Below, in pieces: positions 1-62,948 of a stretch of DNA of 62,948 nucleotides; position 1 is the stretch's first letter; each line of letters begins with the position of its first letter. The stretch comes from Rhodospirillales bacterium BBD 1991-14 (lineage in GTDB: Bacteria; Pseudomonadota; Alphaproteobacteria; Kiloniellales; Kiloniellaceae): assembly GCA_001657395.1 (NCBI GenBank), contig LYSY01000013.1:1-62948 (forward strand). Reading direction: 5' to 3'. Position numbers and translations under genes: made by a program. The notes below the pieces were generated by a model. The model saw only the letters and a list, made by a program, of their open reading frames with translations. It searched no databases and was not told the DNA's origin.

Positions 1-122
1 ACAACGTGTCGATGTCGGTGGAGCTGATCGCGCCGATCGCGATGGACGAAGGCCTGCGCTTTGCCATCCGCGAAGGCGGCCGCACCGTCGGCGCCGGCGT
101 CGTCGCCGGGATCAGTAAGTAA
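1..122 (+). CDS. tuf: Elongation factor Tu, C-terminal end (partial)
   Basis: Only the last 39 codons are in the window, read from base 3 to the TAA at 120-122. The visible peptide holds the EF-Tu C-terminal signature [15 protein letters not shown] and ends in GISK. EF-Tu delivers aminoacyl-tRNA to the ribosome as a GTP complex. Lying directly before rpsJ, it is the last gene of the str operon, the usual neighbour of the S10 operon. The 5' part lies outside the window. Confidence 0.95.
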
Positions 123-138
123 GAGAGATGTTCTTGAC

Positions 139-173
139 GCGCCTGCCCAATCCCGGGCAGGCGCCGATTTTTT
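139..173 (+). terminator. Intrinsic terminator or attenuator between tuf and rpsJ
   Basis: A 10-bp perfect stem (GCGCCTGCCC at 139-148 with GGGCAGGCGC at 155-164) encloses a 6-nt loop. It is followed after three bases by six T residues at 168-173, a classic rho-independent structure. It sits only 16 bp before the rpsJ start, so it could end the str transcript or partly attenuate read-through into the S10 operon. No separate rpsJ promoter can be placed between hairpin and gene. Confidence 0.8.
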
Positions 174-188
174 GGATGGCGCTGAATT

Positions 189-503
189 ATGGACAGCCAA
201 GACATTCGCATTCGCCTCAAGGCCTTTGATCACCGAGTGCTCGACCAGTCGACCTCGGAGATCGTCGGCACGGCGAAACGCACCGGGGCCCAGGTGCGCG
301 GACCCATTCCGCTGCCGACCCGAATCGAGAAGTACACGGTGCTGCGTTCGCCGCACATCGACAAGAAGAGCCGTGAGCAGTTCGAGATTCGGACCCACAA
401 GCGCCTTCTGGATATCGTCGATCCGACGCCGCAGACCGTCGACGCCCTGATGAAGCTCGACCTCGCCGCCGGCGTCGACGTCGAGATCAAGCTGAAGGGC
501 TGA
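189..503 (+). CDS. rpsJ: 30S ribosomal protein S10
   Basis: The 104-residue protein has normal S10 length and the family core [14 protein letters not shown] near the N-terminus, with [20 protein letters not shown] in the middle. S10 is a 30S head protein and, as NusE, part of the antitermination complex. It is the first gene of the S10 cluster, 16 bp after the preceding hairpin and 4 bp before rplC. Family assignment is secure. Confidence 0.98.
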
Positions 504-507
504 GGCC

Positions 508-1284
508 ATGCGGACCGGTTTGATCGCACAGAAGATGGGCATGACCCGGGTGTTCACGCCGGAGGGCGAGAACGTGCCGGTGACCGTGCTGCAGATGAAC
601 AATTGCCAGGTGGTGGCGGTGCGCACTTCGGAGAAGGACGGCTACGATGCCGTTCAACTGGGTGTGGACAAGGCCAAGCCGAACCGGGTGAGCAAGCCCC
701 TGCGCGGCCACTTCGCCAAGGCGAAGGTCGAGCCCAAGCGCCGGCTGGCCGAGTTCCGGGTGTCCAACGATGCGCTGCTCGAGGTGGGACAGGAGCTTTC
801 CGCCGCCCACTTCGTCGCGGGCCAGCACGTGGACGTGACCGGATCGTCGATCGGCAAGGGCTTCGCGGGCGCCATGAAGCGGCACAACTTCGCCGGCCTG
901 CGCGCCAGCCACGGCGTTTCGATTTCGCACCGGGCCCACGGCTCGACCGGTAACAGCCAGGACCCCGGCAAGGTCTTCAAAGGCAAGAAGATGGCCGGCC
1001 ACATGGGTGACCGACGGGTGACGACCCAGAACCTGGAAGTCGTCTCGGTGGACGAGGACCGCGGCCTGATTCTGGTCAAGGGTGCGGTGCCGGGCGCCGA
1101 GGGCGGCTGGGTGCTGATCCGCGACGCGGTGAAGCGCAATCCGCCTGAGAATGTGCCGTTCCCGGCGGGGCTTCGCGAGGCTGCGGCCAAGGACGCACCG
1201 GCTGAAGAAGAGGCGGCGCCTGAGGCGGCCGAGGCCGAAGCGCAGCCCGAGGCTGGCGCCGACGAAGAGAAGAAGGACCAGTAA
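508..1284 (+). CDS. rplC: 50S ribosomal protein L3
   Basis: At 258 residues this is longer than the roughly 210 of E. coli L3. It starts [15 protein letters not shown] and contains the conserved stretch [20 protein letters not shown] followed by [15 protein letters not shown], the loop that reaches towards the peptidyl-transferase centre. The extra length is a low-complexity Ala/Glu tail from about residue 226 to the end. L3 helps initiate 50S assembly. It lies 4 bp after rpsJ and 2 bp before rplD, so it is cotranscribed. Confidence 0.97.
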
Positions 1285-1286
1285 CC

Positions 1287-1907
1287 ATGAAATGTCCGGT
1301 TACGACCCTTGAGAACAAGAAGGCTGGCGAGATCGATCTCGACGATACCGTCTTCGGCCTGCAGCCGCGCAAGGACATCCTGGCGCGGATGGTGAACTGG
1401 CAGCTGGCCAAGCGCCGCTCCGGTACGCACAAGGTCAAGACGCGCGGCGAGATTTCCGGTTCGACCCGCAAGCTTTACCGCCAGAAGGGCACGGGCAACG
1501 CCCGCATGGGCTCTGCCCGTACCACGCAGCGCCGTGGCGGCGCCACGGTCTTCGGGCCGGTTGTGCGCGACCACAGCCACAGCCTGACCAAGAAGCTGCG
1601 TAAGCTGGGTCTGAAGACGGCGCTCTCGGCCAAGGCGGCGGAAGGCAAGCTGATCGTGGTCGAGGACGTGGCGGTCAAGGAGCCGAAGACGGCGGAACTG
1701 GCGAAGAAGTTCGCGGCGCTCGGCTGGTCCTCGGCCCTGATCATCGACGGTGCTGCCGTTGACGGCGGCTTTGCACGGGCGGTGCGCAACATCCCCCTGG
1801 TGGATGTGCTGCCCCAGCAGGGCGCCAATGTGTACGACATCCTGCGCCGCGACACCCTGGTGCTGACCAAGGGTGCGGTGGAAGCGCTGGAGGCGCGACT
1901 GAAATGA
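1287..1907 (+). CDS. rplD: 50S ribosomal protein L4
   Basis: This 206-residue protein has the L4 features: the extended loop with [24 protein letters not shown] (shown in part) that lines the exit tunnel, and the C-terminal Rossmann-like half with ALIID and [19 protein letters not shown]. In E. coli L4 also represses its own operon; whether that applies here cannot be seen. Its stop overlaps the rplW start as ATGA, indicating translational coupling. Confidence 0.97.
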
Positions 1908-2236
1908 GCAGGGCCCGCCCAATCAAGAAAGAGACCGCGACGGTTTCCAAGGAACGCATGTACGAGGTGATCCGCCGCCCGGTGGTGACGGAAAAATCCA
2001 CCCTCGGTTCCGAGCACAACCAGGTGACCTTCGTGGTGCCGCTGGACGCTACCAAGCGTGAGATCAAGGCGGCGGTCGAGGAGTTGTTCAAGGTGAAGGT
2101 GAAGGCTGTGAACACCCTGCGCCAAAAGGGCAAGGTGAAACGCTTCCGCGGCCAGCTCGGCAAGCGCAGCGACGCCAAGAAGGCCTTCGTCACGCTGGAT
2201 GAGGGTCACAGCATCGACGTGACCACGGGGGTCTAG
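1904..2236 (+). CDS. rplW: 50S ribosomal protein L23
   Basis: The 110-residue reading begins at the ATG overlapping the rplD stop. A second ATG at 1958 would start at [14 protein letters not shown], the usual beginning of the conserved domain. The ATGA overlap favours the longer form, which adds 18 N-terminal residues. L23 sits at the tunnel exit and binds trigger factor and SRP. Conserved features include the VVTEKST motif and the basic [22 protein letters not shown] segment (quoted in part). It is followed 4 bp later by rplB. Confidence 0.95.
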
Positions 2237-2240
2237 AGCC

Positions 2241-3071
2241 ATGGCGCTGAAGAATTTCAATCCGACGACGCCGGGCCGCCGCAATCTGGTTCTGGTGGAC
2301 CGCGGCGACCTGTGGAAAGGCAAGCCGGTCAAAAAGCTGACCGAAGGCCTGACCAAGAATGGCGGGCGCAACAACACCGGCCGGATCACCGCGCGCCGCC
2401 GTGGCGGCGGCCACAAGCGGCTGTACCGCGTGGTCGACTTCAAGCGGCGCAAGTTCGATGTGCCGGCCAAGGTCGAGCGCCTGGAGTACGACCCCAACCG
2501 CAGCGCTTTCATCGCCCTGATCCAGTACGAGGACGGCGAGCAGAGCTATATCCTGGCGCCGCAGCGCCTTGCGGTCGGCGATACCGTGCTTTCCGGCGAG
2601 CGCGCGGACATCAAGCCCGGCAATGCCATGCCGCTGTCGTCGATTCCGGTCGGCACCATCATCCACAATGTGGAGATGAAGGCCGGCAAGGGCGGGCAGA
2701 TCGCGCGGGCCGCGGGTACCTACGTGCAGTTGGTGGGCCGCGATGCGGGCTATGCGCTGCTGCGCCTGGGCTCCGGCGAGGTGCGCATGGTGCGGGCCGA
2801 CTGCATGGCTTCGATCGGCGCGGTCTCCAATCCCGACAAGGCCAATGCCAAGCTCGGCAAGGCCGGCCGCAAGCGTTGGATCGGCAAGCGCCCCTCCGTG
2901 CGCGGCGTCGCCATGAACCCGGTCGACCACCCCCACGGCGGCGGCGAGGGCCGCACCTCGGGCGGCCGCGACCCGGTCACCCCCTGGGGCAAGCCCACCA
3001 AGGGCGCCAAGACCCGGCGTAACAAGAAGACCGACTCACTGATCGTGCGTCGCCGTCACAAGAAGCGATAG
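2241..3071 (+). CDS. rplB: 50S ribosomal protein L2
   Basis: This 276-residue protein has the standard L2 length. It carries the N-terminal [19 protein letters not shown], the central [16 protein letters not shown], and near the C-terminus [19 protein letters not shown], whose histidine is tied to peptidyl-transferase centre function. L2 is a primary 23S rRNA binder needed for subunit association. It is in tight operon context, 4 bp after rplW and 12 bp before rpsS. Confidence 0.98.
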
Positions 3072-3083
3072 GAGAGCGCATCC

Positions 3084-3362
3084 GTGTCACGCTCTGTTTG
3101 GAAAGGTCCCTTCGTCGACAGCTATCTGCTGAAAAAGGCAGAGGCGTCGCGCGGCTCGGGTCGCAACGAGATCATCAAGACCTGGTCCCGCCGCTCGACC
3201 ATCATGCCGCAGTTCGTGGGGCTGACGTTCGGGGTCTACAACGGCAAGAAGTTCCTGCCGGTGCTGGTGACCGAGAACATGGTGGGCCACAAGTTCGGCG
3301 AGTTCGCGCCGACGCGCACCTTCTACGGCCACGCGGCCGACAAGAAGGCCAAGAGAGGTTAG
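3084..3362 (+). CDS. rpsS: 30S ribosomal protein S19
   Basis: The 92-residue product starts at a GTG with GGAG about 10 bases upstream; no closer ATG fits. [19 protein letters not shown] at the N-terminus and [22 protein letters not shown] in the centre are S19 hallmarks (second quoted in part of the protein). S19 forms a complex with S13 in the 30S head and contacts tRNA and the intersubunit bridge. Four bases separate it from rplV. Confidence 0.97.
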
Positions 3363-3366
3363 TTCG

Positions 3367-3747
3367 ATGGGTAAGCCGAAGCATCCCGGCCGTCTGTCCG
3401 AGACCGAAGCGCGCACTGTTGTGCGCAACCTGCGCAGCAGCCCGCAGAAGCTGAACCTGGTGGCGGCCTCGATCCGTGGCCTCTCGGCGGAGGCCGCGCT
3501 GGCTGAGTTGACCTTCTCCAAGCGCCGCATAGCCAACGATGTGAAGAAGGCGCTGCAGTCGGCGATCGCCAATGCGGAGAACAATCACCAGCTGGACGTC
3601 GACCGCCTCTATGTCTCCGAGGCCTCGGTCGGCCGCAGCTTTGTCATGAAGCGCTTCCGTGCCCGTGCGCGCGGTCGCGCCGGACGGATCATGAAGCCCT
3701 GGAGCCGCCTGACCGTGGTGGTCCGTGAGCGCGAGGAAACGGCGTAA
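3367..3747 (+). CDS. rplV: 50S ribosomal protein L22
   Basis: At 126 residues it matches L22. [20 protein letters not shown] begins the fold, and the C-terminal hairpin region [21 protein letters not shown] is the extension that lines the exit tunnel near the macrolide site (both quoted in part). Its TAA overlaps the ATG of rpsC (TAATG), so rpsC translation is probably coupled to it. Confidence 0.96.
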
Positions 3748-4424
3748 TGGGTCAAAAAGTCAATCCGATCGGCCTTCGGCTGGGAATCAACCGGACCTGG
3801 GATTCCCGCTGGTTCGCGGACGATAACTACGCGGACCTGCTGCACGAGGATCTGCGCATCCGCAAGTACCTGCGCAAGCGCCTGCAGCAGGCCGGCGTGT
3901 CGCGGATCGTCATCGAGCGGCCGGCCAAGAAGGCACGGATCACCATCCACACCGCCCGCCCGGGCGTGGTCATCGGCAAGAAGGGCGCCGACATCGAGAA
4001 GCTGCGCGGCGCCCTGCAGAAGATGACGCAGAGCGAGGTGCACCTGAACATCGTCGAGATCCGCAAGCCGGAGATCGATGCCCGGCTGGTGGCCGAGAAC
4101 ATCGCCAGCCAGCTGGAGCGCCGGGTCGCCTTCCGCCGCGCCATGAAGCGCGCGGTGCAGTCCGCCATGCGCCTCGGCGCCAGCGGCATCCGCATCAACT
4201 GCGGCGGCCGCCTGGGCGGCGCCGAGATCGCGCGGACGGAGTGGTACCGCGAGGGCCGCGTGCCCCTGCACACCCTGCGCGCCGACGTCGACTACGGCGA
4301 GGCGACGGCGCAGACCACCTACGGCGCCTGCGGCGTCAAGGTGTGGGTGTTCAAGGGCGAGATTCTGGCCCACGACCCCATGGCCCAGGACAAGCGGGCG
4401 CAGGACGCCCAGGCGGGGCGCTGA
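3747..4424 (+). CDS. rpsC: 30S ribosomal protein S3
   Basis: This 225-residue protein begins [20 protein letters not shown], the invariant S3 start. The KH-domain motif [15 protein letters not shown] is at about residues 72-86, and the C-terminal domain contains [21 protein letters not shown]3 lines the mRNA entry tunnel and contributes to ribosomal helicase activity. The start overlaps the rplV stop. A 39-bp gap then leads to rplP. Confidence 0.98.
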
Positions 4425-4463
4425 GCGCACGGCCTGATCAGTAGAGTTTGAGGAACGACAGCG

Positions 4464-4886
4464 ATGCTGCAGCCGAAACGAACGAAATACAGGAAGGCCC
4501 ACAAGGGCCGCATCCATGGCAAGGCCAAGGGCGGCACGACGCTGAACTTCGGCGCCTATGGCCTGAAGGCGACCAGCCCGGGCCGCGTCTCGGCGCGTCA
4601 GATCGAGGCTGCACGGCGGACCATCACGCGCCACATGAAGCGTGTCGGCAAGCTGTGGATCCGCGTCTTCCCGGACGTGCCGGTGTCCTCCAAGCCCGCC
4701 GAAGTGCGGCAGGGCAAGGGCAAGGGCTCGCCGGAGTGGTGGGCCGCGCGGGTCAAGCCGGGCCGGGTGCTCTTCGAACTGGAAGGCGTGCCCCAGGAAC
4801 TGGCGCGCGAGGCTTTCATTCTGGCCTCTGCGAAGCTGCCGGTGAATACGAAGTTCATCACCCGCCTCGGCGGTGAGGAGGGCTAG
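4464..4886 (+). CDS. rplP: 50S ribosomal protein L16
   Basis: The 140-residue L16 starts [19 protein letters not shown] and contains [21 protein letters not shown] and [19 protein letters not shown] (first quoted one residue over its core). It organises the A-site region and tRNA accommodation. In other bacteria a conserved Arg in this protein is hydroxylated; that cannot be judged here. It is followed 3 bp later by rpmC. Confidence 0.97.
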
Positions 4887-4889
4887 GTC

Positions 4890-5087
4890 ATGAAGGCCGG
4901 AGATCTGCGGACCAAGTCCGTCGACGAATTGAAGGACACGCTGGTGAACCTGCGCAAGGAGCAGTTCAACCTGCGTTTCCAACAGGCGAGCGGTCAGCTC
5001 GAAAATACGGCGCGGGTGCGGCAGGTTCGCCGCGACATCTCGCGAATCAAAACGATCCTGCGCGGTATGCAGCAGGCGGCATCTTAG
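4890..5087 (+). CDS. rpmC: 50S ribosomal protein L29
   Basis: The 65-residue two-helix protein reads [20 protein letters not shown] at the start and [15 protein letters not shown] near the end, typical of L29. It lies by the tunnel exit next to L23. It is placed in the invariant rplP-rpmC-rpsQ order, with 13 bp to rpsQ. Confidence 0.95.
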
Positions 5088-5100
5088 GAGTTACGAGGCT

Positions 5101-5346
5101 ATGCCGCGTCGTGTCTTGCAAGGAGTGGTGGTGAGTGACAAGGGCGACAAGACGATCACCGTCTTGGTCGAGCGCCGGGTCATGCACCCCGTCTACAAGA
5201 AGTTCATCAAGCGCTCCAAGCGCTATCACGCCCATGACGAGGGCAACCGGTTCCATATCGGCGATACCGTGCGTATCCGCGAATGCCGCCCGATTTCCAA
5301 GTCCAAGACTTGGGAAGTCGTGGCGGACGGCGATCAGGCCGCTTAG
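5101..5346 (+). CDS. rpsQ: 30S ribosomal protein S17
   Basis: This 81-residue OB-fold protein starts [20 protein letters not shown]. It contains [20 protein letters not shown] and ends with the family motif [16 protein letters not shown] (first two quoted to family core). S17 is a primary 16S rRNA binder of the 30S body. An AGGAG-like site (taggag) lies upstream of the ATG. Confidence 0.96.
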
Positions 5347-5367
5347 GGCAAGGAAAGGGCGAGACCG

Positions 5368-5736
5368 ATGATCCAGATGCAGACGCAGCTAGACGTCGCC
5401 GATAACTCGGGCGCCCGGCGGGTGCAGTGCATCAAGGTGCTGGGCGGCTCGAAGCGCAAGACCGCCGGCGTGGGTGATGTCATCGTCGTTTCCGTGAAGG
5501 AGGCGATCCCGCGCGGCCGCGTGAAAAAGGGCGACGTGCACCAGGCGGTGATCGTGCGCACGGCAAAGGAAATCCGTCGTGGCGACGGCAGCACCATCCG
5601 CTTCGACAACAACGCGGCGGTGCTGATCAACAAGCAAGGGGAGCCGATCGGGACCCGTATCTTCGGTCCGGTGACGCGTGAACTTCGCCAGAAGAATTTC
5701 ATGAAGATCATCTCCCTGGCGCCAGAGGTGCTGTGA
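5368..5736 (+). CDS. rplN: 50S ribosomal protein L14
   Basis: The 122-residue protein has exact L14 length, beginning [20 protein letters not shown] and containing [21 protein letters not shown]14 forms part of an intersubunit bridge and is the docking site of the silencing factor RsfS. Its TGA overlaps the rplX start (TGATG). Confidence 0.97.
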
Positions 5737-6059
5737 TGGCCAAGAAGTTCAAGATCAAGAAGGGCGACAAGGTGGTGGTGACCACCGGCCGCGACAAGGG
5801 CAAGCAGGGCGAGGTTCTGCGTGTGCTGCGCGCCGACGACCGCGTGCTGGTGCAGGGCATCAACATGGTCAAGCGCCACACCGCGCCGACCCAGGCTTCC
5901 CCCGGCGGCATCGTCGAGAAGGAAGCCTCGATCCACATTTCCAACGTCGCCCATGTCGACCCCAAGTCCGGTCAGGCGACCCGCGTCGGCTTCAAGCTGG
6001 ACAAGGACGGCAACAAGCAACGGATTGCCAAGCGGTCCGGCGAAGCCATCGATTTCTGA
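5736..6059 (+). CDS. rplX: 50S ribosomal protein L24
   Basis: The start is placed at the ATG overlapping the rplN stop, giving 107 residues. An in-frame GTG three bases earlier is possible but less likely. The KOW motif is visible as [20 protein letters not shown], followed by [21 protein letters not shown] (both in part). L24 is one of the two assembly-initiator proteins of the 50S subunit. Seventeen bases precede rplE. Confidence 0.96.
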
Positions 6060-6075
6060 GCGAAGGTCAGTGAAC

Positions 6076-6618
6076 ATGAAACCGCGCTTGAAAGAGCACT
6101 ACGATACCGAGCTGAAGCCCTCCCTGATGAAGGAGTTCAGCTACAAGAACCACATGGAGGTTCCGCGCCTGGAGAAGATCGTCATCAACATGGGCGTGGG
6201 CGAAGCCGTGGCGGATTCGAAGAAGATCAAGTCGGCCGTCAACGAGATGACGCTGATTGCCGGCCAGGCCCCGGTGGTGACCAAGGCCAAGAAGTCGGTC
6301 GCCAGCTTCAAGCTGCGCGAAGGCATGGCGGTGGGCTGCAAGGTCACGCTGCGGCGCGAGCGGATGTACGAGTTCCTCGATCGCCTGGTGACCATCGCCC
6401 TGCCGCGGGTCCGCGACTTCCGCGGCCTCTCGGGCAAGAGCTTCGACGGGCGCGGCAACTATGCCATGGGCCTGAAGGAACAGATCGTGTTCCCGGAGAT
6501 CGACTACGATTCGGTCGACGAGATCCGCGGTATGGACATCGTGATTTGCACGACAGCCAAGAGCGACAAGGAAGCCAAGGCCCTCTTGAGCGGCTTCCAG
6601 TTGCCGTTTCGGGCCTAG
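6076..6618 (+). CDS. rplE: 50S ribosomal protein L5
   Basis: The ATG at 6076 gives 180 residues, the family length; an in-frame GTG at 6070 is an alternative. The open frame extends further upstream over rplX, but that part is out of register with it. Conserved pieces are [30 protein letters not shown] and [21 protein letters not shown]5 binds 5S rRNA and contacts P-site tRNA. Confidence 0.97.
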
Positions 6619-6638
6619 GGTCGGAAGGAAGAAGAGTT

Positions 6639-6944
6639 ATGGCGAAAAAGAGTGCCGTTCAGAAAGACAAGGCCCGCAGGAAGTTGGTGGACCGCTATTC
6701 CGGCAAGCGCGCCGCGCTGAAGGCGATCGCGCGTGACCGTACGCTGCCGCCGGAAGAGCGTTTTCAGGCCTATCTGAAACTTGCTGAATTGCCGCGCAAC
6801 TCGGCCAAGGGCCGTCTGCGCAACCGCTGCCAGGTGACCGGGCGCCCGCGGGGCGTCTACCGCAAGTTCAAGCTGTCGCGTATTTCTCTGCGCGACCTGG
6901 CTTCGGTCGGTCAGATCCCTGGCATGGTTAAGTCGAGCTGGTAG
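6639..6944 (+). CDS. rpsN: 30S ribosomal protein S14 (zinc-independent form)
   Basis: The ATG at 6639 gives 101 residues starting [17 protein letters not shown], with a GGAAGAAGAG purine tract upstream. This is the long S14 form without the CXXC zinc ribbon: the only cysteine is in [20 protein letters not shown]14 is a late-assembling protein of the 30S head. The open frame continues upstream over rplE but is not in that gene's frame. Confidence 0.96.
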
Positions 6945-6958
6945 GAGGTAGTCGGGCG

Positions 6959-7357
6959 ATGGCGATGAGCGATCCCCTCGGAGATATGCTGACGCGTATC
7001 CGGAATGGGCAGCGGACCGGAAAGAGCAAGGTCCGGGCGCCGGCTTCGAAGCTGCGTGCCAATGTCCTGGAGGTTTTGCAGCGCGAAGGCTACATCCGCG
7101 GTTACAAAACCGAGGACGTGCACAGCGGCTTCAGCGAGGTCGAGATTGAGCTGAAGTACAACGACGGCGCGCCAGTGATCCAGGAGATCTCCCGCGTGTC
7201 GCGCCCCGGGCGCCGCGTGTATTCGAAGATCAAGGAGCTGCCGCGGTTTTACAACGGCCTCGGTATCACCATCCTGTCGACGCCGCGCGGGGTCATGTCC
7301 GACCAGGAAGCCCGGGCGGCCAATGTCGGCGGCGAAGTGCTTTGCCGCGTCTTCTAA
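6959..7357 (+). CDS. rpsH: 30S ribosomal protein S8
   Basis: This 132-residue protein begins [18 protein letters not shown] and closes with the S8 signature [20 protein letters not shown] (in part), typical of the C-terminal rRNA-binding domain. S8 binds the central domain of 16S rRNA and in E. coli represses the spc operon post-transcriptionally. A GGAGG-type site (taggaggtag) precedes the start. Confidence 0.97.
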
Positions 7358-7385
7358 AGACGCAAGCGTTGAGGGACTGACAGTC

Positions 7386-7919
7386 ATGTCACGAGTAGGC
7401 AAGAACCCGGTCGAGGTGCCCAGCGGCGTCGAAGTCGCAATCAAGGGCGGTCTGGTCTCGGCCAAGGGCAAGCTTGGAACGCTGGATTTCGAGGCGAGCG
7501 ACGACGTCGTCATCAGCCAGGAAGACGGCAAGATCTGGGTCAAGCCGGCCAATGAAGGCAAGCGCGCCCGCGCCATGTGGGGCACGGTGCGTTCGCGCAT
7601 CCAGAACATGGTGATCGGCGTTTCCGAAGGCTTCACCAAGAACCTGGAGATCAACGGCGTCGGCTATCGTGCGGCGGTCCAGGGCCAGTCCCTGAACCTG
7701 CAGCTCGGCTTCAGCCACGATGTCGCCTATCCGATCCCCGAGGGCATCACCGTCAAGTGCGAGAAGCCGACCTCGATCGCCGTGAGCGGTGCGGACAAGC
7801 AGAAGGTCGGCCAGGTGGCGGCGGAGATCCGCAGCTATCGTCCCCCCGAGCCTTACAAGGGCAAGGGCGTGAAGTACGCGGATGAAGTCATCCTGCGCAA
7901 GGAAGGCAAGAAGAAGTAA
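7386..7919 (+). CDS. rplF: 50S ribosomal protein L6
   Basis: The ATG at 7386 gives 177 residues beginning [17 protein letters not shown]. The open frame extends upstream over the end of rpsH. The C-terminal motif [20 protein letters not shown] is the L6 signature (in part). L6 lies near the sarcin-ricin loop and the factor-binding site. It is followed 4 bp later by rplR. Confidence 0.97.
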
Positions 7920-7923
7920 GACG

Positions 7924-8286
7924 ATGAAGACTTCACAGCAGCTACAGAATCGGCGCAAGCAGCGGGTTCGGTCTGGCCTGCGCCGCAAGTCCAGCGAGCG
8001 GCCGCGCCTTTCGGTGTTCCGTTCCGGCCGGCACATCTACGCCCAGGTGATCGACGACGGCCAGGGCAGGACCCTTGCGGCCGCCTCGACCGTCGATGCG
8101 TCGCTGAAGGAAAAGATCAAGAACGGTGCCGACAAGGCGGCAGCGGCCGAGGTCGGCAAGCTGGTCGCCGAACGCGCCGTAGCAGCGGGCATCAAAGAGG
8201 TCGTCTTCGACCGCGGCAGTTACCTCTTTCACGGGCGTGTGAAGGCCTTGGCCGATGCCGCGCGTGAAGGCGGTTTGACGTTCTAA
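7924..8286 (+). CDS. rplR: 50S ribosomal protein L18
   Basis: The start at 7924 gives 120 residues, [20 protein letters not shown] onward. [18 protein letters not shown] and the terminal [20 protein letters not shown] (in part) are L18 features. L18 brings 5S rRNA into the 50S subunit together with L5. It is cotranscribed with rplF and rpsE. Confidence 0.96.
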
Positions 8287-8300
8287 GGAAAGATAAGGCT

Positions 8301-8876
8301 ATGGCACGAGGACCCCGCGAGGGACGCTCACGCGACGACCGCCGGCAGCGCGACAACGACGAGCCGGAACTGATCGAGAAGCTGGTTGGCATCAACCGCG
8401 TTGCCAAGGTGGTCAAGGGCGGCCGGCGCTTCGGCTTCGCCGCGCTGGTCGTCGTCGGCGACGGCCGCGGCCGGGTCGGCCACGGTCATGGCAAGGCGCG
8501 CGAGGTGCCGGAGGCCATCCGCAAGGCCACCGAGCAGGCGAAGAAGGACATGGTGCGCGTACCGCTGCGCGAAGGGCGCACCCTGCACCACGACATCCGC
8601 GGGCGCTTCGGTGCCGGCAAGGTGCTGCTGCGCGCGGCCGAGGCCGGCACCGGCATCATCGCCGGCGGCCCGATGCGCGCCATCTTCGAGGCGCTGGGCG
8701 TGCAGGACGTCGTCGCCAAGTCGGTGGGCAGTTCCAACCCGCACAACATGATCCGCGCGACCTTCGAGGCGCTGGGCCGCAGTGCCAGCCCCCGCATGGT
8801 CGCCCAGCGCCGCGGCAAGAAGGTGGCCGAGGTGCTCGGCCGCCGCGACACCGCGGCTGCCGAAGCCAGGGAGTAG
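8301..8876 (+). CDS. rpsE: 30S ribosomal protein S5
   Basis: At 191 residues this is slightly longer than E. coli S5 because of a basic N-terminal segment. The double-stranded RNA-binding-like domain is seen in [20 protein letters not shown] and the C-terminal domain in [20 protein letters not shown]5 helps decoding accuracy; changes in it give spectinomycin resistance or ram phenotypes in model species. Confidence 0.97.
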
Positions 8877-8883
8877 ACCTGCC

Positions 8884-9078
8884 ATGTCTGCGGCAAAGAA
8901 GACCGTAAAGGTGACCCAGATCGCCAGCCCCATCGGCCGGACCAAGGACCAGCGGGCGACCCTGGTGGGCCTGGGTCTCAACAAGATGAACCGCTCGCGC
9001 GAGCTGGAAGACACACCGGCAGTGCGCGGCATGATCAACAAGGTCAGCCATTTGGTGCGCGTCGAAGGCGAAGGCTGA
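8884..9078 (+). CDS. rpmD: 50S ribosomal protein L30
   Basis: The ATG at 8884 gives 64 residues: [20 protein letters not shown], then [20 protein letters not shown]. This is a normal small L30 and lies in the conserved place between rpsE and rplO. A 57-bp spacer follows before rplO. Confidence 0.95.
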
Positions 9079-9135
9079 GGCGCGAAACAGGCGGAACAAG
9101 GCGCTGTGAGGCCGCTCCGCTGAGGGTGAAAAGTC

Positions 9136-9645
9136 ATGAAAATCAATCAGTTGAGCGATAATCCCGGGGCCGCCAAGGCACGCAAGCGGATCGGCCGCGG
9201 TATCGGCTCCGGCACCGGCAAGACCTCCGGCCACGGGCACAAGGGTCAGAAGGCGCGTTCCGGCGTCGCCATCAAGGGCTTCGAGGGCGGCCAGATGCCC
9301 CTGCATCGGCGCCTGCCCAAGCGCGGCTTCAACAACATCTTCGCCAAGTCCTACAAGGTGGTGAACCTGGGCCGCCTGCAGTCGGCCATCGATGCCGGCC
9401 GTCTGGACGCCAAGAAGCCGGTCGACGCTGCGGCGCTGCGCGAAGCCGGCGTGGTGAAGACCGCGCGCGACGGCATCCGCTTGCTTGCAAAGGGTGAATT
9501 GAAGGCCAAGATAGATATCACGGTGGCCGGCGCCTCGAAGGCGGCGGTGGAAGCCGTGGAAAAGGCCGGCGGCAGCGTGACCGTGGTGCAGAAGGCGCCT
9601 GTGGCTGCCGCTGAAGCGGCTGAGGCCGCCCCGGCTTCGGAATGA
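9136..9645 (+). CDS. rplO: 50S ribosomal protein L15
   Basis: This 169-residue protein has the glycine-rich N-terminal extension [20 protein letters not shown] that threads into 23S rRNA, and the globular half with [20 protein letters not shown]. The last 15-20 residues are a low-complexity Ala/Glu tail. L15 is a late 50S assembly protein. It precedes secY as in most bacteria. Confidence 0.97.
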
Positions 9646-9686
9646 TCGGGGGGCTGCGGCCAACCCGAACGCGAGAGACCTAGCCC

Positions 9687-11026
<1,340 letters not shown>

Positions 11027-11030
<4 letters not shown>

Positions 11031-11677
11031 ACGTGATTCTTTTGGGGCCGCCAGGGGCGGGCAAGGGGACCCAGGCCAAGCGTCTGGAAGAGAAGCACAA
11101 GCTGATCCAGCTCTCCACCGGCGACATGCTGCGTGCGGCCAAAGACTCGGGCAGTGAGTTGGGCAAGAAGGCTAAGCCGATTATGGACGCTGGCCAGCTG
11201 GTGCCGGACGATCTGATGATCGATATCATCTCCGAACGCATTGGCCAGCCGGACTGCGCCAACGGCTTCATTCTCGACGGCTTTCCCCGCACCATACCGC
11301 AGGCCGAAGCGCTGGACCGGCTCTTGGCTGAAAAGGGGATGGAACTGCACTCCGTCATCGAGATGAAGGTCCAGGACGAGATCCTGGTCGACCGGATCAC
11401 CGGGCGCTACACCTGCGCCAAGTGCGGCGCCGGGTATCACGAGCGCTTCCAGGTGCCGAAGGTCGAAGGCGTCTGCGACGTTTGCGGCGGCACCGAGTTC
11501 AAGCGGCGCAGCGACGACAACGCGGAGACGGTGCGCAGCCGCCTGGCGGCCTATCATGCCCAGACTGCCCCGCTCTTGTCGTTTTACGGGGAAAAAGGTG
11601 CATTGAAGTCGATTGACGGCATGACCGAGATCGACCGGGTGACCGAGCAGATCGAAGACGCTCTGGGGGCCGCTTAG
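11027..11677 (+). CDS. adk: Adenylate kinase with a four-cysteine (zinc-type) LID
   Basis: The 216-residue enzyme interconverts ATP + AMP and 2 ADP. The P-loop GPPGAGKGTQ is at residues 8-17 and the AMP-binding DGFPRT at 84-89. The LID carries C130-X2-C133 and C150-X2-C153, the pattern that binds structural zinc in long-type adenylate kinases; the E. coli enzyme lacks these cysteines. It is coupled to secY by a 4-bp overlap and is the last gene before a separate promoter. Confidence 0.97.
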
Positions 11678-11680
11678 TGG

Positions 11681-11708
11681 TTGACTTGGCCTTTCCGGTT
11701 TCTATAAT
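11681..11708 (+). promoter_or_regulatory. Near-consensus sigma-70-type promoter of rpsM-rpsK-rpoA-rplQ
   Basis: TTGACT at 11681-11686 and a perfect TATAAT at 11703-11708 are separated by 16 bp. This begins 4 bp after the adk stop and lies about 100 bp before rpsM, so the alpha operon can be transcribed independently of spc. The match is unusually good for a GC-rich alphaproteobacterium. Confidence 0.8.
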
Positions 11709-11811
11709 CCAGCGGTTCCGGCGCTCTTGGCGACCGGACTCTTCTGCTTGTCTAGACATTACAACCGGGCGCTTGCGGGCCCGAGTTCGCGGCGTTTAAG
11801 GAGTTTGCGAA

Positions 11812-12189
11812 GTGGCACGTATTGCGGGCGTTAACATTCCGACGCAAAAGCGGGTCGAGATCGCCTTGACCTACATCCATGGGATCGGCCGGACCAAGGC
11901 CAGCGAGATCTGCCAGAAGGTGGGCATCCCGCGGGAGCGCCGGGTCAATGAGCTGACCGATGACGAAGTGGTCCGGGTCCGCGAGGCCATCGACCGCGAC
12001 TATGTCGTCGAGGGCGATCTGCGCCGCGACGTGGCGATGAACATCAAGCGTCTGATGGACCTGGGCTGCTATCGGGGCCTGCGTCACCGCAAGGGCCTGC
12101 CGGTGCGCGGCCAGCGGACCAGCACCAATGCGCGCACCCGCAAAGGCCCCGCCCGCCCGATCGCCGGCAAGAAGAAGGCCGCCCGCTAA
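11812..12189 (+). CDS. rpsM: 30S ribosomal protein S13
   Basis: GTG start with AAGGAG about 8 bases upstream (taaggagtttgcga). The 125-residue product starts [20 protein letters not shown] and contains [14 protein letters not shown] and [19 protein letters not shown], all S13 hallmarks. S13 sits at the top of the 30S head, contacting P-site tRNA and forming bridges to the 50S subunit. It is the first gene after the promoter at 11681. Confidence 0.97.
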
Positions 12190-12246
12190 ACAACGCCCAG
12201 AGACTGAACCGCAGCCCTTTAGCAGCAGGAAACGAGCACCAAGGCC

Positions 12247-12636
12247 ATGGCCAAACCCCAAGCGCGTCTGCGCCGCCGCGAGAAAAAGAACATCACCTCC
12301 GGCATTGCGCATGTGAACGCCACCTTCAACAACACCATGATCACCATCACCGACGTGCAGGGGAACACCATCTCCTGGTCCTCCGCCGGTGGTCAGGGCT
12401 TCAAGGGGTCGCGCAAGTCGACCCCCTATGCCGCGCAGATCGCCGCCGAGGATGCCGGCCGCAAGGCCCAGGAGCACGGCATGCGCACCCTGGAAGTCAA
12501 CGTGAAAGGGCCCGGCTCGGGCCGCGAGTCGGCGCTGCGCGCCCTGCAGGCGGTGGGTTTCACCATCACCGCGATCCGCGACGTGACGCCGATCCCGCAC
12601 AACGGCTGCCGGCCCCCGAAGCGCCGCCGCGTTTAG
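12247..12636 (+). CDS. rpsK: 30S ribosomal protein S11
   Basis: The 129-residue protein contains [34 protein letters not shown] and the C-terminal [17 protein letters not shown], the S11 signature. S11 is on the 30S platform near the E-site mRNA. It is 57 bp after rpsM and 163 bp before rpoA. That latter spacer shows no clear terminator. Confidence 0.97.
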
Positions 12637-12799
12637 GGCCGTATCCTGGGCCCACAAGGCCCCGGCATCGCCCGCCGCGCGATGCCAAGACCATGGCGAT
12701 GTCCGGAGGCTGCCGGCATCCCGCCATTCGGAGCAGACGGCCAGGCCGTCGTCGCTCGATCAGGAATCCGAACAGCCTTGAAGTCGTGAGGGCACCAGC

Positions 12800-13816
12800 G
12801 TGCTGCAGAAAAACTGGACTGAAATGATCAAGCCGTCAAAGCTGGACATCCAGCCGGGACCGGACGCCCACCGGGTTGCCAAGGTGGTCGCCGAGCCGCT
12901 GGAGCGGGGCTTTGGCCTGACCCTCGGCAATGCCTTGCGCCGTGTCCTGCTGTCCTCGCTGCAGGGGGCAGCGGTGACCTCGATCCAGATCGACGGCGTG
13001 CTGCATGAGTTCTCCTCGATCCCGGGCGTGCGCGAGGACGTGACCGACGTCGTGCTGAACGTCAAGGCCATCGCGCTGCGTATGGGCGGCGAGGGGCCGA
13101 AGCGTATGCGCCTGCGCGCCGAAGGGCCGGGCGAGGTGACCGCCGGCCAGATCGAGACCGGGCACGACATCGAGATCATGAACCCGGGCCTCGTGCTCTG
13201 CACGCTCGATGACGGTGCGCGCATCGACATGGAGCTCACGGTCGACACCGGCAAGGGCTATGTGCCGGCGACGCAGAACCGCCCGGAAGACGCACCCATC
13301 GGCCTGGTGCCGGTCGACTCGATCTTCTCGCCGGTGCGCAAGATTTCCTACAAGGTCGACAACACCCGTGTCGGTCAGGTCACTGACTACGACAAGCTGA
13401 CCATGGAAATCGAGACCAACGGCGCCGTGACCCCGGAAGACGCCGTGGCGCTGGCGGCCCGTATCCTTCAGGACCAGCTTCAGCTCTTCATCAACTTCGA
13501 AGAGCCGCAGGCGCGCCACGACGAAGAGGCGCCCAGCGAGCCGCCGTTCAACCGCAACCTGCTGCGCAAGGTGGAGGAGCTCGAGCTTTCCGTCCGCTCG
13601 GCGAACTGCCTGAAGAACGACAACATCGTCTACATCGGTGATCTGGTTCAGAAGACCGAGGGCGAGATGCTGCGCACCCCGAACTTCGGCCGCAAATCGC
13701 TGAACGAGATCAAAGAAGTGCTCTCCTCCATGGGGCTCCATCTCGGTATGGAGATCCCGAGCTGGCCGCCCGAGAACATCGAAGAATTGGCCAAGCGCCT
13801 GGAGGAGCCCTACTAA
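12800..13816 (+). CDS. rpoA: DNA-directed RNA polymerase subunit alpha
   Basis: The 338-residue subunit is read from GTG at 12800 ([15 protein letters not shown]), since alphaproteobacterial RpoA proteins usually begin with a similar QKNW segment; ATG at 12824 is the alternative. The N-terminal domain has [21 protein letters not shown], which dimerises and docks beta/beta'. The C-terminal domain has [20 protein letters not shown] and [12 protein letters not shown], the UP-element and activator contact surface. It shares its operon with three ribosomal genes, linking polymerase and ribosome supply. Confidence 0.98.
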
Positions 13817-13968
13817 GGCTGGTCCTTAGAAGACCGGTCCTTTTGAGAGTTTCGGAGCGTTCCGCTCCCCCCGTTCGTACTGGCTGTAGCACCCCAAGGG
13901 GGCAGGTCTGGCGGGCGGCAACGCAATCGGTCTCGTGCGCGAGGCCAGGGTAGAAGGAAGGAACAGAC

Positions 13969-14391
13969 ATGCGTCATGGTCTTCACGGCCGGCGTTTCAA
14001 TCGTACGGCCAGCCACCGCAAAGCCATGTTCGCCAACATGGCGGCTTCGCTCATCAAGCATGAGCAGATCAAGACCACCTTGCCGAAGGCAAAGGACCTG
14101 CGGCGCGTTGTCGACCGCCTGATTACCCTGGGCAAGCGCGGCGACCTGCATGCCCGCCGTCAGGCGCTCTCCGTGCTGCGCGACACGGCGCTGACCGAGA
14201 AGCTCTTCGACGAGCTGGCGGGCCGCTACAAGGAGCGGCAGGGCGGTTACAGCCGCGTGCTCAAGGCCGGCCACCGCTACGGCGACATGGCGCCCATGGC
14301 AATCATCGAGCTGGTCGACCGCGACGAGGATGCCAAAGGCCAGGATTCGGGCCCTGTCCAGGAAGCGGAAGACGACGGCGAGGAGGACTGA
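13969..14391 (+). CDS. rplQ: 50S ribosomal protein L17
   Basis: [20 protein letters not shown] at the start and [15 protein letters not shown] near the end identify L17. At 140 residues it ends in an acidic tail (EAEDDGEED), a third ribosomal protein here with such an extension after L3 and L15. It is the last gene of the alpha operon, 152 bp after rpoA, and is closed by the terminator at 14431. Confidence 0.97.
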
Positions 14392-14430
14392 ACCCGCCAA
14401 GTCATGCCCTCACGGCCCATCACGATAGCG

Positions 14431-14458
14431 AAAGGCAGCCCCCGGGGGCTGCCTTTCT
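14431..14458 (+). terminator. Strong intrinsic terminator ending the ribosomal block
   Basis: A perfect 26-bp palindrome (13-bp arms 14431-14443 and 14444-14456) is followed by TTTCT, counting the last bases of the arm. As RNA it would fold into a GC-rich stem with a CCGG loop, ending rpsM-rpoA-rplQ transcription 40 bp after rplQ. Its symmetry means it could also work on the opposite strand. It argues that the following protease gene starts downstream of 14458. Confidence 0.85.
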
Positions 14459-14493
14459 GGTTTGACCGCCCCGCATCGAGCCCCAATTATGGA

Positions 14494-16008
14494 ATGCGAA
14501 GCATGCAACACGTCGGGAGAAGGCCCTTGATCGGCTGCCAGAGGGCGGGACTTTGGGCAGGGCATCGGGCAGGACTGCGGTCCCTTGCGCAGGGCCTTGC
14601 TGTGGTCGCGGTGATCCTCGCCGGGGCGCTCGGCCTCGCTCTGGCGCCGCCGGCGGCCGCGCAGGACCGCGTGGTGCCGGAGAACCGCGACGAAGTGATG
14701 CTGTCCTTCGCCCCGGTGGTGAGCAAGGCGGCCCCGGCGGTCGTCAATATCTTCACCCGGCGCAAGGTGACCCAGCGGCGCCGTGTGACCTCGCTGCTGG
14801 ACGATCCCTTCTTTCGCCGTTTCTTCGGTGGTGGCCGGGGCGAGCAGGAGCAGCGCCAGCGCGAACAGTCCTCGCTGGGTTCCGGCGTTATCGTCGACCC
14901 CCTGGGCTTCATCGTCACCAACGAGCACGTCATCAAGGGCGCCGAGCTCATCAAGGTAGTGCTGAGCGACCGTCGGGAGTTCGAGGCCGAGTTGGTCCTG
15001 GCCGATCCGCGCACCGATCTCGCCGTGCTCCGGGTCGACCCCGGCGAGGAAGCGCTGCCGAGCCTTGCCTTCCGCGACTCCGACACCGTGGAGGTCGGCG
15101 ACCTGGTACTGGCTTTGGGCAACCCCTTCGGCGTCGGCCAGACGGTCACCAGCGGTATCGTCTCCGCCCTCGCGCGCACCCAGGTCGGGATTACGGACTT
15201 CAGCTTCTTCATCCAGACCGACGCGGCCATCAATCCGGGCAACTCCGGCGGCGCGCTGATCACCATGGACGGGCGTCTCATCGGCATCAACACGGCGATC
15301 TACTCGCGCACCGGCGGTTCGGTGGGCATCGGCTTCGCCATTCCAGCCAACATGGTGCGCACGGTGGTGGCGAGCGCCCGGGCCGGCGGCGCCCTGGTGC
15401 GTGCCTGGACCGGCCTGTCCGGCCAGACCCTGACGTCCGACCTCGCCGAGGGCCTGCGTCTCCAACGGCCGGGCGGCGTTGTCATCAGGGAGACCTACCA
15501 GGGCGGCCCGGCGGACCGTGCGGGCATTCAGGCCGGCGACGTCGTCGTCACGGTGGACGACAAGCCGGTGAACGATCTCGAGGCGCTCAACTACCGGGTC
15601 GCCACCGGCAACCTGGGATCCACGGTCAAGATCGGGCTTTTCCGCCAGGGCGAGGCCATCTCCGCCGTCCTGCCGCTCGAAGCGCCGCCGGAAACCCCCT
15701 CGCGCAACGAGATCCGCCTGCTGGGCCACCATCCCCTGGGAGGGGCCTTCGTGGCCAGCCTGTCCCCCGCGCTGGCAGAGGAACTGGACCTGGCCGGCCA
15801 TTGGGAAGGGGTGATCATCACCCGGGTGCAGCGCGGTACACCGGCCCAGCGCGTCGGCTTTCGCAGCAACGACATCATCCTTTCCCTCAACCGGCAGAGC
15901 TATACCCGCTCTTCCGACCTGGCCGAGGCCCTGAACCGCAGCGCCGAGCGGTGGGAGATCACCTTCAAGCGCGGCGGCAAGGTCCGCCGGGTCTCCATCG
16001 GTTCCTAA
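14494..16008 (+). CDS. Do/HtrA-family periplasmic serine endoprotease
   Basis: Read from ATG 14494 (504 residues; ATG 14503 also possible), because the open frame further upstream crosses a terminator. A hydrophobic segment ending LALAPPAAAQ, about 45-55 residues in, is an export signal. The trypsin-like domain shows H145 in TNEHVIKGA, D175 in RTDLAVLRV and S251 in NPGNSGGAL. Two PDZ domains follow: one with GGPADRAGIQAGDVVVTVDD, one near the end with GTPAQRVGFRSNDIILSLN. Such DegP/DegQ enzymes degrade or refold damaged envelope proteins. DegP versus DegQ cannot be decided by reading. It appears to stand alone after the ribosomal terminator. Confidence 0.93.
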   Translation: MRSMQHVGRRPLIGCQRAGLWAGHRAGLRSLAQGLAVVAVILAGALGLALAPPAAAQDRVVPENRDEVMLSFAPVVSKAAPAVVNIFTRRKVTQRRRVTSLLDDPFFRRFFGGGRGEQEQRQREQSSLGSGVIVDPLGFIVTNEHVIKGAELIKVVLSDRREFEAELVLADPRTDLAVLRVDPGEEALPSLAFRDSDTVEVGDLVLALGNPFGVGQTVTSGIVSALARTQVGITDFSFFIQTDAAINPGNSGGALITMDGRLIGINTAIYSRTGGSVGIGFAIPANMVRTVVASARAGGALVRAWTGLSGQTLTSDLAEGLRLQRPGGVVIRETYQGGPADRAGIQAGDVVVTVDDKPVNDLEALNYRVATGNLGSTVKIGLFRQGEAISAVLPLEAPPETPSRNEIRLLGHHPLGGAFVASLSPALAEELDLAGHWEGVIITRVQRGTPAQRVGFRSNDIILSLNRQSYTRSSDLAEALNRSAERWEITFKRGGKVRRVSIGS

Positions 16009-16212
16009 AGGCCGGCTCCTGAAAAGACGGCTCCCGCAAACGTGCCTTTGAAGGCCCCTTTTTTGCCTCTCCGGGGCGCCGCCAGACGGGCGCATTTATG
16101 CCAATCCAAAGCGCTGCGGCCTGCGTATAAGCTTTTGTTTCATCAGTAAACCGAGCTGTGCAGGGTGGACACCCTCCGGACACAGCCCCTTCGATGGCAG
16201 GGAGCAAGGCGC

Positions 16213-16962
16213 GTGACGCACAGGCACACCCCGCATTCCAGGCTTCGTACTCTGGCCGCTGCCGGCCTTGTGGCCGCCCTGAGCAGCGCCCCGGCGATTG
16301 CGAACGAGGCACCGATGACCGATGCGATCAAGCCTCCGGCAGCGGAGTCTCTGGCCGGCGAGACCCTGGCCTTCAAGGTCATGCGTGATGGCTCCCAGAT
16401 CGGCCACCACAAGATCCGCCTGGAGGAGATCGGCGACGAACTCCATGTCGAGGTGGATATCGCACTGGAGGTCAATCTCGCCTTCATCACGCTGTTCCGC
16501 TACGAGCACACGAACAAGGAAGTCTGGCGCGACGGCCGTCTCGTCTCTCTGGAGACGCGGACCAATGATGACGGCTCCGAGTACTGGGTGAGTGCCCGCT
16601 CGTCGGAGGAAGGTCTGCGGGTCGAGGGATCCGCGGGCAGCTTCGTCGCCCCCGCCGGGATTGTGCCGACGAGCTACTGGAACCCGGCAACGGTGGAGCA
16701 GGACGTGCTGCTGGATACCCAGCGCGGGCGCCTGCTGGAAGTCTCCAGCAAAGCCAAGGGGGCAGAGGCGATCCGAACGCCGGAGCGGGTGGTCGATGCG
16801 CGCCGCTTCAAGCTTGACGGCGACCTGAAGGCGGACCTCTGGTATGCGCCGGACGGCGAATGGATGAAGATTGCCTTCGATGTCCGCGGTTCGACCATCG
16901 ACTATGTTCCGGTCGGCCCCCATCCGGGCCTGCGGGCCGCGAACCAGTCGAGCCAGCGCTAG
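16213..16962 (+). CDS. DUF6134-type exported protein of unknown function
   Basis: The GTG at 16213 with GGGAG upstream gives 249 residues; a GTG at 16165 would add 16. The N-terminus (basic HRHTPHSRLR, then a short Ala/Leu stretch ending SSAPAIANEA) is a signal peptide, so the protein is probably periplasmic. The body has a beta-rich pattern with GETLAFKVMRDGSQIGHHKI and later ATVEQDVLLDTQRGRLLEV, which I recognise as the alphaproteobacterial DUF6134 family. No catalytic residues are evident. It precedes the SDR by 150 bp and may or may not be cotranscribed with it. Confidence 0.7.
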   Translation: MTHRHTPHSRLRTLAAAGLVAALSSAPAIANEAPMTDAIKPPAAESLAGETLAFKVMRDGSQIGHHKIRLEEIGDELHVEVDIALEVNLAFITLFRYEHTNKEVWRDGRLVSLETRTNDDGSEYWVSARSSEEGLRVEGSAGSFVAPAGIVPTSYWNPATVEQDVLLDTQRGRLLEVSSKAKGAEAIRTPERVVDARRFKLDGDLKADLWYAPDGEWMKIAFDVRGSTIDYVPVGPHPGLRAANQSSQR

Positions 16963-17112
16963 GGCTTTCCCTCAGGAAGGTCTGCCGCCGGCGCGCGCCC
17001 CGCGCCACTCTGCTATTCTCTGGAACCGACCGCCCGGTCCTGCCTCTCACAAGAGGCGGGATCGTTGCGGTAGTTCTGCCAGGGCCATCGTAACGGAGCA
17101 CGAGAGACATCC

Positions 17113-17883
17113 ATGCCGTTGCCCAAGGATCACTGCATCTGGATTACCGGCGCCTCCCTGGGGCTCGGCAGGGCCCTGGCGCTGCGCTGCGCGCGTGAGG
17201 GCTGGCGGGTGGTCGCTTCGGCGCGGGGCCGCGAGCAGCTGGAAAGCCTGGCGGCCGAGGCAGCGGACCTCAGCGGTGAGATCACGCCCTATCCGTTGGA
17301 CGTGACGGATGCCGCTGCCGTGGCCGCCGCGGTTCAGCATGTTGAAGCCGAGATTGCCCCGATCGGCATCGCGGTCCTGAATGCAGGGACCCACCGGCCC
17401 ATGGCGGCGGAGTCCTTTCGCGCCGAGGACATCGAGGGCTTGCTGAAGCTGAACGTGCTGGGGATTGCGAACTGTCTAGAGGCGCTCCTGCCGCGCATGA
17501 TTGCGCGCCGTCAAGGCCGCCTGGCGCTGGTTGCTTCGGTGGCGGGCTATGCCGGCCTGCCGACGGCGGCAGGCTACGGTGCCAGCAAGGCCGCGGTGAT
17601 CAACATGGCCGAATCGCTGAAGCCGGAGCTCGACCGCCTGGGCGTGACCCTTCAGGTGGTCAACCCCGGCTTCGTGCAGACACCGCTCACCGACAGGAAC
17701 GACTTTCCCATGCCGTTCCTGATGCCTGCCGATGCAGCCGCGGAGGCCTTCTTCCGCGGCTTAGGGTCGCAGCGCTTCGAGATCGTCTTTCCCAGGCGCT
17801 TCGTGTATCTCATGAAGTTCCTGAGAATGCTGCCCTATCGGCTGTTCTTCGCCCTGACACGGCGGACAGTGCCAGGGCGGTAG
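17113..17883 (+). CDS. Short-chain dehydrogenase/reductase (SDR)
   Basis: The 256-residue protein has the classical SDR layout: nucleotide-binding TGASLGLGRALA at about residues 12-23, NAG in VLNAGTHRP, and the catalytic S-Y-K set in VASVAGYAGLPTAAGYGASK. The C-terminus carries extra hydrophobic and basic residues (RRFVYLMKFLRMLPYRLFFA, in part) suggesting membrane association. Homologous SDRs occur beside CFA-synthase-like/DUF1365/FAD-oxidase genes in other proteobacteria, so the substrate may be a lipid or lipid-derived aldehyde (inference). It is followed 37 bp later by an NTF2-like gene, probably in the same operon. Confidence 0.9.
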   Translation: MPLPKDHCIWITGASLGLGRALALRCAREGWRVVASARGREQLESLAAEAADLSGEITPYPLDVTDAAAVAAAVQHVEAEIAPIGIAVLNAGTHRPMAAESFRAEDIEGLLKLNVLGIANCLEALLPRMIARRQGRLALVASVAGYAGLPTAAGYGASKAAVINMAESLKPELDRLGVTLQVVNPGFVQTPLTDRNDFPMPFLMPADAAAEAFFRGLGSQRFEIVFPRRFVYLMKFLRMLPYRLFFALTRRTVPGR

Positions 17884-17920
17884 CGTCTTTCCCAATCTGA
17901 CCACTTTGAGGCCTGCCCGG

Positions 17921-18352
17921 ATGGTATCCCGCGACGCCGTTGCCGCTTACATCGACTTCTTCGAGAACCTCACGCCCGAGGATCTGCCGCGGTTTGAGCA
18001 GGTCTTCGCAGCGGACGCCCGTTTCCGCGATCCCTTCAACGACGCGCGGGGCGTCGAGGCGGTGCGCCGGGTGTTCGAGAAGATGTTCGCGGATGTCGAC
18101 GACCACCACTTTAGGGTGCTGGATCACGCCGTCGACGGGAACCGTGCCTACCTGAACTGGGAGTTTCGGATTACGCCGCGCGGCAAGAAGCAGGCGCTGA
18201 CAATTCTCGGCATGTGCACGGTGGACTTTCGTGAAGACGGAAAGGTCACGGCCCATGTCGACCACTACGATGCGGCAAGCCAACTCTACGAAAGCCTGCC
18301 TTTGGTCGGCGCGCTGCTCAGGTTCATCCGCCGCAGGATCGCAGCCGTCTGA
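17921..18352 (+). CDS. NTF2-like/SnoaL-fold protein
   Basis: ATG 17921 gives 143 residues. FENLTPEDLPRFEQVFAADA followed by RFRDPFNDARGVEAVRRVF is the typical opening of nuclear-transport-factor-2-like proteins, which form a cone-shaped pocket and act as isomerases, cyclases or binding proteins. Later HYDAASQLYESLPLVGALLR closes the fold (in part). No clear catalytic dyad can be assigned by eye. It is paired with the upstream SDR, as in related lipid clusters, so it probably works on the same pathway (inference). Confidence 0.82.
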   Translation: MVSRDAVAAYIDFFENLTPEDLPRFEQVFAADARFRDPFNDARGVEAVRRVFEKMFADVDDHHFRVLDHAVDGNRAYLNWEFRITPRGKKQALTILGMCTVDFREDGKVTAHVDHYDAASQLYESLPLVGALLRFIRRRIAAV

Positions 18353-18391
18353 CGGAGGTGGCGAAGCCCATGCTGAACGAACTCTGGGGAA

Positions 18392-18413
18392 GGTGTTCTA
18401 GCGTCTGAACACC
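18392..18413 (+). other. Hairpin after the NTF2-like gene
   Basis: Perfect 7-bp arms GGTGTTC (18392-18398) and GAACACC (18407-18413) flank an 8-base loop, 40 bp after the NTF2-like stop. No T-run follows, so it may be a transcript-end stabiliser rather than an intrinsic terminator. The remaining stretch to 18787 (about 370 bp) shows no convincing gene; open frames crossing it look like chance. Confidence 0.45.
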
Positions 18414-18787
18414 CCGGCCATACTCACCGCGACCATGGTCGGCGAGAAAGAGTTGCGCTTGCAGTTGACCGATAGCGCCGAGCCGCCGCGCGACGGCACA
18501 GCGGCGCTGCCGTGGCGGTCAAGGGCTCGCAAGGGTGCGCTCGTGAGGCGCGCTGGAAATCCGTTACATCCCGTCACGCGCCAGCCCAGCCGCGCAGTCT
18601 CCAAGCAGACACAACCTGTCACGCGACGACGATGATCAGCCCGAAGGAAAACCCGGGGCGTTCCGGCCCGTTCTCCGAAAAGCCGTGTCGGCGCTCACCA
18701 TCGAACCATCTGCTTGCGAGGCACGACCAACAGGTTGTTGCGGGGACACCGCCGAAGGAACCCGCCCCCAGGTACCAGGAGAAAGCA

Positions 18788-19444
18788 ATGAAAGTCCTTA
18801 TCGCAACCGCTCTGGCCGTCACCGCCGTGACCAGCCTCGGCAGCATGAGCTTTCCGACGGACGCGGAGGCCCAGTTCCACAAGCAGCAGCTGAACACCTT
18901 GCGGAGCACGCCGCCGCAGCTAAACTGCCATACGGGCTTCACCAAGACCGTGCAGGAGTATTACCCTGCGAATCAACACAACGGCTTCGCCAGGAAACTG
19001 ACCTGCCTTTCGGCCACGTTGAAATGCGCCAAACCGACCGACCCTGGCCTGAAACTGAAGACCGATCGGCATTTCCATGACTGGGACCTGAGCCAGGGCG
19101 TCTTCAAGATCCTTTACCGCTGCGGATATCTTCCGACCGGGGCCCAGGTGCAGGCCAAGACGCTGGGCTTAGCGAAGGCACCAATCCAGAAACAGCAAGG
19201 GCCCACGCTGACGACGAAACCGGTCGCGCTGAAGTGCTGGACCGGCTTCAACGCCGCAAACCAGGAGAGTTATCCGGCCAACCAGTATGACGGCCATCCG
19301 AAGCTGCTGGATTGCCTGACGCCGGTGATCAAGTGCCCAAAGGCACCAAAGCCAGGTCTAAAGCTGGGGGTGCATCTCGAACCGATCAACGTCAACGACC
19401 AGCAAGGCACCTTCAAGCTCAGGTACAGCTGCGAATACAACTGA
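18788..19444 (+). CDS. Secreted protein with a duplicated four-cysteine domain, unknown family
   Basis: ATG 18788 with AGGAGAAAG just upstream gives 218 residues; the frame upstream is not supported. A signal peptide (MKVLIATALAVTAVTS, cleavage probably near DAEAQ) indicates export. The mature part is two copies of one domain. Cysteines 47, 73, 80 and 112 and then 150, 176, 183 and 215 both follow C-X25-C-X6-C-X31-C exactly. Shared words are TGF, YPANQ, PGLKL and QG-x-FK. The cysteines probably form disulphides in the periplasm. I do not recognise the family. It points towards the convergent minus-strand lipid operon, from which it is separated by 85 bp. Confidence 0.82.
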   Translation: MKVLIATALAVTAVTSLGSMSFPTDAEAQFHKQQLNTLRSTPPQLNCHTGFTKTVQEYYPANQHNGFARKLTCLSATLKCAKPTDPGLKLKTDRHFHDWDLSQGVFKILYRCGYLPTGAQVQAKTLGLAKAPIQKQQGPTLTTKPVALKCWTGFNAANQESYPANQYDGHPKLLDCLTPVIKCPKAPKPGLKLGVHLEPINVNDQQGTFKLRYSCEYN

Positions 19445-19529
19445 GAGCTATAGAGAAGACTGGCTCGAGCGCCTGTGAGCCCAAAGCATATCTGTTCCAG
19501 GCTGAAGCACAGCCTGTATCAGACATGTT

Positions 19530-20105
19530 CTACTCGGCGGCGACCTCTTGGTTTTCAAAGGCCCGGGCGGTGCTTGCGGGCTCCTTGCGGAAAAAGATCG
19601 TGACCTCGCCGATCTCCAGACCGAACTTGCTGACCTTGGCGCGGTTCACCAGGACGTCGTCGGCCTGCAGGAACATCCAGTCGTCGAAGCGCACGTTCCA
19701 AACCGACTCGCCGATCGGCAGGGCAAGCGTATAGCGCCAGTTCAGGGCGTTGCCGTAGGACACCCCCTCTGCGGCGCCGATGACATCAGCGGCGGTGCCC
19801 TCGTAGCGGTGCGCGTCCAGCTTGCGGATCTTCCAGATGCGCTGCTGGGTTTCCCCGTCTGCATAGACGAAGTCTTCCACCAGGGTGAGCATCTCGCCGT
19901 CCCAGGTGCCCTCGATGTCGACCACGAACTCGCGGCGCAGGGTTCCGAAACGGTCCTCAAAGATGCCCCATGCGCGGGTGTTGCCCGCGAAGTAGTCCTC
20001 GATGAGAAGGCGCGGCTCGCGCCCGTCGAATTGCTCCGGTGTCATACTGCTGCAGCCTGCCGTGAGGAGGAGGAGAAGGGCTCCGAACCAACGCTGAAAA
20101 AGCAT
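19530..20105 (-). CDS. DUF3833-family lipoprotein
   Basis: The 191-residue product starts MLFQRWFGALLLLLTAGC, a lipoprotein signal with lipobox LTAGC, so it is anchored in the envelope. The body (GREPRLLIEDYFAGNTRAWG, then YADGETQQRIWKI and LNWRYTLALP) matches the DUF3833 family, of lipocalin-like beta character; function is unknown. It is the last gene of the five-gene minus operon and starts 1 bp after the MFS stop, so translation is coupled. The constant partnership with CFA-synthase-like and DUF1365 genes suggests a role in handling modified lipids (inference). Confidence 0.85.
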   Translation of the reverse strand: MLFQRWFGALLLLLTAGCSSMTPEQFDGREPRLLIEDYFAGNTRAWGIFEDRFGTLRREFVVDIEGTWDGEMLTLVEDFVYADGETQQRIWKIRKLDAHRYEGTAADVIGAAEGVSYGNALNWRYTLALPIGESVWNVRFDDWMFLQADDVLVNRAKVSKFGLEIGEVTIFFRKEPASTARAFENQEVAAE

Positions 20106-20106
20106 C

Positions 20107-21456
20107 TCATGTCTCTGGAACTGTTGATCGCCTTGCCGCGCGCCGGTCGATCAGCGTGCGGATTCTCAGCTGGCGCTGCGCCGTGATCGGAAAGCGCCAG
20201 ACCAGCGCCACCGCGGCGACCTTGAACACCACCGGCGCCAGTCCGTAGAGCAGCGACAGGGCCCAGACTCCGTCCGTCTGGTCCGCTGCCGGATCGAAGC
20301 CGGCCAGCGCGAGCAGCGGGAAGGAAAGCCCGACCGCCAGCGCGAGCGCCAGCTTGGTCGCCACGCCCCATAGCCCGAAGTAGACGCCCGCCCGCTCCTG
20401 GCCGCTGCGCAGGCTGTCCAGATCCACCACGTCGGCCTGGATTGCCGGCGGCAGCGCGAGGTCGGCCCCCAGAGCGAAGCCGGAGAGCACGCAGATCACC
20501 AGGAAGGCCCAGGTGTCCCCCGGTCCCAGGAACGGCACCCAGACGAAGACCGCGCAGGCCAGAGCCATCGCCGTACACCAGGCGCGATGCTTGCCGATGC
20601 GCGCGGCCAGCCGCAGCCAGAGCGGCAGGGCGGCGATCCCGCAGGCAAAGTAGGTGAGGAGGAGTGGTCCGGTCCAAGATTCCGCGTCCAAAGCAAACTT
20701 CACGAACAACAGGAACAGCGTGGCTGGCAGCCCGACGGCTATCCCATTGAGGAAATAGGCCGAAACCAGCCTCAGGAAAGGGCCGTTTCGCAACAAAATG
20801 GCCAGTGAGCGGCGCCAGGGAAGGGGTGGCGGCGGTTGCAGCCGGGGCTCCTGCACGGCGAAGCAGGTAATGGCAACTCCAGGTGGTAGCAATACTACAA
20901 CTGCAATCAGGAGCCACAGCAGGGTCAAGGCGCGGTCTTCGCCGGTAAAGCTCGGCAGAGCCGCGGCACCGACCGTCCCGACGACCACGAAAGCCTCGCG
21001 CCAGGCGGTAATGCGGCTGCGCTCGTTGTAGCTCTTGGAGAGCTCGGCGCCCCAGGCGGAATAGGGCAGCAGGATCATGGTGCTGCCGAGGTAAAGCAGC
21101 ATGGTCCATCCGGCGAGGTAGACGACACCAACCCCGGGCGGCGGCTGGAACAGGAACCAGGCGCTGATCAGCAGCAGCGGCACTCCCAGCAGCATCCAGG
21201 GGCGCCGGCGGCCCCACCGCGTCGGGAAGGCATCGGAGAGGCGGCCCATGAGCGGATCGGTCAGCAGATCCCAGACCCGCGCCACAAGCAAGGCCGCCCC
21301 GACCGCTGCCAGGCCCAGGCCCATCTCTTCAGCGTAGAAGGGTGGCAGGTAGACGTAGAGCGGCACCCCCAGCGCCGCCAGAGGCAGCCCGGGCAGGCCA
21401 TATGCGAAAAGGGCGGACCGCGACAGGCCCGCGCCGCCGGCGCTCTGCTGTGTCAC
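20107..21456 (-). CDS. MFS transporter of the GPH (MelB-like) cation symporter type
   Basis: The 449-residue protein has about twelve hydrophobic segments. The loop between helices 2 and 3 reads DLLTDPLMGRLSDAFPTRWG then RRRPWMLLG, the GPH/MelB signature. Characterised relatives take up sugars with Na+ or H+, but members in lipid-modification clusters have no known substrate. It starts 4 bp after the methyltransferase stop and ends 1 bp before the DUF3833 gene. The cargo may be a lipid or lipid precursor (inference). Confidence 0.87.
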   Translation of the reverse strand: MTQQSAGGAGLSRSALFAYGLPGLPLAALGVPLYVYLPPFYAEEMGLGLAAVGAALLVARVWDLLTDPLMGRLSDAFPTRWGRRRPWMLLGVPLLLISAWFLFQPPPGVGVVYLAGWTMLLYLGSTMILLPYSAWGAELSKSYNERSRITAWREAFVVVGTVGAAALPSFTGEDRALTLLWLLIAVVVLLPPGVAITCFAVQEPRLQPPPPLPWRRSLAILLRNGPFLRLVSAYFLNGIAVGLPATLFLLFVKFALDAESWTGPLLLTYFACGIAALPLWLRLAARIGKHRAWCTAMALACAVFVWVPFLGPGDTWAFLVICVLSGFALGADLALPPAIQADVVDLDSLRSGQERAGVYFGLWGVATKLALALAVGLSFPLLALAGFDPAADQTDGVWALSLLYGLAPVVFKVAAVALVWRFPITAQRQLRIRTLIDRRAARRSTVPET

Positions 21457-21460
21457 CGGT

Positions 21461-22672
21461 CTAGCCGCGGGAGAGGGCGATCTGACGGACGTCGATACGG
21501 CCGATTTTGAAGCCGACTGCGCAGTAGGCGAGGTAGTAGTGCCACATGCGCCGGAAGCGCTCGTCGAAGCCGAGGCCGGCGATGCGCGGCCAGGCGGACT
21601 CGAAGCGCTCCGACCAGGTCTTCAGGGTGCGGGCGTAGTCGAGGCCGAAGCCCTTGTCTCCTACCCACTCCAGGCCGGCCTGTTGCACGCAGGCTCTCAG
21701 GGCCGTTTGCGACGGCAGCATGCCGCCGGGAAAGATGTAGCGTTGGATAAAGTCCGCCCCGCGCCTGTAGGACCCCCAGATCGCATCGTCGATGGTGATG
21801 ATCTGCAGCGCAACGCGCCCATCCGGGCCCAGGGCCGAGCGCAGCTTGTCGAAGTAGATCGGCCAGTAGCGCTCGCCCACCGCCTCGAACATCTCGATGG
21901 AGGCGACCCGGTCGAAGCTGCCCGTGACGTCGCGGTAGTCCTGACGCCGGATCTCCACCCGCTCGGCGAGGCCGTCCTGGTGAACGCGCTTGCGTGCGTA
22001 GTTGTACTGCTCCTCGGAGATCGTGATCCCCGTGACCCGGCAGCCGGTCTGCTTGGCCGCATAGGCCGCGAAGCCGCCCCAGCCGCAGCCGACCTCCAGC
22101 AGGTGATGGTCGGGGGAGAGCTCGGCCAGCTCTGTCATCGCCTGGTACTTGTTCTGCTGGGCCGCTTCCAGGCTTTCATTGCCGGAGGCAAAGACCGCCG
22201 AAGAGTAGGTCATGCTGGGGTCCAGCCACTGCTCGTAAAAGGCGTTCCCCAGATCGTAGTGGTAGGCGATGTTGCGCCGGGAGCCGCCCTTGGAGTTCGG
22301 GCGCAGGAGATGCGGGATGCGGTGCAGGAGGCGCATGACCGGATGGCCGTTGACGACCTTCTGCCAGGCCGCCTCGTTGAGGGCGCCCAACTCAATCACG
22401 GCGGCCAGGTCGTCGGTCTCGAAGTCGCCGTCCATGTAGGCTTCGGCGAAGCCGTTGTGGCCGCCGAGCAGGAGCCGGCGGACGAAGCGGGGGCGGACCA
22501 CCCTGAGCGTGGCCGAGGGCCCGGGTTCTGCGCCCTCGAAGATCTGTCGCGACCCGTCCGGCAGTTCGAGAATGACCGAACCGGCGCGGAGACAACGGCC
22601 CAGGGTTATCAGCAAGCTGTAAGGACCGAGTGACACCAGACTGTTTTGCCTAAGGTTCATCGCGTTGTCCAT
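21461..22672 (-). CDS. Cyclopropane-fatty-acid-synthase-like SAM-dependent methyltransferase
   Basis: Read from MDNAMNLRQ at 22672 (403 residues); the longer frame to 22840 overlaps DUF1365 and is rejected. The N-terminal part resembles the lipid-binding domain of CFA synthases (LGGHNGFAEAYMDGDFETDD). The catalytic domain has YHYDLGNAFYEQWLDPSMTY, the SAM-binding LEVGCGWGGFAAYAA and VASIEMFEAVGERYW. CFA synthases add a methylene from SAM across unsaturated phospholipid acyl chains; relatives in such operons methylate fatty acids in other ways. The exact product is unknown. It is the third gene of the operon. Confidence 0.9.
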   Translation of the reverse strand: MDNAMNLRQNSLVSLGPYSLLITLGRCLRAGSVILELPDGSRQIFEGAEPGPSATLRVVRPRFVRRLLLGGHNGFAEAYMDGDFETDDLAAVIELGALNEAAWQKVVNGHPVMRLLHRIPHLLRPNSKGGSRRNIAYHYDLGNAFYEQWLDPSMTYSSAVFASGNESLEAAQQNKYQAMTELAELSPDHHLLEVGCGWGGFAAYAAKQTGCRVTGITISEEQYNYARKRVHQDGLAERVEIRRQDYRDVTGSFDRVASIEMFEAVGERYWPIYFDKLRSALGPDGRVALQIITIDDAIWGSYRRGADFIQRYIFPGGMLPSQTALRACVQQAGLEWVGDKGFGLDYARTLKTWSERFESAWPRIAGLGFDERFRRMWHYYLAYCAVGFKIGRIDVRQIALSRG

Positions 22673-22692
22673 ACGGGTTGTGCGGGGGAAGG

Positions 22693-23520
22693 CTAGGGGG
22701 CAACCGATGTCACCGCTTCGCCGGGCGGTGCGCCGCGGCGGTGGTAGCGGGCGCCTTTGCGCCAGATCCACAGCGCCTCCCAGTGAATGGCGGCCATCAC
22801 CTTGACCGTCATCAGCGGGTAGCGGAAGAAGGCGCGCCACAACCCACCGCGGTCGATTGCCACGCGGCGGCCGGTGAGCGTCGCCAACAGGATTTCCCCA
22901 TCAGGCACCGCCTGGCGGATCAGCACGGAGAGCTTCTCCCCGGGCTCGCGGAGGCGGAACCGGTAAGCGGCCGTCATCTCGATAAAGGGAGAAACGAAGA
23001 AGCCCTTCTCGCACCTTTGCAGGATCGGCCGGCCGCCTAGGTTACCGGCCGTCACCGGTATCAGGTAGCAGTGCTGCTCGCCGAAGGTGTTCTTCACCTC
23101 GTAGATGACCGCGCGCAGCGATCCGTCGCGGTGATGGCAGAACCAGAGTGTCAGCGGGTTGAAAACGTAACCCAGGATTCGCGGAAAGCAGAGCAGCCGG
23201 ATGGGTCCGCCCTGCAGATCGATGCCTGCGGCCGCGAGCTGCGCCTCGGCCCAGGGGCGCAGGGCCGTGCCGTCGCGCGGACCGTGATCGCGGTCATCGA
23301 AGCTGAAGATGTTGAAGCGGTTGTGAGAGAGCAGCGGCAGCCGGCGCACCAGGCCCGGCAACTCGTCCAGATCAACAAAGAGCGAGAACACGCCGTAGCT
23401 GAAGCGATGGGAGAACGGCCGCAGGCGCCGATGCATGACCTGCCCGAAGTAGAGACAGGACCGCGACGAAGAGCGGTCCTCGCCATTCCTTTGGTTCGAC
23501 GGTTGTGGTGACGATGTCAC
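22693..23520 (-). CDS. DUF1365 family protein
   Basis: This 275-residue protein starts at GTG 23520, overlapping the upstream stop by 4 bases. It carries the DUF1365 features CLYFGQVMHRRLRPFSHRFS, NRFNIFSFDDRDHG and RILGYVFNPLTLWFCH (first quoted in core). No biochemical function is established for the family. It almost always lies between an amine-oxidase-like FAD protein and a CFA-synthase-like enzyme, as here, so it probably acts on the same lipid. Confidence 0.9.
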   Translation of the reverse strand: MTSSPQPSNQRNGEDRSSSRSCLYFGQVMHRRLRPFSHRFSYGVFSLFVDLDELPGLVRRLPLLSHNRFNIFSFDDRDHGPRDGTALRPWAEAQLAAAGIDLQGGPIRLLCFPRILGYVFNPLTLWFCHHRDGSLRAVIYEVKNTFGEQHCYLIPVTAGNLGGRPILQRCEKGFFVSPFIEMTAAYRFRLREPGEKLSVLIRQAVPDGEILLATLTGRRVAIDRGGLWRAFFRYPLMTVKVMAAIHWEALWIWRKGARYHRRGAPPGEAVTSVAP

Positions 23521-24875
23521 TCGGCCGCCTCCAGCAGCGACGCCGGCACCACCGCCTCGGCCGCCGGGCTGCGCGGCACCACATGCCGTGCCCAGGGGGC
23601 GGGGGAACCCAAGGCCGCGGCAACGCCGAGGCCCGCCTGCAGGCCGTCCTCATGAAAGCCGTAGCCGCAGTAGGCGCCGCAGAACCAAAGGCGGTTCATG
23701 CCCTGGATATCCGGCAGATCTTTCTGCGCCTTGAGGGCGCCGGCATCGAACAGCGGGTGATCATAAATCAGGTCGCGCAAGACGCTCTCGGCGGCGGGCT
23801 CGCGCTCCGGGTTCAGGGTCACGAAAAGCGGATGCCGGCGGTCGATGTTCTGCAGCCGGTTCATCCAGTAGGTGACGGAGACCTTTCCGTGATGACGATG
23901 GCTGGCAGCGTGCGCTTCGGCGGAGGCTCCGCTGGTGTAGTTCCAACTCGCCCAGGCGCCGCGGCGGCGCGGCATCAAGGTGATGTCGTTGTGCAGCACG
24001 GCGCGGTTCTTCTCGTAACGGAAGGCGCTCAGGATCCTTCGCTCTGCCGGTGTTGCCTCGCTGCCGAGAATGCGCAGGGCCTGATCGGCGTGGCAGGCGA
24101 GAATGACCTGATCGAAGCGCTCTTCTTCGGTGCCGGGCACCTGCAGGTAGACACCCTGGGGCGTGCGGCGCAGCCGCCCGATGGGGCTGCGGAGGCGCAC
24201 CTTGCCGCGCAGGCCCTTGGCGATGCGCTGAACGTATTCCCGGCTGCCGCCGGAAACGGTGCGCCACTGCGGGCGCCCTGTCAGAAGCAGCAGCCCGTGG
24301 TTCTCGCAGAACTGAATGAAGGAGCGCGCCGGAAAGGCCAGCATTTCGTCCAGCGGCGCCGACCATATGGCCGAGCCCATGGGCAGGAGGTGATCGCGGG
24401 TGAAGGCATCGCCGTAGCCGCCGTGATCGAGCAGTTCGCCCAGGCTCATGCCGGCGGTTTCCGCCTCCAGCATAGCGCCCGGTGCATCCCTGTAGAAGCG
24501 CAGCAGGTCGCGCAGCATCGACCAGAAGCGCGGGCTCAGGAGGTTGCGCTTTTGAACGAAGAGCCCGGCGAAGCTGCCGCAGTACTCCAGGCGCCCGTCG
24601 TCGAGAGAGACCGAGAACGACATGTCGCTCCGCTCTGTCGGCACCGCCAGGGCGTCGAAGAGACGCGTCAGGTTCGGATAGGCCTGATCGTTGTAGACAA
24701 TGAATCCGGTATCGACGGGAAGATTGCCATCCTTGGTGGCTACATCCACCGTGTGCGAGTGCCCGCCAAGGCGATCGTCCGCTTCAAACAGTGTTACATC
24801 GTGACAAGAGTCCAGCGCCCAGGCTGCGCCCAATCCGGTAATGCCACTGCCAACAACCGCAATCTTCATACTCAT
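23517..24875 (-). CDS. FAD-dependent amine-oxidase-like flavoprotein (COG2907 type)
   Basis: The 452-residue protein opens with the dinucleotide-binding motif KIAVVGSGITGLGAAWAL and the following FEADDRLGGHSHTVDV, typical of the FAD/NAD(P)-binding NAD-amine-oxidase-like group. The C-terminal part has GLQAGLGVAAAL, which completes the FAD site. It heads the five-gene minus operon. Relatives in cyclopropane- or furan-fatty-acid gene sets are proposed to oxidise or desaturate acyl chains; the reaction here is not known. Start 24875 is used; an ATG two codons on is possible. Confidence 0.88.
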   Translation of the reverse strand: MSMKIAVVGSGITGLGAAWALDSCHDVTLFEADDRLGGHSHTVDVATKDGNLPVDTGFIVYNDQAYPNLTRLFDALAVPTERSDMSFSVSLDDGRLEYCGSFAGLFVQKRNLLSPRFWSMLRDLLRFYRDAPGAMLEAETAGMSLGELLDHGGYGDAFTRDHLLPMGSAIWSAPLDEMLAFPARSFIQFCENHGLLLLTGRPQWRTVSGGSREYVQRIAKGLRGKVRLRSPIGRLRRTPQGVYLQVPGTEEERFDQVILACHADQALRILGSEATPAERRILSAFRYEKNRAVLHNDITLMPRRRGAWASWNYTSGASAEAHAASHRHHGKVSVTYWMNRLQNIDRRHPLFVTLNPEREPAAESVLRDLIYDHPLFDAGALKAQKDLPDIQGMNRLWFCGAYCGYGFHEDGLQAGLGVAAALGSPAPWARHVVPRSPAAEAVVPASLLEAAE

Positions 24876-25105
24876 CCCTTGCTTTTCTTTGCGCCGCTTT
24901 CCGATCCCCGGCGCGTCGAGCGTCTCGGAACCTGAACTGCGCTGCGTGTCCCCACCTTGTCCGGCTTCGACGCCTTACGGAACCCGGTTCGGCCGCCGCG
25001 ATGGCAAGCCGCTTCTTGCTATGCTGGGTGCTGATTGAACTGCTGACTCCCACCTGCCACCCATCACAGGATATAAACCCCGACGTGCTCATATCCACTT
25101 GTGCT

Positions 25106-25133
25106 GATACGCTGCTAAACCCTTAATGGATCA
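25106..25133 (-). promoter_or_regulatory. Candidate ECF (RpoE/ChrR-type) sigma promoter of the lipid operon
   Basis: On the minus strand TGATCC (25133-25128) is followed after 16 bp by CGTATC (25111-25106), similar to the TGATCC-type -35 of the singlet-oxygen ECF sigma factors. It faces the five-gene minus operon, but is about 230 bp from the first start codon, which weakens the call. The 369-bp divergent space 24876-25244 otherwise holds no gene. A promoter for rarA should also lie there but could not be placed. Confidence 0.4.
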
Positions 25134-25244
25134 TGAAAAGTGGCGGCCTCCGGCAGAACATGAAAAGCTGGGCGCCGGGGAGCAGGTTTGCTCGGTCGCA
25201 GGGGCGACAGCGAAACGGCACGGGACGACAGAACCTTCAGTGTT

Positions 25245-26552
25245 ATGACGGGATTGTTTGAAAGTCAGGCCCCAAGGCCTCTGGCAGACCGGCTGCGTCC
25301 GCAGAGCCTGGCGGAGGTCGTCGGCCAGGACCATGTGCTCGCCGCCGATGCGCCGCTCGGGCGCATGGTCAAGGGCGGACGCCTGGCGTCCCTGATTCTT
25401 TGGGGACCGCCGGGCTGCGGCAAGACCACCATCGCCCGCCTGCTGGCGCAGGAAACGACGCTGGAGTTCGAACCTCTCTCTGCCGTGTTCTCCGGCGTCG
25501 CCGACCTGCGCAAGGTCTTCGACCGCGCCAAGCAACGCCGCCTCGGCGGGCGCGGCACCTTGCTGTTCGTCGACGAGATCCATCGCTTCAACCGCGCCCA
25601 GCAGGACGGATTTCTGCCCTATGTCGAGGACGGCACCGTCATCCTGGTCGGGGCCACGACCGAAAACCCTTCCTTTGAACTGAACCCCGCTTTGCTGTCG
25701 CGCTGTCAGGTGCTGGTTCTGAAGCGACTGGAGGACACTGCGCTGCGTGAACTGCTGGCGCGGGTCGAGGCGCTGGAGGGGCGCGACCTGCCGCTGTCGA
25801 CGGACGCCCGGGCGGCCCTGATCGCCATGGCCGACGGCGATGGGCGCTACCTGCTGAATTTGGCCGAAGAGGTGCTGACCCTGGCACCGGACCAGCCCCT
25901 CGACAGTGCTGGGCTGGCGGCCGTGGTTCAGAAACGCGTACCGATCTACGACAAAGGGCAGGAGAGCCACTACAACCTGATCTCGGCCCTGCACAAGTCG
26001 CTGCGCGGGTCCGACTGCGATGCGGCGCTTTATTGGTTTGCCCGCATGTTGGCCGGTGGCGAAGACCCGCATTTCATCGCCCGCCGCCTGGTCCGCTTCG
26101 CCGTCGAAGACATCGGCCTGGCCGACCCTGACGCTCTGCCCCAGAGCATCGCGGCCTGGCAGGCCTTCGAGCGCATCGGCTCTCCCGAAGGCGAACTGGC
26201 GCTGGCCCAGGCCGTGATCTACCTGGCGACCGCGCCCAAGTCCAACGCCGCTTACAAGGCCTACAGCGGCGCTGCGCGCAGCGCCAAGGACAGCGGCTCC
26301 CTGGCGCCGCCGGCCCACATCCTTAATGCGCCGACGTCGCTGATGCGCAACCTGGGATATGGTCGTGGGTATAACTACGACCACGACGCACCGGAGGCTT
26401 TTTCGGGACAGGATTATTTTCCCGATAGCCTGGAGCGCCAGACCTTCTATCAGCCCGTGGAACGAGGGTTCGAGCGGGAGATCCGCAAGCGCCTGGATTA
26501 CTGGGCGAGGCTGCGCCAGCGCCGGCAGGGGGAGGAGGAGGGCGACTCCTGA
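25245..26552 (+). CDS. rarA: Replication-associated recombination protein A (RarA/MgsA AAA+ ATPase)
   Basis: ATG 25245 gives 435 residues, the family length, starting MTGLFESQAPRPLADRLRPQ; the frame upstream of it is unsupported. Walker A is WGPPGCGKTTIARLL and Walker B LLFVDEIHRFNRAQQDGFLP, followed by sensor ATTENPSFELNPALLSRCQ. The C-terminal half has the RarA tetramerisation region (SALHKSLRGSDCDAALYWFA). RarA resembles clamp loaders and acts at stalled replication forks and gaps. Two small hairpins lie just downstream. Confidence 0.95.
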   Translation: MTGLFESQAPRPLADRLRPQSLAEVVGQDHVLAADAPLGRMVKGGRLASLILWGPPGCGKTTIARLLAQETTLEFEPLSAVFSGVADLRKVFDRAKQRRLGGRGTLLFVDEIHRFNRAQQDGFLPYVEDGTVILVGATTENPSFELNPALLSRCQVLVLKRLEDTALRELLARVEALEGRDLPLSTDARAALIAMADGDGRYLLNLAEEVLTLAPDQPLDSAGLAAVVQKRVPIYDKGQESHYNLISALHKSLRGSDCDAALYWFARMLAGGEDPHFIARRLVRFAVEDIGLADPDALPQSIAAWQAFERIGSPEGELALAQAVIYLATAPKSNAAYKAYSGAARSAKDSGSLAPPAHILNAPTSLMRNLGYGRGYNYDHDAPEAFSGQDYFPDSLERQTFYQPVERGFEREIRKRLDYWARLRQRRQGEEEGDS

Positions 26553-26620
26553 GGCAGCCTTGCGTTTGGTGCGCGGCTGCTATTCCGCCTTGCTTATTGT
26601 CCCTTCTGCCAATGCTCGTA

Positions 26621-26663
26621 CTTTGTCACCGGGACAAAGCTTCTCGCTCCGCTTAGGGCGAGA
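26621..26663 (+). other. Two adjacent hairpins in the rarA downstream spacer
   Basis: CTTTGTC (26621-26627) pairs with GACAAAG (26633-26639) around a 5-base loop. Three bases later TCTCGC (26642-26647) pairs with GCGAGA (26658-26663). No T-run follows either. They lie 40 bp before the next gene and could act in transcript-end formation or leader structure of the next mRNA. Confidence 0.4.
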
Positions 26664-26705
26664 GGGGCAGCCTATTCGGAATCACTAGGCTTATAGGGGC
26701 GTTAT

Positions 26706-27371
26706 ATGGCCAACTACTGCGTGCCTGACAAAGGCAAAGCAGCTTTACTCTGTATCTCCGCTCAACGTGATTTCATAACGCCCGGCTCTCCTTTGCGGGC
26801 CTGCGGCGTGCGCTCCGCGCTGCCGAGAATGCGCAAGCTGCTGGAGGCCTTTCGCGAGGAAGGGGCGCCCGTCTTCCATTCGGTCAGGCTCTACAAGGCC
26901 GACGGCTCCAACGTGGATGCCTGCCGCCGCCAGGCTGTCGAGGAAGGCATGCGCATCCTCATGCCCGGCACCCTGGGCGCGGAGTTGATCGACGAGGTCA
27001 AGCCCAGTGCCGGCGTGCGTCTGGACCCGGAGGTGCTGCTGGCGGGCGGTTTCCAGCCGATCGGCGAGAACGAGTTCGTCCACTACCGTCCGCGCTGGGG
27101 CGCCTTTCACGATACCGGCCTGGAGGCCAGGCTGCGCGAGCTGGAGGTCACCACCCTGGTGATCTGCGGCTTCAGCTTCTCGACCGGCGGCCGGGCCTCG
27201 GTCTACGAGGCCTCGGCGCGGGACTTCCGCATCGTGCTGGTCGCCGATGCGCTCTGCAACGCGACCGAGGATTCGGTCCGCGAGCTCGGCCGCATGGGCG
27301 TCTACCTGATGGACAGTGCCAACTGCATGAGCTGGCTGGGCAACGGCGGTCCCCGATCGGCCGCGGCCTAG
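26706..27371 (+). CDS. Isochorismatase-fold (cysteine hydrolase family) protein lacking the catalytic cysteine
   Basis: The 221-residue protein keeps the family aspartate in LLCISAQRDFITPG and the typical HYRPRWGAFHDTGLEARLRE (both in part). In the subfamily I recall, the active-site stretch is like G-x-N-F-P-N-C-P-R-T-S-I-Y-E-A-S; here it is GFSFSTGGRASVYEASARDF. The rest aligns residue for residue, but Gly stands at the nucleophile position. It may therefore be a binding or regulatory protein, or use another mechanism. Other cysteines (C4, C16, C43, for example) are not at the site. It is a single gene between rarA and crcB. Confidence 0.8.
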   Translation: MANYCVPDKGKAALLCISAQRDFITPGSPLRACGVRSALPRMRKLLEAFREEGAPVFHSVRLYKADGSNVDACRRQAVEEGMRILMPGTLGAELIDEVKPSAGVRLDPEVLLAGGFQPIGENEFVHYRPRWGAFHDTGLEARLRELEVTTLVICGFSFSTGGRASVYEASARDFRIVLVADALCNATEDSVRELGRMGVYLMDSANCMSWLGNGGPRSAAA

Positions 27372-27498
27372 GGCCGATCCGCTCTGACCGGCCCGCCGGC
27401 TTCTGCTTCTCAGGCGTTTGCACCGCTGACCCCACTTTGTTAGCTAGAGACAGTCTCCGCGGCCGCGAAGGCGCTCGGCGAGCAAAGAGGCAAGGCCT

Positions 27499-27894
27499 AT
27501 GCAGTTTCAGATCCTGATCGCGGTTGCCCTGGGCGGCGCTCTGGGTGCTCTCGGGCGCTATGCCATGGTGTCTCAGGTCAGTCATGCGCTCGGCCCCTGG
27601 CTCGGCGGTTTTCCGCTGGGTACCCTTGGCGTCAACGTCCTCGGGTCTTTCGCGATGGGTCTGCTGGTCGAGGTCTTCGCGTTGGCCTGGTCGCCGCCGG
27701 AGGCCCTGCGCGCCCTGCTGACGGTCGGCCTGCTCGGCGCCTTCACCACCTTTTCCACCTTTTCGATGGAGGCCGTGCTGCTGTACGAGCGCGGCGCCCT
27801 CGTGCAGGCCGCGGTCTACATCGCCGCTTCCGTCGTGCTTTCCATTGCCGGGTTCGTCGCAGGCCTTGCGCTGATCCGCGCCATCTTCGCCTGA
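27499..27894 (+). CDS. crcB: Fluoride ion channel CrcB/FluC
   Basis: The 131-residue, four-helix membrane protein has GGALGALGRYAMVS at the start, PLGTLGVNVLGSFAMGLLVE in the middle and GLLGAFTTFSTFSMEAV, the Phe-rich stretch lining the fluoride path in dual-topology Fluc channels. It protects the cytoplasm from fluoride. No fluoride riboswitch is recognisable in the 127-bp upstream spacer. The RluA-type gene follows 10 bp later, a common alphaproteobacterial pairing. Confidence 0.95.
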   Translation: MQFQILIAVALGGALGALGRYAMVSQVSHALGPWLGGFPLGTLGVNVLGSFAMGLLVEVFALAWSPPEALRALLTVGLLGAFTTFSTFSMEAVLLYERGALVQAAVYIAASVVLSIAGFVAGLALIRAIFA

Positions 27895-27904
27895 GCGTGC
27901 CGGC

Positions 27905-28945
27905 ATGAGCGGGGTCCAGAAAGTCGCGATCGAGGCGGAGGAGGCGGGTCAACGCCTGGACCGCTGGTTCCGGCAGCGCTTTCCGCAGGTGACCCAGGGG
28001 CGTCTGGAAAAGTGGCTGCGGAAGGGCGAAGTCCGGCTGGACGGCAAGCGTGCCAAGTCCGCCAGCCGGATCGAGGCTGGCCAGATCGTCCGGGTCCCGC
28101 CGCTGCCCGCAGCCGACGACGTCCGCCCGCCTGCAGGACCAAAGCCGCAGCGGCTCTCCGCAGCGGAGGCGGCCGACCTCAAGGCACGGGTGCTTTACAG
28201 CGACGATACGGTGATCGCCTTAGACAAGCCGGCAGGCCTGGCGGTCCAGGGCGGCAGCGGCCAGAGCCGCCACCTGGATGGGATGCTGGAGGCCTTGAGG
28301 CTGGGCGCGGCGGAACGGCCCAGGCTCGTCCACCGCCTCGACAAGGACACTGCCGGCGTCCTGCTGCTGGCGCGCAGCGCCGCCGCGGCGCGCGCCCTGA
28401 CGGCGGCCTTTCGCGCGAAGACGACCCAGAAGGTCTACTGGGCGCTGCTCAGCGGTGTACCCCGCCAGAGACGCGGCCTGATCGATCTGCCCCTGGCGAA
28501 GCGCCAGACCGGGGCCGGCGAGGCCATGGCCCCGGCAGAAGAAGAGGGCAAGCCGGCACAAACCCTGTTCCGCGTCGTGCAGACCTACAAGGACCGGCTT
28601 GCCTGGGTTGTGCTGATGCCCCTGACCGGGCGCACCCACCAGCTCCGCGTCCACTGCGCAGCCTTGGGCGCGCCCATCGTCGGTGACGGCAAGTACGGCG
28701 GGCGGGCGGCCTTCCCGGACAAGCCTGAGCTGCCGAAGACGCTACACCTGCTGGCAAGGGAACTGGCGCTGCCCCATCCGGAGGATGGCACGACGCTGCG
28801 GGTGGTCGCAGCGCTGCCGCCGCATATGGCCGAGAGTTGGGAAGTGCTGGGTTTCGACCCGGTGCAGGGAGATGCCGCGCTGGACGGCCTCTTGAGCTAT
28901 GCGGAGGGCCTCAGCCATTCGCCCCGGCGCGGCCGCGGGGTCTGA
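27905..28945 (+). CDS. RluA-family 23S rRNA pseudouridine synthase (RluC-like)
   Basis: This 346-residue protein has an N-terminal S4 RNA-binding domain (QRLDRWFRQRFPQVTQGRLE, in part, residues 16-65). The catalytic motif is RLVHRLDKDTAGVLLLARS, with D146 as the nucleophile. GRTHQLRVHCAALGAPIVGD follows at about residue 240. The S4 plus catalytic layout fits RluC or RluD, which modify 23S rRNA; RluC is favoured by context with crcB and a HAD phosphatase, but the target cannot be read from sequence. Confidence 0.9.
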   Translation: MSGVQKVAIEAEEAGQRLDRWFRQRFPQVTQGRLEKWLRKGEVRLDGKRAKSASRIEAGQIVRVPPLPAADDVRPPAGPKPQRLSAAEAADLKARVLYSDDTVIALDKPAGLAVQGGSGQSRHLDGMLEALRLGAAERPRLVHRLDKDTAGVLLLARSAAAARALTAAFRAKTTQKVYWALLSGVPRQRRGLIDLPLAKRQTGAGEAMAPAEEEGKPAQTLFRVVQTYKDRLAWVVLMPLTGRTHQLRVHCAALGAPIVGDGKYGGRAAFPDKPELPKTLHLLARELALPHPEDGTTLRVVAALPPHMAESWEVLGFDPVQGDAALDGLLSYAEGLSHSPRRGRGV

Positions 28946-29007
28946 TACAGCGCTGCTTTTTCGCTGGCTGCCGTCAGGATCCCCGCGCCGCCGGGATGGT
29001 GGGGAGA

Positions 29008-29331
29008 TTAGAAGGTCGAGTAACGGCGGGGCTGCTGAGAGCGCTGCACAAGCTGATGGTGGCGGCGCTTCTCGGTGACCGTGGGACGCGCCTGGTTGCG
29101 CAGGGTGGCTGCCGTTTTCTTGCGCCACTCCATGTCGCTCATCACGGTCTTCAAAGAGAAGCCCCATTCAGAGCCCGCTTCAGGCTCATACTTGGTCTGC
29201 TCCGCAGTAGAGTAATGAAGGTTCATCATGTTCGACCAGTCCTGCGCCGTAGCCGGTGCAGAGAAGGCGATGACTGCTGCCGCGGCAAGAGTGACAGCAG
29301 AGTACTTGCCCGTGATGAACTTCGAAAACAT
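29008..29331 (-). CDS. Small secreted protein, unknown
   Basis: The 107-residue product has a clear signal peptide (MFSKFITGKYSAVTLAAAAV, then AFSAPATAQD with Ala-X-Ala cleavage). A GGGG-type purine run precedes the ATG by about 7 bases. The mature part begins WSNMMNLHYSTAEQTKYEPE and ends basic and Arg/Gln-rich. There are no cysteines and no recognised domain. Its upstream region is the AT-rich island, which probably carries its promoter. It is convergent with the RluA-type gene. No function is proposed. Confidence 0.65.
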   Translation of the reverse strand: MFSKFITGKYSAVTLAAAAVIAFSAPATAQDWSNMMNLHYSTAEQTKYEPEAGSEWGFSLKTVMSDMEWRKKTAATLRNQARPTVTEKRRHHQLVQRSQQPRRYSTF

Positions 29332-29482
29332 GCCTGACCCCTATGGATTGTTTTCCGATGACCCAAGGTGTAGGCGTGATTTTTTCTTATTTCCCCTGCA
29401 AAATTATTAATATCCAAAAATGACATCTGTAAAAGCCAATATATGTCACAGCATTAGTCAAGGATGGGGCATTTTTATTCTC

Positions 29483-29497
29483 TTAATTATTTGTTAA
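29483..29497. promoter_or_regulatory. CtrA-type box TTAA-N7-TTAA
   Basis: TTAATTATTTGTTAA matches the alphaproteobacterial CtrA consensus in all eight fixed positions. It lies about 150 bp upstream of the small secreted protein gene and 260 bp upstream of the HAD gene. CtrA itself is not encoded in the window, so the call rests on the motif. Confidence 0.55.
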
Positions 29498-29565
29498 TTG
29501 TTTGGCAAACATGTCTAAAATGTGGCGTACCTATAATTATCATATATAATTCAGTGACTTATAGA

Positions 29566-29574
29566 TGTGGATAA
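29566..29574 (-). promoter_or_regulatory. DnaA-box 9-mer
   Basis: TGTGGATAA on +, i.e. TTATCCACA on the minus strand, is the exact DnaA consensus, 69 bp from the CtrA-type box. No second perfect DnaA box was seen nearby, so a replication origin is only a possibility; transcriptional control by DnaA is equally possible. Confidence 0.5.
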
Positions 29575-29696
29575 ATGATCGGCGCTTTTGATTTCCCCTT
29601 CAACTTGCCCAATTCATGCCACCCGGAGCGGCCTATCAGCGGCTTCTGATGCTTCCTTCGTTCGGCCATGGAAATGAGGCGGGTCGGCCACAATGG

Positions 29697-29725
29697 TTAA
29701 GGCTTTGCTCTTCGAATCGCCTTAA
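29697..29725. promoter_or_regulatory. Inverted repeat upstream of the HAD gene
   Basis: TTAAGGC (29697-29703) and GCCTTAA (29719-29725) are perfect 7-bp arms with a 15-base spacer, ending 34 bp before the ATG at 29760. This could be an operator for a dimeric regulator or a leader hairpin. It may equally be chance. Confidence 0.35.
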
Positions 29726-29759
29726 GCAGGACCGAGCAACATGGTAGAGACAGGGCGCC

Positions 29760-30449
29760 ATGATACCCATTCCATTTCGCCACCGCTTCATTGTCTTCGA
29801 CCTCGACGGAACCCTGGTCGACAGTCAGCACACCATCGTTTTCTGCATGAGCCAGGCCTTTGACGCCGCAGGGCTGGAGCAGCCGGACGCGGAGGCGGTG
29901 CGCGGCCTCATCGGCTTGAAGCTGGAGGTGGCTGTCGCGGAACTGCTGCCGCCGGACCTCAGGGCCATGGCCCCGAGGATCACCGGGCTCTACCGCGAGG
30001 CCTTTCATGCGCGCCTGAGCGGCCCCGATCACGACGACCCCCTGTTTGACGGCGCGCGCGAGGTGCTGGCGGCCCTGGACCACCCGGAACTGCTGCTGGG
30101 CATAGTGACCGGCAAGAACCGGCGCGGCCTGCTGCGGGTGCTGGAGCACCACGGACTGCAGCATCACTTCACGACGCTGAAGACGGCAGACGACGGACCC
30201 AGCAAACCCCACCCCCGTGTGCTTCAAATGGCCATGGCGGAGGTTGGTGCGGAGCCGCAGGATACGGTCATGATCGGGGACACGGCCTTCGACATCGAGA
30301 TGGCGCGCGCTGCGGGCTGCGATGCCATCGGGGTCGACTGGGGCTATCATCACCGCGACCAGCTTTATGCCGCCGGCGCCGGCGTGGTGATCGACCGCTT
30401 TGACGAACTCGAAGGGGCCATGACCCGATTGGACGGAGCATCGCAATGA
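29760..30449 (+). CDS. HAD-superfamily hydrolase (phosphoglycolate-phosphatase-like)
   Basis: The 229-residue protein has all HAD motifs: nucleophile D14 in VFDLDGTLVDS, the Thr of GIVTGKNRRG, the lysine of SKPHPRVL, and the acidic pair in VMIGDTAFDIEMARAAG. The helical cap inserted after motif I marks subfamily IA. Such enzymes often act on phosphoglycolate or other small phosphate esters; the substrate is not readable. The stop overlaps the AsmA-like start (ATGA). In alphaproteobacteria this gene usually lies between the RluA-type synthase and ATP12, as here. Confidence 0.9.
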   Translation: MIPIPFRHRFIVFDLDGTLVDSQHTIVFCMSQAFDAAGLEQPDAEAVRGLIGLKLEVAVAELLPPDLRAMAPRITGLYREAFHARLSGPDHDDPLFDGAREVLAALDHPELLLGIVTGKNRRGLLRVLEHHGLQHHFTTLKTADDGPSKPHPRVLQMAMAEVGAEPQDTVMIGDTAFDIEMARAAGCDAIGVDWGYHHRDQLYAAGAGVVIDRFDELEGAMTRLDGASQ

Positions 30450-32602
30450 GACTGCGCCGTGTGATCTACATCGCCGCGGCCGTGGTCGTCGGCCTCGGGG
30501 TTGCGACCTACGCCTTTCTGTCCACGCTCAACTTCGACGACCTCACGGCCCTGCTGCAGAGGGAGGTGAAGACGGCGACGGGCCGGGACCTGGTGGTGGC
30601 GGGGCCGGTGGATCTTCAGATCTCGCTTTCGCCCTCCATCGATCTGCAGGATCTGCGGTTCGCCAATGCCCCTTGGGGCAGCCGGCCGGAGATGGTGACC
30701 CTGCGCCGGGTGGAGCTTGAAGTGGATCTTCTGGCCTTGCTCGGCGGCGACATCGTCGTCAACCGCCTGGTGCTGGTGGAGCCGGATATCCTGATCGAGA
30801 CCGACGCCGAGGGGAACGGCAACTGGGAGTTCGGCATCGCATCGGCACCGTCGCAGGGCGATGCGCCGGCGGAGGGCGAGGGCGCCTCCGGTGCCGGCGG
30901 TCTGCCTGATATTCAGGACTTCGCGATCCGCGGCGGCCGGATCGTGATTGCCGACGGCCCTGCCGACCAGGCGCCCTTGACCATCACCCTCACCGAAGCG
31001 AGCGGCCGGGTGCCGGACGGCGGCGGAGAGCGCAGCCTCACGCTTGTCGGAGGCTACAACGACAGTCCTTTTCGTGTGTCGGGCACTTTCGACAGTCTGC
31101 GCGACATTCTGTCCGGTGCGAAGAGCGACCTGGACCTTGCCTTCGAGGCAGGCGGTGCTAATGGCCGCATCACGGGTGCCGCCGGTGACCTGGTCGGCGC
31201 CGCCGCCGCGGAGCTTGCGGTCAGCGCGTCCGGTGAGGATCTCTCAGCGCTCTCGCCGCTTGTCGGCGCGGCGCTTCCGGCCATCGGCCCCTACAAACTG
31301 TCCGGCGACGTGACGGTTGCCGGCGACAGCATCGCCTTTTCCGGCCTTGCCGCGGAGCTCGGGCAGAGTGACGTGGCGGGCGCGGGAACGCTGGACCTCG
31401 GCGGAGCCCGGCCGTGGCTGACCGCCGACCTTGCGTCCAAGACCCTCGACCTGGCCGACCTGCAGCCCGGCGGTGGAACAGGGGCGCAGACGGAAACAGA
31501 AGGGGGGCCCGGAGACGGCCGCATCTTCTCCGACAGTCCGCTTGGGCTCGAAGCCCTTTCGGCGCTCGACGGAAAGGTTACGCTGAGCGCCGCTGAGGCG
31601 CGGCTGTCGCCCCGCTTCTTTGTCAACGACCTCAGACTCACCGCAGCGCTCGAGAACGGCCGCCTGTTGGTGGAACCCCTGCAGGCGCGCCTGGCGGAAG
31701 GCGATCTGACCGGGCGCGCCTCTGTCGACGCCGGTCAGAGCCCTGCGCGCCTTGCGCTGACACTCAACAGCGCGGCCATGGACTTCGGCGCCCTGCTGCG
31801 CAAGGCGGAGGTCAGCGAACAGGTGGGCGGCGCCCTGGATGCCGAGGTGGACCTGCGCAGCCAGGGCGACAGTCTGCGCGCGCTGGCCGCCGGTCTCGAC
31901 GGGCACGTTCAGGCGGTCTCGCAGGACGGAACCATCGACAATGCCCTGCTGAGCTTCTTCAGCGTCGGGCTCAGCGACATCACCGGGCCGCTCTTCGGCA
32001 CGGCTGAGCGGGCCCGCCTGGAGTGCATGATCACGCGCTTCGACATCGCCGGCGGCAAGGCCGAGAGCCGGGCGCTGGTGCTGGATACCGGGACCTTTGC
32101 GATTGCCGGGCGCGGTGGCGTCGACCTGGCGAGCGAAAGGGTCAGCCTGGCCTTCGATACGGAGACCAGTGAGCCGAGCCTTGCCAGCCTGGCCGTTCCC
32201 TTCAAGGTGATCGGTCCTCTGGAAGACCCGAGCATCGTTCCGGATCCGATTGGGGCCGCCGGCAATGTGGTAGGAACCGTGGGGACCGTCGCGGAGACCG
32301 GGGGCAATATCGTAGCCGGCGTTGTGGATACCCTCGGCGGCCTGGTCGGCACCGGGCCGATCATCGGCAGGATCGGCAGCGATCAGACGCTCTGCGGCGA
32401 GGCCCTGGCGGCGATCGGTCTTGCCTCCGCCACGCCGGAAGGCGGGGGCGTGGAGCCGGCGGGCGCTCCGGCGGCCGGAGACACGGCGGAAGAGTCGCAG
32501 CAACCTGCCCCCTCCAAAGGCCTCGTCGAAGGCGTTGGCGAGGCCACGGAGGACCTGGGGAGGAGCCTGAGAAAGGGCCTTGAGGGGCTTTTCGGCAACT
32601 GA
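30446..32602 (+). CDS. AsmA-family membrane-anchored periplasmic protein
   Basis: The 718-residue protein starts with a signal anchor (RRVIYIAAAVVVGLGVATYA). The AsmA N-terminal domain follows, with VKTATGRDLVVAGPVDLQIS, LRFANAPWGSRPEMVTLRRV and LVLVEPDILIETDAEGNGNW (each in core). AsmA proteins are bridge-like beta-groove proteins linked to phospholipid transport or outer-membrane assembly. The C-terminal 120 residues include Gly-rich amphipathic segments and a Pro/Glu-rich linker. It is coupled to the HAD gene by ATGA and followed 17 bp later by ATP12. An AsmA gene inside the HAD-ATP12 pair is less usual. Confidence 0.88.
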   Translation: MRLRRVIYIAAAVVVGLGVATYAFLSTLNFDDLTALLQREVKTATGRDLVVAGPVDLQISLSPSIDLQDLRFANAPWGSRPEMVTLRRVELEVDLLALLGGDIVVNRLVLVEPDILIETDAEGNGNWEFGIASAPSQGDAPAEGEGASGAGGLPDIQDFAIRGGRIVIADGPADQAPLTITLTEASGRVPDGGGERSLTLVGGYNDSPFRVSGTFDSLRDILSGAKSDLDLAFEAGGANGRITGAAGDLVGAAAAELAVSASGEDLSALSPLVGAALPAIGPYKLSGDVTVAGDSIAFSGLAAELGQSDVAGAGTLDLGGARPWLTADLASKTLDLADLQPGGGTGAQTETEGGPGDGRIFSDSPLGLEALSALDGKVTLSAAEARLSPRFFVNDLRLTAALENGRLLVEPLQARLAEGDLTGRASVDAGQSPARLALTLNSAAMDFGALLRKAEVSEQVGGALDAEVDLRSQGDSLRALAAGLDGHVQAVSQDGTIDNALLSFFSVGLSDITGPLFGTAERARLECMITRFDIAGGKAESRALVLDTGTFAIAGRGGVDLASERVSLAFDTETSEPSLASLAVPFKVIGPLEDPSIVPDPIGAAGNVVGTVGTVAETGGNIVAGVVDTLGGLVGTGPIIGRIGSDQTLCGEALAAIGLASATPEGGGVEPAGAPAAGDTAEESQQPAPSKGLVEGVGEATEDLGRSLRKGLEGLFGN

Positions 32603-32619
32603 CAGGCGACGCCACGGCA

Positions 32620-33345
32620 ATGCAGAAGATCAAACGTTTCTACGAGTCCGCGGGCTCTGCGCCCGCTGAGAGTGGCTATGGCGTCACGCTGGACGGCCGC
32701 CCCGTGCGAACGCCCGCGAAGGCGCCTTTGGTGCTGCCTTCCGCCGCCCTCGCTGCGGCGATTGCGGCGGAGTGGCAGGGCCAGGACAAGGAGATCGACA
32801 CGGCGTCCATGGCGCTGAACAACCTGGCCTGCACCGCGATCGACATCGTCGGGCCGCAGCGCACGCGCATCGTCGACGATCTGGTCGACTACGGCGGCCA
32901 TGACCTCATCTGCTATTGGAACGACGCTGTCGACGACCTGCTGCGCCGCCAGCAGGACCACTGGCAGCCGCTGCTGGACTGGGCGGCGCAGGAGCTGAAT
33001 GCGCCGCTTGTGAAAACCTGCGGCATCGTTTCGCAGGACCAGCCGCCGGAGAGCCTCGCAGCGCTGCGCACAGCCGTCGAGCATCACGACGCCATGGCCC
33101 TGACCGGCCTCGCCGCGGCCGTTCAGGCCTCAGGGTCGCTGGTCATCGGTCTTGCGCTCTCCCGCGGCCGGCTGGAGGCCGAGCAGGCCTGGATGGTTTC
33201 GCTGCTGGACGAGGCTTATCAGCAGGAGCGCTGGGGCGAGGACGCCGAAGCGCGCAAGCGTCAGGCGGCGCTGCACCAGGAACTTGATGCCGCCGGCCGT
33301 TTCCTGTCCCTGCTGCGCGAGGGTGTCTCTGCGGAGAGCGCTTGA
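32620..33345 (+). CDS. ATP12 family chaperone (F1-ATPase assembly)
   Basis: The 241-residue protein carries family features KRFYESAGSAPAESGYGVTL, LDGRPVRTPAKAPLVLPS, AAEWQGQDKEIDTASMAL and DLICYWNDAVDDLLRRQQDH (first quoted in part). In mitochondria ATP12 binds the alpha subunit during F1 assembly; alphaproteobacterial homologues are presumed to do the same. It is the last gene of the HAD-AsmA-ATP12 run and converges with the MCP-globin gene, 22 bp away. Confidence 0.92.
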   Translation: MQKIKRFYESAGSAPAESGYGVTLDGRPVRTPAKAPLVLPSAALAAAIAAEWQGQDKEIDTASMALNNLACTAIDIVGPQRTRIVDDLVDYGGHDLICYWNDAVDDLLRRQQDHWQPLLDWAAQELNAPLVKTCGIVSQDQPPESLAALRTAVEHHDAMALTGLAAAVQASGSLVIGLALSRGRLEAEQAWMVSLLDEAYQQERWGEDAEARKRQAALHQELDAAGRFLSLLREGVSAESA

Positions 33346-33367
33346 GCCGTTACCGAGAAGCGGCGGA

Positions 33368-34312
33368 TCAGAGTTCTTGGGTTGCGGGCGGTTCCTGGGC
33401 GCCCTTCATCATCACTTCCGCGAGGACGCCGTAGGTCTTGGCCCAGGCTTTCTCGACATCGGACGTGAAGGCGTCCTGCAGGCCCTGCTTGAGGGTCCAG
33501 AGCAAGGCGTTGGCGACGCTCTCATAATGCTTCAGCTCGACGCCGTAGGCGTGGTGGCGCTGACCCATGACCTTGACCGCCGGCACAAGCTTGTCGAGCT
33601 TCTCCAGGCCCGCCACCGCCGTCTTCAGAACGGCCATCAGCTTGCGGCCCTGCTCGGCCATGTCGCCCTTGAACAGCGGCTTTGTGCTGGGGTCGATCTC
33701 GAAGAGGCGCTTGTAGAACAGGGCTGCGGCGTCCTCCGCGATCGGCTCCACCTTGGCGAAGGACTCCTGCACCATCTTGATTTCCGCCGCGCTCAAGGGG
33801 CCGCCGGCACCCGACGGCTCTTCCGCTTGCGCCTTGGAGGCCGCGGGCGCAGGGGGCGCCGTCTTCACCGGCGCCGGGGCTACGGCCGTTGGGGCAGGCG
33901 CCGGGGCCGGGGGAGGGGTCTCGACAGGGGCCGCCGCGGGCTGCGCGCGCCCGGCCCGGGAAACGGCCGCGTCGTTCAGGCTGGAGAGTTCGTTGATTCG
34001 TGTGGTCAGGCTCTCGACGATCTCGCCGATCTGGCTGGTGGCCTTGCTGGTCTGTCCGGCCAGCTGCTTCACCTCTCCGGCAACGACGGCAAAGCCCTTG
34101 CCGGCCTCGCCGGCGCGCGCCGCCTCGATCGTGGCGTTCAACGCCAGCAGGTTGGTCTGCTTGGCAATCGCCTCGATCTGTCCGGCCATGTTTGAAACGT
34201 TGGCGACTTCGCTGCGCAGCGCCTCGATCTGCTCGGCCATGCCCCCTTCCGATGCTTGGGTATTCTGGTCACCGGAGGGGCTGTGAGAGGGCGCGCTGGC
34301 GAACTGGGACAT
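33368..34312 (-). CDS. Soluble chemoreceptor signalling tip fused to a C-terminal globin
   Basis: The 314-residue protein joins two recognisable parts. Residues about 25-112 are the conserved MCP hairpin tip, including [20 protein letters not shown] and [15 protein letters not shown], which binds CheA/CheW. Residues 125-170 are a Pro/Ala linker. Residues 172-305 are a globin: Phe214 at CD1, Gln221 at E7 and His253 at F8 (in [14 protein letters not shown]), resembling flavohaemoglobin/neuroglobin-type single-domain globins. There is no transmembrane segment and the MCP helices are short. Known globin-coupled sensors such as HemAT have the opposite order. It is monocistronic and convergent with ATP12. 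A haem-based O2 or NO signal to a Che complex is inferred. Confidence 0.88.
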
Positions 34313-34552
34313 TGGTTTTCCTTGGGATCTCTGTCTCGAAACAGGGCTTAAGCAGTTCTATCCAGACGTCGTTAACGTTCTCCTAATTGTAGTCGTTTCG
34401 TTCAGCTCCGTGACCGGGCCGGCGCGGGCGCCACGGAGCGCTGTCGCTGGCACTCCCCCCGGTCCCGTGCTATCAGCATCCGCGCATATCGATAAGCAAA
34501 AGCGGGCTGTCCGGTTTCAAGGGCCGGCTTGCGGGCAGGGATGGGAGCGGCG

Positions 34553-36085
<1,533 letters not shown>

Positions 36086-36094
36086 GGGGGCGGT

Positions 36095-36727
36095 ATGCTG
36101 AAACTCTACGACGATCCGGACTCAGGAAACGGCTATAAGGCCCGGTTGTTGCTGGCTCTTTTGGGTCAGCCTTATGACTTGGTGGAGGTGAACGCGATCC
36201 AGGGTGAGACGCGCAGGGAGGCCTTCCTGACGAAGAACCCGAACGGGCGCATTCCGGTGCTGGAACTGGAGGACGGCACCTTTCTGCCGGAGTCCAACGC
36301 CATCCTGTTCTATCTCGCCGAGGAGACAGCCTATCTGCCGGCGGACAGCCTGGGCCGGGCGAGGGCTCTGCAATGGATGTTCTTCGAGCAGTACAGCCAT
36401 GAGCCCTATGTCGCCGTGCTGCGCTTCTGGGCCCGCCACACCGACAAGACGCGGGAGAACGAAGCCCAGTGGGCCGAGCGGGAGAAACGCGGTTACGACG
36501 CCCTCGGCGTGATGGAAAGGACGCTGACGGAGCAGCACTGGCTGCTGGGCGGCACCCCCTCCATCGCCGATATCTCGCTTTATGCCTACACGCATGTCGC
36601 GGATCAGGGGGGCCTGGACCTCTCGCGCTTTCCGGCTCTGCGTGCTTGGATTGACCGTTTTCCGGACTTGGAGGGCTATGTGCCCTTCTCGGGGCGCCTC
36701 AGGGCGACAGACGACCGAAAGGCATGA
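36095..36727 (+). CDS. Glutathione S-transferase family protein
   Basis: This 210-residue protein has the thioredoxin-like N-terminal domain with KNPNGRIPVLELEDGTFLPE (cis-Pro and the SNAI motif just after, ESNAILFYLAEE) and a helical C-terminal domain including GGTPSIADISLYAYTHVAD. The N-terminal active residue is probably a Ser in DSGNGYKARLLLA. GSTs conjugate glutathione or act as lyases and reductases; the substrate is unknown. It lies 9 bp after pccB and 84 bp before pccA, separating the two carboxylase subunits. A 7-bp hairpin (36756-36772) lies between it and pccA. Confidence 0.9.
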   Translation: MLKLYDDPDSGNGYKARLLLALLGQPYDLVEVNAIQGETRREAFLTKNPNGRIPVLELEDGTFLPESNAILFYLAEETAYLPADSLGRARALQWMFFEQYSHEPYVAVLRFWARHTDKTRENEAQWAEREKRGYDALGVMERTLTEQHWLLGGTPSIADISLYAYTHVADQGGLDLSRFPALRAWIDRFPDLEGYVPFSGRLRATDDRKA

Positions 36728-36811
36728 GGCGGCGGGTACCGTTGAATTCTTAATGGCCGAAGGCACTTCGGCTTGAGTGGAAAAGAATCTGAATCAAGGC
36801 GTTAGGGGCGG

Positions 36812-38818
36812 ATGTTCAAAAAGATTCTCATTGCGAACCGCGGCGAAATCGCCTGCCGCATCATCAGGACCTGCAAGCGCATGGGGGTGTCGACGGTGGC
36901 GGTCTACTCCGCTGCCGATGCCGACGCCCTGCACGTGCGCGCCGCCGACGAGGCGGTGGCCATCGGTCCGGCGGCGGCGGCCGAGAGCTATCTGGTCATC
37001 GACAAGATCATCGCTGCGGCCAAGGAGACCGGTGCGGAAGCGGTCCATCCCGGCTTCGGCTTCCTCTCCGAAAATGCCGCCTTCGTCGAAGCCCTGGATA
37101 AGGCCGGACTGGTTTTCATCGGGCCGCCGGTGAAGGCCATCGGCGCCATGGGCGACAAGATCACCTCCAAGAAACTGGCGGCCGAGGCCGCGGTGAGCAC
37201 GGTGCCCGGCCATCCCGACGCCATCGACGACGAGGCGGAGGCGGTCCGCATCGCCGGCGAGATCGGCTATCCGGTCATGATCAAGGCCTCCGCCGGCGGC
37301 GGCGGCAAGGGCATGCGCGTTGCCGCCGCCGAGACCGAGGTGCGCGACGGGCTGCGCTCGGCGCGCAACGAGGCGCGCGCCAGCTTCGGCGATGATCGGG
37401 TCTTCATTGAGAAGTTCATCGAGGAGCCGCGCCACATCGAGATCCAGGTGCTGGCCGATGCCCACGGCAACACCCTGCACCTGGGCGAGCGCGAATGCTC
37501 GATCCAGCGCCGCCATCAGAAGGTGGTGGAGGAGGCGCCGTCGCCCTTCCTCGATGCCGAAACGCGGGCGGCCATGGGCGCCCAGGCGGTGGCCCTGGCC
37601 GAGGCGGTGGACTATCGCTCCGCCGGCACGGTCGAATTCATAGTCGACAAGAACAAGAACTTCTATTTTCTTGAAATGAATACTCGAATTCAGGTCGAGC
37701 ATCCGGTGACCGAGCTGATCACCAGCCTCGACCTGGTGGAGTGGATGATCCGCATCGCGGCGGGCGAACCGCTGGACTTCGGGCAGAGCGATGTGCAGAT
37801 GAACGGCTGGGCGGTGGAGACCCGAGTCTATGCCGAAGACCCCCTGCGCGACTTCCTGCCGTCCATCGGCCGCCTGGTGCGCTACCGCGAGCCGCAGCCG
37901 CCGGAGGACGAGGCCTTGACCGTGCGGGTCGACACCGGCGTGGAGGAGGGCTCGGAGATCTCCATGTTCTACGACCCCATGATCGCCAAGCTGGTCACCC
38001 ACGGGCCCGATCGCGCCGGCGCCATCGCCGCGATGCAGGCGGCGCTGGACGCCTACTGCATTCGCGGCATCAACCACAACGTCGCCTTCCTTGCCTCGGT
38101 GATGACCAACCCGCGCTTCCGCGAAGGGCGCCTCACCACCAATTTCATCGCCGAGGAGTACCCCGAGGGCTTCAAGGGGGTCGAAGCCGACCCGGCGACC
38201 ACGGACGTTCTGATTGCTGTCGCCGCCATCCTGCAGCACCGCCGCAAGGAGCAGGAGACCGCGATCTCCGGTCAGATGGACGGCCATGCGGAGTTCGACC
38301 CCTCGAAGCCGGCGGATTGGGTGGTGATGCTGGACCACGAGCCCCACGCCCGGACAGTGACGCCGGTCGAAGGCGCCTACCGCGTCACTGGCGGCGCCTC
38401 CAACCTGCTGATCGAGACCGACGGACGTCTGGGGGACCTCCTGCTGCCCTGCTTTGTCGACGGCCGCCCGGTGACCGTCCAGGTCGAGCGGCGCGGCCCG
38501 GCCCTGCGCCTGGGCCAGGCGGGTATCACCGTCGAGGCGCTGGTACTCTCGCCGCAGGCCGCGGCCTTGGCGGCCATGATGCCGGTGAAGGAGCCGCCGG
38601 ACCTGTCGCGTTTTCTGCTGTCGCCCATGCCGGGCCTGCTGATGTCCCTGGCGGTGGAGGAGGGGCAGAGCGTGAAGGCCGGCGAGGAACTGGCCGTGGT
38701 CGAGGCGATGAAGATGGAGAACATCCTCCGCGCCGAGCGGGACGGCCGTGTCGCCAAGCTGCACGCCGGCCCGGGCGAGAGCCTGGCGGTCGACCAGGCG
38801 ATCCTGGAATTCGACTGA
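36812..38818 (+). CDS. pccA: Propionyl/acetyl-CoA carboxylase alpha subunit (biotin carboxylase + biotin carrier)
   Basis: The 668-residue protein starts MFKKILIANRGEIACRIIRT, the biotin carboxylase opening. The ATP-grasp domain includes ASAGGGGKGMRV and NFYFLEMNTRIQVEHPVTEL. After a linker domain typical of PccA, the C-terminus carries the biotinyl site VVEAMKMENIL with K634. It carboxylates biotin with bicarbonate and ATP, for PccB. The pairing with pccB and the acyl-CoA dehydrogenase genes downstream favours propionyl-CoA, though a broader acyl range is possible. Confidence 0.94.
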   Translation: MFKKILIANRGEIACRIIRTCKRMGVSTVAVYSAADADALHVRAADEAVAIGPAAAAESYLVIDKIIAAAKETGAEAVHPGFGFLSENAAFVEALDKAGLVFIGPPVKAIGAMGDKITSKKLAAEAAVSTVPGHPDAIDDEAEAVRIAGEIGYPVMIKASAGGGGKGMRVAAAETEVRDGLRSARNEARASFGDDRVFIEKFIEEPRHIEIQVLADAHGNTLHLGERECSIQRRHQKVVEEAPSPFLDAETRAAMGAQAVALAEAVDYRSAGTVEFIVDKNKNFYFLEMNTRIQVEHPVTELITSLDLVEWMIRIAAGEPLDFGQSDVQMNGWAVETRVYAEDPLRDFLPSIGRLVRYREPQPPEDEALTVRVDTGVEEGSEISMFYDPMIAKLVTHGPDRAGAIAAMQAALDAYCIRGINHNVAFLASVMTNPRFREGRLTTNFIAEEYPEGFKGVEADPATTDVLIAVAAILQHRRKEQETAISGQMDGHAEFDPSKPADWVVMLDHEPHARTVTPVEGAYRVTGGASNLLIETDGRLGDLLLPCFVDGRPVTVQVERRGPALRLGQAGITVEALVLSPQAAALAAMMPVKEPPDLSRFLLSPMPGLLMSLAVEEGQSVKAGEELAVVEAMKMENILRAERDGRVAKLHAGPGESLAVDQAILEFD

Positions 38819-38857
38819 CCGCGGCAGATCGGTCTTCGCCCCGCTTGCCACCCCGCC

Positions 38858-39298
38858 ATGGATCAGCTCGAACGCCCGCCGGAGATCATCTGGGATGACC
38901 GGCGTGCCTGGTTCGAGAGGCAGGAGGCGCAGCATGCGGCAGCGGGTGCAGCGGCGCCCAGCGAACAGGCCTGCGCTCTGATGATCGACCTGCAGGCCGT
39001 GTTCTGCGCCGGCGCCTGGGCCGCTACCGTGATTCTGGCCTATGCCATCGCCGAGGCGCAAAGCAGCAAGCGTGCGACCCGTCCGCAGGGTGTAGGCGAG
39101 GGCGACTGGAAATGGCTGCGCGCCCTGCGCAACAGGCTGGTCCACGAGAACCCCGGGAAGGCCGCCTTCACCGTGGAGGACCAGTGGATGCGCCGTACGC
39201 TCTGGGAGGAGCGCGCGCGCCGCGCCGTGGTCATCGCTTTTGCCGCCCTTTATCCTGCCCCGGAGGGCAGCGATGCAGGGCAAAAGGCGGATCAATGA
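38858..39298 (+). CDS. Small HEPN-like protein, unknown
   Basis: The 146-residue, mostly helical protein has the motif [11 protein letters not shown], an R-x4-H pattern (R-N-R-L-V-H) like HEPN-domain proteins, some of which are RNases or toxin components. Other recognisable parts are [20 protein letters not shown] (perhaps a buried helix) and [14 protein letters not shown]. Its ATG-TGA overlap with acyP and position 39 bp after pccA indicate one operon. HEPN membership is inferred from a short motif only, and no antitoxin partner is visible. The start could be a little downstream. Confidence 0.6.
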
Positions 39299-39573
39299 CG
39301 AAGACGGTTCGGGTGGAAATATCAGGGCGGGTCCAGGGTGTCTGGTTCCGGGCCTGGACCGAGGCCACCGCCAAGGCCAAGGGGCTGGACGGCTGGGTCC
39401 GCAATCGCCGCGACGGCTCGGTCGAGGCGGTGTTCTCCGGGGATGCCGCGGCCGTGGATGCCATGCTGGAAGCCTGCTGGCAGGGCCCGCAGCATGCCGC
39501 GGTCGCAGCGGTGGACCGCTATGACCACGATGTCCCGATCGACCCCGGTTTCATGGTGAAGCCGACGGCCTGA
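39295..39573 (+). CDS. acyP: Acylphosphatase
   Basis: The start at 39295 overlaps the preceding stop (ATGA) and gives 92 residues; the frame upstream is unsupported. The family signature [12 protein letters not shown] contains catalytic Arg19, and [14 protein letters not shown] contains Asn37. Acylphosphatase hydrolyses acyl phosphates such as acetyl phosphate or carbamoyl phosphate. The operon with pccA suggests a housekeeping link to carboxyphosphate-type or acyl-phosphate metabolites, but this is inference. Confidence 0.95.
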
Positions 39574-39611
39574 GGCCCCGGCGATGCGTGCGGGGAAGGG
39601 GCTGCATATTT

Positions 39612-39633
39612 TATTTCCATAATTCTAGAAATA
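39612..39633. promoter_or_regulatory. Candidate ArsR-family operator
   Basis: Inverted arms TATTTC (39612-39617) and GAAATA (39628-39633) with a 10-base AT-rich spacer lie about 40 bp before the regulator start. The layout is like operators of metal-sensing ArsR/SmtB proteins, so autoregulation of regulator and permease is likely. Confidence 0.5.
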
Positions 39634-39672
39634 TCGTTGACTCAGCATGAAGCTTCGACTAACGTTCGAATC

Positions 39673-39999
39673 ATGGACGTGAATCAAGCTGCACGCTGCC
39701 TCGAAAAGCTCGGCAACCCGCTCCGCCTGGAGGTCTTTCGCCTTCTTGTCCGGGCCGGGCAGGACGGGCTTCCGGTGGGCGAGATCCAGGCGCACCTGGG
39801 GGTGCCGGCCTCGACGCTCTCCCATCACATCGCCCATCTGGTCAACGCTGGCCTTGTGGCGCAGGAGCGCGAAGGGCGCCAACTGATCTGCCGCCCGGAC
39901 TTCCAGCTCATGGACGGGCTGATCGCGTTTTTGACATCCGAATGCTGCAGCCTGGAGCGCAGCGCGGCGCCGGCAACGGAAGAGCGCAAAGCCGGGTAG
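39673..39999 (+). CDS. ArsR-family transcriptional regulator
   Basis: ATG 39673 gives 108 residues; the upstream TTG at 39637 would extend it over the operator. The winged HTH reads KLGNPLRLEVFRLLVRAGQD, then VGEIQAHLGVPASTLSHHIA, HLVNAGLVAQEREGRQLIC (each a part). The C-terminal SECCSLE has adjacent cysteines that could bind arsenite or another thiophilic metal. Such proteins repress and release DNA on metal binding. It is followed 70 bp later by a permease gene, its probable target. Confidence 0.88.
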   Translation: MDVNQAARCLEKLGNPLRLEVFRLLVRAGQDGLPVGEIQAHLGVPASTLSHHIAHLVNAGLVAQEREGRQLICRPDFQLMDGLIAFLTSECCSLERSAAPATEERKAG

Positions 40000-40069
40000 A
40001 GCCGAGTTTTTTTGACCTGACTCTTCGATGATCCTGGAAGGGTCGAAAGTAAATCGAAAGGACGCACCG

Positions 40070-41137
40070 ATGACCAGCCTTGCTTCCACCATGACCGGCG
40101 TCGCTTCAGGAGTCTTCTCGCGGGCCCGCAGTCTCGACCGGGTCTGGCTTGCGCTTCTGCTGCTCTTCGCCGGTCTTGCGCTGGTCGTGCCGCAGCAGGC
40201 GGTGGCGAGCTTCGGCTTTATGGTGGATGCCTTCCTTTGGCTGCTGCCCTTTCTCCTCCTTTCGGTGGTGCTCGCCGCCTGGCTGAAGGCGGCGGGGGCG
40301 GACGGGCTGATCGCCGGGGTGACCAGCCGCTCCGCGCCGGCGGCCATTGTCATCGCGGCCCTGGCCGGTGCGCTTTCGCCCTTCTGTTCCTGCGGCGTGG
40401 TGCCGCTGATGGCGGCGCTGTTGCTGGCCGGGGTGCCCCTGGCGCCGGTGCTGGCCTTCTGCGTTGCCTCGCCGCTGATGGACCCGGAACAGTTCGTGCT
40501 GATGGTGGCGACGCTGGGCCTGCCGTTCACCCTTACCAAGACTCTTGCCGCCATGGGGCTCGGCCTTGCCGCCGGCTTCGCCACCCTGGCCCTGCAGCGT
40601 GCCGGCTTCTTCGCCGAGCCGCTGAAGGCGGCGCGCGGCTGCGGCGGCTGCGGCACGCCGGGCCTGCCCGACCAGGGGCTACGCTGGGCCTTCTGGTCGG
40701 AGGCGCCGCGCCGCCAAGCCTTCGCGAAGGAGGCGCGCAGCACGACCCTTTTCCTAAGCAAGTGGCTGCTGCTGGCCTTCGCCCTGGAAAGCCTGATGGT
40801 GGCCTGGGTGCCGGCCAGCCTAGTGGCGGAGACCCTGGGCGGCCAGGGCTGGCAGGCCATTCCCCTGGCGGTGGCCGTCGGCGTGCCGGCCTATCTGAAC
40901 GGCTTCGCCGCAATCCCGCTGATCGGCGAACTCATGGCGATGGGCATGGCTCCGGGCGCGGCCCTGACCTTCCTCATCGCCGGCGGCGTCACCTCGCTGC
41001 CCGCCGCCATGGCGGTCTTCGCCCTGGTCCGGCGCACGGTGTTCTTCTGGTATCTGGCGGTGGCCCTGACCGGGTCGCTGTTGGTGGGAACGGTGGTGCA
41101 GAGCCTCGTCGTCTTCGCCGGCGTGGCCATCCGCTGA
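40070..41137 (+). CDS. Permease of the DUF318/ArsP (YraQ) family
   Basis: ATG 40070, preceded by GAAAGGA, gives 355 residues; the upstream frame starts at 40028. About eight hydrophobic helices are seen in two halves. The family motif AGALSPFCSCGVVPLMAALL lies in the first, and GVPAYLNGFAAIPLIGELMA in the second. A cysteine-rich cytoplasmic loop, ARGCGGCGTPG, lies between them. Family members include ArsP, which exports methylated trivalent arsenicals. With the ArsR-type regulator upstream, metalloid efflux is the likely role (inference). Confidence 0.85.
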   Translation: MTSLASTMTGVASGVFSRARSLDRVWLALLLLFAGLALVVPQQAVASFGFMVDAFLWLLPFLLLSVVLAAWLKAAGADGLIAGVTSRSAPAAIVIAALAGALSPFCSCGVVPLMAALLLAGVPLAPVLAFCVASPLMDPEQFVLMVATLGLPFTLTKTLAAMGLGLAAGFATLALQRAGFFAEPLKAARGCGGCGTPGLPDQGLRWAFWSEAPRRQAFAKEARSTTLFLSKWLLLAFALESLMVAWVPASLVAETLGGQGWQAIPLAVAVGVPAYLNGFAAIPLIGELMAMGMAPGAALTFLIAGGVTSLPAAMAVFALVRRTVFFWYLAVALTGSLLVGTVVQSLVVFAGVAIR

Positions 41138-41153
41138 CGGTCGGGTTCAAACC

Positions 41154-41852
41154 TCAGCCGGGCTTGAAGACCGCGTCGAAGGTGCCGCGCAGGGCCGCAT
41201 CCAAATCCGCCATGCCGACCGGCAGGCCGAGATCGACCAGGGAGGTCACGCCGTGTTCGGAAACGCCGCAGGGAACGATGCCGCTGAAGTGGTCCAGCTC
41301 GGGCTCCACGTTGATGGCAAGGCCGTGGTAGGTGACCCAGCGGCGGATGCGCACGCCGATGGCGGCGATCTTGTCCTCGCGCGGCCCGAGCGCCCCGTCG
41401 TTGCGGGCGACCCAGATGCCGACGCGTCCCTCGCGGCGCTCTCCCGCGACTGAGAATTGCGCCAGGCTGCGGATGATCCACTCCTCGAGGTCGTGGACGT
41501 AGCGCCGGAGGTCCGGCGTGCGGCGCTTCAGATCCAGCATCACGTAGACGACCCGCTGCCCGGGCCCGTGATAGGTGAACTCGCCGCCGCGCCCGGTCTC
41601 GAAGACCGGAAAGCGGTCGGGCTGCAGCAGATCCTCGCGCCGGGCCGAGGTGCCGGCGGTGTAGAGCGGCGGATGCTCGACCAGCCAGATCAGTTCCGGC
41701 GCGCTCCCGGCACGGATCTCCGCCACCCGGCGTTCCATGAAGGCGACGGCATCGGGATAGGCGGTCAGCCCGGGCTCGACGCGCCATTCCGGCGCTGCGG
41801 TAGGGTCTGTTACCGCCCCGGCGGCGGTGGCATCCATGGCGGGCAGGGTCAT
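41154..41852 (-). CDS. lipB: Octanoyl-[ACP]:protein N-octanoyltransferase
   Basis: The 232-residue enzyme moves octanoyl groups from ACP to lipoyl domains, the first step in lipoate synthesis. It has [37 protein letters not shown], Lys161 in [13 protein letters not shown] and catalytic Cys195 in [15 protein letters not shown]. About 20 residues lie before the family domain, so the true start could be later. It is convergent with the permease (16 bp) and divergent from maeB. Confidence 0.95.
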
Positions 41853-42069
41853 GACTGAGGAAGATAGCCGCTGGCCGGCGAAATGCCACCGCTTTCCCGC
41901 TGTCTTTGCCCTGGGCCCGTCGCAGCCGGCGTCAACGGCCGCCCCGGGGCGACTGAGGCTTGCACTCCAGCGCAGCCGCGGTCATCTTCTGACCGGCCCT
42001 CGCTTCGCGCCGGGCTTGCGGTGTGCAAAGAAAAAGAAATCAGACGGTTACCAGACTGGGGGAGATGGC

Positions 42070-44349
<2,280 letters not shown>

Positions 44350-44357
44350 GGCCGCCC

Positions 44358-45761
44358 ATGGCGAAGACGCCGCCCGAGCGCGAGGAGACCGATCCCTGGC
44401 TGCCGGAAGTCCAGCCTGACAGCTACGGGATATCGGCCGACCTCGTCCGCACGGTATCGGAGGCCTTGGAGCGCGGTGACGAGGCCGAGGCGCGGCAGCT
44501 GGCCACGGACCTCCACGAGGCCGACCTTGCCGATCTGCTGGAGAACCTCGACCGCGACGACCGGCCGCGCCTGATCCGGATCCTTGGCGACGCCTTCGAT
44601 CTGGAGGTTCTCACCTACCTGGACAGTTCGCTGCGCGAAGACATTATCGAAGCGCTGGAGCCGCGCCAGCTGGCGGACTCGCTGTCCGACCTGGACAGTG
44701 ACGATGCGGTCGACATCTTCGAAGATCTCGATCAAGAGGCGCAGCGCGAAGTCCTGGAAGCGCTGCCGCGGGCCGACCGCATTGCGCTGGAGGAAAGCCT
44801 CAGCTTTCCCGAGGACTCTGCCGGCCGCATCATGCAACGCGAGGTCCTGGCCGTGCCGTCGTCCTGGACGGTGGGCCAGACCATCGACTACATGCGCGCC
44901 GCCAAGGATCTGCCGGACGACTTCTACGACCTCTACATCGTCGACCCGAAGCACCAGCCGATCGGCTTCGTGCCGCTCAGCCGCGCCATGCGGACCAAGC
45001 GCCCCGTCGCGCTGACCGACATCATGACTGATGACATGAAGGTCGTTCCTATCGAGATGGACCAGGAGGAGGTCGCCTACCTGTTCCGCCAGTACGGGCT
45101 GGTATCGGCGCCGGTCGTCGACGGGGCCGGGCGGCTGATCGGCGTGGTCACGGTGGACGATGTGGTCCACATCATCGACGAAGAGGCCGAGGAGGATCTG
45201 CTGAAGCTGGCCGGCGTTCAGGAAGCCGACCTCTACAGCGCCGTCCTCGACACCACACGCTCGCGGTTCTCCTGGCTGCTGGTCAATCTCTTCACTGCGG
45301 TCGCCGCCTCGCTGGTGATCGCCATCTTCGAAGAGACCATCGAGCGCGTGGTGGCCCTGGCGGTGCTGATGCCCATCGTCGCCTCCATGGGCGGCAATGC
45401 CGGCACCCAGACCCTGACGGTAGCGGTGCGCGCGATCGCCATGCGCGATCTCAGTGCAGGCAACGCCTGGCGCTTCGTCGGCAAGGAGGTCCTGGTCGGC
45501 CTGGCGAACGGGCTGATCTTCGCCGTGCTGGCGGGGCTGTTGGCCTGGGTCTGGTTCGATGCGCCGATGATCGGCGCCATTATCGCCGCGGCCATGGTGA
45601 TCAATCTCGTGGTGGCGACCCTCTCCGGGGCCCTGGTGCCCCTGGGCCTGGAGAAACTGGGCGTCGACCCGGCCGTCGCCTCCAGCGTGGTGCTGACGAC
45701 GGTCACCGATGTGATCGGCTTTTTCGCCTTCCTGGGATTGGCCGCGCTGCTGTTGTTCTGA
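44358..45761 (+). CDS. mgtE: Magnesium transporter MgtE
   Basis: The 467-residue protein has the cytosolic N domain of Asp/Leu-rich repeats (HEADLADLLENLDRDDRPRL), two CBS domains (PEDSAGRIMQREVLAVPSSW starts the first; TDIMTDDMKVVPIEM the second) and a C-terminal membrane domain with MPIVASMGGNAGTQTLTVAV, the MgtE selectivity-region signature. Cytosolic Mg2+ bound between N and CBS closes the channel in the Thermus structure. It lies 8 bp after maeB, whose enzyme needs divalent metal, so the two may be cotranscribed. Confidence 0.95.
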   Translation: MAKTPPEREETDPWLPEVQPDSYGISADLVRTVSEALERGDEAEARQLATDLHEADLADLLENLDRDDRPRLIRILGDAFDLEVLTYLDSSLREDIIEALEPRQLADSLSDLDSDDAVDIFEDLDQEAQREVLEALPRADRIALEESLSFPEDSAGRIMQREVLAVPSSWTVGQTIDYMRAAKDLPDDFYDLYIVDPKHQPIGFVPLSRAMRTKRPVALTDIMTDDMKVVPIEMDQEEVAYLFRQYGLVSAPVVDGAGRLIGVVTVDDVVHIIDEEAEEDLLKLAGVQEADLYSAVLDTTRSRFSWLLVNLFTAVAASLVIAIFEETIERVVALAVLMPIVASMGGNAGTQTLTVAVRAIAMRDLSAGNAWRFVGKEVLVGLANGLIFAVLAGLLAWVWFDAPMIGAIIAAAMVINLVVATLSGALVPLGLEKLGVDPAVASSVVLTTVTDVIGFFAFLGLAALLLF

Positions 45762-45800
45762 GGGCTCGGGCCGAGGGTGCCGAGCGGCCGGTGGCGGGGC

Positions 45801-46022
45801 TCAGTTCTTCTCGCGACCCTTGTTCGGCTGGAACTTCTTTGGGTCGTAGGGGTCGGGATTGACGGTATCGAGGCTGCCCTTGAGTTCCTCCAGGTCCAGC
45901 GACTCGATGTAGGCCTCACGCTCCAGCCTCTGCTGGCGCTCGGCCGCCGTCTCGCAGGCGGCGGTGAGGCCCATACCCGCCAGGGCGAGCAGCAGGCAAA
46001 AGGTGCGGGCAGGAACTGGCAT
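45801..46022 (-). CDS. Small lipoprotein, unknown
   Basis: The MPVPARTFCLLLALAGMGLT start gives 73 residues with lipobox LTAAC; the frame upstream is not supported. After lipid-anchoring the mature protein would be about 50 residues, acidic and helical (AERQQRLEREAYIESLDLEE, in part), ending in a basic tail. No family is recognised. It lies between mgtE and the thioesterase gene and is divergent from the latter. Confidence 0.7.
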   Translation of the reverse strand: MPVPARTFCLLLALAGMGLTAACETAAERQQRLEREAYIESLDLEELKGSLDTVNPDPYDPKKFQPNKGREKN

Positions 46023-46188
46023 TCCAAGCAATCCAATTCGGGCGTCAGGAGCTCCGGCGGCAGCGCAGCCGCCAGCCGCGCTGACTATCGCGTTTTCGCC
46101 GGGGCTTCGCAAGCCGCCAAAGCTGGCTATGGTGACGGGCCGCGCCGCAGGCATTTGCTTGTTCTTATCAGGGGAGGTGTCCTGACCC

Positions 46189-46650
46189 ATGCCCGCCTAT
46201 CAGCCCCAGGACCCGGACTTCGCAGACCGGGTCCGGGAGAGTTTCGCCCGGCAACGCATCATGGATCTGCTGGGGGCCCGCATGACGCGGGTCGAGCCGG
46301 GAGAGGTCGAGATCGAACTGCCCTTTCGGCCCGATCTCTGCCAGCAGCACGGTTTCTTTCACGCCGGTGTCACCAGCACGATCGCGGACTCCGCCGGCGG
46401 CTATGCGGGCTTCAGCCTGTTTCCCGCCGATGCCTCCGTGCTGACGGTGGAATTCAAGGTCAATCTGTTGGCGCCGGCCGATGGCGACCTGCTGCGCGCC
46501 GTCGGCCGTGTGATCAAGACAGGCCGGACCCTGACGGTCACGGAGGCGGAGGTCACGGTGGTCAAGAACGGCAGCGCGTGCGCCTGCGCTCACATGATAC
46601 AGACCCTGATGTGCCTGCAGGGCCGCCCCGACATGCCGGCGGCGGGCTAG
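46189..46650 (+). CDS. PaaI-type hotdog-fold thioesterase
   Basis: The 153-residue protein has the PaaI/YigI signature QQHGFFHAGVTSTIADSAGG (in part), with the GFFHAG-type loop and active-site Asp. The strand pair SVLTVEFKVNLLAPADGDLL and the C-terminal part complete a single hotdog fold. Such enzymes hydrolyse acyl-CoA thioesters, often aromatic or dead-end CoA esters. It precedes the isovaleryl-CoA dehydrogenase by 103 bp, so it may clear misacylated CoA from leucine catabolism (inference). Confidence 0.88.
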   Translation: MPAYQPQDPDFADRVRESFARQRIMDLLGARMTRVEPGEVEIELPFRPDLCQQHGFFHAGVTSTIADSAGGYAGFSLFPADASVLTVEFKVNLLAPADGDLLRAVGRVIKTGRTLTVTEAEVTVVKNGSACACAHMIQTLMCLQGRPDMPAAG

Positions 46651-46753
46651 CCCCGCAGCGGCGCTCTCCGCAATCTGCCGCTTGCCTCTGGCGGGGCGGG
46701 GGCCAAGCGCTTAGAGTGCGCGAAAACCGGAACTCGAGCGAGCGGCAGGGCCC

Positions 46754-47926
46754 ATGATCCCCAACCAGATCCCCAGTCTGAACTTCGACCTCGGCGAGAC
46801 CGCCGACATGCTGCGCGACACCGTGATGAGCTTCGCCTCCGAGGAGATTGCGCCCCTGGCCGAGGAGGTCGACCGCACCGACAGCTTTCCGCGCCAGCTC
46901 TGGCCGAAGATGGGGGCCTTGGGTCTGCACGGCCTGACGGTGGACGAGGACTATGGCGGCGCCGGCATGGGCTATCTTGAACACTGCGTGGCGATGGAGG
47001 AGGTGAGCCGCGCCTCGGCCTCCGTCGGTCTCAGCTACGGTGCCCACTCCAACCTCTGCATCAACCAGATCCGCCGCAACGGCAACGAGGACCAGAAGCG
47101 CCGCTACCTTCCCAAGCTGATCTCCGGCGAACATGTCGGGGCCCTGGCCATGAGCGAGCCCGGCGCCGGCTCTGACGTGGTGGGCATGCGCACCCGCGCC
47201 GACAAGAAGGGTGATCGCTACGTCCTCAACGGCAGCAAGATGTGGATCACCAACTGCGACGAGGCCGACACCCTGGTGATCTATGCCAAGACCGACCCGG
47301 ACGCGGGACCGCGGGGGATCACGGCCTTCCTGGTGGAAAAGGGCTTCGAGGGCTTCTCCATCGCCCAGAAGCTGGACAAGCTGGGCATGCGCGGCTCGCC
47401 CACCGGCGAGCTGCTGTTCGAGGACTGCGAGGTGCCGGAGGAAAACGTTCTCGGCGCGGTGGGCAAAGGCGTCAACGTGCTGATGAGCGGGCTCGACTAC
47501 GAGCGCGTGGTGCTGGCGGCCGGGCCCACCGGCATCATGCAGGCCTGCATGGACCTGGTCGTTCCCTACATTCACGAGCGCAAGCAGTTCGGCCAGGCGA
47601 TCGGCGAATTCCAGCTGATGCAGGGCAAGATTGCCGACATGTACACCACCATGAATGCGGCCAAGTCCTACGTCTATGCGGTCGCCAAGGCCTGCGACCG
47701 CGGCGAGACGACCCGCAAGGATGCCGCCGGCGCCATTCTCTATGCCGCCGAGAAAGCCACCTGGATGGCCCTGGAGACGATCCAGACCCTGGGCGGCAAC
47801 GGCTATATCAACGACTATCCCGCCGGGCGGCTGCTGCGCGACGCCAAGCTCTACGAAATCGGCGCCGGCACCAGCGAGATCCGCCGCATGCTCATCGGCC
47901 GCGAGCTGTTCGAGGAAACCCGCTAG
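46754..47926 (+). CDS. Isovaleryl-CoA dehydrogenase
   Basis: At 390 residues this acyl-CoA dehydrogenase resembles isovaleryl-CoA dehydrogenase of leucine degradation. Key features are [52 protein letters not shown], and catalytic Glu250 in [14 protein letters not shown], at the site used in isovaleryl rather than short-chain enzymes. FAD and substrate motifs [18 protein letters not shown] and [20 protein letters not shown] are present. No methylcrotonyl-CoA carboxylase genes follow here, unlike many liu clusters. The 228-bp spacer 47927-48154 has two GC-rich hairpins and no gene. Confidence 0.9.
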
Positions 47927-48154
47927 GCCGCCGCTTTGATGCGCTCCTTGGAACGGAGAGCGCAGGGCCGCCGTGCGGCGGCGCAGCCGTTGCAGAGCGG
48001 ACAGATCGACCTCTAGCCCACCCCTTGTCCCTCCGTCACACAGCCTGAAACGTCGGCTTTCTGCGTGTTTTGCGTGTCGTGTCCTGGGGTGTTGTCTCCC
48101 GCGGCCAAGTGATGTTCTCTAGGCCGGGGAAACAGGGTGTCCAAGGAGCAGGCA

Positions 48155-48346
48155 ATGACCCTGGCGATGAAACCGGCCTGCGAGCGCTGTGGGAACGGGC
48201 TTGCGATGGACGGGGAAGCCTACATCTGCAGCTTTGAGTGCACTTTCTGTGCGGCCTGCGCCGGCGAACTGGCGCGATGCTGCCCGAACTGCGGCGGCGA
48301 ACTTGTGATCCGGCCACGGCGCGCGACGGAGCCCAAGCTGGCCTAG
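48155..48346 (+). CDS. DUF1272 zinc-ribbon-like small protein
   Basis: ATG 48155 with AAGGAG 8 bases upstream gives 63 residues. The protein is almost entirely cysteine pairs: ACERCGNGLAMDGEAYICSF, then ECTFCAACAGELARCCPNCG. This is the DUF1272 family (COG3813), which probably binds zinc. The function is unknown. It appears monocistronic. Confidence 0.9.
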   Translation: MTLAMKPACERCGNGLAMDGEAYICSFECTFCAACAGELARCCPNCGGELVIRPRRATEPKLA

Positions 48347-48437
48347 CGCGTCGCCGCTTGATGCAGGGGCGGCTTCACGGCCTTTGCCGCGCCTGACGGT
48401 CCTGTGAGATTTCGGTACGTTTTTTGGAGAGAGCGAT

Positions 48438-49118
48438 TTGCCCACAGTCTTGATTACCGGTGCCAACCGTGGCCTCGGCCTGGAGTTCGTCCGCTCCTTT
48501 GCGGCGGATGGCTGGCGCGTACATGCCTGCGCGCGCAATGTGGAAAAGGCCAAGGTCGTGCGCTCGATGGAGGGCGATGTCGTCTGCCACAAACTGGACG
48601 TGACCGACGGCCTGAAAGTGGCGAGCCTGGCGCGCGAGCTGGCGGAGGAGCCGCTGGACGTCCTTATCAACAATGCCGGCGTCTATGGGCCGCGGACGGG
48701 CTTTGGCGAGACCGACTTTCAGGAATGGGGGCCGGTGCTGCAGGTCAACACCGTTGCGCCCCTGCGCATGGTGGAGCGCTTCATGGGCATGCTGGAAAAA
48801 GGCGAGCGCAAGACCATCGTCAACATCTCCAGCCGCATGGGATCCATTGTCTCCAACGAGAGCGGCGGGGCCTACATCTACCGCAGTTCCAAGGCCGCCT
48901 TGAACATGGTCACCAAAGGCCTTTCCGTCGACCTGGAAGCCAAGGGCTTCACGGTGATCTCCTTTCATCCCGGCTGGGTACAGACCGACATGGGCGGGGA
49001 GAGCGCCGACATTCCCGCCGACGCCTCGATCGCGGGAATGCGGAAGGTCATCGCGGGTCTCTCGACCGCGGACAACGGCAAGTTCTTCAATTACGACGGC
49101 AGCGAGATTCCCTGGTAG
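48438..49118 (+). CDS. SDR family oxidoreductase (C-factor-like)
   Basis: TTG start preceded by TGGAGAGAG; no ATG lies near the N-terminus. The 226-residue protein has TVLITGANRGLGLEFVRSFA, NNAGVYGPRTGF and the catalytic set in NISSRMGSIVSNESGGAYIY plus RSSKAALN, the sniffer/C-factor type of short SDR using NADPH. The substrate is unknown. It begins a run of three genes (SDR, DUF3291, PhyH) with gaps of 32 and 4 bp, so they are probably one operon. Confidence 0.9.
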   Translation: MPTVLITGANRGLGLEFVRSFAADGWRVHACARNVEKAKVVRSMEGDVVCHKLDVTDGLKVASLARELAEEPLDVLINNAGVYGPRTGFGETDFQEWGPVLQVNTVAPLRMVERFMGMLEKGERKTIVNISSRMGSIVSNESGGAYIYRSSKAALNMVTKGLSVDLEAKGFTVISFHPGWVQTDMGGESADIPADASIAGMRKVIAGLSTADNGKFFNYDGSEIPW

Positions 49119-49150
49119 GGTGCCGTGCCGATGCGATGATGGAGAGGGGC

Positions 49151-49648
49151 ATGCAGGGTTTTCATCTGGCGCAGATCAATGTCGGCCGGATCGTCGCGCC
49201 GATCGACGATCCCAGACTGGCGGACTTCGTTGCCCGGCTGGACGCGATCAACGCCCTGGCGGATCGTGATCCCGGCTTTGTCTGGCGCCTGCAGAGCGAC
49301 AGCGGCAATGCGACCGACATCCAGGTCTCCGCCGACCCCAACTTCATCGTCAACATGTCTCTCTGGCGTGATCTGGAGTCGCTCTTCACGTACGTCTACA
49401 AGACCGACCACACCAAGGTGATGGCGCAAAGGCGCAAATGGTTCGAGAAGCCGCGCGGCGCTTTCATGGCGCTCTGGTGGCTGCCGGCCGGTGAGATTCC
49501 GACTGTCGATGACGGCCTGGAGCGCGTTGCGCTGATCGACCGCCTTGGGCCGACGCCTGGGGCCTTCAGCTTCAAGGTGCCTTTTGACGCTGCCGGCCGC
49601 CCGGTAGAGCGCTCTGCGCTGCTGCGCACGCCAGAGCCCTGTCTCTAG
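49151..49648 (+). CDS. DUF3291 family protein
   Basis: ATG 49151, with GGAGAGGGG upstream, gives 165 residues; the long frame around it is not real. FHLAQINVGRIVAPIDDPRL, then PGFVWRLQSDSGNATDIQ and RRKWFEKPRGAFMALWWLPA are the DUF3291 features; the fold is dimeric alpha/beta barrel-like (ABM-like). Some relatives are annotated as monooxygenase-like, but no cofactor site is visible. It lies between an SDR and a PhyH-type dioxygenase, suggesting shared secondary oxidation chemistry (inference). Confidence 0.85.
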   Translation: MQGFHLAQINVGRIVAPIDDPRLADFVARLDAINALADRDPGFVWRLQSDSGNATDIQVSADPNFIVNMSLWRDLESLFTYVYKTDHTKVMAQRRKWFEKPRGAFMALWWLPAGEIPTVDDGLERVALIDRLGPTPGAFSFKVPFDAAGRPVERSALLRTPEPCL

Positions 49649-49652
49649 AGCC

Positions 49653-50612
49653 GTGTCTCTGACGGCGGAACAACTGCGGCGGTTCGGGGAAGACGGCTTC
49701 CTCGTCGTCGAAAACGTGCTCGACAGAACGCGGACGCTCGATCCCCTGATTGCCGAGTACGAAGCTGTGCTGGACCGGCTCTGGCAGGGCTGGGTGCGTG
49801 CCGGTGCGCTGGAGCCCGGAGATGCCGGCGGCGGATTTGAGGAACGCATCGTCAAGGCTTACACGGCCGGGCTGGAGTACTTCCAGCCGATGGACATCTC
49901 CCTCCCGCCGGGCAGCATCACCGAGGAGACGCCCTTTCACGCCGGCCCGGCGGTCTTTGCCATGATGACCGACGACAGACTGTTGGATGTCGTCGAGGCG
50001 ATCATCGGGCCGGAGATCACCTCCAACCCCATTCAGCACGTGCGCATCAAGCCGCCCGCGGTCGACTTGCGGGACGACGAACTGCGTGCCCATATCGCCG
50101 CCACGGACTGGCACCAGGACCGCGCGGTGACCCTGGAGGAAGCTGACGACACGCGAATGGTGACAGCCTGGGTGGCGGTGAGCGATGCGACGGTGGAGAA
50201 CGGCTGTCTTCAGGTCATCCCCGGCAGCCACAGGGGCGCGATGATCCCGCACTGTCCGGAGGCCGGGCAGGTGGGCATTCCGGCCCGCATGATGGCCGGA
50301 CGCGAGGCGAGGCCGCTGCCGGTCGGGGCCGGCGGCGTGGTGCTCTTCCATCCCCTGACGATTCACGGCTCGCTGTCGAACCGATCGCAGTCCGTGCGCT
50401 GGAGCTTCGACATCCGCTACAACGTGACCGGCGAGCCGACCGGCCGCCCGATGTTTCCGTCTTTCGTCGCCCGCAGCGCCCGCGCGCCGGAAACGGTGCT
50501 GCGCGATCCGCATGCCTGGCGGCGGATGTGGGAAGCAGCGCGCAGCCGTCTGGCACAGCAGGAGACGACGACAATCCACAGATGGTCGCCCGATGCCGCT
50601 CACTGCGCATAA
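49653..50612 (+). CDS. Phytanoyl-CoA dioxygenase (PhyH) family protein
   Basis: GTG start, 4 bp after DUF3291. The 319-residue protein has the Fe(II)/2-oxoglutarate facial triad: H154 and D156 in TDWHQDRAV, and H238 in PLTIHGSLSNRS. An Arg shortly after (SVRWSFDIRYN) would bind 2-oxoglutarate. GCLQVIPGSHRG is the typical core strand. PhyH enzymes hydroxylate acyl-CoAs, phosphonates, ectoine or halogenated compounds; the substrate is not predictable here. A 13-bp direct repeat covers the stop codon. Confidence 0.9.
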   Translation: MSLTAEQLRRFGEDGFLVVENVLDRTRTLDPLIAEYEAVLDRLWQGWVRAGALEPGDAGGGFEERIVKAYTAGLEYFQPMDISLPPGSITEETPFHAGPAVFAMMTDDRLLDVVEAIIGPEITSNPIQHVRIKPPAVDLRDDELRAHIAATDWHQDRAVTLEEADDTRMVTAWVAVSDATVENGCLQVIPGSHRGAMIPHCPEAGQVGIPARMMAGREARPLPVGAGGVVLFHPLTIHGSLSNRSQSVRWSFDIRYNVTGEPTGRPMFPSFVARSARAPETVLRDPHAWRRMWEAARSRLAQQETTTIHRWSPDAAHCA

Positions 50613-50633
50613 CAAGGTCGCTGCGCATAACAA
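50603..50633. repeat. 13-bp direct repeat at the PhyH stop codon
   Basis: CTGCGCATAACAA occurs at 50603-50615 and again at 50621-50633. The first copy carries the last codons and TAA of the PhyH gene, so the second looks like a local duplication of the gene end. Confidence 0.85.
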
Positions 50634-50685
50634 ACAGCGCCGGCTTTGTTCGGCCTGCCGCACCGGATAGCCGACGGGACAAAAG

Positions 50686-51822
50686 ATGATTCTGAACGAA
50701 GAGCAGAGCCTGATCCGCGACACGGCGCGCGATTTCGCCCGTGAGCAGCTGGCGCCCCATGCGGCGGCCTGGGACCGCGAGTCGCGTTTTCCGAAAGACG
50801 CCGTGGCCGCGATGGGCGAACTCGGCTTCATGGGCATGCTGGTGCCGCCGGAGTGGGGGGGTGCCGGCGCCGACCACGTCTCCTATGCGCTGGCGTTGAT
50901 GGAGGTGGCTGCCGGCGACGGCTCCTGTTCCACCATCATGTCGGTCCACAACTCCGTCGGCTGCATGCCGATCCTCAAGTTCGGTTCGGCGGATCAGAAG
51001 GAACGCTTTCTGAAACCCATGGCGCAGGGCGCCGTGCTCGGCGCCTTTTGCCTGACCGAGCCGCAGGCCGGCTCCGACGCCGCGGCGATCAGGACCCGCG
51101 CCGAGCGTGACGGCAACCATTATGTGCTGAACGGCGTGAAGCAGTTCATCACCTCCGGCAAGAACGGCGACCTGGCCGTCGTCTTCGCCGTGACCGATCC
51201 CGATCAGGGCAAGCGTGGCATCAGCGCCTTTCTGGTGCCCACCGACACGCCCGGTTACAAGGTGGCATCCGTGGAGAAGAAGCTGGGGCAGAAGGCCTCC
51301 GACACCTGCCAGATCGTCTTCGAGGACTGCCGCCTGACACCTGACCTGCTGCTGGGCGAGGAAGGGGAGGGCTACAAGATCGCCCTGGCCAACCTGGAAG
51401 GCGGGCGCATCGGCATCGCCGCCCAGTCGGTCGGCATGGCGCGCGCGGCCTATGAGGCGGCGCTGGACTATGCCCGCGAAAGACGGTCATTCGGCAAACC
51501 GATCATGGAGCATCAGGCGGTCGCCTTTCGCCTGGCCGACATGGCGACCCAGATCCACGCGGCTGAATTGATGGTCCTGGAGGCCGCCGCCCTGCGCGAT
51601 GCCGGGCGTCCCTGCCTGAAGGAGGCGGCCATGGCCAAGCTGCAGGCCTCGGAGATGGCCGAAAAGGTCTGCTCCGATGCGCTGCAGATCCACGGCGGCT
51701 ACGGCTATCTTTCCGACTTCCCGGTGGAGCGCATCTATCGCGACGTGCGCGTCTGCCAGATCTACGAAGGCACCTCCGACATCCAGCGCCTGATCATCGC
51801 CCGCCAGATCGCGGCGGACTGA
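50686..51822 (+). CDS. Acyl-CoA dehydrogenase (short/branched-chain type)
   Basis: The 378-residue flavoprotein has [57 protein letters not shown] and [20 protein letters not shown], the common ACAD motifs. The catalytic base is Glu361 in [12 protein letters not shown], the position used by short- and medium-chain enzymes, unlike the upstream isovaleryl-type gene. It introduces the alpha-beta double bond in acyl-CoA and passes electrons to ETF. It is followed 42 bp later by the DsbA-fold gene. Confidence 0.92.
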
Positions 51823-51864
51823 GGCCTTTGTCCGCCACCGGCGAGAAGGGAGAACACAAAGTCC

Positions 51865-52467
51865 ATGTCCGAACCCATTGAGTTCTATTTCGATTTTTCC
51901 AGCCCCTACGGATACCTGGCCGCCGAAACCATCGACTCCCTGGGCGAGCGCACCGGCCGCCGCGTCGACTGGCGGCCCTTTCTGCTTGGGGCTGTCTTTC
52001 AGGAGACCCGCGGCGAGCCGCTGCTGAACATCCCGATGAAGGGCGACTACGCGCGCCACGATCTCGAGCGCTCCGCCCGGCTGATCGGTGTTCCTTTTGT
52101 CATCCCGGGCAGCTTTCCCTTCATGTCGATTGCGGCGGCGCGCGCCTACTATTGGATGCTGGATCGCGACCGGGCCAAGGCGGTGGATCTGGCGAAGACC
52201 CTGTTCCGCGAAGCGTTCGGCCGGGGCAGGGACATCAATTCCGCGGCTGCGGTGACAGCGGTCTGCGCCCGCGCCGGCGTCGACGCGGAGGAACTGGCCG
52301 CGGCGCTCACCGACCCAGCGCTCAAGCAACGGGTACGCGAAGAAGTGGATGGGGCTATAGCCAAAGGTGTCTTTGGCTCACCCCTTATTATTGTTGACGG
52401 GGAAACCTTCTGGGGCCATGACCGTCTTGACCAAGTGGCGCTTTGGGTTGAGCGGGGCGGCTGGTAG
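51865..52467 (+). CDS. 2-hydroxychromene-2-carboxylate isomerase/DsbA-fold protein
   Basis: The 200-residue protein starts PIEFYFDFSSPYGYLAAETI, the kappa-GST/HCCA isomerase opening with Ser in place of the DsbA Cys motif. GVFGSPLIIVDGETFWGHDR near the end completes the fold. Family members are glutathione-dependent isomerases of naphthalene catabolism or general GSTs. The native substrate is unknown. It may be cotranscribed with the acyl-CoA dehydrogenase. Confidence 0.9.
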   Translation: MSEPIEFYFDFSSPYGYLAAETIDSLGERTGRRVDWRPFLLGAVFQETRGEPLLNIPMKGDYARHDLERSARLIGVPFVIPGSFPFMSIAAARAYYWMLDRDRAKAVDLAKTLFREAFGRGRDINSAAAVTAVCARAGVDAEELAAALTDPALKQRVREEVDGAIAKGVFGSPLIIVDGETFWGHDRLDQVALWVERGGW

Positions 52468-52620
52468 ATTGAGAGCCTTCGGGGAAGGCGCGGATCCGTT
52501 GTGCGACTGCGAAAGTGGCTCCACAGCGCGCGCCAGTTTTGCTAGACAGTCGCCTCTAGCTGGGCCTCTAGCCGTACAATCGCCTGCCGCCGCACCTTAC
52601 AGAAGGGTTTGCAGTGTTTC

Positions 52621-53514
52621 ATGAATGACGGGTCTTCGGACAGGTCTGACAAGGACGGCCAGACTCTTGCCGTTCTCTTCGCCGATATCGACGGCAGCAC
52701 CAAGCTGTACGAGGTTTACGGCGATGAAACCGCACATCGCCTGACTGCGGAGTGTCTGACCATACTCGATGCCCAGGCCGGCATTGCGGGCGGGCGCGTG
52801 GTGAAGACCTCCGGTGATGGCGTCATGTGCGTCTTCGCAACCCCCGACGAAGCCTTTCGCGCCGCCACGCTGATGCGCGATGCCCACAAGCACGGACAGG
52901 TCTCGATTCATGCCGGCTTCCATTTCGGTCCGGTCATCGAGGACTCCGGCGACTTCTATGGCGACACGGTCAACGTGGCCGCCCGCGTGACCGATCTCGC
53001 CAAGGCCGGAGAGATCCTGGTGACCGAAGATACCGTGGTCCGTCTCTCCCCGCCGTTCCGCAGTTCCACCCGTTGGATCGACAAGGCCGCCATGAAGGGC
53101 AAGAAGGAGCCTGTGGCGATCTACGAAGTGGTGACCGAAGACGAAAACGCCACGGTGATCCGCGGACCGCTGCTGGCCGCGGAAGGCGACAAACTGCGGC
53201 TCGATCTCGCCTACCGCGGTGAGACCTTCAGCCTGGAGGAGCCCATGGCGGAGTTCGTCGTCGGGCGCCAGGATACCTGCGACCTGACGGTCGACAGCTC
53301 CTACGCCTCGCGCCGCCACGCCACGATCCAGGCCGTGCGCGGCAAGGTGTTCCTGAAGGATCACAGCACCAACGGCACCTATGTGCGCAGCGAGAACGGC
53401 GACATTGCCTATGTGAAGCGTGAGATGGTGCAGCTCGTTGGGCGCGGAGGCATCTTCCTGGGGCGGGAGCCGGACCTCGCCGGCGACGATGAGATCCGCT
53501 TCAACCTGCCTTGA
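52621..53514 (+). CDS. Class III adenylate/guanylate cyclase fused to an FHA domain
   Basis: ATG 52621 gives 297 residues. The cyclase domain (about 12-170) has metal Asp22 in LFADIDGSTKLYEVYG and Asp66 in VKTSGDGVMCVF, with Asp115, Asn118 and Arg122 in GDTVNVAARV for substrate and transition state. It therefore looks active. A C-terminal FHA domain (about 195-290) has Gly215-Arg216, Ser230, Arg231/His233 and Asn251-Gly252, the phosphothreonine-binding set. Soluble, no membrane segment. The PP2C and kinase genes downstream suggest that the FHA reads kinase products and that cAMP output follows (inference). Confidence 0.92.
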   Translation: MNDGSSDRSDKDGQTLAVLFADIDGSTKLYEVYGDETAHRLTAECLTILDAQAGIAGGRVVKTSGDGVMCVFATPDEAFRAATLMRDAHKHGQVSIHAGFHFGPVIEDSGDFYGDTVNVAARVTDLAKAGEILVTEDTVVRLSPPFRSSTRWIDKAAMKGKKEPVAIYEVVTEDENATVIRGPLLAAEGDKLRLDLAYRGETFSLEEPMAEFVVGRQDTCDLTVDSSYASRRHATIQAVRGKVFLKDHSTNGTYVRSENGDIAYVKREMVQLVGRGGIFLGREPDLAGDDEIRFNLP

Positions 53515-53774
53515 TCCCTTCGTATCCGGCCTGTCTCGACTCCGGCGTGAAGCCTTTTCCGCAGACGATGGCGGCCCGCCGCCGAGCGGCGGCTTTACCG
53601 CGACAAGTGGCTGTTCCATAATCGCTTTGGGAGAGACAGGGGGGTGGAACTTGTCACTGCGGGCGCTGCCGTTGAGCGAGACCGGCCGGTCTGGTGCCTT
53701 TGTGCCGCCGGGCCGCGGGCCCCGGCTTTGCGTGCCGGGAAACGCGACGGACCGCTTGGACAGGCCATGGGACG

Positions 53775-54569
53775 ATGTCTCAAGACAGTAGAACTGGCGA
53801 AATGATGGAGTCTGAGGTCAGCGGGACGGTGGCGGCGACTCTGGGGCACCAGAGCGATGTGGGCCGCGTCCGCCGCCACAATGAAGACAGTTACGCCCTG
53901 CGGGAAGACCTGGGTCTCTGGGTGGTTGCCGACGGCATGGGCGGTGCCGCCGCGGGCGACAAGGCCAGTTCGATCGTCGTCGATGTCGTGGCGCGCTCCG
54001 TCGAGCGCGGCTCTGCCTTGGAAGACGCCATGGCCGAGGCCAACCGCTCGATCCTGGAGGCGGTCGAGGCGGGTGAGGGCAAACGGGGTATGGGCTCGAC
54101 AGTGGTGGCGGCGCGGATTTCCGGCAGCGAGTACTGCGTCGTATGGGTTGGCGACGCCAGGGCCTATCTTTGGGGCGAAGGTCTGCAGCGGCTGTCGCAC
54201 GATCATTCGCGGGTCCAGGAACTGGTCGACGCCGGCCTCATCACGGAGCAGGAAGCGCGCAGTCATCCGCACCGCAGCGTGATCACGAGGGTGCTGGGCG
54301 GACCGGACGGCACTGCCGCGGCGCCCGACCAGGTGACCGGCTCGCTGCGTCCGGGCGAGAGCATTCTGCTGTGCAGCGACGGACTGACCTCGGAAGTGGA
54401 TGACCACGACATAGCCCGGGTGCTGTCGCGTGAACTGGCGGACGGCAAGTCCGCTGAAGCCGCCGGGCAGCGCGCTGTGGACCGCCTGGTGGCCATGGCC
54501 TTGGATCATGGCGGGAACGACAACGTCACGGTGGTGCTGATCGGTGTGCCCGCGGGGGCCGCGGCATGA
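53775..54569 (+). CDS. PP2C-type protein Ser/Thr phosphatase
   Basis: ATG 53775 gives 264 residues; ATG 53802 is an alternative. The PPM metal-binding motifs are all seen: RRHNEDSYAL, VVADGMGGAAAGDKAS, SILLCSDGLTSEVDD and GGNDNVTVVLIG. It is soluble and should remove phosphate from Thr or Ser on the neighbouring kinase and its substrates. The 260-bp spacer before it holds a short GC hairpin (53578-53593) but no gene. It is followed 76 bp later by the kinase. Confidence 0.93.
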   Translation: MSQDSRTGEMMESEVSGTVAATLGHQSDVGRVRRHNEDSYALREDLGLWVVADGMGGAAAGDKASSIVVDVVARSVERGSALEDAMAEANRSILEAVEAGEGKRGMGSTVVAARISGSEYCVVWVGDARAYLWGEGLQRLSHDHSRVQELVDAGLITEQEARSHPHRSVITRVLGGPDGTAAAPDQVTGSLRPGESILLCSDGLTSEVDDHDIARVLSRELADGKSAEAAGQRAVDRLVAMALDHGGNDNVTVVLIGVPAGAAA

Positions 54570-54645
54570 GGTGTTTTGGGTTGAGAGCCTTGGGGTGGAA
54601 AGATATGTCCGGCGGTAGATCAGCCTGGTCAAGAGGACGGTGCCG

Positions 54646-57639
54646 ATGAGCGACGATCCACGGGGTGGCGGATCGCAGGGCGGCGGATCGCAGGGCGGCG
54701 GATCCCTGGGTGGAGGATCCGCGGGGCGCGGCGATTCCGGCATGTCCGGTATCTTCGACGTCGGCACCCTGATCAGCTACACCTATCGGGTTGAGGCTCT
54801 GCTGGCGCGCGGCGGCATGGGCGAGGTGTATCGCACCACGCACACGGAGATCGGCACCCAGCACGCGATCAAGATCGTGCGGCCGGATCTGGCCAACAAC
54901 GAGAAGATCATGGAGCTCTTCCGGCGCGAGGCGTCGGTTCTGCGCACCGTGCGCGATGATGCCATCGTCGGTTACGACGGCGTGCTGCGCGACGAAGAAG
55001 GCCGGGTCTACCTGGTCATGGAATTCGTCGACGGCCCCTCGCTCACCGAATACCTGAATGACCGGATCCTGTCGCCGGAGGAAGTGCGCGCGCTTCGCGA
55101 CAGGTTGGCCCACGGCCTGGCGGCGGCTCACGACAAGGGCGTCATTCATCGCGACATGTCGCCGGACAACATCATCCTCGGCCAAGGCAAGCTCTCTCAG
55201 GCCAAGATCATCGACTTCGGCATCGCCAAGCTGGCGGATTCCTCGGCAACCACGATCATCGGCGACGATTTTGCCGGCCGCTATGCCTATGCCTCGCCGG
55301 AGCAGATCGGTCTCTACGGCGGCCAGGTCGACGCCCGCTCCGACATCTACAGCCTGGGTCTGGTGCTGGCGACCGCGGGCACCGGGCGGGCGCTGAACAT
55401 GGGCGAGATCAACGAGTCCCTGGTCTCGGTGATCGAGGCGCGCAAGCAGATACCGGACTTCACGTCGGTTCCGGAAATCCTGCGCAACGAACTGGGCGCG
55501 ATGCTGCAGCCGGATCCGGCCGACCGGCCGCTGAGCATGCGCGACGTCATCGGCCTGGAGAAGCACCTGGCAGCCCAGGAGGCTGCCGAAGATGCCGCCG
55601 CGACTCCCGCCGCACCGCCGCAACCTTCGGCGGCACCGCTGGCCGCCGAGCCGCCTGTGCGCTCCGCCTCCACAGCTTCCGGGCGCCCTTGGCTTTGGCC
55701 GGCGCTGGCGACCGGCGTCGTTCTGGCGGCCGGCGGCGGTTACTTCGCCTGGCAGTCGACGCAACAGCCGGACCAGCGGCCGGTTACGGCCGAGATCGAC
55801 AGCGTTGCGCCGGCGGCGGGTGAAGATGGTGCCGAAGCTGTGGCCGACGCTCCGCCAAGCCCACAGGCGCCGGAGCAGGCTGCGCAGGCCCCTGAGACCG
55901 CACAGGCCCCTGAGACCGCACAGGCCCCTGAGGCCGCACAGGCCCAGGAGACTACACAGGCCCAGGAGACCGGACAGCCGCCGGAGACTGCGCCCACGCC
56001 GGAGAGCGCCGCTGAAACTACGCCCGAGGCTGTGGAGGAGGCGCCGGCTGCCCAGACCGAAGAGCCGGCCGCACCCGCCGTGGCTGTGAGCGAACCCGTC
56101 CCTGCGCCGGCCCCCGCTGCGGAAGTTCCTGAGGAAGTTGCTGCGGAAGGTAGGGAGGCCGAACCGGCGGTGGAGGCGGAGCCGGCTGTCCCGGAAGACG
56201 ATCCTTCGGAGATCGCAGCGGCCCCGGCTGGCGACAGCGCGGCTGACGAGAGCCCGGCAGACGAGAGTCCGCCTGAGCAGAGTCCGCCTGAGCAGAGTCC
56301 GGTGGAGGAGGCCTCTGGGCCCGCCGCGCAAACACCGCTGCCGGCGGGTGCCGCGGACCCTGCTGAAGAGGCTGCGGGTGTGTCCGAAGCCGAAACGGCC
56401 GAGGCCGCCGCTGAGGCGCCGGATACGGCAGCACCTGAGCCAGCAGCACCTGAGCCGACCGCCGCTGACGCTCAGGACCCTGCCGAGCGTACGCCTGCCG
56501 CGGAGCCTGCTGCTGACGCCCAGACGGCGCGCGATGGCGCAGATGCCCCGGAAGAACCGGCCCAGGCGGCGGTGGAGACTGCGCCCTCACCGGAAGCGTC
56601 CTCAACTGTGGAAGCCGCTTCCGAAGCCGCGTCTGATGCAACCGTCTCAGCCGATGGAGGGGACGGGGTTTCAACCGCCGGAGACTCGCCGGCTGACCAG
56701 GTGGCGGCACTGCCCGAACCCGATGCGCAGGAGGCCGATATCCCGGAGGCCGCGCCGGAGCCCACGGAGCCGGAACCCTCGGCCGTGGAGCTGCGCCAAC
56801 TCGCCCTGCAGGCGGCCGAAGCGGAGCTGAGTCGGGACGAGAAGCGCGAGATCCAGCGCGATCTCCAGGCTCTGGGCCACTACCGGGGCGGCATCGACGG
56901 CAGCTTCGGGCCGGGCACCCGTGCCGGGATCGAACGCTATCAGCAGGTCGCGGGCCTTGACGTCACCGGTTACCTGACCGACGCGGAACGCCAGGACTTG
57001 GCCGATGAGGCCGCAGGTCCGCGTGCCGAGGCCGAGCGGCTGGCTGCCGAACGGGCGGCTGCGGAGGCGGAGGCGCGCGCGGCTGAGGAGCAGCGCTTGG
57101 CAGCGGAGCGCCAGGCGGCCCAGGCCGCAGCGGCGCGGGCCCGTGCGGTCGCGCAGGAGCGGACTCCTGCCGCGCCGGCCGCCGAGCAGCAGGCATCGCT
57201 TCCCGGGGAGAGTGAACTCGACCGCTTGCGGCGCATTGCCGAGGGTGGCGATCCGCTGGCCCAGGCAAGCCTTGGCCTGCGCTACTACCGGGGCCAGGGC
57301 GTGCGCCGCGACCTCGAGGAGGCGGTGCGCTGGACCGAGATGGCCGCACAACAGGGCGAGGCGCGGGCCCAGTCGAACCTCGGCTTCTACTACATGAACG
57401 GTGAAGGGGTGCAGCGCGATCCGGCCCAGGCCGCCCGGTGGTGGCGGGAGGCGGCGGCGCAGGGGCTGCAGCAGGCCCAATTCAATCTCGGCCTGCTCTA
57501 CGAAACCGGGCGGGGCGTTACGGCCGATCCGCAGGAGGCGGCAAAGTGGTATCGCCTGGCCATCGCACAGGGGGACCGTCAGGCCAAGAGCAGGCTCGAC
57601 AACCTGGTACGCCGCGGTCTGGTGAGTCCGGAGAACTGA
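54646..57639 (+). CDS. Membrane Ser/Thr protein kinase with peptidoglycan-binding and Sel1-repeat region
   Basis: ATG 54646, 9 bases after AAGAGG, gives 997 residues. After a Gly/Ser-rich start the cytoplasmic kinase (about 45-290) has GGMGEVY, Lys76, HRDMSPDN with Asp170, IDFGIAK with Asp190 and ASPEQ. A single transmembrane helix is at about 349-370. The outer part is a long Pro/Glu/Ala-rich linker with tandem 6-residue repeats (to about 720). A PG_binding_1-like domain (729-786, LQALGHYRGGIDGSFGPGTR), a coiled coil (787-850) and three Sel1 repeats (859-997) follow. It could sense the cell wall and phosphorylate cytoplasmic targets; the partner phosphatase and FHA cyclase are upstream. Confidence 0.9.
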   Translation: MSDDPRGGGSQGGGSQGGGSLGGGSAGRGDSGMSGIFDVGTLISYTYRVEALLARGGMGEVYRTTHTEIGTQHAIKIVRPDLANNEKIMELFRREASVLRTVRDDAIVGYDGVLRDEEGRVYLVMEFVDGPSLTEYLNDRILSPEEVRALRDRLAHGLAAAHDKGVIHRDMSPDNIILGQGKLSQAKIIDFGIAKLADSSATTIIGDDFAGRYAYASPEQIGLYGGQVDARSDIYSLGLVLATAGTGRALNMGEINESLVSVIEARKQIPDFTSVPEILRNELGAMLQPDPADRPLSMRDVIGLEKHLAAQEAAEDAAATPAAPPQPSAAPLAAEPPVRSASTASGRPWLWPALATGVVLAAGGGYFAWQSTQQPDQRPVTAEIDSVAPAAGEDGAEAVADAPPSPQAPEQAAQAPETAQAPETAQAPEAAQAQETTQAQETGQPPETAPTPESAAETTPEAVEEAPAAQTEEPAAPAVAVSEPVPAPAPAAEVPEEVAAEGREAEPAVEAEPAVPEDDPSEIAAAPAGDSAADESPADESPPEQSPPEQSPVEEASGPAAQTPLPAGAADPAEEAAGVSEAETAEAAAEAPDTAAPEPAAPEPTAADAQDPAERTPAAEPAADAQTARDGADAPEEPAQAAVETAPSPEASSTVEAASEAASDATVSADGGDGVSTAGDSPADQVAALPEPDAQEADIPEAAPEPTEPEPSAVELRQLALQAAEAELSRDEKREIQRDLQALGHYRGGIDGSFGPGTRAGIERYQQVAGLDVTGYLTDAERQDLADEAAGPRAEAERLAAERAAAEAEARAAEEQRLAAERQAAQAAAARARAVAQERTPAAPAAEQQASLPGESELDRLRRIAEGGDPLAQASLGLRYYRGQGVRRDLEEAVRWTEMAAQQGEARAQSNLGFYYMNGEGVQRDPAQAARWWREAAAQGLQQAQFNLGLLYETGRGVTADPQEAAKWYRLAIAQGDRQAKSRLDNLVRRGLVSPEN
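55885..55974 (+). repeat. Five 18-bp tandem repeats inside the kinase gene
   Basis: Five 18-bp units of the form CAGGCCCCTGAGACCGCA, the first two identical and the later three diverged, encode repeated QAPETA-like hexapeptides in the extracytoplasmic linker. Unit length is a multiple of three, so copy-number change would alter linker length and keep the frame. Confidence 0.85.
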
Positions 57640-57754
57640 AATTATCGCATAAGTTGCTGTTTAAGCAGAAACTAAACGCGAGGCGAGAGGTTGCCCGACC
57701 TGTTACCCCGGTTTTGCAAATCCATGGTAATTCAATCTCTTGCGAGAGCTTTGC

Positions 57755-57783
57755 TTGCACCTTTCTGAGAATCTGGCTATACC
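57755..57783 (+). promoter_or_regulatory. Possible promoter of the OmpA-family gene
   Basis: TTGCAC (57755-57760) and TATACC (57778-57783) with a 17-bp spacer lie 94 bp before the ATG. The match to sigma-70 consensus is partial. The 237-bp space 57640-57876 holds no gene. Confidence 0.35.
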
Positions 57784-57876
57784 GCTAGCCGATGTGTTAA
57801 TCATGTATTCTGTCAGGCATTCTGCATTTCTCGCCGAAGGCCTCATGCAGGGGATTTATCAAAGGGGAAAGCCGAT

Positions 57877-58827
57877 ATGAAGGCGAAGGGACTTTTCGTT
57901 GGCGCCAGCTTGGCGGTGGCAGTGTCGATGGCTGCGCCGGCCTATGCGATTACGCCGTTCAATGTTCCCGGCACCGATTTTTGGGATCACCCGTTCGGCA
58001 GTGTGTTCGACACACGCAGCGGGCTCGATCTGGAATCCAATGGGATTGCCTTTAACCAAGGCCTGCAGGCCGGCTATGCGGAGCTCTCCGAGGAACGTTC
58101 GGATGCTTGGCTTGGCGCGGACTGGGACTTCGTTGACGGTGAGCTCTTCAATCACAAGGCCCGCACGGCGGCCAAGAATTCCCTTGTTCTGCCGGACGCG
58201 CCGATGGATCGGGAGTTGACCGAGGAGCAGGCGGCGACCTTCCAGGCGGCGCTTGAGCGTCTGCGCAGCGGCTTCGACCGTGGCGCCCGCTACCTCGCGC
58301 CGGCCGATGCGTCCTTCGCGCAAGTGAAGTACGACTGCTGGATCGAGGCGACCGAAGACGGTCGGACCGGCGATGCCGAAGGCTGCCGCGCCGAGTTCGA
58401 GTCGGCCATGGCCGCGGTGGAAGCGCAGGCCAATTTCGCGCTCTCCGACATCAATTACGAGACCCCGGCTGCGGCCGTGGTGGCCGCAACCCCGACGGCC
58501 GATCAGTTCATTGTCCTCTTCGATTTCGACAGCACCGTCTACGCACCGGGCAACGCCACCATCGTCTCGGAGGCTCTGCGTGCGGCTCTTGCCAATCCGA
58601 ATGCTTCCGTCGACATCACCGGTCATGCCGACAGCTCGGGTGCGGTTGCCTACAACCAGACCCTCTCCGAGCGGCGTGCCAACCGGGTGATCGACGAACT
58701 GGTCTCCGGCGGCGTCGACGCAATCCGGGTCTCGGGCCGTGGCGTGGGCGAAACCCAGCTGCTGATCCCGACCGGCGACGGCGTCCGCGAGGAAGGCAAC
58801 CGAGCGGTCGTTATCCAATTGAACTGA
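57877..58827 (+). CDS. OmpA-family peptidoglycan-associated envelope protein
   Basis: The 316-residue protein has a signal peptide (about 1-24, ending AAPAYA) and AAAGGGG-like RBS 7 bases before ATG. The central part (about 30-200) is helical and not recognised, with only two cysteines. The C-terminal OmpA domain (about 210-316) has DQFIVLFDFDSTVYAPGNAT and HADSSGAVAYNQTLSERRAN (both in core), whose Asp and Arg bind diaminopimelate of peptidoglycan. It follows the kinase by 237 bp, so it probably has its own promoter. Strong terminator downstream. Confidence 0.92.
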   Translation: MKAKGLFVGASLAVAVSMAAPAYAITPFNVPGTDFWDHPFGSVFDTRSGLDLESNGIAFNQGLQAGYAELSEERSDAWLGADWDFVDGELFNHKARTAAKNSLVLPDAPMDRELTEEQAATFQAALERLRSGFDRGARYLAPADASFAQVKYDCWIEATEDGRTGDAEGCRAEFESAMAAVEAQANFALSDINYETPAAAVVAATPTADQFIVLFDFDSTVYAPGNATIVSEALRAALANPNASVDITGHADSSGAVAYNQTLSERRANRVIDELVSGGVDAIRVSGRGVGETQLLIPTGDGVREEGNRAVVIQLN

Positions 58828-58887
58828 CGCCGATTTCCAGCCGGAGCGCGCGTAAACGCACACCGGCCGGTTTCGATCAAGGAAGAG

Positions 58888-58919
58888 CCCCTGCGGGACT
58901 TGTCTCGCAGGGGTTTTTT
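58888..58919 (+). terminator. Intrinsic terminator after the OmpA-family gene
   Basis: Perfect 8-bp arms CCCCTGCG (58888-58895) and CGCAGGGG (58906-58913) with a 10-base loop are followed directly by six T residues (58914-58919). This lies 60 bp after the stop and is a textbook rho-independent terminator. Confidence 0.9.
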
Positions 58920-59050
58920 CGTATCTGGCACGAGGCGCATGCCAGCCGGCATGATGGACCAGCGCCCGGCCCGACGGGGGCGGGAGAGCTTCGGGGGTTG
59001 GTCTGCCGGGCTTGAAGGGCCCGGAGCCTGAGGTTCTTTCGAACCGCTTT

Positions 59051-59110
59051 CGGGGCCTGCCGGATCGGGGCCTGCCGGATCGGGGCCTGCCGGATCGGGG
59101 CCTGCCGGAA
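59051..59110. repeat. 15-bp minisatellite, four copies
   Basis: CGGGGCCTGCCGGAT is repeated four times head to tail at 59051-59110; the last copy ends in A instead of T. It lies in the 793-bp gene-free region 58828-59620. Frames crossing it (including GLPDR-type repeats on +) have no start context or family, so it is called non-coding. Confidence 0.85.
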
Positions 59111-59408
59111 AAATCTCCGCATCGCCCTGCACCTTCCGGAACGCCGCCAACCAAGCGGCAGCGTGTCGGGGAGAATTCCGGTCTCCGCTACTTTTGCGGG
59201 ATCTTGGTTAGCGCGGGCCGGCCAACCCCCAGCCAACCCCAGGTTTCGTCCGAGGCACGAACGAGAGCCGGCGGGAGCCTTCTGACTGTCGCCTTCTGTG
59301 ACAGTCAAGGGAATCCAGGGCTGCAAGGATTCTCTCTAGATGGAATCGACGAGTCTAATAATCGATTGAATTAAAGACAAATATCGGAGATCTCACGCCT
59401 CACGAGCA

Positions 59409-59423
59409 TTAATGCGGCGTTAA
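59409..59423. promoter_or_regulatory. CtrA-type box upstream of the giant repeat protein
   Basis: TTAATGCGGCGTTAA is a second perfect TTAA-N7-TTAA site, 198 bp before the ATG of the giant gene, on the edge of an AT-rich stretch (about 59340-59510). A TATAGT at 59453 could be a -10 but is farther from the box than usual for CtrA-activated promoters. Confidence 0.5.
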
Positions 59424-59529
59424 CCAAGGGTGACGGGAAACACATACAAAACGATATAGTATTAGCACCAAGTTTTCTTGTAAATGCCACATTAATCCCA
59501 CACACTCCTCACGCTCAGAGACAGGGGTG

Positions 59530-59579
59530 TTCGCGCTGTGCGCGAAAGGGCAGCTGCCCGTGCCGAACGCAGCGTTCGG
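59530..59579 (+). promoter_or_regulatory. Three-hairpin leader before the giant gene
   Basis: In 50 bases three stems follow one another: TTCGCG/CGCGAA (59530-59535 with 59541-59546), the perfect palindrome GGGCAGCTGCCC (59548-59559), and CCGAACG/CGTTCGG with a CAG loop (59563-59579). There is no T-run after them. They end 41 bp before the start codon, so they would lie in the mRNA leader and may affect stability or translation. Confidence 0.5.
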
Positions 59580-59620
59580 TGCGTCCCTCGCTCTGACGCC
59601 TTTATTGTGGGAGATGGGTG

Positions 59621-62600
59621 ATGAGCAACGAGGATCTGCAGCGTCTTGGTGGAACGGATCAGGGCGCGGAGGATGCCGGCACCGATGAGGCTCTTGTCGA
59701 GAGCGGGGCCGCGGAGGCTGTGGGCCAGGCGCAAGCGCCGCAAGTCCTGAACAGGCCCGCACCGGGCGATACCCTCGTCATCACCGATCCTTCAGGCCAG
59801 GCTTTCGTCTTGGACTTCGATCCCGCTGCCGCTCAGGTCCTCTTGGACGGTAACGACCTGGTCCTGGGTTTTGACGAAAACGGCGACGGTGTCCCAGACA
59901 GCCGCATCGTTTTCGAGAACCTGGCGTCCGATGCGGCGGCTGAAGGCACCAGCTTCCAGGTTGCCGGCATCGACATCGCCGCGGGGGTCCTGGTCAATCA
60001 GGCCCTGGCCCTGGCCGATACGGCAGACAGCACCCTGGAGACCGCAGCCGGGGCGCAGGCCATCGGCGGTGGCGCGACCGAGTACATCGACAACCTGGGC
60101 GCCATCATCGACCTGCTCGTCGCGCAGGGTGTCATCCCGCCGACGGCCCTGGAGTTCGGCCTGATCGCGCTGGAGGATGATCCGACCATCCTGGACGAGG
60201 CCGAGGGCACGCTCTCGCTGACCTTCCTGACCGAGACCGACGGTGGCGAAGGCTCCATCAACACCTTCGAGGGTGGTTTCGAGGACTGGCAGCCCAACCA
60301 GGACGACTGCGAAGGCGAGACCTTCCCCATGGAGGTCGTCATCGGCTTCACCCCCGCCGATAACGAAGAACTGGTTTCGCTGACCCTTTCCGGCATTCCG
60401 GAAGGTGCCGTGCTCTACGTTGGCGGTACCGCGGATACCAACATCGTCGACACCAGCGGCGGCTCCTCGCCGCTGCTGAGCGCCGCTGACCTGGCTTCCG
60501 GCCTCTTCCTTCTGCCCCCGCCGGACAGCGGTGACGACATTCCGCTGACGGTGACCGCGACCATCATCGACCCCGACAGCGGCCTGACCGCCGAGATCAG
60601 CGGCACGGCCACCGCGATTATCGACTCGGTGGCGGACAATCCGGAGTTCTTGCTCGACGGCGACGTGGACTACGGGCCTGAGTATTTCTCTGACCAGTGG
60701 GACTACGGCGGCGGCGAGGGCGGCGGTCATGAGGGCGACGACTGTAAGGTTCCCTCCGCCACGCTGACCTATAACGAGGACAATGGTGTCCCCGTCGGGG
60801 ATGACGTACTGGTTTCCAACGATTCCCAGGGCGGCGGCGAGCAGGGCGAGCCCGACTGCTACGATGACCGCGCGCCGATTTTCGGTGCCGGTTTCGTCGC
60901 GGCCGTGACCGATGTCGATGGTTCTGAAAGCCTGACGACGCTGACCGTGGCGACGACCACGGAAGACGAGCCTCTGGGCGACGACCCGGAGGGCCTTGCG
61001 GTTGGGTTGTCTGCAGTCGACGACGCGGCGGCGACCAACTTCATGATCGGCGAGCAGGTTCTGGTCCACGGCGAGACCGTGGAGGTCTCTGCCATCTTTG
61101 CCGACGGCAGCGAGGGCCCGGCCACCGCGACCATCGAGATCGTCGACGGCGTCCTCACGCTGTCCTTCGATCCGGCCTTGCGGGTGCAGTCCGTCGATCT
61201 TTCCAGCGGTTCCGAGACTCCGTTCCAGGTCCGCCTGCCGCAGCACAGCGACGACGACTTCCAGCTAAACCTGGAGGTGACGGCCGTCGAGTTCGACATC
61301 GACGGCGAGCTGACGCTCGAGAACAACGTCGCCACCCATCAGGCGGTGCTGAACGTCGAGGTTAAGGCGATCGCCGACGGCGCCGAGCTGACGGTTTCGG
61401 AAGGACCTCTCGTCTATGCCGAAGACGATGAGGCAGATCCGGCCAAGCACGGCGATGATGCAGGTGAAACGGCTCTGACGATTCCGCTGTCCAGTCTCGG
61501 CGCGGCCTTGATCGACAGGGACGGCTCCGAGGCCATCACCGAGATCAAAGTGTCACTTGCCGGTGCCGACGACGGCGCGGTGTTCGTAGACAAGGATGGC
61601 AATGCTCTGATCGACGGGGGGACGCTCGAGATTCCGGTCGAAGGCGGTGACGCCTTGATCGCGAACATCGCCATTTCCAATCATACTCTGACTCTCGACT
61701 TCGATGTCGACCCGGTTGGCCTCGACATCGACCTCTCCGGCCTGATCGGGGTGAAGCTGCCGATCGACGACAGCGACGACTTCACCGTGAACCTCGCGGT
61801 CACCACCACCGAGGTCAATCCCGAAGGCGATGTGACTCTGGAGTCGAAAACCACCGAGTCGAGCTTCGACGTCCAGGTGCAGGGCGTGGCCGGTCCGGCG
61901 GCGGTGACCTTCGGCGACTACAGCAAGGTCCCCGGCTGCCCGCTGGCCTGCAGCGATGAAGAGTCGCCGCAGGACGCCGGCAATAGCCTGACTCTGAAGC
62001 TCTTTGAGGATGGTGCCGGCTCGGTGGAGGGTCAGGACGGCGCCGGGCCGCTCAGCGTGCCGGTTCTTTTCTCCGCAGCCGCCCAGGACAGTGACGGTTC
62101 CGAAGGGATCACCAAGATCACCTTCAGCCTGGACGGCGCCGCCGAGGGGACGATGTTTGTCGACGGGCTCGGCGAACCGCTGGCCAACGGCGACACGGTG
62201 TCCGGTGGCACGGTTTCCTTTGAAGATGACCAGCTCGTCCTCACTTTTGCCGACCCCGGTCCCCAGTCTGTCGACGTTTCCGGCCTCTTCGTGCAGGTGC
62301 CGCAGGACAGCGATGACGATTTCGCCATTGGCATTCAGACCACGACGACCGAGTACGACGACGACGGCTTCGGGGCGCTGGTCGAGACCTTCGTGACCGA
62401 TGCGGTCATCAATGTTGTGCTCGATGCGGTCGCCGATCCGGTGACGGTGAGCGTCGATGCTGTCAGCGACAGTGGCGACGAGGCCTTCGCTCCGGGCGAG
62501 ACCGGCACGGTGACGGTGAACGCGACCTTCGGGGACTTCACCGACGGTTCGGAAGTCCACACGGTAACGGTGAAGGTTCCTTTTGGCTTCACGTTGACGG

Positions 62601-62948
62601 ACCCGGCCGGCGGCGATGTGAACGGCGACACGATCAGCTGGACCGTGAGCGGCGGTACCTTCGAGGCGGTTCTGGGTGTCACCGCCAACGAAGGCCTGAT
62701 CGTCGACGAGGAGGTGGTCTGGGAAGCCGAGGCGAAAGCCGTCGAGCAGAACGAAAACACCGATCATGACGCCGGCGATGTGGAGTGCACTACCGACAAC
62801 AATGAAGCGGTGGCGACAGCCGAAGACGCGGTGACGCTGGATCCGGCGCTGCCGCCCGAGGTTTCGGTGAGCCTTCAGGGCGAGCCGCTGTGCATCAAGG
62901 AGGACGGCTCGGGCCAGTTCACGGTGACGGTGACGGCCCAGGGCGACG
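59621..62948 (+). CDS. Giant acidic repeat protein of T1SS-adhesin/RTX style (N-terminal part)
   Basis: Open from ATG 59621 (GGGAGATGGGTG upstream) through the last base: 1109 residues are visible without stop. No signal peptide is present, as expected for type I secretion, whose signal is C-terminal. The N-terminal region (about 50-190: GDTLVITDPSGQAFVLDF, NLGAIIDLLVAQGVIPP) resembles the start of large alphaproteobacterial T1SS repeat proteins. Cadherin-like/T1SS-143-type repeats follow with DGSE at residues 433, 634 and 825, and SDDDF-type motifs at 543, 718 and 897. It is very acidic (probably Ca2+ binding) and, unusually, has scattered cysteines. A cell-surface or released adhesin is likely. 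Confidence 0.85.
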   Translation, partial: MSNEDLQRLGGTDQGAEDAGTDEALVESGAAEAVGQAQAPQVLNRPAPGDTLVITDPSGQAFVLDFDPAAAQVLLDGNDLVLGFDENGDGVPDSRIVFENLASDAAAEGTSFQVAGIDIAAGVLVNQALALADTADSTLETAAGAQAIGGGATEYIDNLGAIIDLLVAQGVIPPTALEFGLIALEDDPTILDEAEGTLSLTFLTETDGGEGSINTFEGGFEDWQPNQDDCEGETFPMEVVIGFTPADNEELVSLTLSGIPEGAVLYVGGTADTNIVDTSGGSSPLLSAADLASGLFLLPPPDSGDDIPLTVTATIIDPDSGLTAEISGTATAIIDSVADNPEFLLDGDVDYGPEYFSDQWDYGGGEGGGHEGDDCKVPSATLTYNEDNGVPVGDDVLVSNDSQGGGEQGEPDCYDDRAPIFGAGFVAAVTDVDGSESLTTLTVATTTEDEPLGDDPEGLAVGLSAVDDAAATNFMIGEQVLVHGETVEVSAIFADGSEGPATATIEIVDGVLTLSFDPALRVQSVDLSSGSETPFQVRLPQHSDDDFQLNLEVTAVEFDIDGELTLENNVATHQAVLNVEVKAIADGAELTVSEGPLVYAEDDEADPAKHGDDAGETALTIPLSSLGAALIDRDGSEAITEIKVSLAGADDGAVFVDKDGNALIDGGTLEIPVEGGDALIANIAISNHTLTLDFDVDPVGLDIDLSGLIGVKLPIDDSDDFTVNLAVTTTEVNPEGDVTLESKTTESSFDVQVQGVAGPAAVTFGDYSKVPGCPLACSDEESPQDAGNSLTLKLFEDGAGSVEGQDGAGPLSVPVLFSAAAQDSDGSEGITKITFSLDGAAEGTMFVDGLGEPLANGDTVSGGTVSFEDDQLVLTFADPGPQSVDVSGLFVQVPQDSDDDFAIGIQTTTTEYDDDGFGALVETFVTDAVINVVLDAVADPVTVSVDAVSDSGDEAFAPGETGTVTVNATFGDFTDGSEVHTVTVKVPFGFTLTDPAGGDVNGDTISWTVSGGTFEAVLGVTANEGLIVDEEVVWEAEAKAVEQNENTDHDAGDVECTTDNNEAVATAEDAVTLDPALPPEVSVSLQGEPLCIKEDGSGQFTVTVTAQGD

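Follow-up and report, generated by a model that had tools for sequence, protein, structure and literature searches.

A soluble chemoreceptor tip joined to a Hell's Gate type globin in Pelagibius and other Alphaproteobacteria

How could a haem globin that stands behind a chemoreceptor tip, and not ahead of it, feed into chemotaxis? The question is raised by one gene in the window, the whole stretch of 62,948 nucleotides analysed here, whose host genome is assigned to Pelagibius (Alphaproteobacteria) by its relatives and by same-genus genomes. The open reading frame runs from 34312 to 33368 on the reverse strand (-), encodes 314 residues and contains no internal stop. An earlier note on this DNA had described the product as a chemoreceptor fragment with the MCP tip first and the globin second, connected by a Pro/Ala linker and lacking a membrane segment. 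The layout in this description holds, whereas the label of fragment does not.

Architecture of the mini-tip/globin protein

The protein is composed of two Pfam domains. MCPsignal (PF00015) is found at residues 24-112 (E 6.1e-27) and corresponds only to positions 20-108 of the 172-position profile. The Globin domain (PF00042) follows at residues 199-301 (E 5.7e-15) and scores 56.3 bits against a cut-off of 22. An AlphaFold2 model of the 314-residue protein, built from 35 aligned sequences (mean pLDDT 83, pTM 0.50), contains two helices (residues 25-66 and 68-122), a stretch of low confidence at about 123-174 and a globin at 175-305. The 52-residue linker harbors 15 Pro and 17 Ala and is probably disordered, judging from the model. 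No membrane segment was found in the 314-residue protein, the top 19-residue Kyte-Doolittle mean being 1.0. Pfam, AlphaFold2 and hydropathy are thus in line with the domain order of the earlier note and with its assignment of the C-terminal part as a globin.

Table 1 Features of the mini-tip/globin gene in window coordinates
Feature	Position	Strand	Basis
Whole gene, 314 aa mini-tip/globin protein	33368..34312	-	ORF calling
MCP signalling hairpin tip, residues 25-122	33947..34240	-	PF00015; PDB matches 4jpb, 3ur1, 1qu7, 6s1k; AlphaFold2 helices
Lys51, Tsr 373 equivalent	34160..34162	-	Lys/Arg in 32/39 mini-tips; Glu in 13/13 own-genome conventional receptors
Pro/Ala linker, residues 123-174, weakly constrained	33791..33946	-	Low model confidence
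F-lineage (Hell's Gate type) globin, residues 175-305	33398..33790	-	PF00042; phmmer 3wfw; Foldseek 3s1i
Tyr200, B10	33713..33715	-	Invariant: 27/27 tip-coupled, 59/59 uncoupled aligned globins
Phe214, CD1	33671..33673	-	Invariant: 27/27 tip-coupled, 59/59 uncoupled
Gln221, E7 distal residue	33650..33652	-	Invariant: 27/27 tip-coupled, 59/59 uncoupled
Lys224, E10, counterpart of HGbRL Lys52	33641..33643	-	Lys in 26/27 tip-coupled, 54/59 uncoupled
His253, F8 proximal haem ligand	33554..33556	-	Invariant: 27/27 tip-coupled, 59/59 uncoupled

With an offset of 322 to full-length E. coli Tsr (6s1k, 551 residues), the hairpin 25-122 corresponds to Tsr 347-444. Both the AlphaFold2 model and the PDB alignment confine it to this range, and the methylation helices are absent; the methylation sites presumably lie outside Tsr 347-444. 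The closest PDB chains, 4jpb (90 residues, 8.3e-17) and 3ur1 (85 residues, 1.2e-16), are fragments of Tm14 from Thermotoga maritima, which share the short tip and carry Arg at the position of Lys51. They differ in that they were made for crystallography and have no globin. In excerpts of the source, 4jpb is a ternary complex of the CheA domains P4-P5, CheW and an unzipped TM14 fragment (PMC6746300). Its receptor piece has about 90 residues, so a tip this short is enough for binding to the kinase machinery in a crystal.

The contact surface of the tip is well conserved. N59, E63, R66, G71, G73, F74, V76, E80 and K82 are each conserved in 38 or more of the 39 aligned mini-tips and correspond to Tsr N381, E385, R388, G393, G395, F396, V398, E402 and R404 (the last as Lys). 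Among them, E402 and R404 form a salt bridge that stabilises the trimer, according to the same excerpts (PMC6746300). By sequence, the hairpin is the CheA/CheW-contacting tip of an MCP, and it may control CheA activity. The suggestion of the earlier note that so short a protein may not form a normal receptor trimer finds no support, as the tip retains its residues where trimer and kinase are contacted; Lys at 373 is a departure from the conventional receptors of the same genome. Compared with 53 longer receptors, the mini-tips differ most at Tsr 367, where Gln replaces Leu/Met. The next differing positions lie in the outer arms and include 431, 358 and 434 (Leu/Ile for Ala) as well as 427 and 357 (charged residues for Ala). 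Leu/Ile at 431, 358 and 434 suggests a tighter hairpin core, which a stand-alone module would need, whereas Gln at 367 points in the opposite direction.

The globin possesses the globin fold together with Tyr B10, Phe CD1, Gln E7 and His F8, as expected for a single-domain globin of the F lineage. Its nearest solved relatives by sequence (phmmer) are HGbRL (3wfw, 1.4e-29) and Hell's Gate globin I (HGbI; 3s1i, 3.2e-25), followed by Vitreoscilla haemoglobin and neuroglobins, and the top fold match (Foldseek) is 3s1i with a TM score of 0.94 over the target. Phe214, Gln221 and His253 stand at the positions given in the earlier note, and its placement of the globin outside the sensor lineage agrees with Pfam, phmmer and Foldseek. 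These residues suggest that the domain binds haem and O2 and/or NO. With HGbI it shares the fold, Tyr B10, Gln E7, His F8 and Lys E10, but HGbI is a single-domain protein not tied to a chemoreceptor. In HGbRL of Methylacidiphilum infernorum, too, an F-type globin is joined to a domain of signalling type, and E10 is Lys (Lys52), a residue that excerpts of PMC4476040 describe as haem-binding. HGbRL differs in its Roadblock/LC7 partner, its N-terminal globin and its site-swapped dimer with fused E-F helices. The EF residues Gly235 and Pro244, lost in HGbRL, are retained here (in 21/27 and 26/27 of the tip-coupled globins, respectively), and the model, which is of the monomer only, has a helix break at residue 235. 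Because both residues are retained, a normal HGbI-like fold is likelier than a site-swapped dimer, and the HGbRL type was rejected as the default. Two other assignments were discarded. The sensor-lineage (protoglobin) profile PF11563 reaches 14.6 bits, below its cut-off of 25. A flavohaemoglobin would require a FAD/NAD reductase domain, which is absent: of the 399 positions of the flavohaemoprotein model, only 2-135 match, and the protein ends at residue 314. The same genome (G000) contains four further F-type globin genes, among them C19:355032-357112, C15:326947-327408 and C12:100432-100839, and a protoglobin gene at G000:C19:666147-666662, giving at least six globin genes with the mini-tip/globin gene included.

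As in HemAT and other globin-coupled sensors (GCS), a haem-globin and an MCP signalling domain are found in one soluble protein. In the known proteins, an N-terminal globin of the sensor/protoglobin lineage is joined to a full MCP signalling domain, whereas the present protein has a C-terminal F-lineage globin, a tip only, a probably disordered linker and no methylation helices. Excerpts of PMC13401364 define GCS proteins by an N-terminal globin, and an older census likewise reports, in the portion available, that chimeric globins generally carry the globin N-terminally (PMC1457004). Measured against this definition, an MCP output is present in part, but the globin is not a protoglobin and is located at residues 175-305 of 314. 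The domain order is therefore reversed, as the earlier note had stated. Its view that the fusion arose separately from the HemAT type follows from the F-lineage globin, that is, from the PF00042 and PF11563 scores; the globin tree contains no sensor-lineage rows. A literature search, with subscription journals mostly outside it, returned no minimal chemoreceptor tip and no C-terminal globin with methyl-accepting chemotaxis, and "C-terminal globin domain" gave only nematode and annelid proteins by title. The proposal of an undescribed O2 or NO signalling design is reasonable to the extent that the literature searched, partly by title, held no such bacterial design; an earlier description elsewhere is possible.

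Conservation and domain permutations

Six of the seven other Pelagibius genomes examined contain a syntenic orthologue with the same domain order; the seventh, G005 (91% complete), yielded none. The orthologues are located between an ATP12 gene and a carboxyl-transferase (propionyl-CoA carboxylase beta-like) gene, as identified from the flanks and by Pfam of both; at one orthologue locus (L120), an additional called ORF adjoins the gene. Six comparisons with the window's own copy gave pN/pS values of 0.02-0.44 in the tip and the globin and of 0.34-0.84 in the linker. Both domains are hence under purifying selection, as read from these ratios, and the linker is looser. Synteny within Pelagibius and selection on both domains mark the frame as a real gene, and a pseudogene or fragment was rejected. 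The upstream regions of the seven Pelagibius genomes have no FNR- or NnrR-like box in common, and inspection of the flanks by eye recognised no chemotaxis gene beside the gene in this genus. Elsewhere in the window, genes at 52609-57639 resemble, by eye, those of an FHA-domain adenylate cyclase, a phosphatase of PP2C type and a Ser/Thr kinase that bears Sel1-like repeats.

Run over the collected loci, our own profiles identified 23 distinct proteins in which a single frame encodes both mini-tip and globin. Their orders are tip-globin (15), tip-globin-globin (4), tip-tip-globin (1) and globin-tip (3, one of which, L187, has its tip cut short). In addition, 16 distinct stand-alone mini-tips and four globin/PAS/full-MCP receptors were found, and Pfam confirms representative members of the family. 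The earlier note contained neither the stand-alone mini-tips nor the relatives with tandem globins, tandem tips or the reverse arrangement. In an AlphaFold2 model of a globin-tip member (22 aligned sequences), the same parts follow each other the other way round, and the joint between them at 142-160 is of low confidence. The tip-first fusion occurs in 12 of the 61 genomes searched in the order, the own genome included. In an even draw across the class, 10 of 385 genomes carry the fusion (7 tip-first and 3 globin-first, own included), a lower bound since six candidates were scored per genome. In a phylum draw of 398 genomes, with five candidates scored per genome at E 1e-35, only the own match spans both domains, and none of the 19 new loci scanned from it has tip and globin in one frame.

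Domain trees were built with a quick method and midpoint rooting from two short alignments; they contain many long rows, and the majority of their forks are weak. The domain sets omit tips below 80 residues, globins below 115 residues and identical sequences, and consequently the cut-short tip of L187 (G344). In the tip tree, the 39 mini-tips, whether fused or stand-alone and whichever the domain order, all fall into one group of 41 rows (SH-aLRT 94). This group, which also takes in two soluble receptors of about 470 residues (L005, L084), is separate from the remaining longer receptors; two changes on the tree are needed for the mini/longer label. In the globin tree, all 27 tip-coupled globins, the four globins of globin/PAS/MCP receptors and eight uncoupled globins form one group of 39 rows (SH-aLRT 95). 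The four receptors (L129, L137, L130, L060) thus have globins of the same group, but these are N-terminal and joined to PAS domains and a complete MCP domain of conventional type. The observed domain orders require some rearrangement.

Several loci add detail to this family. Frame L131:5995-6507 and frames in L132, L133 and L134 (same family, genus g4) encode stand-alone mini-tips with a Pro/Ala-rich tail and no globin; those of L131 and L133 have 171-172 residues as called, and the L131 gene adjoins pyruvate phosphate dikinase and glyS genes. The tail either predates the capture of a globin or remains after its loss. A 361-residue protein at L191:5327-6409 (G338) contains tandem mini-tips followed by one globin. 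A single-domain protoglobin (PF11563, E 1.6e-32) is encoded at L190:6473-6967 (G172), immediately downstream of a gene for a tip-globin protein. In G644 (L237:1555-1992 and 1857-2750), the gene of an F-type globin seems to lead straight into another gene, whose product is a soluble, receptor-like protein with an MCP tip that scores 62 bits to the mini-tip profile, a two-gene version of the globin and tip pair. G681, G729 and G745 contain long frames with an N-terminal globin, behind which PAS-like repeats are seen by eye in G681.

Chemotaxis genes and the charge at Tsr position 373

The own genome encodes flagellins and has one che cluster with CheA, CheW, CheB and CheR. Its CheA contains Hpt, dimerisation, ATPase, CheW-like and receiver domains; in the frame L202:7521-10451, two CheW-like stretches and a C-terminal receiver are seen. 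The 15 MCP matches comprise 13 conventional receptors, one soluble receptor in a 476-residue frame and the mini-tip/globin protein. The soluble receptor (G000:C4:166130-166609; L005, L205), of 466-476 residues, groups with the mini-tips by its tip and has Lys at 373; its C-terminal part gives no Pfam match above the cut-off.

CheW domains were found in 27 of the 30 genomes examined, all of which carry mini-tips or chemoreceptor globins. The search found none in three fusion genomes, G011 (87% complete), G172 (98%) and G103 (97%). Missing CheA/CheW is weak evidence for another partner, because each of these genomes has at least three other MCPs and the che contig may be missing. A flagellin match is absent in G172 and G126, two of the nine genomes examined. 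In G145, a 100% complete genome, the fusion is one of just two MCP matches.

Position 373 of Tsr, which we take to be a trimer contact, is the site of a charge pattern. Lys/Arg is found there in only 2 of 53 longer receptors, both being the soluble relatives of about 470 residues. In 10 of the 12 genomes with a Lys/Arg mini-tip, the own one among them, Glu/Asp occupies the position in half or more of the conventional receptors sampled; the same is true of 0 of 5 genomes with a neutral mini-tip. The association (Fisher 0.003 by genome; 0.028 by family, 5/7 vs 0/5) was examined post hoc, with the threshold set afterwards and among related genomes, in an author-chosen sample of the own genome and part of the receptors of 16 further genomes. 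The sample contains 1-10 distinct receptor sequences per genome, with five genomes resting on one sequence, and one locus without a motif match (L320) was dropped. G328 and G126 are contrary to the pattern, and G040 has 3/6 with one Lys. The pattern hints at mixed trimers and is not proof of them.

Proposed mode of action and alternatives

We consider it about an even call that the mini-tip/globin protein is a non-methylated, soluble, tip-only chemoreceptor that anchors a haem gas sensor to the CheA/CheW baseplate and is coupled to it by proximity. The hairpin would supply only the receptor part that contacts CheA/CheW and the trimer, without methylation helices, HAMP or membrane parts, and would dock onto the baseplate, probably in mixed trimers with conventional receptors. 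The docked tip would carry the Hell's Gate type globin, with O2 and/or NO as ligand. The floppy linker and the swappable domain order argue that the signal is not sent along a continuous rigid helix of the HemAT kind, and the poor conservation of the linker makes mechanical coupling doubtful. Unlike in HemAT, the gas signal would bypass such a helix: ligand-dependent globin-globin or globin-tip contacts would more likely alter the number of tips that pair or are present in the array, and this change in pairing or occupancy may bias CheA without adaptation. More broadly, and only as a tentative possibility, alphaproteobacterial arrays may accept non-methylated plug-ins, the mini-tip entering mixed trimers through a charge-complementary contact at 373 and carrying one or two globins at either end by a floppy tether.

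In the main rival, which we hold to be unlikely, the tip is only a tag for docking, and the globin buffers or scavenges O2/NO locally to protect the array or nearby sensors, with no signal passing through the tip. The flexible linker, the swappable order and the presence of one or two globins per tip fit such a cargo-and-tag design, and the Gln E7/Tyr B10 pocket resembles that of HGbI, for which excerpts report very high O2 affinity and low autoxidation (PMC4476040). Yet the contact residues of the tip are conserved as in receptors, more than a tag seems to need, and the same group of the globin tree includes the globins of full PAS-MCP receptors, proteins with the look of sensors. Conservation of the contact residues likewise bears on a competitive decoy or inhibitor, in which the short tip fills CheW/CheA sites without activating the kinase and the globin controls its availability. 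We rate this as rather improbable: the absence of methylation helices and the hairpin arms limited to Tsr 347-444 would suit it, but the contact residues are those of conventional receptors. The related idea of the earlier note, a haem-loaded cap or inhibitor on arrays, gains no support either way, and the intact contact residues together with the co-crystallised 90-residue tip favour docking.

It is distinctly improbable that the mini-tip family addresses another, non-chemotactic kinase or regulator. This reading draws on a PAS protein and a hybrid histidine kinase that adjoin the fusion in G103, a HisKA protein in G126, a receiver-like protein (below the cut-off) in G252 and the three genomes in which CheW was not found. 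However, the kinase-type neighbours vary by genome and none is seen in Pelagibius, the CheA/CheW surface is conserved, and CheW is present in the great majority of the genomes examined (27/30). A neutral gene fusion or functionless degenerate receptor piece is hardly credible: the protein is short and lacks the input parts of a normal receptor, but seven Pelagibius genomes have it at the same locus, both domains are under purifying selection, and domain permutations recur.

Our analysis suggests that the mini-tip with its globin is a variant within the globin-coupled chemoreceptors and a plug-in gas sensor for the chemosensory apparatus, of which we found no description. If the array-docked sensor is real, a chemoreceptor tip of about 90 residues alone would work in nature as a docking module, and haem gas sensing would have been wired into chemotaxis a second time, through a different globin lineage and with input that needs no long methylated coiled coil. 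If the broader plug-in reading is true, sensor input would have a second, adaptation-free route to the chemotaxis kinase. The family allows a test of whether receptors that lack adaptation helices can set the kinase activity of native arrays, and supplies a small natural part for this purpose.
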